This document shows, piece by piece, positions 1 through 39,162 of a DNA stretch of 39,162 bases. Within the stretch, counting starts at the first letter, position 1, and the number at the start of each line of letters is the position of its first letter. Source of the stretch: a virus; IMG/VR virus record IMGVR_UViG_3300048586_000105, positions 1-39,162 of that record, one strand, 5' to 3'. Position numbers and translations under genes: made by a program. The notes under the pieces are model-generated. The model was not told the origin of the DNA. It made no database searches and worked only from the letters and a program-made list of their open reading frames with translations.

Positions 1-127
1 AGCTGGTTGTCTAAGAACGAATCCGGCGGGTCTCAAACATGGACTCGAACTCCGGATGCTGCTCTATGAGCAGTCGGGTGTAGCGGCTCGTGTAGCTGTT
101 GTTCAGCTTGAAGTCGTCACCCTTAGT
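1..127. repeat. Left copy of 127-bp terminal overlap
   Basis: These bases are identical to the last 127 bases of the window. Exactly 127 is the largest k-mer commonly used by de Bruijn assemblers, so this is most likely the overlap left when a circular contig is written out linearly. The true circle is then 39,035 bp. Confidence 0.95.
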
Positions 128-355
128 ACTTATGAAGTGCTCCCAACGGATGACTTCAAAGAGCATCTTCATCCCTATCTTCTTACGGCCGGCTCTCTTA
201 GCTTGGGCGGTAAGGTGGATCAGCTTCTCCATCACCTGTGGGTTCTTCCGGTAGAAGTCCCAGAACTTCTGATCAAGCGGTGAAGGTGGAGCGAAGAAGT
301 CTAATTGCGTTCTCCCGCTGCGCTTTTGTGACCTTATAGCACTTGCTGTGTTCAT
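11..355 (-). CDS. Small conserved phage-type protein of unknown function
   Basis: This encodes 114 residues, basic at the N-terminus, with a C-terminal half rich in aromatic and charged residues that ends in FETRR followed by a short tail. The overall pattern (an N-P-x-V region, a basic GRKKIG stretch, an IRWE motif, then K-LNN-Y and a final RH/QHPEFE..FETRR) resembles a widespread uncharacterised phage/plasmid protein; I cannot name its function. The start at 355 is supported by a GGGGGAAG ribosome site about 6 bases upstream and by a promoter at 386-414 that should give a leader of about 24 bases. It is the first gene read leftwards from that promoter. A truncated second copy at the right end is only the contig overlap. 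Confidence 0.8.
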   Translation of the reverse strand: MNTASAIRSQKRSGRTQLDFFAPPSPLDQKFWDFYRKNPQVMEKLIHLTAQAKRAGRKKIGMKMLFEVIRWEHFISTKGDDFKLNNSYTSRYTRLLIEQHPEFESMFETRRIRS

Positions 356-383
356 GTGAACTTCCCCCGTTTAGTACTAATTA

Positions 384-421
384 TCAGTATGGACCTTTAG
401 GCAATATTAGTCAATACTGAA
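384..421 (-). promoter_or_regulatory. Promoter with paired TTCAGTAT operator boxes (site A)
   Basis: Read on the minus strand, a -35 TTGACT (414-409) and a -10 CATACT (391-386) are separated by exactly 17 bases. TTCAGTATTGAC overlaps the -35, and the inverted near-copy (TCAGTATGGAC on the plus strand) covers the -10. The same design occurs at 4027-4065, and single boxes occur at 5460 and 34852. This looks like a promoter controlled by one shared regulator. Confidence 0.75.
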
Positions 422-430
422 ATACAATAA

Positions 431-1018
431 TCATGTGGATAACTTGGCCAGGTAGAAGAGGGCGAACTTCTCATTGCGTACCGGGCACATGCGCAACATG
501 CCCAGACGTCTCAACCGGAGAAAGAGTTCTGTGACGTCTAGGACTACTGCGTCTCTGATGTTGTGATCCAGGTCCTGAGTGAGTTCGTTCCATTTTCGGT
601 ACAGGTCAAAGTAGACAAGCAGTCGTTCGCCAGCCTCACCAAGATTGGAAACGGTCCCGACGTAGCACGGCCAGAAGTTCTCGACTGCATGGTCAAAGTC
701 TCCGTCGAGTACCTCCACAAAGACCGCGAGCTCTTCGTCGTACATCGGGACGTATCTTGCGACCTTGTTAATGATGTGGAGCGGGGTGTCAGGTGGCACT
801 TCCAGCTTGCCGAAGCCTTCAGTCGCAAAGACGGTGAAGCGGTCTTCGTCAGTGATCGGCTGCAACGGCTGTGTAGCGAACAGCTCGGCCACTTGCTCAG
901 CCAGCCGCAGCGTGTCGCGCTGCGCGTCCAACCACTCTCCATGAACAAAGCCCGCATCCAGACATCGTTGGGAGGCGATGAAGATGCGGGGCTTTGGTGG
1001 TTGTGGTTCTTGTTCCAT
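431..1018 (-). CDS. ardA: ArdA-type antirestriction protein
   Basis: This encodes 195 residues. The N-terminus (PRIFIAS, then AGFVHGEWLDA), a central ATEGFG segment and a C-terminal block (VFVEVLDGDFDHAVENF, then YVGT) match the order of conserved elements in ArdA, the DNA-mimic proteins that bind and block type I restriction enzymes. The protein is acidic in its core, as expected of a DNA mimic. About 45 residues follow the usual end of the fold and are less acidic, so the C-terminus may be divergent. Upstream is a perfect 8-bp inverted repeat that could be an operator. The 3' end contains a DnaA box. A second, unrelated antirestriction gene (ArdC type) lies at 37036-37833. Confidence 0.8.
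   Translation of the reverse strand: MEQEPQPPKPRIFIASQRCLDAGFVHGEWLDAQRDTLRLAEQVAELFATQPLQPITDEDRFTVFATEGFGKLEVPPDTPLHIINKVARYVPMYDEELAVFVEVLDGDFDHAVENFWPCYVGTVSNLGEAGERLLVYFDLYRKWNELTQDLDHNIRDAVVLDVTELFLRLRRLGMLRMCPVRNEKFALFYLAKLST
434..442 (-). promoter_or_regulatory. Perfect DnaA box
   Basis: TTATCCACA is read on the minus strand. It sits in the last codons of the ardA gene, 12 bases upstream of the TTCAGTATTGAC box of the following promoter. It is one of four perfect boxes in the first 6.1 kb. Confidence 0.7.
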
Positions 1019-1029
1019 ATATATGAATT

Positions 1030-1067
1030 GGGCAGGCTAGTTGAGCTTGCAAAGGAGCCGCCTGCCC
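1030..1067. repeat. 8-bp perfect inverted repeat upstream of ardA
   Basis: GGGCAGGC (1030-1037) and GCCTGCCC (1060-1067) are separated by 22 bases, starting 12 bases upstream of the ardA start. This could be an operator or a leader hairpin. The absence of a T-run argues against a simple terminator. Confidence 0.5.
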
Positions 1068-1230
1068 GTTGTAATTATCTCACATGCTGTTGAAGTCCGA
1101 AAATACGCGTAATGTCGCACAATCTATATTTTGCGATTATGCAGAACGGGGGTAGGGCGAGCTTTCCTGTGCCGCGAGGCTTTGTCAAGGGCTACCGGGC
1201 CATCACCGCTACCCCTGTTAGGCATATATA

Positions 1231-1380
1231 TTATGCCACAATTGAACTTTTATGTTCTTGCTGCCCATCTATTTGCGGTGTCTGCAAGTTGATGACGAAC
1301 ACAGCTGCTACAAGCACCAAGACCATGAAGAGCAGCAGCGCGACGATGGCGTAGCCGAGAAGGCGCTTGAAGAAGCTCAC
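1231..1380 (-). CDS. Small single-pass membrane protein
   Basis: This encodes 49 residues from a GTG that overlaps the TGA of the preceding gene (GTGA), which suggests translational coupling. A short basic start (SFFKRLLGY) is followed by about 22 strongly hydrophobic residues (AIVALLLFMVLVLVAAVFVI), then a polar tail. This is one transmembrane helix with a probable cytoplasmic N-terminus. The function is unknown. It is one of at least seven tiny membrane proteins in the element. Confidence 0.55.
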   Translation of the reverse strand: MSFFKRLLGYAIVALLLFMVLVLVAAVFVINLQTPQIDGQQEHKSSIVA

Positions 1381-1559
1381 GACTCCAACACCATCCTGAC
1401 GATCTCCCGGGCGACTACTTCAGCTCGAGCCTGCATGTCGCTCGTGGTGTACTTGTCTTGAAGCTCTATGGCCTCGTGGTACCAGTCAATGAGCTTGTCA
1501 GAGACCTTTGCCTCTGGGCTGAGCCCAGTGATGGGCGGTTGTTCGTATCGTTCTGTCAT
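1377..1559 (-). CDS. Small protein of unknown function
   Basis: This encodes 60 residues, soluble and mostly helical in the C-terminal half, which is rich in E, A, R and V. The start is fixed by a perfect AAGGAGGTGAT ribosome site ending directly at the ATG; that site is itself the last codons of the upstream gene (ATGA overlap). It is the middle member of a tightly coupled minus-strand operon. I recognise no family. Confidence 0.7.
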   Translation of the reverse strand: MTERYEQPPITGLSPEAKVSDKLIDWYHEAIELQDKYTTSDMQARAEVVAREIVRMVLES

Positions 1560-1801
1560 ATCACCTCCTTCGTATCCTGCGTGAATTTCCTATAAAAATG
1601 CGACTCCACCCGTTTCCAGAATCCATCAAGATCACGGTTTGTCAGCGCGTGATAGACATTGGCAGCCCTTTTTGCTTCCAATAGTTCCCGTTGTGGATCG
1701 TCTGTGCGATTGGAGGTACGGCCTTCAATAAAGCTGTGCTTGGCTATAGTGTCTAGTTCGGCACGTAGTCTCCGTTCATCGGTTGCTAGTTCTTTGTTCA
1801 T
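1556..1801 (-). CDS. Small charged protein of unknown function
   Basis: This encodes 81 residues rich in K, R, E and D, probably helical, with no cysteines or membrane segment. The start has the same perfect AAGGAGGTGATATG as the next gene, and the 3' end provides that gene's ribosome site. Its place between the NinB-like gene and ardA suggests an early accessory role. I cannot assign a function. Confidence 0.7.
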   Translation of the reverse strand: MNKELATDERRLRAELDTIAKHSFIEGRTSNRTDDPQRELLEAKRAANVYHALTNRDLDGFWKRVESHFYRKFTQDTKEVI

Positions 1802-1820
1802 ATCACCTCCTTAGTGATTT

Positions 1821-1955
1821 CTAACTTGTTACTAATGCTGCGACAATGTATGCCAGGCTGGTCAGGCTGAACATCAGCTTTGGCCCTGGCGCCTTCATCG
1901 GCAGAGATACTGCTTGCAGCATCAATCCTATGATCAGCAGTTGATCTGAAGTCAT
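1821..1955 (-). CDS. Tiny hydrophobic protein
   Basis: This encodes 44 residues. The ATG overlaps the stop of the NinB-like gene (ATGA), and GGGAG lies 6 bases upstream. Two hydrophobic stretches (about residues 5-18 and 28-42) are separated by a short K/P turn, so it could be a helical hairpin in the membrane. The function is unknown. Confidence 0.55.
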   Translation of the reverse strand: MTSDQLLIIGLMLQAVSLPMKAPGPKLMFSLTSLAYIVAALVTS

Positions 1956-2377
1956 AGGAACTCCCGTTGGCCGTCAATCATGTTCTCTATGGATCGCAGC
2001 CAGGCTTCATCCGTCGCGTCTGGCAGCTTGTGGCCGGCCAGGGCGCTGTAGTTCTTGAACTTCTCAATCGCATCGCTCATCTGCTTGGTGTCAACATCAG
2101 CCGTGGACAGCCAGAAGACGAGCGCACCGAGTTTGCTGTCGCGCTCGTACTTGAAGATGTCAGGGCTGAGGGCTTTGAAGAGCTGCTTAGCCTCTTCCAC
2201 CGTGTAGCCGAACTGCATGCCGAAGTCAGCAAGCAGAAGGTGCAAGTAGGCGTTCTGCTTGCGCGTGCGCCCCTTGCGTACTTCCTTGATCTCAACGACA
2301 GCCTGCTTCTCTAGGAGCTTGCGCAGCTGAGTACTAGCCAGGACCGCCTCTTCAGATATGGAGGTGTCGTACTTCAT
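1952..2377 (-). CDS. NinB-like recombination protein
   Basis: This encodes 141 residues. The central pattern (RTRKQNAYLHLLLADFG, then GYTVEEAKQLFK, and later STADVDTKQMSDAIEKF) resembles the NinB group of lambdoid and other phage proteins, small DNA-binding factors linked to recombination and replication forks. Position agrees: it follows the ERF annealing protein and YopX genes with 4-base overlaps, as in a phage recombination module. Family assignment is by motif recall, not by search. The function in this phage is inferred. Confidence 0.55.
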   Translation of the reverse strand: MKYDTSISEEAVLASTQLRKLLEKQAVVEIKEVRKGRTRKQNAYLHLLLADFGMQFGYTVEEAKQLFKALSPDIFKYERDSKLGALVFWLSTADVDTKQMSDAIEKFKNYSALAGHKLPDATDEAWLRSIENMIDGQREFL

Positions 2378-2760
2378 GACGAAGCCTCTAGCAGTTCCGG
2401 GTTCTCGTAGATGTTGCCGATGACTTCGTCTATGAGCTCAATGTGCAATCTGGACGATGTGCCGGTCTTTTGGGCGGTGATGATATAGCTCGGTGCCGCG
2501 TAACTAACTACCCATACATGAGTGCTGTAGAAGGCTCGTACAATGTCGCCCTCGTATATCTCTACACCGTTCTTGTCTTTGAGTCCCGTGTACTGCATGA
2601 AGTCATTGGCATTCATAGTCGCGTGGTGAAGAATCGTATTCCCACCATTAGCGAGTTGACCGTGTTCAAACTGACTAAATACAACACCCAGCATGATGCT
2701 GTTCGGATAGAACATTTTGTGTGCCTCATCGTCCCACGCTCTGAACTTGATCTCACGCAT
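2374..2760 (-). CDS. YopX family protein
   Basis: This encodes 128 residues starting at MREIKFRAWD. It shows the diagnostic YopX pattern: REIKFRAWD at the start, MQYTGLKDKNG in the middle, then VEIYEGDIV and a late EVIGNIYENPELL. YopX proteins are common in phages of Gram-positive bacteria and have no settled function. The start at 2760 is preferred over the longer frame at 2808 because GGAGG lies 6 bases upstream and the start overlaps the end of the ERF gene by only 8 bases. It belongs to the early minus-strand operon. Confidence 0.85.
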   Translation of the reverse strand: MREIKFRAWDDEAHKMFYPNSIMLGVVFSQFEHGQLANGGNTILHHATMNANDFMQYTGLKDKNGVEIYEGDIVRAFYSTHVWVVSYAAPSYIITAQKTGTSSRLHIELIDEVIGNIYENPELLEASS

Positions 2761-3520
2761 CAGGTGCCTCCATGCCTTCTGCGGGAGCAGCTGGCTTGAA
2801 CGCATCAAGCGCTTTCATCACGTCGTCGTACTCGTCCGTGAATACCTCAGTTGCTGGTACGCCGATCTTCTCGGTGAACCACGCGACGATCTCATCCCGG
2901 TCTTCTAGGCCGCTGAACGTGCGTGCGCGGCTCAATAGGAACCCAACCTGTGACGCAGGGATGTGCTTGCGAGTTGGTACTTCTACTGCAGCTGGCGCAG
3001 GGGGCGGGGCAGGAGCTGCGCGCTTTGGTGCTTGCGCCTTTGGTATAGGAGCAGCCGATACCGCCTCCGGACTGTGTTCGTCCGGATCGTCGCCCTTCTC
3101 GCTGATGTTGAACTGACGCATCAAGTAGTACTTGAGCGCCCCGGTTGCAGCCTTGTTGGCCGCCTTATCGCCGTAGTCAGATGCTTCGCCAGTCCAACGG
3201 ACAGTGAAGCGTTCATCAGGCTTAGATGCGTTGACTACCTCGTAGTAGAAGTCAATCAGCGCATAGGTGCCTTTGGCGCCGTACTTGCTGACGATCTCGC
3301 GGCGGTCCTGCTTCTTTGCCTCTTGCATCCGCGGTATGACTACAACCTCGTACTTAGAGAACAAGGTGCGCAGCTTGCCGGCCACTGCGGCGTACTCAAT
3401 GAAGTCAAACTTCTGTTCGCTGTTCCGGCCATCCTTAGCGACACTGCCAATCTCACCAGTTATTGCGGCCAACTTCTGATACAAGTTGAGCGTTCTAACG
3501 TCGTCTTGCTTATCTGCCAT
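2753..3520 (-). CDS. erf: ERF family single-strand DNA annealing protein
   Basis: This encodes 255 residues. The N-terminal two thirds carry the ERF signature (KFDFIEYAAVAGKLRTLF, then GEASDYGDKAANKAATGALKYYLMRQF), found in recombinases that anneal complementary strands for phage recombination and end joining, as P22 Erf does. A proline/alanine-rich linker (about residues 155-185) leads to a C-terminal acidic helical region that may bind single-strand-binding protein. GGAGGGAGAT precedes the ATG. No dedicated exonuclease gene is visible beside it, so it may work with host nucleases. Confidence 0.85.
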   Translation of the reverse strand: MADKQDDVRTLNLYQKLAAITGEIGSVAKDGRNSEQKFDFIEYAAVAGKLRTLFSKYEVVVIPRMQEAKKQDRREIVSKYGAKGTYALIDFYYEVVNASKPDERFTVRWTGEASDYGDKAANKAATGALKYYLMRQFNISEKGDDPDEHSPEAVSAAPIPKAQAPKRAAPAPPPAPAAVEVPTRKHIPASQVGFLLSRARTFSGLEDRDEIVAWFTEKIGVPATEVFTDEYDDVMKALDAFKPAAPAEGMEAPDA

Positions 3521-3543
3521 ATATCTCCCTCCTGTTTACCTGT

Positions 3544-3633
3544 TTAGAACACCACCACACGCCAGCTCTTCTTGAACGGGTCGTATGCAAGTGGGTATGA
3601 AAAATCGTCCTCTACTCTTACATCTATACTCAT
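3544..3633 (-). CDS. 29-residue peptide of unknown function
   Basis: This very short acidic-to-basic peptide has an ATG that overlaps the stop of the preceding gene (ATGA), with a GTGAAGG stretch upstream. It lies immediately before the ERF gene. Coupling and spacing support translation, but length makes this a weak call. Confidence 0.35.
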   Translation of the reverse strand: MSIDVRVEDDFSYPLAYDPFKKSWRVVVF

Positions 3634-3722
3634 GATGCCTTCACCACGTTTATCGCTGTTACTACGATGGCACCAAACACGAGCACGATGACGATGAGGA
3701 GCAAGTAGTCCCAAGGTGTCAT
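3630..3722 (-). CDS. 30-residue single-pass membrane peptide
   Basis: It begins at an ATG overlapping the stop of the ribbon-helix-helix gene (TGATG). Almost the whole peptide is one transmembrane helix (YLLLIVIVLVFGAIVVTAI). The same frame is also open upstream to an ATG at 3995 with a good AAAGGAG site, giving a 121-residue protein with a very basic N-terminus fused to this helix. I favour the short form, but see the finding on the overlapping frames. Confidence 0.5.
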   Translation of the reverse strand: MTPWDYLLLIVIVLVFGAIVVTAINVVKAS

Positions 3723-3973
3723 CAGTTCGTCTTGCGCGACCTTGCCTTTTCCTCGCGGTAGAACCGGCGCAACTCTGCGCTTGCGTGGAGCGCTAGTGAT
3801 ATAAGCACTACTGCTTGGCTTATCCGCTGGTCGTTTTGGCGCTCGCGCTCGTACGCTACGTACCTTCTTAGGGCTCGCATGAACTCTGGTTCCGCTCTTA
3901 CGGACAACATTGGTAGTTCCCCTGGTCCGCTTGGTTTTCGTTTTCGGCTTGGTACTAACCACTTTATTGCCAT
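3722..3973 (-). CDS. Probable ribbon-helix-helix DNA-binding protein
   Basis: This encodes 83 residues. The stretch MLSVRAEPEFMRALRRYV, followed by an ISQAVVLISLAL helix, has the strand-helix-helix pattern of small CopG/Arc-like regulators, preceded by a basic arm (SRKRKPS). AAAGGA lies about 8 bases before the ATG. It is read from the promoter at 4027-4065. It is a candidate for the factor binding the TTCAGTATTGAC boxes, because its own promoter carries two of them. It overlaps another open frame over its full length. Confidence 0.55.
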   Translation of the reverse strand: MAIKWLVPSRKRKPSGPGELPMLSVRAEPEFMRALRRYVAYERERQNDQRISQAVVLISLALHASAELRRFYREEKARSRKTN

Positions 3974-4026
3974 TTGTTGGTCCTTTCACTGACATGTAAT
4001 GACTCCTTTGCATTTAGTATTACCAT

Positions 4027-4065
4027 TTCAGTATGGACAATTTACACTAATAAGTCAATACTGAA
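4027..4065 (-). promoter_or_regulatory. Promoter with paired TTCAGTAT operator boxes (site B)
   Basis: On the minus strand, TTGACT (4058-4053), a 17-base spacer and CATACT (4035-4030) are flanked by inverted boxes: TTCAGTATTGAC over the -35 and TTCAGTATGGAC (plus strand) over the -10. The architecture is base-for-base like site A. It drives the RHH-to-ardA operon. Confidence 0.75.
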
Positions 4066-4084
4066 TTGCTGCAATCGTGGGCAC

Positions 4085-4093
4085 TTATCCACA
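4085..4093 (+). promoter_or_regulatory. Perfect DnaA box
   Basis: TTATCCACA lies in the divergent intergenic region between the RHH operon and the replication-relaxation gene, 19 bases from promoter B. This intergenic region is a good origin candidate. Confidence 0.75.
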
Positions 4094-4259
4094 ACCAAGT
4101 CCGACATGTGTCGTGACTGTGTGGCAGGGCTGTGTCTCGGCCAGCTGCCAAGTCGCATGATCGCCCCATAGCGCAGGAGCCGTCTTGCCAGGTCAGACGC
4201 CATGGAGCGCTGCTGCTCACACCGCTGCACTCGCAAGCTCCTGCCGCTTCCGGCGTCCA

Positions 4260-4288
4260 TTGCCCATAAATCGCTCACGTTTTACTAT
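4260..4288 (+). promoter_or_regulatory. Promoter for leaderless mRNA
   Basis: TTGCCC (4260-4265), 17 bases and TACTAT (4283-4288) are followed by 6 bases and then the ATG at 4295. The transcription start should coincide with the ATG, and no ribosome site is present. Leaderless mRNAs are common in actinobacteria. Confidence 0.65.
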
Positions 4289-4294
4289 GTAGAC

Positions 4295-4996
4295 ATGACA
4301 CTTCCAGGACGGGACCGCGCAATCGTGACTGCCGTTGCTCGTTTTGGACAGATGAGTTCTAAGCACATCTACGAGCTCATCTTCAGTGACACCACACAGA
4401 CACCGTGCGATAGAGCCCTTCGCAGGCTGACCGAGCAGCGCTATTTGCGGCGCATAGAACGGCGCATGGTTGGAGGCTTAAAGGGTGGCTCTGGCCAATA
4501 CGTGTACCAGCTCGGCAACCGCGGATTCTTCTTGTTCAACGAGAAGGGCAAGAAGTACAACCCGGCTCGTGTAGTGAACTACCACTCCATCGCCATTGTT
4601 GATTGCTATCTGATTCTGCGCAGGCTAGAGCTGGCTCGGAAGCTGGAGATTGCCGGATGGACCACGGAGCCTGATTGCTGGGTAACCATTGAGCGCAACG
4701 AGCTGCACCCAGACATGTATGTGGAGCTTGCTGCCCCTAGGAGCGCCCGTGTGTGGCTAGAGATTGACATGGGCACAGAGGGCCAGAAGCAGCTCAAAGA
4801 GAAGCTGTCCCGGTACTGGCGGGCCTACAACGTCGTTGATGCGACTGAGTGGCCGGAGTTCCCCCTGGTGCTGTTCGTAGCAGTGGATGAAGAGCGCGAG
4901 CGTGAGCTGCGCTGGCTGATTGAGCAGGGCACGGAGGAGCAGCGCAAGTTGTTCCGAGTGACTACAAAGGATGCTCTAGGCGAGTTCTTCGTTTAG
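4295..4996 (+). CDS. Replication-relaxation (Replic_Relax) family protein
   Basis: This encodes 233 residues. The N-terminus is a winged-helix-like segment (IVTAVARFGQMSSKHIYELIF, then DRALRRLTEQRYLRRIE). The centre (HPDMYVEL, then VWLEIDMGTEGQKQLKEKLSRYW) carries the acidic and lysine positions of the nuclease-like core seen in this plasmid/phage family, which is implicated in plasmid replication and DNA relaxation. The start at 4295 rather than 4202 is chosen because a promoter ends 6 bases before it and the intervening codons show no conserved pattern. It lies beside a DnaA box. With the coupling ATPase at 10671 it gives the element a plasmid-like character. Confidence 0.75.
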   Translation: MTLPGRDRAIVTAVARFGQMSSKHIYELIFSDTTQTPCDRALRRLTEQRYLRRIERRMVGGLKGGSGQYVYQLGNRGFFLFNEKGKKYNPARVVNYHSIAIVDCYLILRRLELARKLEIAGWTTEPDCWVTIERNELHPDMYVELAAPRSARVWLEIDMGTEGQKQLKEKLSRYWRAYNVVDATEWPEFPLVLFVAVDEERERELRWLIEQGTEEQRKLFRVTTKDALGEFFV

Positions 4997-4999
4997 TGA

Positions 5000-5005
5000 G
5001 ATAAT
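5000..5005 (+). promoter_or_regulatory. -10 element for leaderless mRNA
   Basis: GATAAT is followed by 6 bases and an ATG, the same spacing as at 4283-4295. No ribosome site precedes the ATG. A clear -35 was not found. Confidence 0.4.
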
Positions 5006-5011
5006 GGGTGC

Positions 5012-5455
5012 ATGACGACATATCGTCGCAGCAAAATCTATCTGCTATGGATACTTCTAAAAGGATTCTTGCTGACGGCGGTTGTAGTGGCTGCCGCGTA
5101 TCTGATACGCCAGGAGATGCAGCCGCTCTCCTATCTGCTCCTGGTCGTGAGCTTCGTATCATTCATCGGGACATTGTTTCTGGCCTATGCCTATGTGAAC
5201 ACGTACATCACCGTTGATAAGGACTACGTGACTGTCTATACACAGGTGAGCGTGTTCGGTGTTCAGGCTACGCAGTGCGAGATGCTAGAAGTAGAAGATG
5301 TGCTAGTGAATCAGTCCGGCATCTTCCGCATAGCCTTTGACTTCGGGACCATTGAGATACAGACGGCCGGCACGCGGCCGAACTTCAAAGTCACGGAACT
5401 GAACCATCCGGGTAGAGCAAAGGCTCAGATTATAGGGTTATCCACAGGAAAATAG
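5012..5455 (+). CDS. Membrane-anchored PH-like domain protein
   Basis: This encodes 147 residues. Two transmembrane helices (about residues 12-32 and 38-62) are followed by a beta-strand-rich domain (NTYITVDKDYVTVYTQ, VEDVLVNQSGIFRIAFDFGTIEIQTAG) that looks like the bacterial PH-2/YdbS-type fold. Such proteins sit in the inner membrane with the domain in the cytoplasm; their roles are poorly known. It starts 15 bases after the replication-relaxation gene stops and has its own -10. Its last codons contain a DnaA box. Confidence 0.55.
   Translation: MTTYRRSKIYLLWILLKGFLLTAVVVAAAYLIRQEMQPLSYLLLVVSFVSFIGTLFLAYAYVNTYITVDKDYVTVYTQVSVFGVQATQCEMLEVEDVLVNQSGIFRIAFDFGTIEIQTAGTRPNFKVTELNHPGRAKAQIIGLSTGK
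5438..5446 (+). promoter_or_regulatory. Perfect DnaA box
   Basis: TTATCCACA lies 13 bases upstream of the TTCAGTATTGAC box at 5460, in the same relative order and orientation as at 434-421. It overlaps the end of the PH-like gene. Confidence 0.7.
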
Positions 5456-5459
5456 CCAT

Positions 5460-5495
5460 TTCAGTATTGACTGAATACGAGAGAAGGCGCATAAT
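5460..5495 (+). promoter_or_regulatory. Promoter with TTCAGTATTGAC box (site C)
   Basis: TTGACT (5467-5472), 17 bases and CATAAT (5490-5495). TTCAGTATTGAC overlaps the -35 and extends into a palindrome, TTCAGT-ATTG-ACTGAA. It drives the three small plus-strand genes that follow. Confidence 0.75.
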
Positions 5496-5546
5496 AATAG
5501 TACAGCCATTGAGGGTTGGAATCTTAACAACTTAATAGGAGGGTAG

Positions 5547-5681
5547 ATGCAATACATTGCAGAAGTGACGACTATGGGTGTTCAAGTCAAGGAGTACGAC
5601 GGTTGGGCTTCATGGCCAAAGTTTAGAGTCTTTGATCATGAGCCAACAGACGAAGAGCTTGACGAACTAGCACAATCATAA
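5547..5681 (+). CDS. Small acidic protein of unknown function
   Basis: This encodes 44 residues. GGAGGG lies 5 bases before the ATG, about 45 bases after the predicted start of transcription from site C. A beta-like first half is followed by an acidic C-terminus (DEELDEL). It is the first gene of a three-gene operon ending at the terminator at 6047. I recognise no family. Confidence 0.6.
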   Translation: MQYIAEVTTMGVQVKEYDGWASWPKFRVFDHEPTDEELDELAQS

Positions 5682-5698
5682 GAAATGAGGAGGGTAGA

Positions 5699-5845
5699 AT
5701 GAAAGTATTGGTGCATCTAAACGCAGTCAACTTGGACATCTGGCCAACAGACTCTATAGCGGATGCGTTTGCAGAGTACGTGAACAGTGAAGACTTTGAT
5801 CTCATGGCCGAGTGTCGGATTGAAGTCGTTGACGAAAGAGAATAG
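5699..5845 (+). CDS. Small acidic protein of unknown function
   Basis: This encodes 48 residues with a GAGGAGGG ribosome site that nearly repeats that of the preceding gene. A beta-strand start (KVLVHLNAV) is followed by an acidic helical region. It may act on DNA-binding proteins, but no family is recognised. Confidence 0.6.
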   Translation: MKVLVHLNAVNLDIWPTDSIADAFAEYVNSEDFDLMAECRIEVVDERE

Positions 5846-5847
5846 GC

Positions 5848-6042
5848 ATGAAGATCACCTTCACATGCCGTCACTGTGGTGTGATTGAGACTCGCAACTA
5901 CAGGGAGTACAGAGAGAGTCGCTGGCGTGAGAGGCAGCGATTGGGACGTGTTCAGCGTCCACAACGAGTACCGAACGATGCAAAGTTCATCATGGTACTT
6001 GGCCTGCTAAGCGGGCTGTTGTGGATAACTGCACAGCTATAA
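5848..6042 (+). CDS. Small CxxC protein with C-terminal membrane helix
   Basis: This encodes 64 residues. A CRHC pair at residues 7-10 could bind a metal as half of a site, perhaps in a dimer. A strongly basic middle (many R in residues 17-42) is followed by a hydrophobic C-terminal helix (FIMVLGLLSGLLWI). It starts 2 bases after the previous stop. Its 3' end contains a DnaA box, and a terminator follows. Confidence 0.6.
   Translation: MKITFTCRHCGVIETRNYREYRESRWRERQRLGRVQRPQRVPNDAKFIMVLGLLSGLLWITAQL
6020..6028 (-). promoter_or_regulatory. Perfect DnaA box
   Basis: TTATCCACA is read on the minus strand, inside the end of the preceding small gene and 19 bases before the terminator. Confidence 0.55.
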
Positions 6043-6046
6043 GAGG

Positions 6047-6069
6047 GGAGCCTACGGGCTCCTTTTTTT
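6047..6069 (+). terminator. Rho-independent terminator
   Basis: The GGAGCC/GGCTCC stem has a 4-base loop and is followed by seven T. It ends the small-gene operon. Confidence 0.9.
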
Positions 6070-6114
6070 GTGCTTGCAAATGCCCGGCACATGGTATTCA
6101 ATGGTAGTTAGCTA

Positions 6115-6127
6115 TTTGTAATATTCA
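6115..6127 (+). repeat. 13-bp direct repeat, copy 1
   Basis: TTTGTAATATTCA recurs exactly at 6179-6191, with a minus-strand terminator between the copies. This could be a binding site or a recombination remnant. Confidence 0.6.
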
Positions 6128-6149
6128 GCAGTAGTAGAGGGATACAAAA

Positions 6150-6173
6150 GAAAAGACCCCGTTTCGTGGGGTC
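6150..6173 (-). terminator. Rho-independent terminator, minus strand
   Basis: The GACCCC/GGGGTC stem (6155-6160, 6168-6173) is followed on the minus strand by TTTTCTTTT. It probably ends the long 3' tail of the integrase transcript. Confidence 0.75.
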
Positions 6174-6178
6174 GGACG

Positions 6179-6191
6179 TTTGTAATATTCA
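6179..6191 (+). repeat. 13-bp direct repeat, copy 2
   Basis: This is an exact copy of TTTGTAATATTCA at 6115-6127; the start positions are 64 bases apart. Confidence 0.6.
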
Positions 6192-6280
6192 TATGTGATT
6201 ATGAAGCAACATCTACTAATTGTCAACACTCAAATGGCTAATTCTTAACAAATGAGTCATCAGGTGTTGTACGACCACCA

Positions 6281-6326
6281 TCCTAGACCCCATCTTGGAC
6301 CCTTCCTTGTTCTTTAGGGTCTAGGA
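6281..6326. repeat. 10-bp perfect inverted repeat
   Basis: TCCTAGACCC and GGGTCTAGGA are separated by 26 bases in DNA with no gene. They can form an RNA hairpin or be a protein site. This block, together with 6340-6413, is the main structure in the gene-free stretch 6192-6480. Confidence 0.6.
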
Positions 6327-6339
6327 CAACAAAGACGTA

Positions 6340-6413
6340 TTTGAGAACAGACCATAAATCCAGGCTCTGGCAGCCCCCTAGAAGTCCAACCTGGTCAGAG
6401 GCTTGTTCTCAAA
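6340..6413. repeat. 10-bp perfect inverted repeat with structured interior
   Basis: TTTGAGAACA and TGTTCTCAAA close a 54-base interior that contains further short complementary tracts (CCAGG, CCTGG). This could be a structured RNA element in the integrase 3' tail, or part of a recombination site. Confidence 0.55.
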
Positions 6414-6483
6414 CAAGGTGTCTCTATCACAGCTTTATGCAGAATACAGGCTCTACCTCTGTAAGGGGCCGCTATGGTTTTCG

Positions 6484-6512
6484 TTGCGTTTATGCTATTT
6501 TGAAGGTATAGT
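6484..6512 (+). promoter_or_regulatory. Promoter for a possible small RNA
   Basis: TTGCGT (6484-6489), 17 bases and TATAGT (6507-6512). Transcription would begin near 6519. Confidence 0.5.
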
Positions 6513-6518
6513 CACTTG

Positions 6519-6639
6519 GCGCGGCGAATGACTCGCACATTTCAAGGCCAGAATGCACCTGCGGTCACTCTTGACTGCATAGTGGTGCCCTTTAAACTCC
6601 ACCTATTTGGACGGTGTAATCCTCTACGCCGTCCTTTTT
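6519..6639 (+). ncRNA. Candidate small RNA of about 120 nt
   Basis: A promoter with ideal spacing starts this segment and a strong terminator ends it, but no plausible reading frame with a ribosome site lies between. The family is unknown. The start is estimated from the -10 position. Confidence 0.4.
6609..6639 (+). terminator. Rho-independent terminator
   Basis: A 10-bp stem (GGACGGTGTA/TACGCCGTCC, one wobble) with a 6-base loop is followed by five T. Confidence 0.85.
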
Positions 6640-6688
6640 GATATACTAAATCTGTATATGGCTTCCGGCTGTATATAACTTTCTGACT

Positions 6689-6714
6689 GCCGATGCCTAT
6701 GGTGTCGGCTTTTT
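6689..6714 (+). terminator. Rho-independent terminator
   Basis: A 9-bp stem (GCCGATGCC/GGTGTCGGC, two wobbles) with a TAT loop is followed by five T. It follows the terminator at 6609 by only 50 bases, so the pair insulates the next gene. Confidence 0.8.
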
Positions 6715-6722
6715 GTTATAAT
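6714..6722 (+). promoter_or_regulatory. Extended -10 promoter
   Basis: TGTTATAAT is a consensus extended -10 (TGnTATAAT) located directly after the terminator T-run. The ATG at 6732 is 9 bases beyond it, so the leader would be about 0-3 bases. Confidence 0.6.
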
Positions 6723-6731
6723 AGTAAGTAC

Positions 6732-6851
6732 ATGTTGAAGAGGTATATCAACAACTCAACTGCCGCTAGTGGAGTCCCCGCACAGGTATCTGACGCAGAG
6801 CTGCTTGATGCAGTGGTTCAGCGCCTAAGCAAGCCAGTCAATAACGACTAG
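6732..6851 (+). CDS. 39-residue protein converging on the integrase
   Basis: This short soluble, probably helical protein (acidic [11 protein letters not shown] region, basic start) is read from its own extended -10 with almost no leader. Its 3' end overlaps the 3' end of the integrase gene by 27 bases on the opposite strand. Size and position would fit an excision factor or a regulator of the integrase, but I recognise no family. Confidence 0.5.
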   Translation: MLKRYINNSTAASGVPAQVSDAELLDAVVQRLSKPVNND

Positions 6852-8234
6852 GTCCGGGTCAAAGCGCATCGTCTTGCCGTCTACGTTGTAGAAGGGCTTC
6901 GTGTTGCCAGGCTTCAGGACGATTCGCTTTATGAAGAGCGACATGAGTGAACGCCGCCAGTCATCCCCGTTCTGCATCCATGCGTCTCTAACAGTCTGCC
7001 CCGGCTCTACTGCGACAGTCGTGCTCTGCGTTCTGTTCACCAGCTCGGCCAGCGACTCCACTTCTGCTTCGGCGAGCGTCTTTGCGCGGCTGAACTGCTG
7101 TCTATTCAGCAGGCCGCTGGCGTAGTCATCCACCAGCGCATTCACGCGCTCACGAGCAAGGCGCAACTGCTCAAGGTGCTCGCGCAGTTGTCCGTCGTTA
7201 TCCCGTCCGAGGAGGTCAGCAAGAGCCGGTGTATCCAGCCGGTAGACGATGCACTCTCTGATGAAGTGCTCCAACGCGTCTGCATTACGCACAACACCAC
7301 CGCAGCCACCTTCGCGCTTGGTGTCTCCTTGCACGCGACAGTGATAGGTCCGGCGCAGTGGCCGGCCAGGGTGGTCGCGCTTTGTTGCACCATTGAGCTG
7401 CTGACCGCACTTGCCACAGTAGACAAGACCGGTAAGCAAGTACTTCCTGGCGATGCTCTTCGTTGATTGCCGTGCGCTGATGGCCAGCTGCAGCCGTTCC
7501 CACGTTGCCGGGTCAAACACCGGCTCCCACTGTGCGGCGTAGCGCGATCCGTTGTACTCGCGGATGCCGCCGTAGCGGGGCTTCTGCAGCATGTTCCTGA
7601 CCGTTATTGGATACCAGAGCCGCCCCGTTGAAGTCGTGTGGCCGTTCTCGTTGGCCCAGTACGCAACGTCCTTGAATCCATGGCCACTAAGTACAAGCCG
7701 TGCCATCTCGCGGAGTACGGCTGCTTCTGACTCGCGGACTGTCATGAGGTCTGGCTCGTAGCCATAAGGACGACGCGAGCCATGAGGCTTGCCAGCTCGT
7801 GCCTTTTGGGCATTCGCCAGCTTGTGACGCTCGCTCTTTGTCTCTACTTCTGCACGAGCAACAGAGGCAAGGATGCGCCCCATCAACCGGCCACTGCTAT
7901 TGGTCAGGTCAATGTCGCCTTGCACCGTCGCAACGTCAACACCAACGTCTTCTACGAGTTCAATGAGCTGCTCCAGCTCAGTCATGCGACGCAGCAGCCG
8001 GTCCAGCCGGTAGGTCACCACCACGTCGCACTCGCGGCGCTGCATGGCCGCCAGGAGCTGCTGGTAGGCAGGGCGGTTGCCGGTGGTAGCAGAGACGCTG
8101 TTGTCTCTCAGGACGGCCTTGACGGTCCATCCGCGGGTCTCGCAGAGACGGCGGCACTCTTCTTCTTGCCGTTGGACTCCGAGCCCTTCGCCAGTCTGAT
8201 CAAGGGACTGACGGACGTAGACGATCGCTTGCAT
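6825..8234 (-). CDS. int: Large serine recombinase (phage integrase)
   Basis: This encodes 469 residues, the usual size of large serine integrases. The N-terminal catalytic domain begins AIVYVRQS with the nucleophile at Ser10, followed by the VQRQ.EECR block and a YRLDRLLR segment with the expected arginines. The recombinase domain follows ([12 protein letters not shown], then [15 protein letters not shown]). The zinc-ribbon domain has CGKC at about residues 274-277 and two later cysteines (YHC, GGC), then a helical coiled-coil region (residues 340-400). It integrates and, with a partner, excises the element. The start at 8234 faces a likely attP and a nucS fragment. Confidence 0.92.
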
Positions 8235-8312
8235 TGTGTAGTACTCCGATTACTCTCCGTATTGTCTCATGAAGCGGCGTATACATCAACATGCTTTGGC
8301 TCGTTTGTCAAG
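8235..8312. other. Candidate attP region
   Basis: These 78 bases lie between the integrase start and the point where similarity to NucS begins. Large serine integrases usually have attP next to their gene. Recombination here would fuse host nucS coding sequence to the fragment that follows. No clean symmetric site was identified by eye. Confidence 0.45.
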
Positions 8313-8561
8313 GAAGGCACCGCTAGACATTGGGCGGTTGAAGTGAAGCGCAGGGCCGGTATTGATGCAGTTGAGCAGCTGACCAGGTACCTCGAACTAC
8401 TTAATCGTGACCCATTGTTGGCACCCGTTGGCGGGGTACTAGCGGCACAGGAGATCAAGCCCCAGGCTCGGACACTCGCGGAAGACCGGGGCATTCGTTG
8501 TGTCGTGTTGGACTACGACGCACTACGCGGAGTCGATGACCGGGATTCTCGGTTGTTCTAG
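8313..8561 (+). pseudogene. nucS: 3' fragment of nucS (mismatch endonuclease NucS/EndoMS)
   Basis: These 82 codons match the C-terminal nuclease region of actinobacterial Nuc[60 protein letters not shown] and the final RLF. NucS cuts at mismatches and replaces MutS/MutL in actinobacteria. The catalytic Glu and Lys of the VEVK motif are kept; the upstream catalytic Asp and the whole N-terminal DNA-binding domain are absent. There is no start codon in frame between the integrase start and the fragment, so it cannot be made from the free circle unless fused to upstream sequence. Its end overlaps the convergent gene by 39 bases. Confidence 0.85.
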
Positions 8562-9233
8562 TTTCAGTTGGATGACTGTCCCAGGCGGAACATCCTCCAA
8601 GTAGAAGTTGCCTATCTTCGTGAACACGCCGAAGTCATAGGGCGCGCTTGTCTGCCAGTCGTAGATGTCGCGCCAGTACTTGGCGGTGCCGGTAACCGGC
8701 CCTGGCATGAACGAGAACCGCACGTCGGTTGTGGCGACTGGATTTGCGACGAAGATGAACCAGTTCCGTGGCTTGCGAAAGTCACCACCAAGCACCCTGA
8801 AGTTGCCAGCATCAACGTTCAGGTGATGGATAAGGCCATCGATGTTCAGCATCACAAGAACATCTACGTAGTAGTTCTGCTTCGTAGGTACCGGCTGTGC
8901 ATCGTCAGCGACGATACGGGCAACTAGTTCTTCCAGCATTCTGTTCTCGTACGCCTCAATCGTGTCGCTATGCCGGCCGTCGTTAGCCATTCCAAAGTCG
9001 TTGCGCCTGTCCGTCAGTTTCCCAGGGGCAGTGATCCCGATAGCAAGAGCGTTGGCTAGTGCTCGCTGCTCAACGCCGTCGCCAAGCTCCAACAGAGTTG
9101 TTATGACCGCGTCATAGGCTGCTTGCGCCGTGCCGTACTTGGCGAGAAGAGTCGGGCATCGCTCCAACTTTGCCAGCGTCATGCCCGTGCCCTTGCGTAG
9201 CCCACGCAGCTCGGCAAGCAACTCGTCGCGCAC
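8523..9233 (-). CDS. Unknown protein with actinobacterial-type N-terminal helical domain
   Basis: This encodes 236 residues from a GTG at 9233 that has GGGGAG 6 bases upstream. The longer frame to 9392 is rejected because it would overlap the divergent operon. The N-terminus ([15 protein letters not shown], then [15 protein letters not shown] and [20 protein letters not shown]) resembles a helical domain common in uncharacterised actinobacterial proteins, often regulators. The C-terminal 110 residues are beta-rich ([30 protein letters not shown]). Its last 13 codons are antisense to the nucS fragment, so the C-terminus may have been formed or trimmed at a recombination joint. Confidence 0.6.
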
Positions 9234-9292
9234 CCTTTGCTCCCCCTTTTCTCGGTGCAAGTTCTGATGCGTGCATCTGTACCAGACCAGAA

Positions 9293-9322
9293 CCCTAGTG
9301 AGCACTATCCCGCCTACTAGGG
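9293..9322. repeat. 7-bp inverted repeat at divergent promoter
   Basis: CCCTAGT and ACTAGGG flank 16 bases, and the right arm leads into the GGGAGG ribosome site of the next gene. A second small palindrome (GATGC-GT-GCATC, 9266-9277) lies upstream. These are candidate operators for the plasmid-like operon. Confidence 0.5.
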
Positions 9323-9330
9323 AGGATGCA

Positions 9331-9630
9331 ATGAGTGACCAGCTCATCAAGTACGTGAACGGCCAGGAGCGTGCCGGTCTCGCTGACCGCAACGTCGCAC
9401 GCCATGCAAAGGAGATCTACGACGAGACCCGGCTTGCTGGGTTCAAGGCAGATGGGGTCATGGCACTTGCCGGCCACATCATGGAGGGAGTCGCTGATCT
9501 GGACAGGCACCGACTGGCCATTGCCGGTAACGATCCCTTGCTCAATCAGGCCCTCGCCGAAATCGAGATCACAGCGATTCAGCAGGCGCGGTCCATCCAG
9601 ATGAACCTTCACTCCGGTTGGAGGCTGTGA
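9331..9630 (+). CDS. Small conserved-looking protein, first in plasmid-like operon
   Basis: This encodes 99 residues, starting at the ATG that follows GGGAGG by 5 bases. It is soluble and helical (ARHAKEIYDETRLAGFKADGVMALAGHIMEGVADLDRHR). I have the impression of related short proteins in actinobacterial plasmids and integrative elements near coupling proteins, but cannot name a family. Its stop overlaps the next start (TGATG), so it is coupled to the membrane proteins and ATPase downstream. Confidence 0.65.
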   Translation: MSDQLIKYVNGQERAGLADRNVARHAKEIYDETRLAGFKADGVMALAGHIMEGVADLDRHRLAIAGNDPLLNQALAEIEITAIQQARSIQMNLHSGWRL

Positions 9631-9818
9631 TGGAGGAGTTCCTGGTCAGCATGACGCAGCTCTTCGTTGTATCGGTGATCGCACGCAAAGCAACCAACGT
9701 TGCGGAGAAGTGGGTCGAGTCGCGTAGGCCGAAGACCATCGACGAGCAGCTCGACGACATCTTCACCGAGAGCAAGAAGAAGATGGATCTCGCGAGCGAG
9801 AGGGTGAAGCAGCAGTGA
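9630..9818 (+). CDS. Small protein with hydrophobic N-terminus
   Basis: This encodes 62 residues, starting at the ATG that overlaps the previous stop, with GGAGG 5 bases upstream. The N-terminal 18 residues are moderately hydrophobic (FLVSMTQLFVVSVI) and the remainder is a charged helix. It may be membrane-associated. It lies between the unknown 99-residue gene and a membrane protein. Confidence 0.6.
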   Translation: MEEFLVSMTQLFVVSVIARKATNVAEKWVESRRPKTIDEQLDDIFTESKKKMDLASERVKQQ

Positions 9819-10009
9819 GCGGCGACATCCGATACGACGACATCATCGGGCTGTTCCAGGGATTCCTGGTCGCAGCCATCATCGGGCTGGTGTTCCTGTT
9901 CGCCTTCAGCTACCTGAGCGGCATCGTTCAGCGCCAGTTCGGTCCGAACATCATGTTCATCATCGTGGCCGCTGCCATCGGCGCGCTGGTGTGGCGGATG
10001 GTCACGTAA
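9815..10009 (+). CDS. Small two-helix membrane protein
   Basis: This encodes 64 residues from a GTG overlapping the previous stop. Two transmembrane helices (about residues 16-36 and 45-61) make up most of it. It could be a membrane partner of the coupling ATPase encoded downstream, by analogy with small membrane proteins in conjugation operons; this is inference from position. Confidence 0.6.
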   Translation: MSGDIRYDDIIGLFQGFLVAAIIGLVFLFAFSYLSGIVQRQFGPNIMFIIVAAAIGALVWRMVT

Positions 10010-10077
10010 TGAAGCTCGCGCTTCTACTCATCATCGTCGCAGCGTTCTGCTACTGGCTCATGTGGCGTGACTGGTAG
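10009..10077 (+). CDS. 22-residue membrane peptide
   Basis: The ATG shares one base with the preceding stop (TAATG). The peptide is a single hydrophobic helix (LALLLIIVAAFCYWLMW) with a charged end. Its coupling within a tight operon is the main support. Confidence 0.4.
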   Translation: MKLALLLIIVAAFCYWLMWRDW

Positions 10078-10107
10078 CGAACATCAATCAATGGGTGAGG
10101 GGTCCGA

Positions 10108-10629
10108 TTGACCGTATCCGTTCTCGCGGAGTCGTACATCACGGCACGGGAGCGCCTGAGCGACTTTGTCGTAGACATGGCCAACGTGACGAAGAAGGAG
10201 CTGGGCTTCTCTTGGGTTGCAACACCGAACGCACCAGACAACTACCCGGCTCTTATCGACGCATACCAGCACAGCGTCATGACTGGCGAACCGCTGCCCG
10301 TCTCTTCGCTGCACTGCGACAACGTCATCTACAGCGGCGTATTCACCAACATGGAGATGCGCTTCTGGCACGACGTGCATCACGTTCGTCTCGGGCTCTC
10401 GTTCAATGGGCAAGACGAACTGGAGCTAGGGCTCTGGCACAGCACACAGATGCGCAATGCCGGCTTCGCCCCGGACTCGCTGGAGGTGCAGATGCTGGAG
10501 ATCGACATGCTGGGACAGAACTACCTTCAGGCAATCGCGAAGAAGTTCCCGGAGAACCAGAAGGTGTTCGTGGAGAACTGCCTGAGGCTGGGCCTTCACG
10601 AGGGCGTGCTGCAGGAGGCGAAGCTCTAG
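10108..10629 (+). CDS. Conserved-looking unknown protein upstream of coupling ATPase
   Basis: This encodes 173 residues from a TTG start with GTGAGGGG upstream. It is a soluble mixed alpha/beta protein (MRFWHDVHHVRLGLSFNGQDELELGLWH, then FPENQKVFVENCLRLGL). The HDVHH segment contains clustered histidines that could bind a metal. A similar pattern may occur beside TraD-like ATPases in actinobacterial elements, but I cannot name it. It is followed 41 bases later by the ATPase. Confidence 0.65.
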   Translation: MTVSVLAESYITARERLSDFVVDMANVTKKELGFSWVATPNAPDNYPALIDAYQHSVMTGEPLPVSSLHCDNVIYSGVFTNMEMRFWHDVHHVRLGLSFNGQDELELGLWHSTQMRNAGFAPDSLEVQMLEIDMLGQNYLQAIAKKFPENQKVFVENCLRLGLHEGVLQEAKL

Positions 10630-10670
10630 CCACCGAAGAGGGCAAGGCGCTCAGCGTATAATCAATACGT

Positions 10671-12911
10671 ATGGGTGTCCTTGCCCTCTTCACCATTTTC
10701 GGACTCATAGCCGCATCTCTGTACTACACGAAGCGGGCTGCTCAGATGGCGAAAGACAAGGACCGTAAGACATATCGGCTGTCGTTCCCGGCGGACCTTG
10801 ATGCAGAGCGCATCAGCGCTTGGCTTCGTTCTATCTCCGGAACCTTGGGCAAGGGCGCAATGTTCTCCGGGACTCCATCCATCACGTTCGAGCTATGGGC
10901 CAGCAACGACGGGCTTGTACATCGGATGAAGGTGTCATGGAAGCACGCTGACTATGTGATCTCTCAGCTCCGTTCGCTGATTCCTGGCATCCGCGTAACA
11001 CCGGAAGACACGTTCCCCCGGCATGAGTGGCGCAGGGCCGTAGAGGTCGGTATCACAAAGAGCAGCCGTCAACTGCGCATCTACTCAGCAGCCGATAGCT
11101 CGGCCAGCATCCTTGCTAGCGCGCAGGCGTTGAGCCCTGGCGAGTCGCTTCTCATCCAGTGGGTCGTGAGCCCTGCTCCCGTCCGGCACTTGCCTGTATT
11201 GAACGAGGCTCGAACGGATGATGTGAAGTACTCGCTTGCTGGAAAGCGCACGGCGAACCGTGACGAGGTGAAAGACCGTCGCGACAAGCTGGCAGAGCCG
11301 AACATGCTTGCCGTGCTTCGCGTGGCTGCAGCTGCGAACACCGACGAGCGTGCGGAGCATCTAATCGACAACGTCCGTAAGGCGTTCCGGAGCCATCACA
11401 GTCCAGCCACCAAGTTCTACAAGAGGATGATGACCAAGAGCCAGATTGTTGAGCGCATCTCCGAGGCGCGCTCAAGCCTTATCTACCCGATCCAGCTCAG
11501 CGCATCCGAATTGGCAGCGCTTGTCGCATGGCCAATTGGTAACCCGTTCATCGCTGGACTACCGCAGAGCATGGCACGACACTTGCCGGCCACTGAGCAA
11601 GTACCTCGTGACGGTCGTGTGATTGGTCGTTCCAACTTCCCCGGCAGTGAGCGTCCGCTTGCTGTCTCGTACGTAGACGCCCGTAAGCACATGCACGTTG
11701 TGGGACCGACTGGTGTCGGCAAGACAGTTCTGCTCGCCAACATGATGAAGCAGGACATTGAGCAGGGGTACGGCGTCATTCTGATTGAGACCAAGGGCGA
11801 TCTCTTCCACGCAGCGCTGAACTACGTGCCGAAAGAGCGAGTCGGTGACGTCATCGTCATGGACATCAACGACGTCTCTCGCCCGGTCGGATTCAACATC
11901 CTCGACCAGGGCAGTCCAAAGGTAGTCATTGACGAGATCACCAATCTCTTTGAGTACCTGTACCAGACGAACTCCGTGTGGACGAAGGAGGTGCTCTTCC
12001 ACGGTCTGCACACTCTGGCGACTGATCCGAAGCTGACGTTCATTGACCTGGCACCACTACTCGTACCGATGAGCCAGGAGGACGGCGAGTGGCGCGATGC
12101 TTTGATCCGATCGCTCAAGGACCAGGAGCTGAAGAACTTTTGGCAGCGCTTTGATAACCAGCCGCGGGCTGCGCAGGACCGCATCACTCAGCCAGTCATG
12201 GACCGAATCTGGCAGCTCAATGCGAGGCCGGAGCTGCGCAACATCATCGGGCAGAGCAAGAGCAGCTTCACCATGCGTGAGGTCGTAGACGGCAACAAGA
12301 TTCTGCTCGTCAACCTCAGTGGGTTGGCTGGAGACACCGCCAGCCTGACGGGCACACTGCTCATGAACGCGCTGTGGGACGCCGTGAAGACGTCAGACGG
12401 TACGAAGACTAACTTCCTGTACTTGGACGAGTTCCAGGACTTCCTGAAGCTTCCTGTGAGCCCAGAAGAGCTTCTAGCAAAGGCGCGGAGCTTTGGGCTG
12501 GGTGCGATTCTCGCGCATCAACACACCGGCCAGCTACCGAACGAACTGCGACAGGCAGTCTTCGCGAACGCTCGCAGCAAGGTCGTGTTCCAGACATCAG
12601 CTGCAGACGCGAAGACGATGGCGGCTGAGTTCGGGGCATCAGTGACGCCGGACGACTTCATGCACCTTGGCAAGTACGAGGCAATTGCTCGCGTCGCTAC
12701 TGGTGACGGTGTTAGCCAGCCATTCTCGTTGGCCACGCTCGAGCCAGCCAGAGCGCATGGCAATACCGGTGAAGTGAAGTACACGAGTCGGGAGCGGTAC
12801 GGCAGGGCGGTGCAGGAGATAGAGCAGAGCATCGCGCAGCGGCGTGCTGTGAGTGAAGTGACCAACCACCGGCCGCGCCCGCGTATCAGCGGAGCCGATT
12901 GGGGCCAGTAA
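10671..12911 (+). CDS. Type IV coupling-protein-like DNA-transfer ATPase (TraD/VirD4 type)
   Basis: This encodes 746 residues. An N-terminal membrane helix (about residues 4-20) is followed by about 300 residues of beta-rich sequence. The RecA-like motor has Walker A GPTGVGKT at 345-352 and Walker B FLYLDEFQD near 582-590, followed by an AHQHTGQLP sensor region. The order and spacing fit membrane coupling ATPases that deliver DNA to a conjugation channel. No relaxase, VirB4 or channel genes are visible, so it may mobilise DNA through another element's machinery, or act in partitioning or DNA entry. A coupling protein within a complete siphovirus genome is unusual. Confidence 0.85.
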   Translation: MGVLALFTIFGLIAASLYYTKRAAQMAKDKDRKTYRLSFPADLDAERISAWLRSISGTLGKGAMFSGTPSITFELWASNDGLVHRMKVSWKHADYVISQLRSLIPGIRVTPEDTFPRHEWRRAVEVGITKSSRQLRIYSAADSSASILASAQALSPGESLLIQWVVSPAPVRHLPVLNEARTDDVKYSLAGKRTANRDEVKDRRDKLAEPNMLAVLRVAAAANTDERAEHLIDNVRKAFRSHHSPATKFYKRMMTKSQIVERISEARSSLIYPIQLSASELAALVAWPIGNPFIAGLPQSMARHLPATEQVPRDGRVIGRSNFPGSERPLAVSYVDARKHMHVVGPTGVGKTVLLANMMKQDIEQGYGVILIETKGDLFHAALNYVPKERVGDVIVMDINDVSRPVGFNILDQGSPKVVIDEITNLFEYLYQTNSVWTKEVLFHGLHTLATDPKLTFIDLAPLLVPMSQEDGEWRDALIRSLKDQELKNFWQRFDNQPRAAQDRITQPVMDRIWQLNARPELRNIIGQSKSSFTMREVVDGNKILLVNLSGLAGDTASLTGTLLMNALWDAVKTSDGTKTNFLYLDEFQDFLKLPVSPEELLAKARSFGLGAILAHQHTGQLPNELRQAVFANARSKVVFQTSAADAKTMAAEFGASVTPDDFMHLGKYEAIARVATGDGVSQPFSLATLEPARAHGNTGEVKYTSRERYGRAVQEIEQSIAQRRAVSEVTNHRPRPRISGADWGQ

Positions 12912-12919
12912 AGGAAAAT

Positions 12920-12942
12920 GGCCACAGCTGGATGCTGTGGCC
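12920..12942. terminator. Bidirectional terminator between convergent operons
   Basis: The perfect 9-bp stem GGCCACAGC/GCTGTGGCC has a 5-base loop. On the minus strand it is followed by ATTTTCCTTTA; the plus-strand side is less T-rich. It separates the ATPase from lsr2. Confidence 0.8.
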
Positions 12943-12950
12943 TTGTGGTC

Positions 12951-13310
12951 TTACTCGCTGGCGTGTGCCGCCTCGTATGCGTCGGTCAGGTCCTTCGGGA
13001 GCCGACCACGGGCGGGAACCTTGAAGCCGTTCTCGGCTCCCCAGGATTTGATGGCGGCTGTCTGCGCCGGATCGCGCCGGGTGGTACTGCCGTTTCCGGA
13101 GCCCTTCGGGCGACCACGCTTCGCAGGTGAGGTACGCCGGCCGTTGGCCACGTACTTCTCCAGAGCCTTGCGCAGGGCGTTGGCGTTCTTCTCCGAGAGG
13201 TCAATCTCGTAGCTAACGCCGTCGATGCCAAAGGCGACTGTCTCGCCCTTGTCGTTGATGACGGTGCCGTCCAGGTCGTCGTAGAGCTGGACCGAAACCT
13301 TCTGAGCCAT
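12951..13310 (-). CDS. lsr2: Lsr2-type nucleoid protein
   Basis: This encodes 119 residues, starting at MAQKV with GGAGG 5 bases upstream; the longer frame to 13379 is not supported. The N-terminal dimerisation domain (VSVQLYDDLDGT, VAFGIDGVSYEIDLSEKNA, LRKALEKYV) and the C-terminal DNA-binding domain (AIKSWGAENGFKVPARGRLPKDL, with the minor-groove RGR) match actinobacterial Lsr2, a silencer of AT-rich foreign DNA. The linker carries an additional AT-hook-like KRGRPKGSG. A phage copy could compete with or replace host Lsr2 to control lysogeny. A promoter with TTGTGA, 17 bases and TACAGT lies upstream. Confidence 0.93.
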   Translation of the reverse strand: MAQKVSVQLYDDLDGTVINDKGETVAFGIDGVSYEIDLSEKNANALRKALEKYVANGRRTSPAKRGRPKGSGNGSTTRRDPAQTAAIKSWGAENGFKVPARGRLPKDLTDAYEAAHASE

Positions 13311-13455
13311 CTTGCACCTCCAATTAAAGAGCGAGTGAAACTGTACTATTACAATGTCATAGTCACAACGCAATTGCAATATACCTGATTTGGGCTACGT
13401 AGAGCCCGCGTGTAGCGTGTCTCGGCAGTTGGATGAGCAACAACGCGTCTGACAT

Positions 13456-13479
13456 GCAAAAAGCGCCCGGGAGGGCGCT
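13456..13479 (-). terminator. Rho-independent terminator of the lysis/structural operon
   Basis: On the minus strand, AGCGCCC-TCCC-GGGCGCT is followed by TTTTT. It lies after the holin-like gene, at the end of the long minus-strand late operon. Confidence 0.88.
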
Positions 13480-13501
13480 CTGCGTTGCTGTGCGTTGATG
13501 C

Positions 13502-13717
13502 CTAGACTTGTGGCTCGTTGGAGTTCGGCACGCTTGGGTCTTTGAAGTCCTTGAACGTGCTTAGTATCCAGTAACCAAGTGCGACTGCTGCGCCAGAGAC
13601 CGTCTTCTCCCAGTCTAAGGTTCCACTGGCGATCAGCTGTGGCGCTACCACCGTGACGAGTACTGCCACTATAAGAAGTTGCAGTCGTGTCCATGCTCTT
13701 TGAAGTGTTGTTTTCAT
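13502..13717 (-). CDS. Holin-like membrane protein
   Basis: This encodes 71 residues, starting at the ATG after AAAGGACGGTG. A short basic N-terminus is followed by one strong transmembrane helix (LLIVAVLVTVVAPQLIA) and a second, weaker one (VSGAAVALGYWIL), then a charged tail. Size, topology and position directly after the M23 peptidase fit a class II holin that opens the membrane for the lysin. Identity is by context, not by family match. Confidence 0.65.
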   Translation of the reverse strand: MKTTLQRAWTRLQLLIVAVLVTVVAPQLIASGTLDWEKTVSGAAVALGYWILSTFKDFKDPSVPNSNEPQV

Positions 13718-13728
13718 CACCGTCCTTT

Positions 13729-14331
13729 CTAATTCTTAAGGGCTGCCTGTATAGCTGAAGGTAGTTGGTTAGTGTCAATCTGCTTTGTGAGCTTCGTCTG
13801 CTCAACTTTCTTCTTGAATGCTTCGCTGTTGACTACTGCATCATCAGCGACGTCGAACGTTACCTTGCCAAGGAAGTTGTCTAAGGCGTGCTGTGTTGGC
13901 GCAATTCCTAGCCTGAAGCGATAAATGACATCAAGCCCGTGTTTCGTAACCATCTCTTGCTGTTCTCCTATTATCTGGCCCGCGCGGACCTTAATTTCAC
14001 TTAGGTGGCAGTAGGTCGTGTTCCACCCATTAACCTGCACCGTTACGAATTTCCCCCACTGCGGGCGCGTTCCCGTGTCGACAACGGTGCCAGCTTTGAA
14101 CTCGTTCTCCGGCTTCCTGGTTGTGGCAACATCTCCGCGCCACTCCTGCGTATGAAGGTGGGGACCACTCACCATGCCGGTTGCGCCAGTGAGCCCAAGA
14201 GTCACGCCATTTATCACCACCGGAGTACCGGTTGGGCAGGCGCGATCATTACCTCTGTGCGGATGGTCCTTCGAGTACGGGGCAGAGGTGGCACCGTACG
14301 GGAATGAGACCTTGTAATCCTTTGCTGTCAT
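13729..14331 (-). CDS. M23-type peptidoglycan endopeptidase (lysin)
   Basis: This encodes 200 residues. Zinc-site motifs of M23 peptidases are present: H25-RGN-D29, H58-L-H60 within GPHLH, and Y107-C-H109-L. In ordinary M23 enzymes the Y-x-H-L strand comes before GPHLH; here it comes after, as in a circularly permuted domain. The C-terminal 60 residues form a separate helical region that may bind the cell wall. There is no signal peptide, so release would need the nearby holin-like protein. Its place in the lysis block makes it the likely endolysin; a tail-associated role is less likely. Confidence 0.8.
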   Translation of the reverse strand: MTAKDYKVSFPYGATSAPYSKDHPHRGNDRACPTGTPVVINGVTLGLTGATGMVSGPHLHTQEWRGDVATTRKPENEFKAGTVVDTGTRPQWGKFVTVQVNGWNTTYCHLSEIKVRAGQIIGEQQEMVTKHGLDVIYRFRLGIAPTQHALDNFLGKVTFDVADDAVVNSEAFKKKVEQTKLTKQIDTNQLPSAIQAALKN

Positions 14332-14342
14332 GTAGCTCCTTT

Positions 14343-14453
14343 CTACTTATGACGTGATTGATAAAACATGAGAATAATGAGGGCAACTGCAATGCCCCAG
14401 CAGACAGCGGCAATATGTATGCCGTGGTTGACCCACCAGAAGGGGTTGTCCAT
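14343..14453 (-). CDS. 36-residue membrane protein in lysis block
   Basis: A single transmembrane helix (IHIAAVCWGIAVALIILMFY) runs between a short aromatic N-terminus and a basic tail. It starts two bases after the preceding stop. This could be a holin, antiholin or spanin-like accessory; nothing more specific is visible. Confidence 0.5.
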   Translation of the reverse strand: MDNPFWWVNHGIHIAAVCWGIAVALIILMFYQSRHK

Positions 14454-14455
14454 CT

Positions 14456-14674
14456 TCACGGCTCGTTCCGCTTCTTGTTAAGTTGCTTGCCTAGCTCGAA
14501 GGCCGGTGGGGCTGCCACGATGCCGACGAGTGCGATCTCAATCTCTTTGAAGTCCGTGTCTGGGTAGTTGCTGTCTATGAAGACCACGAACACGAGACCA
14601 ATAAGGGCGGCCAGTTGGATGATGGCCCAGGCGACTATGCGGGCCTTAAGGGCGTCAAACTCATTTGTTGCCAT
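14456..14674 (-). CDS. 72-residue membrane protein, holin candidate
   Basis: Two hydrophobic segments (about residues 13-33 and 45-58) are separated by an acidic loop, with a basic C-terminus (KKRNEP). This class II holin-like topology makes it a second holin candidate besides 13502-13717. The start overlaps the preceding 36-residue gene by 14 bases. Confidence 0.65.
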   Translation of the reverse strand: MATNEFDALKARIVAWAIIQLAALIGLVFVVFIDSNYPDTDFKEIEIALVGIVAAPPAFELGKQLNKKRNEP

Positions 14675-14771
14675 GCCCGCGTCGCTCGCTGATTATCTGT
14701 ATGAGCCATCTGTCCAGCGCGATGCCGACTGCGAGGCCAAGTACGAAGTAGACAATGTAGATAGCAATCAT
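14661..14771 (-). CDS. 36-residue membrane protein in lysis block
   Basis: The ATG overlaps the stop of the fibre gene (ATGA). One transmembrane helix (AIYIVYFVLGLAVGIAL) is followed by a charged tail. Together with 14343-14453 and 14456-14674 it forms a run of three mini-membrane genes. Confidence 0.5.
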   Translation of the reverse strand: MIAIYIVYFVLGLAVGIALDRWLIQIISERRGHGNK

Positions 14772-16114
14772 GACTCAGCCTCGTACATGAAGTGGCCACG
14801 GATGGCCTTAGCACCAGAACTTGTCCACGTAGCGCCAGGATCATGATTCTTGTACAAGGTTGCAGTTAAGTTGCCGGCTGCGGTTGTTGCCATGCCAGGA
14901 GTCGTAAGCGCTGCTCCATTGTCAGACGTGGTGAGACCCTGGAAGCGGACAGCGTTCTTTGGTGTGAATGGAAGCTGGAAGGTTGTTGCAGTTGAGTTGC
15001 TTGTCCCAGTAATCGCTAGGTAGCCAAACACCCATCTTCCGACCTTGACGTAGTTGGAATCTGAGGTGGTTGGCGTTCCGGAGAATCCAGTTGCCGCTAG
15101 GTTCCAAGTCTTTGAACTGCCGAAGCCGTTATTGTTTGTAGGATAGACAGCAATATTGTTACTGTCGACGCCGGTCTGAGTAATGGCAGTTATGTTGCTT
15201 GCATCAGTTGTAACCTTAGCCACCCGTAGATGATTAGCTGCTAGCGATGGTGCCGCCGCTCCGACGGACACCTCGGTATAGACAACTGCGCCAGAAGTAT
15301 TGACGTCAACGTAAGTATCCTTGGTCGCGGTGTATGTCTTGTTCGCCTCTGTCAGTGTGTATCGCACGCCACCGATGTAGTACACAATGTTTGAGAACGA
15401 GCCCTGGCGGCCGGAAACGATTGCGATGACCCCGCCGCTGAACACGTAGTCGCTGATGATTTCGGCGAAGCGAGCTTTCAGCTCTGTGTCGCCTACTGCC
15501 GCTGGCCCAATCTTTGCGTTGGTTACAGCATCATCTGCAATCTTCGGAGTCGTGACTGCCTGGTCTGCAAGAGCTGCCGTTATGACGTTGGCCTTGATCT
15601 GAATTGATTGGCGGAGGTCGGTGATGTTGGCATCTACAACTGTCGTGGAAGAGGCCGGCACGGTCACGCGAGCCAGCTTGATGTACGGGTTGCCTGCTCC
15701 GACCGAGGACTGAATCGTTGGGTCCGATGGATCGCTCGGTGAGCCTGCAGGCGTTCCAGATACAGCCTTGAACTTGAGTGCGCCGTCGTTGTTCGTCACG
15801 CCGGTGTTAGGGACTGATTCGTCCATGTAGGCCACGATGATGTCGCGGCGTGGGTTCGTAGGGTCTGCGGCTCCGATCACGACGTTGTTGACGGCGTCTG
15901 ACCAGCCTGCGTAGTGAATGAGTGTGTCAGCTAGGAACCCGCGCCCGGCTGCGATGTCGACTGACATGTTCGCGCCCGCGCCCCGCTGACTTACCTTCCA
16001 AGAGTTCGCGTTGTTGACGAGGTCTACACCGCTCGAGAAAAGTCCTGAGAAGATGTCCATGATGCCCTGGACGCTGGATTTCCCGTTGTCGTGTAGTCCG
16101 ATGTAGTTGCCCAT
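14768..16114 (-). CDS. Tail fibre / receptor-binding baseplate protein
   Basis: This encodes 448 residues. The N-terminal half (NSWKVSQRGAGANMSVDIAAGRGFL, then TNPRRDIIVAYMD and PYIKLARVTVPASSTTVVDANITDLRQ) is the pattern of siphovirus baseplate proteins that attach the receptor-binding part. Low-complexity G/T/N/S-rich sequence and a beta-rich C-terminal domain follow, as in trimeric fibres. It is the last structural gene before the lysis block. Host-range function is inferred. Confidence 0.75.
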   Translation of the reverse strand: MGNYIGLHDNGKSSVQGIMDIFSGLFSSGVDLVNNANSWKVSQRGAGANMSVDIAAGRGFLADTLIHYAGWSDAVNNVVIGAADPTNPRRDIIVAYMDESVPNTGVTNNDGALKFKAVSGTPAGSPSDPSDPTIQSSVGAGNPYIKLARVTVPASSTTVVDANITDLRQSIQIKANVITAALADQAVTTPKIADDAVTNAKIGPAAVGDTELKARFAEIISDYVFSGGVIAIVSGRQGSFSNIVYYIGGVRYTLTEANKTYTATKDTYVDVNTSGAVVYTEVSVGAAAPSLAANHLRVAKVTTDASNITAITQTGVDSNNIAVYPTNNNGFGSSKTWNLAATGFSGTPTTSDSNYVKVGRWVFGYLAITGTSNSTATTFQLPFTPKNAVRFQGLTTSDNGAALTTPGMATTAAGNLTATLYKNHDPGATWTSSGAKAIRGHFMYEAES

Positions 16115-16166
16115 ATGTAGTTGGTCCTGCTTATACTATTAGATTATCAAAAATAATGCTCGTCTA

Positions 16167-16640
16167 CTAGGCAGTTCCTTCTAATTGTGGCAATAGAAGT
16201 CGCGCTGCGATGTAGTAGTCGTGGTCGTCAACGGCGTCGTTGTTGAATATGGACGCTACGAACTTATGCGTGTTGGTCACCGCGTCAAAGCCGTAGAGGT
16301 CGTCCATGATCCAGAAGCTCATTTCGTCTATGAATGCGCCGGTCGGATAGTTGAACCCTGGTGCATAGGCGTCCTGATACAGGGTGAAGAGCGGAGTAAT
16401 CATTGTCAGCGTTGACTCGCCAGGGCTGATAGTAAAGGTCTTTGTGCGCGTCTGTTTAGACGGAACGAAGATGGGGCCAACCAAGAGCGGATCGTCGGCA
16501 AAGTCTGGGTATGCCCGAACGCGTAGCACGTCGCCGCCGACTGGCTGCCTTGTCTTCAGCTGTAGAAGCTCGCGCTCTACCGCCGCGAGGCGGCTGATAA
16601 GTCTTGTCTCTAGTGTGTTCTCTGCTCTGTTTACTGACAT
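16167..16640 (-). CDS. Minor tail protein of unknown function
   Basis: This encodes 157 residues. An N-terminal helix with coiled-coil character (TLETRLISRLAAVERELLQLKTRQ) is followed by a beta-rich body. It lies between the tail-tip Gp37-like gene and the fibre gene, so it is probably a baseplate or fibre-adaptor component. I recognise no specific family. Confidence 0.6.
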   Translation of the reverse strand: MSVNRAENTLETRLISRLAAVERELLQLKTRQPVGGDVLRVRAYPDFADDPLLVGPIFVPSKQTRTKTFTISPGESTLTMITPLFTLYQDAYAPGFNYPTGAFIDEMSFWIMDDLYGFDAVTNTHKFVASIFNNDAVDDHDYYIAARLLLPQLEGTA

Positions 16641-17705
16641 TTATGTGCTCGTGTATATTCTGACGGACTCATTATCGTTGTCGTCTATTGAGAGTTCCGT
16701 CTTCTCAATGCGATACATGCCGTTGATGTGTTCCAGCAGCCGGTAGCCGTTGAACTTGATTCGTACGCGGTCCCCGATGCCGTAGTCGCTGTAGTACGGC
16801 GCGATGTTGCCGTCCACCGTGATGACTGGGACTTCAAAGGGCCACGCCCAGGCGCTCAACTCCGCTTGCGCCGCGTCCGTGACGCCACCGTCTGAGTCGT
16901 CTGTCCCGTTGGTTGTTATGACCCGCTGACGGAGCTTGTAGGCGATCTGCGCGTCTGGGTCGTTGGCTGTGATGACCGGAACCGTCTCGTCACCGATACC
17001 GGCTCCAAGCGCGATGACTTGGTTCGCCAGCTCGGTCGCATCCTTGGGGTTCTCAAAGTCAAGGATGTTGTTCGGGTACTCAAAGACAACGTCCGGTCTG
17101 TCTGAGCCCATAGCGGCGTAGGTGTTGAAGACCTTGTCGTGGGTGAACTCCATGTCAAAGGCGGCTGTCTGGACCCGCGTGAGCGCTTGCAGCGCATCCT
17201 TGAGATTGGTTCGTCGGTACGTGCGGTCGTGGCTACCAACAGAGGCAACAAGGCCGCGTGTGACGCCGTAGTCACCATTGGGCAGGCTCTGAGATTCATC
17301 TATGAGGTTCCATGCGATGTCAGTGGCCGGCACTGCAGTGAAGATGCGCTCTGCGTCCGTGTAGCGGAAGGCGAAGAGGTTCAAGAAGCCCATTGCTCGG
17401 ACGTCCAGGACTGCCCCGCTCTTCGTGACTCGCGGCTTGGCATAGATCAACTGACCACCAGTGACGTAGCTTTCGCCACGACGGATGCGAACCTCTGTGG
17501 AGCCAACGTTCAAGAGCGTTGTTGGATGGACGTTCGCCTTGCGGCAGTAGTCTTCAAAGGTATTGAGGTCGAGCGTCCACTTGATCTCGTCAGCCTCGTT
17601 GCGGCTCTTCTTGATCTGGCGATCAGCGGCTTGCCCTGAGATGTCAGCAAGCAGATTGCCGTCCGGTGACCAGAGCTCAAAGCTGTACTTGGAGCCACGA
17701 AGCAT
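16641..17705 (-). CDS. Tail-tip protein, Gp37-like (tail-associated hub)
   Basis: This encodes 354 residues. The fold pattern (FELWSPDGNLLADI, then a run of beta-strands, ADIAWNLIDESQ, DALQALTRVQTAAFDMEFT, then GDRVRIKFNGYRL near the end) is that of siphovirus ReqiPepy6 Gp37-like hub proteins that follow Dit. It builds the tail tip between the Dit ring and the fibres. The ATG overlaps the Dit stop (TGATG). No peptidase or lysozyme domain is visible in it. Confidence 0.75.
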   Translation of the reverse strand: MLRGSKYSFELWSPDGNLLADISGQAADRQIKKSRNEADEIKWTLDLNTFEDYCRKANVHPTTLLNVGSTEVRIRRGESYVTGGQLIYAKPRVTKSGAVLDVRAMGFLNLFAFRYTDAERIFTAVPATDIAWNLIDESQSLPNGDYGVTRGLVASVGSHDRTYRRTNLKDALQALTRVQTAAFDMEFTHDKVFNTYAAMGSDRPDVVFEYPNNILDFENPKDATELANQVIALGAGIGDETVPVITANDPDAQIAYKLRQRVITTNGTDDSDGGVTDAAQAELSAWAWPFEVPVITVDGNIAPYYSDYGIGDRVRIKFNGYRLLEHINGMYRIEKTELSIDDNDNESVRIYTST

Positions 17706-18562
17706 CACACCCCTACATAGGCAGGGTTAAAGGTGACTTCAAGCGTGCCGGTGTCGCTGCCTCCACCAGACGCAAAGATGATGACGTTGTTACCCGGTTG
17801 CATGGCCCACCACTCCGAGTCCAGAGACTTGGTGCTGAGTAGGTTCGCGCTGCCGTTGAGAACAATCGTCTTATCAAGCATGTTGATCTCAACCACGTCG
17901 CCGTTGAGCAGCGTGTAGTTGAGCTGCATGACCTGGCCAGTAGTCGCGTTCAAGATGTACGGGCTCGTGAGTGAGTCGCGAAGCGTGATCACTGGCCAAG
18001 ACAGCATCGTTCCTGGGTTGTTAGCTGCGTACGTTCCACCGAGTACGCCACCAAAGGTGATTGGGAACGTCAGCGGGAACGTGATGCCAGTTGGCTCTGG
18101 TAGGAGCACCTGGCCGGACGACACTTCATCTACTGAGAACAGCTGCGGCTGTGGCACCACGATGCTGACCATGAAGTCGCAGTAGTCAATGTTGGTCTGC
18201 GAGAAGACTGGCCGACGCGGGATGCCATAGAAGTAGTACTGGGCGCCTGAGAGGGTCGTGAACTCAAAGCGCGTAAGCACTGGTGTGCCGTTGGCTTCGC
18301 GGTTGATCGCAAAGGCTGAGGCGAACGCTCGGCGGTTCTCTTCGTAGAGAGCGACTGAGCCACCGCGGATGTATCCCTCCAGCGTTACCAGCCGTGGACC
18401 GTAGAACGCACTGGAGGCGTTGCCACCGTCTTCGCCGGCCTTCTCATTTATTGATAGCCGGTACTCGGGAGTGTCTAGGCCGAGCACGGGGCTCTTGAGC
18501 CAGAAGTCGTTCGGAGCGGATAGGTCGTGCAGCTTGAGACTGCCTGCGTAGAAGTTCTGCAT
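17705..18562 (-). CDS. Distal tail protein (Dit)
   Basis: This encodes 285 residues, directly after the tape measure. The N-terminal half (LKLHDLSAPNDFWLKSPVLGLDTPEYR, RLVTLEGYIRGG) and a C-terminal galectin-like beta domain fit the siphovirus Dit family (phage_tail_2 type), which forms the hexameric ring joining tail tube to tip. Gene order tape measure, Dit, hub, fibre supports the call. Confidence 0.82.
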   Translation of the reverse strand: MQNFYAGSLKLHDLSAPNDFWLKSPVLGLDTPEYRLSINEKAGEDGGNASSAFYGPRLVTLEGYIRGGSVALYEENRRAFASAFAINREANGTPVLTRFEFTTLSGAQYYFYGIPRRPVFSQTNIDYCDFMVSIVVPQPQLFSVDEVSSGQVLLPEPTGITFPLTFPITFGGVLGGTYAANNPGTMLSWPVITLRDSLTSPYILNATTGQVMQLNYTLLNGDVVEINMLDKTIVLNGSANLLSTKSLDSEWWAMQPGNNVIIFASGGGSDTGTLEVTFNPAYVGV

Positions 18563-18564
18563 AA

Positions 18565-20109
18565 CTAGGCGACTGCCAACCTCCAGCCGAGTTCGCGGAC
18601 AGCGGCTTCCATATCAGTCTGGTTGTAGACGTTGAAGGTGTTGTGCTGTGTCACGCCCCCAACCATGTCGGCTGTCTGGCTTGCGTTGTAGACGCGTGAG
18701 CCTCTTGGCAGATTCACAAGCTCGGGACCACGTTCGCCAACGACGGCCAGTCCACCAGGAGCAGAACGGGTACCAGTAGCAAAGCCCGGTATCACGTCCT
18801 TGATCTTGCCGAGCGGTCCAGGGATGTCAATGTTGCCGATTGCAGTCCGGATCATGCCTCCGACGCCGGAGAACAGGTCAACCATCCGCTGGGGGAGGTC
18901 TTTCACAGCTTCGTAAGCTGCAAGGAACGGCGCAGCGATGAAGTCACGAACGTTGTTCATGATGTTCTTCAGTCGCTGTACAGCAGTGTTGAAGGCGTCG
19001 GCCATGCTGGAACCCGCGTTCCAGGCGATTTTCTGCAAGCTCATGAACTGATTAGCTACCCACGTCACCGTCTTGATGACGACGTTGAGTGCGTTGATAA
19101 GTAGCCAGAGCGCTGCAACGAGTGTCACCCCGATGACGATGGCGAGTGCCTTGATGACTGGCACAAGCACCGGCTCGAGCAAGCGCCATGCTTCCTTTAG
19201 CGAAGGGAACAGTTCGTTCTTTAGCGTGTTCCATAGGGCAGATAGCGATGGGCCAAGGTGCTCCTGAAGCACACTCCACACAGCGCGGGCGGCGTCAGCT
19301 ACCTTGCGGAACGCGTCGCCAAGCCATGCCATTGCGTCACGGCTAACCACTTCAGTCTTAGCGATCAGTGAGTCCCAGTCGCCACCGTTGGCGAGCTTGT
19401 CCAGCTGGTTAGAGATGCCCTCAAAGATGGGCGCCGTGGCAGCTCCTGCAAGCATCTGCAGCTTGTCCTTGATCTGGTCAAAGCGTGCAGCAGCGGTCTG
19501 TCCTTGCGCAGACACGAGCGAATAGTCAATGCCCATCTCCTTGAGCACGCGGCTGATGGACTCCATCGCAGGGATGCCCTCCTTCTTGAGTTCGTTGATA
19601 CGAACGCGGGGGAGGTTGAAACGATCTGTGATGGACACCCAGTCACCACCAAGAGCCTCACGAAGCGAGAAGACCGCTCCTGTAAGCCCTTGTTCTGGGT
19701 TGATGGCTGCAAGTACCTCTGCTTGTCGTACGAGGTCTTCTAGGGCCACGCCCGTCTGTTTGCTGACTGGTGTGAGCTGAGCGGCGGCATCGGCCATGTC
19801 CGTGAATGAGAACTGCGTTGCGGCAGCTTCCTTCTTAACCCACGCCAGGACCTTGGCGACCTTGTCGGCGTCTTGTGTGAACGCCATCAGCTTGGTCTCT
19901 GCTTGCTGAACCGAGCTATTGAACTTGAAGCCAAGCGCGACAGAGGCAGTTGCAGCAGCGGCGGTCAACGCCCCTAGTGCAATCACTCCTGCCTTAGCAG
20001 CTCCAGCAGCCTTGCTCTTGACACCGTCCAGAGATGAAGAGACCCCGCCTAGTTCCTTACTGGCTTGATCCTTTGCTCGTATGATGATGTCGATATTCTT
20101 TGTAGCCAT
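18565..20109 (-). CDS. Tape measure protein
   Basis: This encodes 514 residues. Alanine-rich helical sequence with a hydrophobic region (about residues 315-350) and a C-terminal GPELVNLPRGSRVYNA segment are typical of siphovirus tape measures. The N-terminal IDIIIRAKDQASKELGGVSSSL is the standard start. By the rule of about 0.15 nm per residue, tail length would be about 75-80 nm, which is short for a siphovirus. Its ATG shares a base with the stop of the frameshifted chaperone (TAATG). Confidence 0.9.
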   Translation of the reverse strand: MATKNIDIIIRAKDQASKELGGVSSSLDGVKSKAAGAAKAGVIALGALTAAAATASVALGFKFNSSVQQAETKLMAFTQDADKVAKVLAWVKKEAAATQFSFTDMADAAAQLTPVSKQTGVALEDLVRQAEVLAAINPEQGLTGAVFSLREALGGDWVSITDRFNLPRVRINELKKEGIPAMESISRVLKEMGIDYSLVSAQGQTAAARFDQIKDKLQMLAGAATAPIFEGISNQLDKLANGGDWDSLIAKTEVVSRDAMAWLGDAFRKVADAARAVWSVLQEHLGPSLSALWNTLKNELFPSLKEAWRLLEPVLVPVIKALAIVIGVTLVAALWLLINALNVVIKTVTWVANQFMSLQKIAWNAGSSMADAFNTAVQRLKNIMNNVRDFIAAPFLAAYEAVKDLPQRMVDLFSGVGGMIRTAIGNIDIPGPLGKIKDVIPGFATGTRSAPGGLAVVGERGPELVNLPRGSRVYNASQTADMVGGVTQHNTFNVYNQTDMEAAVRELGWRLAVA

Positions 20110-20348
20110 TAGGTGTTGCCTGAACCGCGTTGCTGCTCGCCACGCTTTACTTCTAATTTATCACGTTTACCGTCTAATTCCCACAGCTTCAGTGCTCTCA
20201 GAATCTCTTCCGCGGGCTCTTGAATTGCCTCGTGGTAACTCAGATGCAGACGTTCCCTATAACGTAGGAACGCAATCTCACTGACGTAGGCTTCGTCGCC
20301 TGGCAGAACGGAGTCGCGGACGACTATTCGTTCGTAGGCTTCAGCCCT
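20109..20348 (-). CDS. T-like extension of tail chaperone, made by -1 frameshift
   Basis: This stretch appears empty in ordinary gene calling but is fully open in the -1 frame from the slippery site to a TAA overlapping the tape-measure ATG. It adds 79 residues, strongly helical and charged, after 109 shared residues, giving a 188-residue GT protein. A T-domain-like LxYHEAI motif and the exact fit of the frame to the gap support this strongly. Confidence 0.82.
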   Translation of the reverse strand, partial: RAEAYERIVVRDSVLPGDEAYVSEIAFLRYRERLHLSYHEAIQEPAEEILRALKLWELDGKRDKLEVKRGEQQRGSGNT

Positions 20349-20674
20349 TTTGGGTCAGTCTCTGCTCCGTTGATGGCGTTGAATAGTGAATCAAAGACAT
20401 CTTTTGGTAGGCCCATGAGGTGGTCTTTGGTGAAGTCAGTAACAGCAGCTAACCCGGATGCGTCGAGTTCTAGGACCTTTCCACCGATGACGCGCTTCAT
20501 AACGAAGTCGTTCTGGTACTCGAGCGCCTGCTCGTCGGTCATGTTCGCAACGTCAAGGTTCTTGAGCGCGATGAGGTCGCCATAGTTGGCCGGGATGAAC
20601 GTGATGTAGCAGTCCTGCCAACCTTCGCCAACGGACGCCAAAGAGAACCGCCGTGTGATCGCCAGCTGGCCCAT
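20324..20674 (-). CDS. Tail assembly chaperone, short form (G-like)
   Basis: This encodes 116 residues between the tail tube and tape measure genes, the invariant position of the lambda-G equivalent. It ends normally at 20324, but seven codons before the stop lies a -1 slippery heptamer, C-CCA-AAA (20354-20348). Slippage gives the longer GT form. The ratio of the two forms controls tail assembly around the tape measure. Confidence 0.82.
   Translation of the reverse strand: MGQLAITRRFSLASVGEGWQDCYITFIPANYGDLIALKNLDVANMTDEQALEYQNDFVMKRVIGGKVLELDASGLAAVTDFTKDHLMGLPKDVFDSLFNAINGAETDPKGLKPTNE
20348..20354 (-). promoter_or_regulatory. Programmed -1 frameshift site CCCAAAA
   Basis: On the minus strand the zero frame reads GAC-CCA-AAA-GGG, placing CCCAAAA as X-XXY-YYZ. 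After slipping, the -1 frame is open for 79 codons. This matches the conserved frameshift between lambda-type G and T chaperone genes. Confidence 0.82.
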
Positions 20675-21654
20675 TAGTAGCTCGCAGTCGTGTTAGTGAG
20701 TACTGCGTCCCAGCTCTTGGCGTCAGACAGGCTGTAGAGACAGTTGAAGCCGAGTGTCTGCTCGGTCATGTTGCCGAGGCTCTGGTCAAGGCTCCAGTCG
20801 TTGAAGTTGGTCTTGTAGAAGGTCAGAACAAGCTTTGGATTGGCAGCTGCGCCGATGGTCACGTCGGAGTTGGTGATGGTCACCTGCATGACCTGATCGG
20901 TGTCATTCACGTAGGCGTCTCGGTCCGTGTTGGTGTCATACAGCTCGGTGAAGTCGCCGGTGATCTCAACCTCTTGCGTGAAGAAGTCGATTGGTTCGTT
21001 GCTGCCGATTGCCATGTAGTCATTGATGTTGCGAGCCACAGCAACCTTGAACTCTTTGAGCTGGCGTGCAGTGGCGCCTGAAAGGCCGGCCACGTTGGCG
21101 GCTGTCTTGACGGTGATGTGCTTGGCTTTGAACTCGTTCTCGGCCGTGTACGCGACCGTGTTGCTCGTGTTGGTCGGCTTCTTCGATAGAAGGTCAGCTG
21201 AGAACTTGAGCCAGTCGCCGACAGCGACAGATAGTTCGAAGTTGTTGATTGCACCGAAGGCGTAGCGCTCGTCGCGGTTAGTGTCCTTCAGAGCGATGGT
21301 GCCAGTCAGTGGCTGGTTGCTCTGGGACTGCGCGAACGTGTGGTCTTTGACTACTGGGTTTGTGTCGGCATTATCTGCTGTGACTGGCTTTGCGCCGAAA
21401 ACAAGGGATAGCCAGGCGCCGATGGTGGAGTCGCCAACCTTGCCGCTGATCTTGCCGGCTGCGTATTCCTTTACGACATCAGTGCCGTTGAACTTGTCGA
21501 GAACGCCGAGTCCAGACTCGTTGAGTTCCTTGTCTACCTTTTGCTGAAAGTCTATTTCTAAGTGCTTGTTCCAGAAGGCCGGAGCAACAGCGGTACCTCG
21601 TACCGATTCTAGTCCTAGGCCGACTGCTATTTTTCTACCTGATTGAGCTGACAT
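20674..21654 (-). CDS. Major tail (tube) protein
   Basis: This encodes 326 residues, starting at the ATG after AGGAAGG. The N-terminus (GRKIAVGLGLESVRGTAVAPAFW) and beta-rich middle with NFELSVAVGDWLKFSADLLSKK are typical of siphovirus tube proteins. Position directly upstream of the tail chaperones supports this. The stop overlaps the chaperone start by one base. Confidence 0.82.
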   Translation of the reverse strand: MSAQSGRKIAVGLGLESVRGTAVAPAFWNKHLEIDFQQKVDKELNESGLGVLDKFNGTDVVKEYAAGKISGKVGDSTIGAWLSLVFGAKPVTADNADTNPVVKDHTFAQSQSNQPLTGTIALKDTNRDERYAFGAINNFELSVAVGDWLKFSADLLSKKPTNTSNTVAYTAENEFKAKHITVKTAANVAGLSGATARQLKEFKVAVARNINDYMAIGSNEPIDFFTQEVEITGDFTELYDTNTDRDAYVNDTDQVMQVTITNSDVTIGAAANPKLVLTFYKTNFNDWSLDQSLGNMTEQTLGFNCLYSLSDAKSWDAVLTNTTASY

Positions 21655-21814
21655 CACCTTCCTTTACTGCTTCCACAGCTGGCTGCGTGCGACGCTTTGC
21701 GATGCGGACTGCCTCTTCCACAGAGGTGGCATCCACAACAACAAAGGCGTGGTCCAGATGTACTGTGTACGGCTGAACGAGTCCGGCTTCCTGCTGCTTC
21801 TTGCGGTTATTCAT
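21635..21814 (-). CDS. Small tail-region protein of unknown function
   Basis: This encodes 59 residues, with AAAGGAT before the ATG at 21814. One beta-alpha unit (PYTVHLDHAFVVVDATSVEEAVRIAKRR) resembles small accessory proteins such as those found beside tail terminators. It overlaps the tube gene start by 20 bases. Confidence 0.6.
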   Translation of the reverse strand: MNNRKKQQEAGLVQPYTVHLDHAFVVVDATSVEEAVRIAKRRTQPAVEAVKEGDVSSIR

Positions 21815-21822
21815 ATCCTTTA

Positions 21823-22254
21823 TCATTGCACATTTACCCGTTTATTGGCAACAATTTGCAGGGTTGCCACGAGTTCCAATTGTTGACCAGTCTGGGCGAC
21901 ATCCCATCCGAGCGGGACGGCTGAGAGAAAGTCGCATACGCCGTCCAAGTCAATGGTCTGATCAAGTGCGTCCATGGTCGCATCTACGAGGTCTAGCGTT
22001 TCGTCAAAGACGTCGCCCCAGTCGCTCTCTGACGCTATCGGGCAGTGGATGTACACGTTGATGCCATAGGCACGCATGTTCTCGGCCTGCGTGAGGTACT
22101 CGCTGGTTACAGCTGATGGGACCACCGTTGCTGCGGGGTAACCGCTGAACTGCTCCTTGATCGTGCCGGCCACCTCTACGTATGCAGACGAACCGCTTTG
22201 CTGAACGCCTTGTACTACCTGAATGATCTTGTCTCGTATTGCCTTGTATGCCAT
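21823..22254 (-). CDS. Tail terminator / completion protein
   Basis: This encodes 143 residues at the position of lambda gpU-like terminators, between the gp10-like gene and the tube gene. The alternating alpha/beta pattern (IKEQFSGYPAATVVPSAVTSEYLTQAENM, then INVYIHCPI) fits the family. It caps the tail tube and meets the head connector. Assignment is mainly by gene order. Confidence 0.65.
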   Translation of the reverse strand: MAYKAIRDKIIQVVQGVQQSGSSAYVEVAGTIKEQFSGYPAATVVPSAVTSEYLTQAENMRAYGINVYIHCPIASESDWGDVFDETLDLVDATMDALDQTIDLDGVCDFLSAVPLGWDVAQTGQQLELVATLQIVANKRVNVQ

Positions 22255-22733
22255 TAGATGCTCTCCACTATGCGGTCCACCGCCTTATCGAATTCACGCT
22301 GCACGTCGTCCGTTCCGCGGCTCGCAGCCCGTTCCATGTACTTGTTGGCCTTGGTGCCACGCCGTGCGATGGCCTTGGCTATCGGCCAGGCGCTCGCAAA
22401 GCCGTGTCGGCGTGCCCATAGGTCCAGCGACTCTTCGCGGCCAGTTATGGCCTTGATGGGCGGCATATGCGGCCTGGTGCCTTCATGAACCGCTACGGCA
22501 TAGCTCGTGTCTGGTCCGACAGCTACTCCGCCACCGAAGAGCTTCTGAATCCTGATGCTGTTGCGGAGTCGGCCGACATCGGTCGGTGCCTCTTCACGAG
22601 ACATGCGCTGGATGATGAGCCCGCTGCGTGTAGTTGCTCGAGCTAGTTCGCCCACCACGAGCGCCGGGCGTGAACGGAAGTACTCCCGCACCTCATCGAG
22701 GTTCTTGATCTCTATGGCAATCGTGCTGCTCAT
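22254..22733 (-). CDS. HK97 gp10-like head-tail connector protein
   Basis: This encodes 159 residues. An N-terminal IAIEIKNLDEVREYFRSRPALV and the RLRNSIRI, SYAVAVHEGTRPH stretch are the hallmarks of the HK97-gp10/minor-tail completion family. It overlaps both neighbours by 1-4 bases in the classic connector gene string. Confidence 0.8.
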   Translation of the reverse strand: MSSTIAIEIKNLDEVREYFRSRPALVVGELARATTRSGLIIQRMSREEAPTDVGRLRNSIRIQKLFGGGVAVGPDTSYAVAVHEGTRPHMPPIKAITGREESLDLWARRHGFASAWPIAKAIARRGTKANKYMERAASRGTDDVQREFDKAVDRIVESI

Positions 22734-23056
22734 GCTTCGCTCCGGTCTTGCCCTAGGAGCGCTTCAAGATGCTGCAAATGAGCGGGTCCGTAGTTGCGGA
22801 GTCTGATGCCACGAACAGAGAACACACGGCCTACCTGATCGGTGAGCCGGTCGCCTTCACGGATGTCTGCATCGACTTGAAAGAAGCCTTTGTAGTCGGT
22901 GCCGAAGCCCGTGGTCGTCTCAACCGCTTCTGGGTTGAGCGGCTGGATGATGCAAGGAACGTCAGTCGCGACGTTCCGGAATGTCTGCTTGATGCCAGTA
23001 GAGGCAACCAGGCGGCTCACGGAGACGGTGTGCTCTAGCAACGAGCCGAGGTTCAT
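22730..23056 (-). CDS. Head closure (stopper) protein
   Basis: This encodes 108 residues. The short beta-barrel pattern (HTVSVSRLV, then CIIQPLNPEAVETTTGF, QVDADIREGDRL, RVFSVRGIRLRNYG) is that of SPP1 gp16/HK97 gp7-like stoppers that keep DNA in the head. It lies between the adaptor and the gp10-like gene. Confidence 0.72.
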   Translation of the reverse strand: MNLGSLLEHTVSVSRLVASTGIKQTFRNVATDVPCIIQPLNPEAVETTTGFGTDYKGFFQVDADIREGDRLTDQVGRVFSVRGIRLRNYGPAHLQHLEALLGQDRSEA

Positions 23057-23601
23057 ACCGACCTCACTCGGTACTGGTCTAGCAAGGCGTAGGCGCTCTT
23101 CGTGTCGGTAGATGCCGCGTCGTACTGCATCTCTAGGTCGCCTATGCGGGTCTTCGCAACGTCGCTGGTACCGGAAGCAACTTCCGCAGCTGCAAGGTCC
23201 AGAGCGGCCCTCACGATGTCTCCAGGGACCGTTGTTCCGCCTCCTGAGTACTTGTAGGAGACGCGCACGTAGCGATAACCGCTCAGATTGAGCCGGCCGA
23301 GTGTGGTCCAGTCGTAGTCGTCGACGTCTAGGACCGTCCAGGCGTCGCTGGATGCGTCCTTGGCTTCAAGGGCGGTGATCTCAGTGATGTTGACGTTCTT
23401 GAGCCAGACGGAGCGGGTCACGCGTGACTGGAACTCGTGCAGCTCGTTGGTGACGGTCACTTCAGCTACGCCGAACTGGCGGCCGGTGTACTGGTCAATC
23501 TGCAGACTCACGTGGGTTAGAACGTCGTCAAAATAGCTGTCACTGTCGGTCGTGGTGACTTTGAGGTGGTTCTTCAGCTGGTTGACGGTTGCATATTTCA
23601 T
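23053..23601 (-). CDS. Head-tail adaptor protein (HK97 gp6-like)
   Basis: This encodes 182 residues. An N-terminal helical bundle (ATVNQLKNHLKVTTTDSDSYFDDVLTHVSLQIDQYTGRQF) and a C-terminal helix pair (GDIVRAALDLAAAEVA) match adaptor proteins binding below the portal. An 86-residue gene and a GC hairpin separate it from the major capsid protein. Confidence 0.75.
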   Translation of the reverse strand: MKYATVNQLKNHLKVTTTDSDSYFDDVLTHVSLQIDQYTGRQFGVAEVTVTNELHEFQSRVTRSVWLKNVNITEITALEAKDASSDAWTVLDVDDYDWTTLGRLNLSGYRYVRVSYKYSGGGTTVPGDIVRAALDLAAAEVASGTSDVAKTRIGDLEMQYDAASTDTKSAYALLDQYRVRSV

Positions 23602-23622
23602 TGATGGATGTCCTCACCACTA

Positions 23623-23636
23623 CCCCCAGGAGGGGG
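23623..23636. repeat. GC hairpin in the head-gene intergenic gap
   Basis: CCCCC-AGGA-GGGGG lies 15-30 bases from the adaptor 3' flank. There is no T-run, so it may be an mRNA stability or pausing element rather than a terminator. Confidence 0.4.
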
Positions 23637-23651
23637 CAGGGAGTGAAGACA

Positions 23652-23912
23652 CTATTCAGCGTCGGGCGCTGCTGGGTCTTCAGGTTCTACGTCGAACTCT
23701 TTGCCGCGTTGTGCTACGAGTGCAGCAGCGTGGTTCTTGTTCTTCGGATCAAAGACTTCCACCTTTGATTCAACCTTTACAGCTTTACCCTTTTCGTTTA
23801 CGACTACCGGGTTAAGTAGCAGGTCTGCTTCATCTGCTGAAACAGTGAAGACTTCGCCTTGGTTGTATGGTGACAACGGCGCGGTTGTTATTAGCGTAAC
23901 TTGTGCTGACAT
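23652..23912 (-). CDS. Small head-associated protein of unknown function
   Basis: This encodes 86 residues with a beta-like start (VTLITTAPLSPYNQGEVFTVSADEADLLLNP) and an acidic end. It follows the capsid gene, where decoration or small adaptor proteins are common. I recognise no family. Confidence 0.6.
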   Translation of the reverse strand: MSAQVTLITTAPLSPYNQGEVFTVSADEADLLLNPVVVNEKGKAVKVESKVEVFDPKNKNHAAALVAQRGKEFDVEPEDPAAPDAE

Positions 23913-23942
23913 ATCAATGGCTCCTTACTTAATACTTAGTTA

Positions 23943-25010
23943 CTATTTTACTGCAGTCAACTTAGCAAATGCTTCTGTCAAGCTGAGTTGGCCGTCTAGG
24001 CGTTCGCCAACTTTCACAGCAGCGCGGTGCTTTTCAAAGCTCGTGCCTTCTTGTGTAGACACTTCTGCGAACATCTGTTCTCGGTCGCCGATGTAGTAGT
24101 AGCTCACGTCACCGAAGTAGATTTCAGATTCGTTCGTTCCGGCTCCAAGGTTCGTAGGAATATCGTCTTGGATGATTACAGGGTAACCGTTAAGAGTTGG
24201 ATTGTCCTTGTTGTCAATTTCTGGGTGCAACTTTTTGCCGTCAGTGCTGCGTAGGTTGCTGATCAACTTCTTACGGCTGTCATGCATGATGAATGCAGCG
24301 TTCACTCGGTATTGGCGAGGAAGTGCGTATTCAAGGTTGGTAATATCGCTGTCAGCTAAGTTTGCACCGGCTTGTGCAACTGATTGGCTGATTGTGTAAG
24401 TACGGATACCTTTAGGTTGACCTGTACCGCTTCCAACCATGAAAGCTGTGTCTTCTGTTAGTGCTAATGCACGAGCGAAGATGCGAATGATGTAGTCCTG
24501 GATTGATTCATTGATTGCTGAGTCTTGTAGTAACTGGCGTGACTGACGTGAGATACCTGCAAGCATGTTCACTGCAAGAGTTACTAGTGCGAATGTAGGA
24601 TCGCTTTGCGTGATGGTCGCAAGTTCAGTTGTCCAGTTTACTGATACTGTGTTCGCTTCAACTGGCATTTCAAGCTTGTCGCTTGTCATCGGTACTACAG
24701 TCGCGTACTGGCGAATCTGTGCGTACTTATACTTCTTCTCAATGAGAGTTCGGTAGAATTCGTTAGGCACAACGTAACCACCATCTGCGGCAACGCCTTC
24801 AGATAGGTCACGAAGAACGGCTTGATCACCTTCGCCTAAGCTCTTTAAGAAGTTGCCAACAACTTCGCGTGCTTCAGCATCTTTGTCAGCTGCAGCACCT
24901 TTTGATAATACTTCTTGCTTGTGTGCGTCTGAGAATGCTTTTAGTGCCGCGTGGTTTTCAATCTCGCTTTTAACTACTTCTGCAATCTCTTCCTTTGTAA
25001 GTGTAGACAT
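23943..25010 (-). CDS. Major capsid protein, HK97 fold
   Basis: This encodes 355 residues. A helical, removable N-terminal delta domain of about 70 residues is followed by GYVVPNEFYRTLIEKKY, ISRQSRQLLQDS, FMVGSGTGQPKGI and DDIPTN...IYFGDVSYYYIGDR, the standard HK97 capsid pattern. It lies directly after the protease gene in the same direction. By eye this gene uses more A/T-ending codons than the tail genes, hinting at a separate origin; composition was not computed. Confidence 0.9.
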   Translation of the reverse strand: MSTLTKEEIAEVVKSEIENHAALKAFSDAHKQEVLSKGAAADKDAEAREVVGNFLKSLGEGDQAVLRDLSEGVAADGGYVVPNEFYRTLIEKKYKYAQIRQYATVVPMTSDKLEMPVEANTVSVNWTTELATITQSDPTFALVTLAVNMLAGISRQSRQLLQDSAINESIQDYIIRIFARALALTEDTAFMVGSGTGQPKGIRTYTISQSVAQAGANLADSDITNLEYALPRQYRVNAAFIMHDSRKKLISNLRSTDGKKLHPEIDNKDNPTLNGYPVIIQDDIPTNLGAGTNESEIYFGDVSYYYIGDREQMFAEVSTQEGTSFEKHRAAVKVGERLDGQLSLTEAFAKLTAVK

Positions 25011-25032
25011 GGATGTTGTTCCTGTTTAATTG

Positions 25033-25947
25033 CTATTCAATCTTGCCCAACTTGTAGTCGAGCCCCTCGCGAACTGCTTTCGCAAGCTCTTCCTTCGCGT
25101 CTTCGGTTCCACCATCCGGCTCATCTGCGGGTGGGTCGGCCTGTTCATCTGGTTCTACAGCCGGGACTTCTGGTTCTTCGGCCTCTTTATGGGCTGCAAG
25201 ACCTTCAATGCTCTTTTGTAGTTCAGCGAACTTATCGTCGATGTAAGACTTGGTTTCTGCGTTCATACTTTCATTATCCTTTTCTGCTTCATTAATTGTC
25301 AATGATTTTATTAGCTTTTCAGCCTGCTTCACCATGATGCCCTTTTGGCGATCAGATAGAACCCCTTCTTCAAAGGCAAGGACCAATGCGTCCGGGTTGG
25401 CCGGCACGGTTACGCATGAGACTTCTAATAGCTCACACTTGGTGAACGTGTAGCCGTCTTCCCAGTTGCCTTCGTATTCAAGAGGGATGAAGCCGACAGA
25501 GAAGGCGCGGAGGTATCCGCCCTTGTAGCTGTTGTATATGGCGTCAACAAATAGAGCCCACTCAGATGGGTGCTCAGGGTCGCTGCTTAGTTCCGCGATA
25601 GTCGGGAACTTGGCCTTGAAGAATAGGTTGCCGTCACGTAGGCCCACTTCAGTAGCCATTGCCACTGCAGGGTCCCTGTAGTTGTGGCCCCATGGGATGA
25701 CTGGGTTGCGGACGAAGTTGCCCAGCTCCCAGCCGGTCTGAACGATGCTGTCGCCGTATCGGTCAACCGTTGCCGTTGAGCCGATGAACTCGATCGTTCG
25801 TTCCTTCTCATCCAGACTCTTGATCTGGAACGGAATAGTTGTGCGAACTACCTGATCTTTTACCTCAGCTGGGTCCGCATCCAGGGTGATGGTCTTACCA
25901 AAGGCTCGAGCGATGTGTCGTTCTTTGGTTGGTGCCGTAGTGCTCAT
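25033..25947 (-). CDS. Prohead maturation protease with scaffold-like tail
   Basis: This encodes 304 residues. The HK97-type serine protease domain occupies about residues 36-195, with the likely triad His88 (PWGHNY), Ser150 (AFSVGF) and Glu175 (ELLEVS). The remaining acidic, proline-rich and helical tail (EEPEVPAVEPDEQADPPAD) resembles a scaffold, so this may be a protease-scaffold fusion. It cuts the capsid delta domain during maturation. Confidence 0.85.
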   Translation of the reverse strand: MSTTAPTKERHIARAFGKTITLDADPAEVKDQVVRTTIPFQIKSLDEKERTIEFIGSTATVDRYGDSIVQTGWELGNFVRNPVIPWGHNYRDPAVAMATEVGLRDGNLFFKAKFPTIAELSSDPEHPSEWALFVDAIYNSYKGGYLRAFSVGFIPLEYEGNWEDGYTFTKCELLEVSCVTVPANPDALVLAFEEGVLSDRQKGIMVKQAEKLIKSLTINEAEKDNESMNAETKSYIDDKFAELQKSIEGLAAHKEAEEPEVPAVEPDEQADPPADEPDGGTEDAKEELAKAVREGLDYKLGKIE

Positions 25948-25986
25948 GCATAAGAGTTCCTGTTTATGTCTTAATAATAGCAGATT

Positions 25987-26745
25987 TTGAACAATGCAAA
26001 TGGATATTCCGAGACACGACAGCGGTCTTCACGGGAAGACGCCACGAGCGCTGCTAGGTTCGCCACCGTGGACCTGACGGAGTCGTACCTGGACTACCTG
26101 CCTCAGTCTGTCCTGGACCGCTACGAGTTCGCAGAGGTGCGCAATGCGGCGGGCATCCTTGCTGCCACCAATGAGGATGCGTTCAACGAGATGGTCGATG
26201 TCCTCGACAACTTCCGACTGCTCACAACGGACCTGGTGAACCCTGGCGGCTCCGAGTCCGAGCTTGCCGCGCGTCTGAACCTCGCTTTTCGCAGTCAGGG
26301 GTGGCGCGAGGCTCGCGTTGACACGCACATGAAGCTCTCGCTGCGGACGATGCCGTTCGCTTTGGCCGGAGAGACGGAACCAACGGTCATCGACACCGAG
26401 ACCACGAACGAGGGCTACAAGGTAGACAACTTCAAGGACCGGCTGGCTCTTGATGTTGAGTGGAACGCCAAGGATGGCAACCTCGACCGAGACATCGGTG
26501 CCTACCGCGCTCTGTACGACAACGCGTTGATTGATGGGGCTGTCATCGTCTCGCGCACACAGACCGACCTTCGCGCGCTGGGCTTCAGGCTGGGCAAGAA
26601 GGCCGGCATGTCTGATGACCAGGCGAAGAAGATTCTCGGGACGACTACGACGACCAACAAGGACAAGCTGCTGCCCCGCATGACGCGAGGTGACAGCGGA
26701 GGATGCCCGCTGCTGGCGGTGTTCATCTGCGCAAAGACGCTGTGA
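25987..26745 (+). CDS. BglII-like type II restriction endonuclease
   Basis: This frame encodes up to 252 residues from a TTG; an internal GTG near 26067 is possible because neither start has a clear ribosome site. It has the BglII-family pattern: YLPQSVLDRYEFAEVRNAA, then VDNFKDRLALDVEWNAKDGNLDRDIGAYRALYDNALIDGAVIVSR, and the late RGDSGGCPLLAVFICAK. Likely active-site acids lie around D147, D156 and E158. Related enzymes cut AGATCT or RGATCY. Paired downstream with a methyltransferase, it forms a restriction-modification system on the strand opposite to the structural genes. Confidence 0.68.
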   Translation: MNNANGYSETRQRSSREDATSAARFATVDLTESYLDYLPQSVLDRYEFAEVRNAAGILAATNEDAFNEMVDVLDNFRLLTTDLVNPGGSESELAARLNLAFRSQGWREARVDTHMKLSLRTMPFALAGETEPTVIDTETTNEGYKVDNFKDRLALDVEWNAKDGNLDRDIGAYRALYDNALIDGAVIVSRTQTDLRALGFRLGKKAGMSDDQAKKILGTTTTTNKDKLLPRMTRGDSGGCPLLAVFICAKTL

Positions 26746-26825
26746 CACGCCGCGCGGCTGTGGTTCCGTGGCGGTCTAAGATCCGTTAGGGTGCGCTCTG
26801 AAGATCCATTTCTGAGGAGTCATCT

Positions 26826-27662
26826 GTGGCAGCGCCGCTTCGTGAGCCGATCGTCCCTCCGCCGTTCCCGGAGATTGATGGTGGCTGGACGACCATTCTG
26901 GCCGACCCGCCGTGGCGGTTCCAGAACCGGACGGGCAAAGTAGCTCCGGAGCATCGTCGTCTAGACCGCTACTCCACAATGGAGCTTGATGACATCTGCG
27001 CTCTGCCAGTTGCTGAATACACCTCCAAGAACGCGCATCTCTATCTCTGGGTGCCGAACGCGCTGTTGCCGGATGGGCTTCGCGTCATGGAGTCGTGGGG
27101 CTTCCGCTACATCTCCAACGTCATCTGGGCAAAGCGCCGCAAGGATGGCGGCCCCGATGGCCGCGGAGTTGGCTTCTACTTCCGGAACGTCACCGAGATT
27201 CTGCTCTTCGGTGTGAAGGGGTCAATGCGCACGCTTCCCCCGGCTCGGTCACAGGTGAACATGATCGAGACGCAGAAGCGCGAGCACTCGCGCAAGCCTG
27301 ATGAGCAGTACGACTTCATCCAGCGATGCTCGCCCGGGCCGTACCTTGAGTTGTTCGCGCGGTACCCGCAAAAGGGCTGGCACGTATGGGGCGAAGAGGC
27401 GGACATTGAGACGGTACCTCGCGGCAAGGTCCACAAGGGATACCGAGGAGCCGACGTGGATGTGCCTCACCTGGAGAGCCGGGAACGCCTGACTAAGGAA
27501 CAGTCACTGAAGCTCTCCGCAGAGTTTCGGGACCGGTACATGGCCGGTGACAGCATCAGAGACATCGCTGATGCCAGTGGCTACTCCATCGGGCGCGTAC
27601 GTAGGTTGCTGCAGCTCGCAGAGACGCCGATTCGCAAGAAGGGTCGTCAGAAGGCGAGCTAG
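26826..27662 (+). CDS. MT-A70 family DNA adenine methyltransferase with HTH tail
   Basis: This encodes 278 residues from a GTG with GAGGAG upstream. The DPPW catalytic motif lies at 27-30; HLYLWVPNALLPDGLRVMESWGFRYISNVIW and a GPYLELFAR motif complete the MT-A70 fold. After about residue 235 there is an additional helix-turn-helix (RYMAGDSIRDIADASGYSIGRVRRLL) like those of actinobacterial regulators. It would methylate the nuclease's target and may also regulate the pair. Its stop codon overlaps that of the convergent fibre gene. Confidence 0.88.
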   Translation: MAAPLREPIVPPPFPEIDGGWTTILADPPWRFQNRTGKVAPEHRRLDRYSTMELDDICALPVAEYTSKNAHLYLWVPNALLPDGLRVMESWGFRYISNVIWAKRRKDGGPDGRGVGFYFRNVTEILLFGVKGSMRTLPPARSQVNMIETQKREHSRKPDEQYDFIQRCSPGPYLELFARYPQKGWHVWGEEADIETVPRGKVHKGYRGADVDVPHLESRERLTKEQSLKLSAEFRDRYMAGDSIRDIADASGYSIGRVRRLLQLAETPIRKKGRQKAS

Positions 27663-28765
27663 TAGTCGGTCTCTATGTAGACCTTCGCTACTTCAAGGTT
27701 GTCGGCAGCTGCGACAGCACCGTTACGAACCTCAGCCTTGAATGCCATTCCCGTGTTCACTGCTGGTAAGTCCGTGTTGTAGCTGGTGTCTAGGACAACG
27801 GCTCCGTTGTGCAGATTCGTGATGCGCACGTACAGGTCAGAACCGTTTGGCGCCATGTACATGACGAGGTCATAGCCGTGTGATGTGTTGGCACGAGCGG
27901 CGTTGGTAGCGCCAAGGTCAACCTTTGTCGCTGTTCCAGAGCCGTCATTGCGCATGAAGTACCAGTTGCCGGTATTGGCGTCAGCGGCGTCGTACCCCAT
28001 GCCGCACATGTTCACCAGCGCGGATGGTTCTCCTGCGAGCGCTCCCGTTGAAGCACACAGACCAACGAACTTCTGGCCGCCGTTGAGGTTGATGTTGTGG
28101 CCGAGTTGAGCCCGGAAGAAGAAGCCTCCGAACCCGGCCGCGTTGCCTCTGAACCACTGGGTGTAGGCCGTGCGCATTCCTGATGCGTTCCCGGCAGTCG
28201 TGGATGTCTGGAATCTCTTTCGCCATGTGGCGAGCCAAGGGTTGGCAGAAGCGATTGTCTGCTGAACCGACATGGTCGCTGCCGTAGTGAGTGTGCCACC
28301 GATTGCCGATGGCGCAGTCGTTCCAGAGGCCGGAGATACGAGGAAGATGGCGTTGCCGTGCAAGCCGACCTGCAGGATGGTGTCGATGCCAGCAGGCCCG
28401 ATAATCTTTGGAAGATGCCGGCCAGCAACACTCTTGGAGTAGAGCAATAGACCGCCACTAGGAGCGGTTGGGTCGCTGGTAGATACGAGCTTGAGGTTGC
28501 CACCATCGACTTCCACGTTTGCTGCACCAGCGAAGGCACCAGCGTTGTTGTACTGAAGCTCGCCAGTGGAGCCACCAGGGCTGCCACCACCACCGCCACC
28601 AGGGGTCGTGATGTCGGTTTCGGTCCCGGTGTCGTCCTTGATGTAGAGCTTGCCGTCCGACTTGGCGTAGACGAACACGTAGCCACTTGGTGGCGTACTG
28701 GGCGCAGCTATCTCCTTGACTTGGAACTGCTGCTCGTAAGACGGGACGCTGAGTCGCTTCACCAT
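27659..28765 (-). CDS. Tail fibre protein with C-terminal receptor-type domain
   Basis: This encodes 368 residues. The N-terminal head-binding-like segment is followed by a glycine-rich linker (GGGGGG...GGS) and a TGELQYNNAGAFAGAANV repeat-like block typical of phage fibres. The C-terminal 200 residues are beta-rich and likely a lectin-like receptor domain. It lies next to a second fibre gene. The receptor is unknown. Confidence 0.72.
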   Translation of the reverse strand: MVKRLSVPSYEQQFQVKEIAAPSTPPSGYVFVYAKSDGKLYIKDDTGTETDITTPGGGGGGSPGGSTGELQYNNAGAFAGAANVEVDGGNLKLVSTSDPTAPSGGLLLYSKSVAGRHLPKIIGPAGIDTILQVGLHGNAIFLVSPASGTTAPSAIGGTLTTAATMSVQQTIASANPWLATWRKRFQTSTTAGNASGMRTAYTQWFRGNAAGFGGFFFRAQLGHNINLNGGQKFVGLCASTGALAGEPSALVNMCGMGYDAADANTGNWYFMRNDGSGTATKVDLGATNAARANTSHGYDLVMYMAPNGSDLYVRITNLHNGAVVLDTSYNTDLPAVNTGMAFKAEVRNGAVAAADNLEVAKVYIETDY

Positions 28766-28768
28766 GGC

Positions 28769-29977
28769 CTACCCCGTGATCACGACTCTTATGGCATTGC
28801 TAGCTGGAGCTGAAGCGAAGGCGAACGTCGTCTGCGTGCCCGATGTCAGCGTGATGTCGCACTCGATGAGAGCGCCGGTAGATACTTCAAAGGCTTGAGC
28901 TGTCACGTATTGCGAGCCAAGGCCGTGTGTGACTGCGATTGACGTTGCTGATCCGTCGCCGATGGTCGCTGTGTACTTGCGAGCGAAGTCTGCAAGTGCT
29001 GCAGGGGTAACGGCTCGAGCCGTGTCGGTCTTTGCCTGAGCTTCTGCTTGCGTTGCGAGCTCCACCTTGCCTTGCACGGTGGTGCTTGCTGCAGGGAGTG
29101 AGCCAGTGCCTTGTAGAACGAATGTGAGGCCAGTTGTGCCAAGCGTGATAGCGCCGTCGTTGCTCAACGTCCATGTGGTGTCAGCGTTGGCCGTTCCTTC
29201 TTGAACGAGCACGGTCGCTTGCTTGATCTCGGCTGACGTATCGGCGTCCGTAGCGCGTGTTGGAGCGCCGGATGCGTTCACGACGTAGATGCCGTTCTCA
29301 GCTGGAGCCGCCTGGTCCTTGATGAGGATGCGATCACCAGTCGCAAGGGTCACGCCGTCTATGGCGTCGCCGTTCTCAAATGATGTAGCTAGCGTGCCGG
29401 CCGCTGTTGTTGCTGCGCGAACTGGGTTCTTCCAAGAGACACCGTTGACGAGGTTGTCCACGTAGTTCTTGGTTGCTGCATCTGTCGTAGCGGTCGGGTC
29501 TGCTAATGAGGTGATCTTCTGGCTGTTCAAGCTGACTGATGCTGTGGCAGTGCCGCTGAGGTCGCTCATGGTCGCGTTGCTGAAGCCGCCAGCGCCATTG
29601 CCTTTGAGCACGCTGGAGCCGCTTGTTGCTGGCGCGTAGTCGGTGCCGGATACGGCTGCGCTTAGAACGCCCGATGCCAGCTTCGCGAGGCCGGTGATGG
29701 CTGCTCGCTTGAGTGTCTTGCCGCTCGTGCCGGAGAACAGCGCAACTTCGCTGTCTACTGATGATGCAGGACCAGTGACGTCGCCGGAACCGCCACCACC
29801 TTGCACGGTGAGGTCAACCCAGCCACCGCCGTCGTAGACGTACAGGTTGTCGTCTGTCGTGTTGTAGTAAATCTGGCCTTGGACCGGGGAGCCGGGAGCT
29901 GAAGCCAGTTGCTGAATGACTGCGTTCTGCAGCTCGTTCTTCGCTAGGTCAATGTTTGTGAGAAATTTCTTTGCCAT
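28769..29977 (-). CDS. Tail fibre shaft protein
   Basis: This encodes 402 residues. The N-terminal NIDLAKNELQNAVIQQLASAPGSP, then QGQIYYNTTDDNLYVYDGGGWV, and the central NYVDNLVNGVSWK...GDRILIKDQ...NGIYVVN blocks are well-known in siphovirus fibres. The C-terminal VQGKVELATQAEAQAGT-like stretch, ending in a small beta domain, supports a trimeric fibre. It is unusual to find it between the portal/MuF and protease genes. Confidence 0.78.
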   Translation of the reverse strand: MAKKFLTNIDLAKNELQNAVIQQLASAPGSPVQGQIYYNTTDDNLYVYDGGGWVDLTVQGGGGSGDVTGPASSVDSEVALFSGTSGKTLKRAAITGLAKLASGVLSAAVSGTDYAPATSGSSVLKGNGAGGFSNATMSDLSGTATASVSLNSQKITSLADPTATTDAATKNYVDNLVNGVSWKNPVRAATTAAGTLATSFENGDAIDGVTLATGDRILIKDQAAPAENGIYVVNASGAPTRATDADTSAEIKQATVLVQEGTANADTTWTLSNDGAITLGTTGLTFVLQGTGSLPAASTTVQGKVELATQAEAQAKTDTARAVTPAALADFARKYTATIGDGSATSIAVTHGLGSQYVTAQAFEVSTGALIECDITLTSGTQTTFAFASAPASNAIRVVITG

Positions 29978-29989
29978 GCATGATGTCTC

Positions 29990-30316
29990 CTAATTACATA
30001 ATATTGTGCCGCTGAACGGTGCTGAGAAAGTTACAACGAACTGGTTGCTGTTTGTGTGATCCACATCGCCGATGCATTCATCGCCCGTCGTGTCGATGAT
30101 GGTCACGGCTGGCTTATGCCCGAGATTGTGGTTCACGATGATGGTTGATTGGTTAGTGAAGTCCTGCTCGAACGTCACTGAAGTCCCTGCTGGTCCCTGT
30201 GGACCGACTGACGCCTCTTGCAGCACTGTCACGCTCTGAGTGGTCTCTATGACGTCCACGGCGTGCTCTTGCACGGAGACGGTCCGAACCTCTTCAACGA
30301 CTAGCAGCTCTATCAC
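29990..30316 (-). CDS. Small structural protein with collagen-like triplets
   Basis: This encodes 108 residues. A GPQGPAG collagen-like step at about residues 38-44 is followed by a beta domain (TIIVNHNLGHKPAVTIIDT...) seen in fibre tips. It overlaps the preceding gene by 4 bases and probably belongs to the fibre group. Confidence 0.62.
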   Translation of the reverse strand: MIELLVVEEVRTVSVQEHAVDVIETTQSVTVLQEASVGPQGPAGTSVTFEQDFTNQSTIIVNHNLGHKPAVTIIDTTGDECIGDVDHTNSNQFVVTFSAPFSGTILCN

Positions 30317-30681
30317 GTCGTCACCTCGCGTTCTAGCGTCAGGTCGCCCTGCACCAGGCGGATGACTTCGCTGTCAGGCTGTACAAGTTCTAAGTCGTAT
30401 GTGGCTGTGGAAAAGTCAAAGGCTGTCGTGGTTGCCGTCTTGATCGTGACGGTCACAGTGCCGGCTGCACCACCTAGTGTGATGACATCGCCGTTGGCCG
30501 TTGGGGTTGTGGATAAACTGAGTACAAGTGCCCCGGACGCGTCCTTAATCTTCATACGGGCGTTGTAGCCAGTGAGATTGACTGGCGTAGCCGTGGCTTC
30601 AGTCGCCCCGGACTTGTATGTGAACTGCTTCGTCCAAAGTGCGCCTTGTTGGATTGCGGTGCTGTAAATTGCTGCTTTCAT
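30313..30681 (-). CDS. Beta-rich virion protein of unknown function
   Basis: This encodes 122 residues in an Ig-like or BppU-like pattern (NARMKIKDASGALVLSLS, GAAGTVTVTIK, ATYDLELVQPDSEVIRLVQGDLTLEREVTT). Such proteins occur next to fibre genes in many siphoviruses, often as baseplate upper proteins. It contains a DnaA-box sequence at 30508, probably by chance. Confidence 0.6.
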   Translation of the reverse strand: MKAAIYSTAIQQGALWTKQFTYKSGATEATATPVNLTGYNARMKIKDASGALVLSLSTTPTANGDVITLGGAAGTVTVTIKTATTTAFDFSTATYDLELVQPDSEVIRLVQGDLTLEREVTT

Positions 30682-30701
30682 CTACTTCAATATTACTCCG
30701 T

Positions 30702-31541
30702 TTATGCGTCTTTTAATATAGGCAACAGGACACAGCGGCAGTTGCTGTGCAATGGCGGACCGTCTATGTCTTCGTAGTCAAACTTGATAGTCACGAGCTT
30801 CTCGTTGCCGTCTGCATCCACGACAGGGTTGCCGTTGGCGTCCAGCTGCGGCGTGGTCATGCTGGAGCCCTTCTTGTAGAAGGTCTTTGTGAGCCCGATG
30901 GTCTTGCCGTTCATCGGTGAGCAGTAGCTGCACACGCGTTCGTCTCGCGCGGTGTACCACTCTTTGCCAGCCACTTCATCGGACTGGACCCACGCTTCAA
31001 TTGCGCTGAACGTCTCGGCCTTGATGGTCTCGGTGCGTGCGATGCGTTCGGCTCTGTAGCCAGCTGCAGCGCCGTAGACGGACTCAATGCGCGCCCGTAT
31101 CTCATTGATGCTCTCGCCGTTGCTGAGCCCTTGTGCGAGCTCTGAGCGCAGTTGCTTGTCGGTCTCTTCGTTGATGGAGCCAGCTACGAGCTTGGTGCGG
31201 TTAAGAACGAAGTCCAGGACGGCAGGGTCGGAGCCGTTGAACGAGCCAGGGGACACAATCAGCATGGCTGCTTGGCCGGCCTCGTTGATCTGGTCGCGAA
31301 GTAGCGGTTGGAACAGCAGCGCCAGGCGCTCTGTCTCGGCTTCCATGTCAAACAGCGGGTCTGATGGGGCTTTGGTGATGCCCTTGCCAACAAGGTCCTC
31401 GACGTTCGCGAGGACTATCTCCTTCTGTGTATTGAAGAACTGTCGAGAGGTGGACAGCCAGCGGGGACGGTACTCATCGGCACGTTGGTTCTGAGCTGCA
31501 GCTCGCGCTTCGCCTATGTCGTCGCGATCAGCCGTTTTTTT
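30702..31541 (-). CDS. MuF-type head morphogenesis domain, -1 frame of portal
   Basis: The frame is open for 279 codons but has no good start: the first ATG (31346) has no ribosome site and comes 65 codons late. The upstream part (DEYRPRWLSTSRQFFNTQKEIVLANVEDL) is conserved in MuF-domain extensions of HK97-type portals. The C-terminal region carries the MuF signature (RIARTETIKAETFSAIEAW, then DERVCSYCSPMNGKT and HSNCRC). The most likely product is a fusion made by -1 slippage on A9 at the end of the portal gene. An internal start is the alternative. Confidence 0.75.
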   Translation of the reverse strand, partial: KKTADRDDIGEARAAAQNQRADEYRPRWLSTSRQFFNTQKEIVLANVEDLVGKGITKAPSDPLFDMEAETERLALLFQPLLRDQINEAGQAAMLIVSPGSFNGSDPAVLDFVLNRTKLVAGSINEETDKQLRSELAQGLSNGESINEIRARIESVYGAAAGYRAERIARTETIKAETFSAIEAWVQSDEVAGKEWYTARDERVCSYCSPMNGKTIGLTKTFYKKGSSMTTPQLDANGNPVVDADGNEKLVTIKFDYEDIDGPPLHSNCRCVLLPILKDA

Positions 31542-32923
31542 TTACCCCCAAGGGATTTCGAGCTGTCAGGAGCGTCGTCTGCCGGGTCTTCCGGCTTCTC
31601 TTCGGGCGTGTCTGTTGGGTCAGCTGGGTCAAGCTTCTCAGTGCCAAGCGGCACGAGATTGGCATCTACGTAGAGCACATCGCCACCAGGCAGCGGCTCG
31701 TCGCCGAGTTCCGCGCGTACTTCGTTGATGGTGCGGTACTTGTTGATCGACTCAGTGCGTTGCTTGTGGAGGAACTGCTTGTCTTCAGGTACTGGGTCCA
31801 CGTACCCAATCACGAGCTTCTGGTCATAGGCAGGGGCCAGCTTGGAGTTGATAGCTGAAACTTCCTTGCTCATGAGCGGCTTTACAGCGCGCTTGGTGTG
31901 GTTGTACTCAGCGGTCTCCATGTTGGAGCGGCCATCGCCTTCAACGATGCCGAGAATGGTGCGTGACATCACGAACATGGCCAGTATCTGGTCGCGGTTG
32001 AACTTGCGACCTTCTAGGTACTCCATGTCCTTCTGCGTGACCGTCAGGACCTTGGCCTTCAAGCCTTGTTCGAGTAGCGCGGTCTTGTGCGCTTGATTGG
32101 CGCCGCGGTGTTCGTCATCCCATTGCTCTTTGAGTCGGTCAAAGACGTTGTCGTCCAGCTTGGCGTCGGTCTCTAGGACCACGTCAGGACGGGCAGAGTT
32201 GCGGAAGAAGGCACGGGTCCAGTCAGCGGAGTTTGCGTCAGTCTCAATGGCTCGTGCAGATGCTCGTACGACGCTCATGCCGCGATAGATGCTGTTGGGG
32301 TCGGTCAACGGGATATGGACAACGTCTTCCGCTAGCCAGGGCACATCTTCGCCGCCCACGCGGTAAATCCAGCCCTTGATAGAGCCGTCAGTGTCGGTGA
32401 CGTGCTTCATGCCGTACGGGAACATCGGCCACAGCTGAACTGGTAGGCCAACGCCGTTGCGGACGATGCCCCAGAAGGCTTCTCCGGCTAGCAACATATG
32501 GAGGAATGTCATCTCTTGGAACGTGATGCCGGACTGAACTGGGTTCGGCTTCTCCATGAGGTCTAGCAGGATGTGGCTATCTAGCTCCTCGAGCTTTGGC
32601 TTGCCGTTCGCAGCCTTTGTCTTCTGCAGTTCGCGGAGTAGTGATGGATGCAGCTCTAAGCGGCGTGCCACCTTCTGGCTCTTCGTGCCGGTCCGGTTGG
32701 CGAATGCCTGTAGGTCGATGAGGGCGGCGTCCTGAGCAATCACCTTGCTGGCCGCGTAGACCCAATCAAGGTAGGCGCGGAGCTGTTCGCGCTGGTTGCT
32801 GAATTTGAGGGAACCTGAATTGAGCGGGTACACCTTGTCGAAGAGCTGGTCAAACGTTAGATCGTCGGTGCTCTTCTTTGCGTATCCCAGTGGTTGAAGT
32901 ATTCGTTCTATGAGTGAAGCCAT
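31514..32923 (-). CDS. Portal protein (HK97 family)
   Basis: This encodes 469 residues. The pattern (HILLDLMEKPNPVQSGITFQEM, HMLLAGEAFWGIVRNGVG, DVVHIPLTDPNSIYRGMSVV and a long clip/crown helix EYNHTKRAVKPLMSKE) fits HK97-type portals. In the zero frame it ends after K-K-K-R-L-I-A-T-T, just past the A9 run; -1 slippage extends it with a MuF domain. It forms the dodecameric vertex for DNA packaging together with the terminase encoded next to it. Confidence 0.88.
   Translation of the reverse strand: MASLIERILQPLGYAKKSTDDLTFDQLFDKVYPLNSGSLKFSNQREQLRAYLDWVYAASKVIAQDAALIDLQAFANRTGTKSQKVARRLELHPSLLRELQKTKAANGKPKLEELDSHILLDLMEKPNPVQSGITFQEMTFLHMLLAGEAFWGIVRNGVGLPVQLWPMFPYGMKHVTDTDGSIKGWIYRVGGEDVPWLAEDVVHIPLTDPNSIYRGMSVVRASARAIETDANSADWTRAFFRNSARPDVVLETDAKLDDNVFDRLKEQWDDEHRGANQAHKTALLEQGLKAKVLTVTQKDMEYLEGRKFNRDQILAMFVMSRTILGIVEGDGRSNMETAEYNHTKRAVKPLMSKEVSAINSKLAPAYDQKLVIGYVDPVPEDKQFLHKQRTESINKYRTINEVRAELGDEPLPGGDVLYVDANLVPLGTEKLDPADPTDTPEEKPEDPADDAPDSSKSLGGKKKRLIATT
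31535..31543 (-). promoter_or_regulatory. A9 slippery site joining portal to MuF
   Basis: On the minus strand the portal frame reads GGT-AAA-AAA-AAA-CGG. Slipping back one base leads into the 279-codon MuF frame. A9 fits X-XXY-YYZ. A sequencing error (A10 in truth) would also join the frames. Confidence 0.7.
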
Positions 32924-32978
32924 GTTGTCTCGCTTACTTACAATATATCCTAATTGTCACATAAAATGCACGTATTTG

Positions 32979-34385
32979 CTATAAGAATCTAATGCTTGGT
33001 TCGGTCGGATTCGCAACCGCCTCGTATATTGCGGCTAGTACGTCAGGGCCATCGTCGTGCTTGTTCTTGCCCTTCTTCTGATACGAGCGCAGGTGCTTGT
33101 AGAACTCGGGCCACTTGTGCTGCCAGCCACGAGGGAAGATGACGTTGCGGTTCACCCACGCGCTGGATGCCAGGATGCGTGCCTCCTTGTTGGCGGTCTG
33201 AGCTACCCACGTCACGATGACGGACCGGTTGCCCCGCTCCCGGAGTAGTCGCTCCACGTTGCGAGCGAAGCCACGGCCACCGTTGTTGCTCTCAATGACA
33301 GACTCGTTCACGTCGTCTGCGTCCAGCATGTCGGCGACACCGGGCTCGGTTGTCTCCATGCCTTCGTCGGTGAAGTAGACGTCGGTGACGTACGCCTGGC
33401 CGTCGTGGACCACGTAATCAACGGAGCAAAGGAAGTCAGCGCCCTTGTCGGCTGTATCGGTGTAGTTCCACTTCTTCAAGCCAGTGGCCGGCAGTGCGTC
33501 GTACTCAGTGAACGGCTGTTGGTAGAGCCGCCCTTCAACGTCTATCGGTTCCTGGTTGTAGTTGGCCTCCACGATCTCGCGGGCCATGTTGCGGGTCTTG
33601 ATCTCGTAGTTGTGGGCGTTGAGTATTGAGTCGCAGAGCATGGAGCCATCAGGCTGCACAGCTTTGAAGGTGATGTGTTCTACCTCTTCGCCGTACTCAT
33701 CAAGGATGCGGCCAGCTAAGTCCTGCGTTGCCCAGCGCGTCATGATGACGATGACCTTCCAGTCGTCGCCTTCCGTTCGTTGCATCATCGTGTTGGTGAA
33801 CCAGGACCAGTGCTTCTCCAGGACCAGCTCGGAGTACGCCTCGGTGTCGTTCTTGATGATGTCGTCTATAAGGATGAGGTTCGCTCCGAAGCCCGTAGCG
33901 GTCCCGGTTGGTGACGTTGCGAGGTAGTTGTCCTGTGAGCTGCCTTCAAGCGCCCAGAGGCTTGCAGAGGCTTGCCCGTACTTTATCTTCGTGTCTTTGA
34001 AGATGTCGCCGTAGACAAGCGGCCGGTCTGTGATGTCACCAGCTGTTGGCTGCTCTTCAATCGTGTCGCGGACCTTGCGAGCAAACGTGGTGGACAGCGT
34101 CTCGTTGTAAGAGCCGGTCATAACCTTGCGCGTGTTGTCCTTGCCGAAGTACCACTCCACGAAGCCGGAGCCAGTGAAGCTCTTGTAGTGCCGGGGCGGC
34201 ACGTTGATCAGCAGGAAGCGCTTGTCGTTCTGTTCAATGAACGCCTGCATCCGCTCGGCCATGGTCTTCAGGAACATGCGGTCCGGCGTGTAGTGCTTTG
34301 GGTATCGAAGCGTGCAGTACTCATAGAACTCGCGGCGTGCCAGTTCGATGTGTGCTTCAAGTCGGATGCGTTCAAGATCCTGCAT
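32979..34385 (-). CDS. terL: Terminase large subunit
   Basis: This encodes 468 residues. The ATPase has Walker A NVPPRHYKS (PPRHYKS at 63-69) and Walker B LILIDD at 170-175. The C-terminal nuclease has acidic residues in LCSVDY, ESNNGG and DDGPDVLA. It drives DNA into the prohead and cuts it. It overlaps the small-subunit gene by 14 bases. Confidence 0.93.
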   Translation of the reverse strand: MQDLERIRLEAHIELARREFYEYCTLRYPKHYTPDRMFLKTMAERMQAFIEQNDKRFLLINVPPRHYKSFTGSGFVEWYFGKDNTRKVMTGSYNETLSTTFARKVRDTIEEQPTAGDITDRPLVYGDIFKDTKIKYGQASASLWALEGSSQDNYLATSPTGTATGFGANLILIDDIIKNDTEAYSELVLEKHWSWFTNTMMQRTEGDDWKVIVIMTRWATQDLAGRILDEYGEEVEHITFKAVQPDGSMLCDSILNAHNYEIKTRNMAREIVEANYNQEPIDVEGRLYQQPFTEYDALPATGLKKWNYTDTADKGADFLCSVDYVVHDGQAYVTDVYFTDEGMETTEPGVADMLDADDVNESVIESNNGGRGFARNVERLLRERGNRSVIVTWVAQTANKEARILASSAWVNRNVIFPRGWQHKWPEFYKHLRSYQKKGKNKHDDGPDVLAAIYEAVANPTEPSIRFL

Positions 34386-34818
34386 TCACCGGGCCTCGTG
34401 CGAGCTGGCGCAGCTCTTCAGTCGTTAGCGCGGCGTATGGGCTTGCTTCTGCTGAGGTTGGTTCAACCATGATGTTGATGCCGTAGCCATGCTTGGCCAG
34501 AGCCTCAAAGGCGCGCGTGTCGCCGGCCATTGCTTTGATCGCCATAGCGCGGAGGATGGCCTTCATCGGCTTGCCTTTGTAGTTGGTGATGTTGCCTGCG
34601 TTGTCCAGGATGAAGCCCTCGAACTTATCGTCTTCAAGCAGCTCGCGGATGTGCGTGGATATGTGCTTGTATCCAGGCTTCGGTCCTGCCGGGTTGCCAG
34701 ACTGGCCGGGCTTGAACTGGGTCTTCTTGCCAATGTCTGGAGGCATCCCGTTCTTCAGGAGCTTCACTTTGGCAGGCTGCTTCGCCTGGGTTTCGCCTGA
34801 CTTTTTAGTACCACTCAT
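34372..34818 (-). CDS. terS: Terminase small subunit (DUF5681-like)
   Basis: This encodes 148 residues. A basic start is followed by GKKTQFKPGQSGNPAGPKPG, the signature of DUF5681, found in the small terminase position of many phages. The helical rest would bind DNA at the packaging site. Promoter D lies so close to the ATG that the mRNA should have a leader of only 0-3 bases. Confidence 0.8.
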   Translation of the reverse strand: MSGTKKSGETQAKQPAKVKLLKNGMPPDIGKKTQFKPGQSGNPAGPKPGYKHISTHIRELLEDDKFEGFILDNAGNITNYKGKPMKAILRAMAIKAMAGDTRAFEALAKHGYGINIMVEPTSAEASPYAALTTEELRQLARGPVNAGS

Positions 34819-34827
34819 ATACCATTA

Positions 34828-34863
34828 TGTATAACGTATTTGTTCAGAAAGAGCAATACTGAA
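34828..34863 (-). promoter_or_regulatory. Promoter with TTCAGTATTG box (site D), late operon
   Basis: On the minus strand TTGCTC (34856-34851), 17 bases and TATACA (34833-34828), with TTCAGTATTG overlapping the -35. It is the fourth occurrence of the box and is placed at the head of the structural operon. There is no DnaA box beside it. Confidence 0.65.
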
Positions 34864-34960
34864 ACCAGTGCTCAAAGGGGCACTTGTTCGCTGTTTGTTC
34901 GCTTCCCTGCCGCTATTTTGTCAGTTGTAGGAATTGCAACAGCTACCCCTGTAGATAATA

Positions 34961-34995
34961 AAGTCCCCCTGCCGTCAAGTCGGGGCGGGGGACTT
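34961..34995. terminator. Bidirectional terminator before the late promoter
   Basis: A perfect 9-bp stem, AAGTCCCCC/GGGGGACTT, has a 17-base loop. Plus side TTTTC; minus side TTTATT. It separates the 35-39 kb operon from the terminase promoter. The remainder of the gap 34864-35070 shows nothing else of note. Confidence 0.8.
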
Positions 34996-35070
34996 TTCTA
35001 AGGTGTTAATCAAAAAACATGTGACACCCATAGCGCTCAGCGGGGGACCCACTAAAGCTATGGGGTAAGG

Positions 35071-35295
35071 CTACTGCTCTAGTGCGTCATGCCATGCATC
35101 ACTTGCCTGCAGGAAGATGTCCAACGCGGCATCGTGAGCCTTGCGCTGGTCGCTCTTCAGAACGTCTCGTGCGGCGTCTGCTCGGCCGGCTTGGTAAGCG
35201 AAGAATAGGGCGCAGGCTTCATGGCCTAGGTCCGTGATTGCGCGCTGCCATAGCAGGTCGCCTACGTGCTGTGTGTCTAGTCGTTCTCTACTCAT
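35071..35295 (-). CDS. Small helical protein of unknown function
   Basis: This encodes 74 residues, starting at the ATG after AGGAAGGATGTG; the longer frame to 35403 overlaps the upstream gene and is not supported. It is A/D/R-rich and helical. It is the last gene before the terminator. Confidence 0.62.
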   Translation of the reverse strand: MSRERLDTQHVGDLLWQRAITDLGHEACALFFAYQAGRADAARDVLKSDQRKAHDAALDIFLQASDAWHDALEQ

Positions 35296-35308
35296 CACAT
35301 CCTTCCTG

Positions 35309-35761
35309 CTACCGCTTCTGCGGGCAGCTGACTTCCATTCTTGGTACACCAGGACCAGGCGTTGGACGTGTGCCAATCCTGACTTTGGTATTGGTGCCAT
35401 CACTGAACTCGGTGTAGCAGTAGATGGCTTGCTCGGTGCTGGATATGTCCTCGTAGATGACGTTGAAGAATAGGACGGTTGGTGGTTCTGGCGTTGGCTC
35501 AGCTGGCGTCTCTACGGCAGGCTCAGCCACTGCAGGTGCTGGAGTCGGTGGGGTCTCAGTAACTTGTGAGTCTGAGACTGGCGCTTGCTCTTGTATCGCT
35601 GCCGGGACATCTTCTGGAGCGGCGATTGGCTGCTCCTGGACCACGGTCTGCTGTTGTTCTGCTGCCGGGATGACTGTTGCGTCTTCCCCATTCGTCACGA
35701 CAGTTGCGGTCGTGATCGCGCCTACGGCAAGCAGGGCGCTGATAATGAACTTAGATTTCAT
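35309..35761 (-). CDS. Secreted or membrane-tethered Pro/Glu/Ala-rich protein
   Basis: This encodes 150 residues. A signal-peptide-like start (KSKFIISALLAVGAITTATVV) has no lipobox cysteine. A low-complexity P/E/A/V stretch (about residues 30-95) is followed by a short beta domain with two cysteines (CYTEF, VSCPQKR) that may form a disulfide. It is probably a surface protein of lysogens, perhaps for superinfection exclusion; this is inference. Confidence 0.65.
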   Translation of the reverse strand: MKSKFIISALLAVGAITTATVVTNGEDATVIPAAEQQQTVVQEQPIAAPEDVPAAIQEQAPVSDSQVTETPPTPAPAVAEPAVETPAEPTPEPPTVLFFNVIYEDISSTEQAIYCYTEFSDGTNTKVRIGTRPTPGPGVPRMEVSCPQKR

Positions 35762-35930
35762 TGCTTGGTCTTTCTGGGTACTGTTCGGGGTACGCCTCCC
35801 GTCTTAATCTCGTATCGGTTGAGTGAGCGAGTGTGTGTGGGTAGCAGTAGTCGCTGTCTGAATCTGCTGGGTTAGTGCAGTCCTTGCAGAAGCGGCGGAA
35901 GCGGTTCATGCGTTGGCGGATGTCGCTCAT
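35751..35930 (-). CDS. Small CxxC protein
   Basis: This encodes 59 residues. An arginine-rich start leads to CKDC and a later YCYP, which could bind zinc. It overlaps the secreted protein gene by 11 bases and the upstream gene by 4 bases. Confidence 0.5.
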   Translation of the reverse strand: MSDIRQRMNRFRRFCKDCTNPADSDSDYCYPHTLAHSTDTRLRREAYPEQYPERPSNEI

Positions 35931-36145
35931 GCTGCTATTGCCTTCTCCAACGATCCAGCTGGCACGAGGTCATAAGCACGGCGGTAGTCGCACGACCGGC
36001 ACTTCCACGCAAGAATGAGATGCGGTGCTGCGGGGCCACCGTAATCACGCGCTCTGAAGCCATCGTGGTACTGGACCTTCACGTTGTGATCTACGCGTTG
36101 GCGGATGACTACGCGGTGTAGCTCATGGGTGTGAATCTTGGTCAT
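35927..36145 (-). CDS. Small CxxC protein of unknown function
   Basis: This encodes 72 residues from the ATG overlapping the WhiB stop, with AGGAG upstream. A LAWKCRSCDYRRAYDL segment gives one metal-binding pair; a basic/histidine-rich N-terminal half precedes it. It resembles many small actinophage zinc-finger-like proteins, but no family is certain. Confidence 0.6.
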   Translation of the reverse strand: MTKIHTHELHRVVIRQRVDHNVKVQYHDGFRARDYGGPAAPHLILAWKCRSCDYRRAYDLVPAGSLEKAIAA

Positions 36146-36387
36146 GACGCCTGGCTCCTGCGCATCTTCTGGCGCTGCTGCTTCGTAGTGCCGCCCCATA
36201 CGCCTTCAAGCTCGGGGTGCGCTAGCGCGTGAGCGAGGCAGTCTTCTATGACAATGCACTGCTGGCAGATAAGGCGGGCCATGCGGGATATGCGGTATTG
36301 GCCAGTGTCAGGGAAGAACGCCTCCGGGTCAGTCTGGGCGCAGATGCCGGCGTCCTGCCATTCAAGTCCCCTTCTAGTTTCACTCAT
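36142..36387 (-). CDS. whiB: WhiB-family iron-sulfur transcription regulator
   Basis: This encodes 81 residues. The four cluster cysteines are C16, C41, C44 and C50, followed by the G-V-W-G-G turn at 62-66 and a basic C-terminus (KQQRQKMRR) for DNA binding. WhiB proteins are confined to actinobacteria and their phages, and act by binding the sigma factor. A phage copy (as in mycobacteriophage TM4) can alter host WhiB regulation, septation or superinfection. It lies in an operon with ArdC. Confidence 0.9.
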   Translation of the reverse strand: MSETRRGLEWQDAGICAQTDPEAFFPDTGQYRISRMARLICQQCIVIEDCLAHALAHPELEGVWGGTTKQQRQKMRRSQAS

Positions 36388-36482
36388 CAGGACATCTCCC
36401 AGTCGGGATACAGCATGTCCCGAGTTTCTTCCGTGTAGTCAAAGCCTTGGTGGTGGGCTGCACCGGTTGAATCACGCTTCAT
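36387..36482 (-). CDS. 31-residue peptide
   Basis: Short soluble peptide with stop overlapping the WhiB start (TGATG). Only coupling supports it. Confidence 0.35.
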   Translation of the reverse strand: MKRDSTGAAHHQGFDYTEETRDMLYPDWEMS

Positions 36483-36657
36483 CGTCAAGCCCTTTGATCC
36501 ACGCATTTAGTGCTTCTACTGTGGCAGTCACTTCATTCAATAGCCATGCATCAGTGTTTTGCCTTGTGATCGGCTCATAAAGCCTCGCATCTGTGTATGT
36601 GATGACTCGCAGGAGAGACGTGACATCTTCGTATAGTTCATCTTTTGTGAGTTTCAT
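36472..36657 (-). CDS. Small acidic helical protein
   Basis: This encodes 61 residues, acidic, mostly helical (LYEDVTSLLRVITYTDARLYEP, EVTATVEALNAWIKGL). Coupled at both ends (ATGA upstream, 11-base overlap downstream). I recognise no family. Confidence 0.6.
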   Translation of the reverse strand: MKLTKDELYEDVTSLLRVITYTDARLYEPITRQNTDAWLLNEVTATVEALNAWIKGLDDEA

Positions 36658-36806
36658 CGCTGCGCCTTCCTGCCAGCTGTTCGTGCAGCATTGCGGCGCT
36701 TACGGTCCTGGCGGTACTTGTTAGAGCCTGGCTTGCCAAAGACTCGTGTGATTATCCGGTATGTACGGACTCGTTCCCTATTCAGATTGTGTCCCAGCAG
36801 ATTCAT
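36654..36806 (-). CDS. Small strongly basic protein
   Basis: This encodes 50 residues, with a C-terminal half rich in K and R (KYRQDRKRRNAARTAGRKAQR). This suggests nucleic-acid binding. Coupled by 4-base overlaps to both neighbours. Confidence 0.55.
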   Translation of the reverse strand: MNLLGHNLNRERVRTYRIITRVFGKPGSNKYRQDRKRRNAARTAGRKAQR

Positions 36807-37036
36807 GACTTGCTGCCTTCCATCGCGTCCATGTAGCGCTTGCGGGCTGACGTATAGCGCTCCCGCGCTGACTCCAACGCCTTAGCTCGCTTGCGCGAGA
36901 ACAGTTTGAAGTAGCCAAGCGCGTCCCGATACGCAGCGGCGTAATCAATGCCGGCGGACTGCTGTTCAAAGTAGAGCTTCCACTGCTCTGGCGTGCCGTT
37001 AAACGGCTCCATCATTCTTGGTATATGTATGGGCAT
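36803..37036 (-). CDS. Small basic helical protein
   Basis: This encodes 77 residues; the start overlaps the ArdC stop and has GGGGGGTG upstream. Aromatic and basic helices (WKLYFEQQSAG, ALGYFKLFSRKRAKAL). Unknown function. Confidence 0.6.
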   Translation of the reverse strand: MPIHIPRMMEPFNGTPEQWKLYFEQQSAGIDYAAAYRDALGYFKLFSRKRAKALESARERYTSARKRYMDAMEGSKS

Positions 37037-37833
37037 TACACCCCCCTTCCTGCCTTTAATATTGTTTCTACTGCACCGAATACCTTGCGCACAGACTTGT
37101 CAGATGGGCGCTCTTTGCGCAGCCAGCCTTGGATGTAGGCACGGCTCTCTGACTCGTTCATGTGCTCTAAGGCACCGACTTCCTTCATAACGAGAAGGGC
37201 GGTTGCTTCGGCTTCAAACTCCATGTGGCCACGGTGTGTCTGATACTCCGCATGGCCTTCATCGCTCGTGTGACCGAGAACGATGTGCGCTGCCTCGTGG
37301 GCAAGCGTCTTCAGTGGGTACGGCGCGACCGGGTTGACCGCCAGCTTGCGCTTGTAGCTGTAGCCCTGGGTGTTCCCGTCCATGAGCTGGAAGGGCACTT
37401 CTTCTATGTCCAGGTTCTTCAGAGCGGTGTCTGGTGACCAGTTGGCCGGCTCGTACGGCGGTAGTTCTTCGCCTGTCGTCTCTGACAGCGTGAAGAGGCA
37501 GTTCACGTACTTGAAGCCTCTGAGCTTCTGGACCTCTTCGCCTTGCTCGTTCAGCGCCTTGAAGAACAGCGGGCGCATAATGGTCTTGGCCTTGCTGCCC
37601 TTCTGCACCTGGCGGCCGAGCTGCTGCCACCGCTTGTATGTGGCTACGGGCTCTTGAACGCCCTGCATGAAGAGCAGGACCTGGTTCATGAAGCTGTAGT
37701 TGTAGAAGCGGTTGTACGTGTTGCCGAGTGATCCGGGCACAGTGAGCGCTAACTCAATGAGCTCGAGCCATTCGTGTGACTGCTCTGCTTCGTGGTTGGT
37801 TCCCAATTCTGGTAGTTGTATTGCTTCACTCAT
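37036..37833 (-). CDS. ardC: ArdC-like antirestriction / zinc metallopeptidase protein
   Basis: This encodes 265 residues from MSEAIQ; the longer frame to 37935 lacks support. The N-terminal half (NTYNRFYNYSFMNQVLLFMQG, TYKRWQQLGRQVQKGSK) is the ArdC single-strand-DNA-binding domain (DUF1738 type), and the C-terminal half has a zinc site, HEAAH at 179-183, with a downstream glutamate (EFEAEA, 205-210). ArdC protects entering plasmid DNA from restriction. Unlike ArdA it binds DNA. The combination of both in one phage is notable. Confidence 0.82.
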   Translation of the reverse strand: MSEAIQLPELGTNHEAEQSHEWLELIELALTVPGSLGNTYNRFYNYSFMNQVLLFMQGVQEPVATYKRWQQLGRQVQKGSKAKTIMRPLFFKALNEQGEEVQKLRGFKYVNCLFTLSETTGEELPPYEPANWSPDTALKNLDIEEVPFQLMDGNTQGYSYKRKLAVNPVAPYPLKTLAHEAAHIVLGHTSDEGHAEYQTHRGHMEFEAEATALLVMKEVGALEHMNESESRAYIQGWLRKERPSDKSVRKVFGAVETILKAGRGV

Positions 37834-37845
37834 AATTGTTCTTTG

Positions 37846-37875
37846 TGCGAGGGTCCCTGTTACCGAACCCTCGCA
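37846..37875. repeat. 9-bp perfect hairpin upstream of ardC
   Basis: TGCGAGGGT/ACCCTCGCA, 12-base loop, ends 13 bases before the ardC start on the minus strand. It could regulate translation or end the tRNA-like transcript. Confidence 0.55.
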
Positions 37876-37925
37876 AGGGGGGTATAAGGTGCAGTCAGCG
37901 CCACATATCAGAACGCTGCTGCGTA

Positions 37926-38054
37926 GGCGAGGCAAGGATTCGCACCTTGCATTCTCGTGTTCCTAGGTCTGTGAGGTGTGACCTGCTCAGCCTTCCGGTA
38001 CTGAGCACACTCGCCGTTCCGTTGGGCTAGCGTCTACCTATTCCGCCACTCGCC
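37926..38054 (-). ncRNA. tRNA-Leu-like RNA with abnormal middle
   Basis: The 5' end has an acceptor GGCGAG and a Leu-type D arm (TGGCGGAATAGGTAGACGC). The 3' end has a T arm (GCAAGG-TGCGAAT-CCTTGC, with G in place of the usual second T of the loop) and CTCGCC closing the acceptor. Between them are 80 bases instead of about 40: no normal anticodon loop is visible, but a strong hairpin (GTGTG..CACAC with inner GCTCAG..CTGAGC) is. No CCA. This is a decayed tRNA, a tRNA with an insertion, or a tRNA mimic. Confidence 0.5.
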
Positions 38055-38081
38055 ATCATTCTGCACATTAAGCGCAGATAT

Positions 38082-38108
38082 GCGGTGGAGGAGGGTAGCA
38101 TCCACCGC
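38082..38108. repeat. 8-bp perfect hairpin upstream of tRNA-like RNA
   Basis: GCGGTGGA/TCCACCGC with an 11-base loop, 28 bases before the tRNA-like 5' end. The 202 bases to its right (38109-38310) have no gene I can support. Confidence 0.55.
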
Positions 38109-38310
38109 GTACCTAGGCTCAAAATGTGTTAGACGTATGGTGCTAGTAGCAACGACATACAGCCCGTCAAAGCATTCACAGTATCGTTGTCACGATGCGA
38201 CGGCTGACCTTTCACCACAGACTACTTTCACTAGTACTTCATCTGCGCTGCGTTTATCGGTTGCTCTGGAGTGGTTACTACCAGCACTACTACGTCCAAC
38301 TGTTAATGTG

Positions 38311-38484
38311 CTAGCTACTCCCGGCTATGTCGTCCGGGTAGTGCTCACTCATGACCCCTCGCAATGCCAATTCGGCAAGGTCACGAGCTGCTACTGCCTG
38401 CCAGTACTCCGACATCTTCTTGGCGTACTCTGCGTGCGCTTGAAGGTGTGCGTCATCTAGCCGGGTTGGATCAAACTCCTGCAT
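38311..38484 (-). CDS. Small helical protein of unknown function
   Basis: This encodes 57 residues, a single long amphipathic helix (DDAHLQAHAEYAKKMSEYWQ, ARDLAELALRGVM). It starts 7 bases after the DUF1064 gene; no standard ribosome site is evident. Confidence 0.5.
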   Translation of the reverse strand: MQEFDPTRLDDAHLQAHAEYAKKMSEYWQAVAARDLAELALRGVMSEHYPDDIAGSS

Positions 38485-38490
38485 ATGTTC

Positions 38491-38859
38491 CTATCTGCGT
38501 TGCTTTACAACGCGGTACGTATGGTCGAGGTGCTCGGGTAGCCAGAGCTTCTCCAGCCATCGGCGACGGTCTTTGTAGTCCGCAGTCTCTGTGCCTTTTG
38601 CCTCTAGCAACTCGTAGCTGCCATCGTTCAGATGAACCCTGAAGTCAACCTTGTGAGTCTTCTTCAACACCGGGTTGCCGGCCTTGTCGTATGCCCACAT
38701 CTCAACCTTGTACTGCCGCTCCCAGTCAACAATCTCGCCGGCCTTCTTGCGCATATCCAGGTCCATGGCAACTGACGCCTCAAACTTGGAGTCGTAGATG
38801 ATGCCGTTGTACTTGGTGCGCTTGGCGCCGTACTTGTTGACGTATTGAACTTGGTACAT
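38491..38859 (-). CDS. DUF1064 phage nuclease-like protein
   Basis: This encodes 122 residues starting at MYQVQY; alternatives are 38877 (ATG) and 38988 (GTG). NKYGAKRTKYNGIIYDSKFEASVAMDL and later KVDFRVHLNDGSYELLEAKG are the DUF1064 pattern, with the acidic D..E.K core of PD-(D/E)XK nucleases. Such proteins resolve branched DNA or help recombination in phages. First gene of the right-hand operon after the gap of about 170 bases that spans the circle junction. Confidence 0.75.
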   Translation of the reverse strand: MYQVQYVNKYGAKRTKYNGIIYDSKFEASVAMDLDMRKKAGEIVDWERQYKVEMWAYDKAGNPVLKKTHKVDFRVHLNDGSYELLEAKGTETADYKDRRRWLEKLWLPEHLDHTYRVVKQRR

Positions 38860-38885
38860 ATATTTGATCCGGTGCATCTGAGCAC

Positions 38886-38921
38886 CTGGGCAAGCTGCAG
38901 AATCGCGGGCAGCTGCCCCAG
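38886..38921. repeat. Hairpin upstream of DUF1064 gene
   Basis: CTGGG..AGCTGC and GCAGCT..CCCAG pair with a small internal mismatch. It lies just upstream of the DUF1064 start, so it could be a leader structure or an upstream gene's end. Confidence 0.4.
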
Positions 38922-39035
38922 CTATGCAGATGCGACACTTGCGCCGGGGAACCCGTATTGAACCCCTATTGGAATTGCCTGCCGTCACGGAATTTGGTCA
39001 GCGATGCCATCGCCGACAACTAGCAGGGCGCAAGA

Positions 39036-39162
39036 AGCTGGTTGTCTAAGAACGAATCCGGCGGGTCTCAAACATGGACTCGAACTCCGGATGCTGCTCT
39101 ATGAGCAGTCGGGTGTAGCGGCTCGTGTAGCTGTTGTTCAGCTTGAAGTCGTCACCCTTAGT
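39036..39162. repeat. Right copy of 127-bp terminal overlap
   Basis: Exact copy of bases 1-127. The partial gene here (39046-39162) is the same gene as 11-355 and should not be counted twice. Confidence 0.95.

Follow-up and report, generated by a model that had tools for sequence, protein, structure and literature searches.

Portal and MuF frames of a phage genome probably joined by a -1 shift at a run of nine A

Results and Discussion

The portal and MuF frames of the window (the whole 39,162-nucleotide stretch of viral DNA analysed here) very probably form one recoded gene, which would yield mostly a 469-aa portal protein and, through a -1 shift at a run of nine A (A9), some 740-aa portal-MuF fusion. 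Sequence comparison supports the join, the -1 sense of the shift, the slip site and its conservation among relatives. For the group of related phages as a whole, programmed ribosomal -1 frameshifting appears well supported.

Portal and MuF frames of the window

The features of the junction and its surroundings were as follows.

31514..32923, minus strand: portal gene, 0 frame, 469 aa, with the C-terminal end SLGGKKKRLIATT followed by the stop; Pfam PF04860 (Phage_portal), E 6.2e-57
30702..31541, minus strand: MuF frame, -1 relative to the portal, 279 codons; Pfam PF04233 (Phage_Mu_F), E 2.3e-15
31535..31543, minus strand: A9 run, the putative slip site; no other homopolymer of the window exceeds 7
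31535..31541, minus strand: slippery heptamer A_AAA_AAA, of the form X_XXY_YYZ in the verified register of the portal
31514..31516, minus strand: portal stop codon TAG, read from the sequence
31542..31544, minus strand: TAA closing the MuF frame upstream of the slip site; GGTAA is likewise placed in several relatives
31344..31346, minus strand: first ATG of the MuF frame, without a Shine-Dalgarno (SD) sequence; alignments indicate that its use would lose conserved N-terminal sequence
31544..31556, minus strand: possible small hairpin AUCCC-UUG-GGGGU abutting the A9 run, including an SD-like GGGGG 3 nt from the heptamer
32979..34385, minus strand: large terminase, the context gene used in searches for relatives

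Across the junction the minus strand reads CCC TTG GGG GTA AAA AAA AAC GG, and the portal ORF ends with GGT AAA AAA AAA CGG CTG ATC GCG ACG ACA TAG; the junction sequence of the window is GGGGGTAAAAAAAAACGG. The portal stop lies 21 nt 3' of the A9 run on the minus strand, as an earlier sequence-only reading had stated. The heptamer is in the 0-frame register, before the 0-frame stop and within the -1 ORF, and the same holds for all clean members of the group described below. Only about 0.08 runs of at least nine A or T are expected in 39,162 bases, and the next longest run in the window is 7.

The MuF frame contains no ATG, GTG or TTG in its first 65 codons, the first being the ATG at 31346. 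No SD sequence was found before this ATG. An AAGGAG lies directly beside an ATA codon (31418), which was rejected as a usable start. PHROG 2662 is a family of portal-MuF fusions, and its profile (717 long) was matched at 65-441 by the portal frame and at 476-706 by the MuF frame from residue 12 onwards, so that the stretch preceding the first ATG shows MuF homology. The proposals that this stretch is conserved and that the frame has no ribosome site of its own were therefore both borne out. The portal and MuF domains were matched in order by one profile, with two overlapping frames in place of a single uninterrupted ORF, and the SPP1-type arrangement of two genes, with MuF having its own start and ribosome site, was not found in the window. 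A -1 shift at A_AAA_AAA would join 463 and 277 residues into a 740-aa portal-MuF protein, the size that had been foreseen.

Because it carries 127-bp end repeats, the window was regarded as a complete genome. Apart from the portal-MuF junction, the late genes examined in the window showed no obvious broken frame, and no toxin extension was seen on its MuF. The minus strand also encodes, at 6825-8234, an integrase whose N-terminal part resembles a DNA invertase (PHROG 95/125), so the phage is probably temperate. At 20109-20674 on the minus strand, just before the tape-measure gene, a 116-aa ORF ends with an in-register C_CCA_AAA (20348-20354), the heptamer also present at the portal junctions of loci L105 and L156. 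The -1 frame at this site is open to 20109, which makes it a second candidate -1 site, in a tail-chaperone position like that of lambda G/GT.

Junctions in related phages

Relatives were found through terminase searches, a search of the genus of Arthrobacter Hiyo8, and scans with MuF and portal profiles. Single-protein scans of viral contigs with the MuF or portal of the window returned almost nothing close, and an initial alignment of portals had too much diversity to serve for scanning. Besides L012 and L013, a search with the DNA pattern TCCCTYG..GGGGTA7 matched just two unrelated contigs. Hits at L020/L022 were rejected, as neither portal nor MuF was present.

Portal and MuF were fused in a single gene in 102 of the 143 classified loci. 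One-ORF fusions were found in GBK2, Silence, a Parageobacillus phage, mu1/6 and OnionKnight, and they have been published for Microbacterium phages of clusters EA3/EA5/EA8/EB (PMC7302621). Together with PHROG 2662, these agree with the earlier statement that such fusions are known as single genes. At the same junction, about 12 related lineages, with portals about 30–60% identical to that of the window, showed a -1 overlap with an in-register heptamer, retained in four sequence versions (AAAAAAA, AAAAAAG, GGGAAAA and CCCAAAA). This comparison supports the proposed joining of portal and MuF by a -1 step at the run. The frameshift group comprised the window, L146/L147/L160, L156/L253/L255/L105, L024, L012, L155, L163, L158/L264/L265, L252 and L306, with the following junctions in the relatives.

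L146/L147/L160: GAGGGTAAGAAGAGCCT-GGGAAAA-CAG
L105: GAGGGTAAGAAGAGCCT-CCCAAAA-CTC
L156/L253: GAGGGTAAGAAGAGCTT-CCCAAAA-CCA
L255: GAGGGTAAGAAGAGCGT-CCCAAAA-TCG
L024 (Arthrobacter sp. Hiyo8): GAGGGTAAGCAGAGCAT-AAAAAAA-CCC
L012 and L163: GGGGT-A9-G (heptamer AAAAAAG)
L155, L158/L264/L265, L252 and L306: A10-G (heptamer AAAAAAG)

In each of these the -1 frame continues as MuF, and no MuF start codon is common to the group. L146 was 59% identical to the window in the portal and 49% in MuF. The GGGAAAA junctions of L146 and L147 lie in Arthrobacter-genus chromosomes, on contigs of >4 Mb. The upstream part of the portal is also broken in Hiyo8, and L024 is therefore weaker evidence. L013 has A8 at the junction and is not joined by -1, and its contig is also frameshifted in the terminase and in MuF. 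L165 is apparently fused at the same motif, on a badly frameshifted contig. Six loci with -1 overlaps lacking the heptamer (L118, L177, L250, L288, L292 and L293) were left out of the count; in most of these, MuF has a start codon of its own close to where its frame opens. L010, L174 and L257 showed +1 overlaps with their own starts. In L145 (Arthrobacter genus, G055), a transposase-like ORF precedes the MuF of a related prophage, which suggests an insertion into the portal region.

Strength of the slip-site signal and its history

In-register XXXAAAR heptamers were present at all ten junctions counted (10/10), compared with 1 per about 4,280 portal codons outside the overlap. The overlaps were not picked for their heptamers; six other -1 overlaps were without one. 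All heptamers of the group have the form V_VVA_AAR, which belongs to the most efficient class of -1 shift sites in E. coli (PMC4066793). In the alignments, the C-terminal linker of the portal varied completely across the group while the junction cassette was kept. The cassette is still there in L012, whose portal (6884-8806) contains an extra domain of ~140 aa in its linker. This domain weakly resembles the anti-CBASS protein Acb1 (Pfam match at E 1.5e-4, below the cutoff), and the C-terminal end of L149 resembles it.

A tree of 80 portals placed the frameshift members in one clade (SH-aLRT 99) nested among fused genes. In a tree of 130 portals, they fell in two supported groups within an unresolved fork. 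Parsimony required one change between the frameshift and fused states in both trees. Given the fork in the larger tree, a single origin of the recoded state is likely rather than proven, and the trees do not prove the direction of the change.

Alternative explanations and the slipping step

Had a sequencing or assembly error occurred, the true run would be A10 and portal and MuF would form an ordinary fused gene like that of GBK2-like phages. Such single-gene fusions are the commonest state among the relatives, the A9 run is a homopolymer, and L013 shows that such contigs can miscount. However, two Arthrobacter-genus chromosomes have the -1 arrangement with GGGAAAA, and L105, L156, L253 and L255 have it with CCCAAAA, neither of them a homopolymer; since these junctions contain no run to miscount, a homopolymer-count artefact was ruled out as a general cause. 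Furthermore, the clean members are all -1, whereas errors would fall both ways, and separate assemblies agree on the junctions of L158/L264/L265 (A10), L146/L147 and L156/L253. The late genes of the window, with no other broken frame seen, point in the same direction, and an error in its A9 run is judged very unlikely from the sequences. Separate translation of MuF, whether begun at an internal or non-canonical start codon or by ribosomes reinitiating once they have passed the portal stop, is also quite unlikely. The first start lies 65 codons into the frame in the window, 39 in L105 and 88 in L024, past conserved MuF sequence, no start is shared by the group, and the in-register heptamers would be left unexplained, although the close overlap of the frames resembles translational coupling, a GTG occurs 3-4 codons past the slip in L146 and L156, and genuine two-gene arrangements, with overlaps of the ATGA type, occur in the relatives L174, L257 and L288.

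The remaining alternative concerns which step slips, and the same 740-aa protein would come from the ribosomal or the polymerase route. RNA polymerase slippage on the A9 run, with extra-A transcripts encoding the plain fusion and normal transcripts the short portal, is a serious possibility of somewhat less than even probability. In vivo, nine A or T are enough for bacterial RNA polymerase to slip efficiently, an effect put to productive use in Thermus dnaX, and nascent stem-loops stimulate this slippage (PMC5009743). A run of that length, about nine A or T, is present at the frame junction of the window, several lineages have A9-A10, beyond what the heptamer needs, and the possible hairpin abuts the run in the window, L012 and L163 in the stimulating layout. 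However, there is no such run in L146, L156 and L105, and the GGGAAAA and CCCAAAA relatives have retained the -1 overlap without it. The members with A runs are all in the -1 register except L013, each with a proper -1 heptamer, and the hairpin was not significant by folding (z -1.6 for the 66-nt fold of the window). For the GGGAAAA and CCCAAAA relatives, ribosomal -1 shifting is a better account than polymerase slippage. L146, L156, L253, L255, L105 and L024 carry an SD-like GAGGG 12 nt upstream of the heptamer, with duplex energies of -6.1 to -6.7 kcal/mol, each within the best 3-13% of portal windows. This spacing is close to the 8-11 nt at which an SD was reported to stimulate -1 shifts, and one as close as the G5 of the window (3 nt) to reduce them (PMC6321510). 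No SD was found at a stimulating distance (about 8-14 nt upstream) in the window, and no significant downstream RNA structure was found as a stimulator. Because its G5 is too near the heptamer to aid a ribosomal -1 shift and its A9 run equally suits the polymerase, either step fits the window, with tRNA-Lys slippage on the ribosome slightly favoured over polymerase slippage.

In L012, L163 and L013, as at 31544-31556 of the window, CCC and GGGG abut the A run, with differing loop sequences. The window is not sister to these three loci in the portal tree despite the shared layout. The CCC/GGGG element could be a hairpin that feeds polymerase slippage.

Proposed recoding and a possible mixed portal ring

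In the recoding of portal and MuF preferred here, most translation would stop at the portal stop and give the 469-aa portal, while at the A9 run a fraction would slip into the -1 frame, yielding the 740-aa fusion, either by tandem tRNA-Lys slippage on A_AAA_AAA or by RNA polymerase adding an A on the A9 run. Portal rings would then mix a plain majority with few MuF-bearing subunits, placing few MuF domains inside the head. A low-frequency fusion could reach a copy number similar to that of SPP1 gp7, covalently.

The AT-rich fused loci (L069, L161, L172, L179, L201, L219 and others) have Lys-rich linkers with A_AAA_AAR and an early stop in the -1 frame. Lys-Lys was encoded as A_AAA_AAR in 23/83 cases in fused-locus linkers versus 23/181 elsewhere (Fisher p 0.005, a statistic that ignores kinship and composition). 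A dnaX-like -1 truncation is possible in these loci.

We tentatively suggest, as an idea that is rather less probable than the recoding itself and may well be wrong, that phages use recoding repeatedly to tune how large a share of the twelve portal subunits bears MuF, through -1 extension here and independently in the phage Emery, and perhaps through dnaX-like truncation, giving a ring that is mixed by design. The portal is usually treated as a ring of identical subunits. A conserved recoding site adding a whole MuF domain to some subunits would turn it into a designed mixture and would offer a covalent means of fixing the number of MuF copies; in SPP1 this number is low and arises from non-covalent binding. 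It would also explain why the same fusion is a plain gene in some phages and recoded in others. Arthrobacter-genus chromosomes carry prophages suited to testing the mixed ring. Recoding would also mean that MuF is missed or truncated by annotation pipelines in the frameshift group.

Comparison with known systems

The single-gene fusions (PHROG 2662; GBK2, Silence, mu1/6, OnionKnight and the Microbacterium phages) have homologous domains in the same order, and recoding in the window would yield the same fusion protein. However, they carry MuF on every portal subunit, whereas in the window only the recoded subunits are predicted to carry it.

For the Brevibacillus phage Emery (KC595516), a 'putative ribosomal slippage site' and head morphogenesis proteins of 58.9 and 82.5 kDa were reported (PMC4168068). 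In Emery gp4/gp5 (L235, 3171-5350), a portal-like protein is followed, after T_TTT_TTA, by a MuF-like extension in the -1 frame. Gp4 matched Pfam Portal_T4 at E 5e-4 (below the cutoff) and is homologous to an annotated gp20 portal; the -1 frame was MuF-like by eye. Emery looks like the same layout as the window in a distant, T4 gp20-like portal type. In the paper, both products were named head morphogenesis proteins, with the portal unrecognised and the slippage site putative. Emery was the only portal-MuF frameshift found in the open-access literature, where it went unrecognised, and an earlier report in subscription papers is possible. The portion of the Atkins review available to us does not mention portal or MuF.

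The -1 shifts of lambda gpG/gpGT and other tail assembly chaperones likewise give a short form and a -1 extended form, with the heptamer near the stop, but they act in tail assembly chaperones and not in a portal ring. In dnaX the slip site is also an A run, with A_AAA_AAG and an upstream SD in E. coli and with polymerase slippage on A9 in Thermus thermophilus, but the dnaX shift truncates whereas that of the window would extend.

In SPP1, the MuF protein gp7 is bound by the portal gp6 and is present in 1-2 copies (PMC5576092) or about 3 copies (PMC4493119) per head, and it aids infection (PMC6316719). MuF bound to the portal in few copies is like the layout proposed for the window. However, SPP1 gp6 and gp7 are two separate proteins held together non-covalently, whereas the fusion predicted for the window is covalent.
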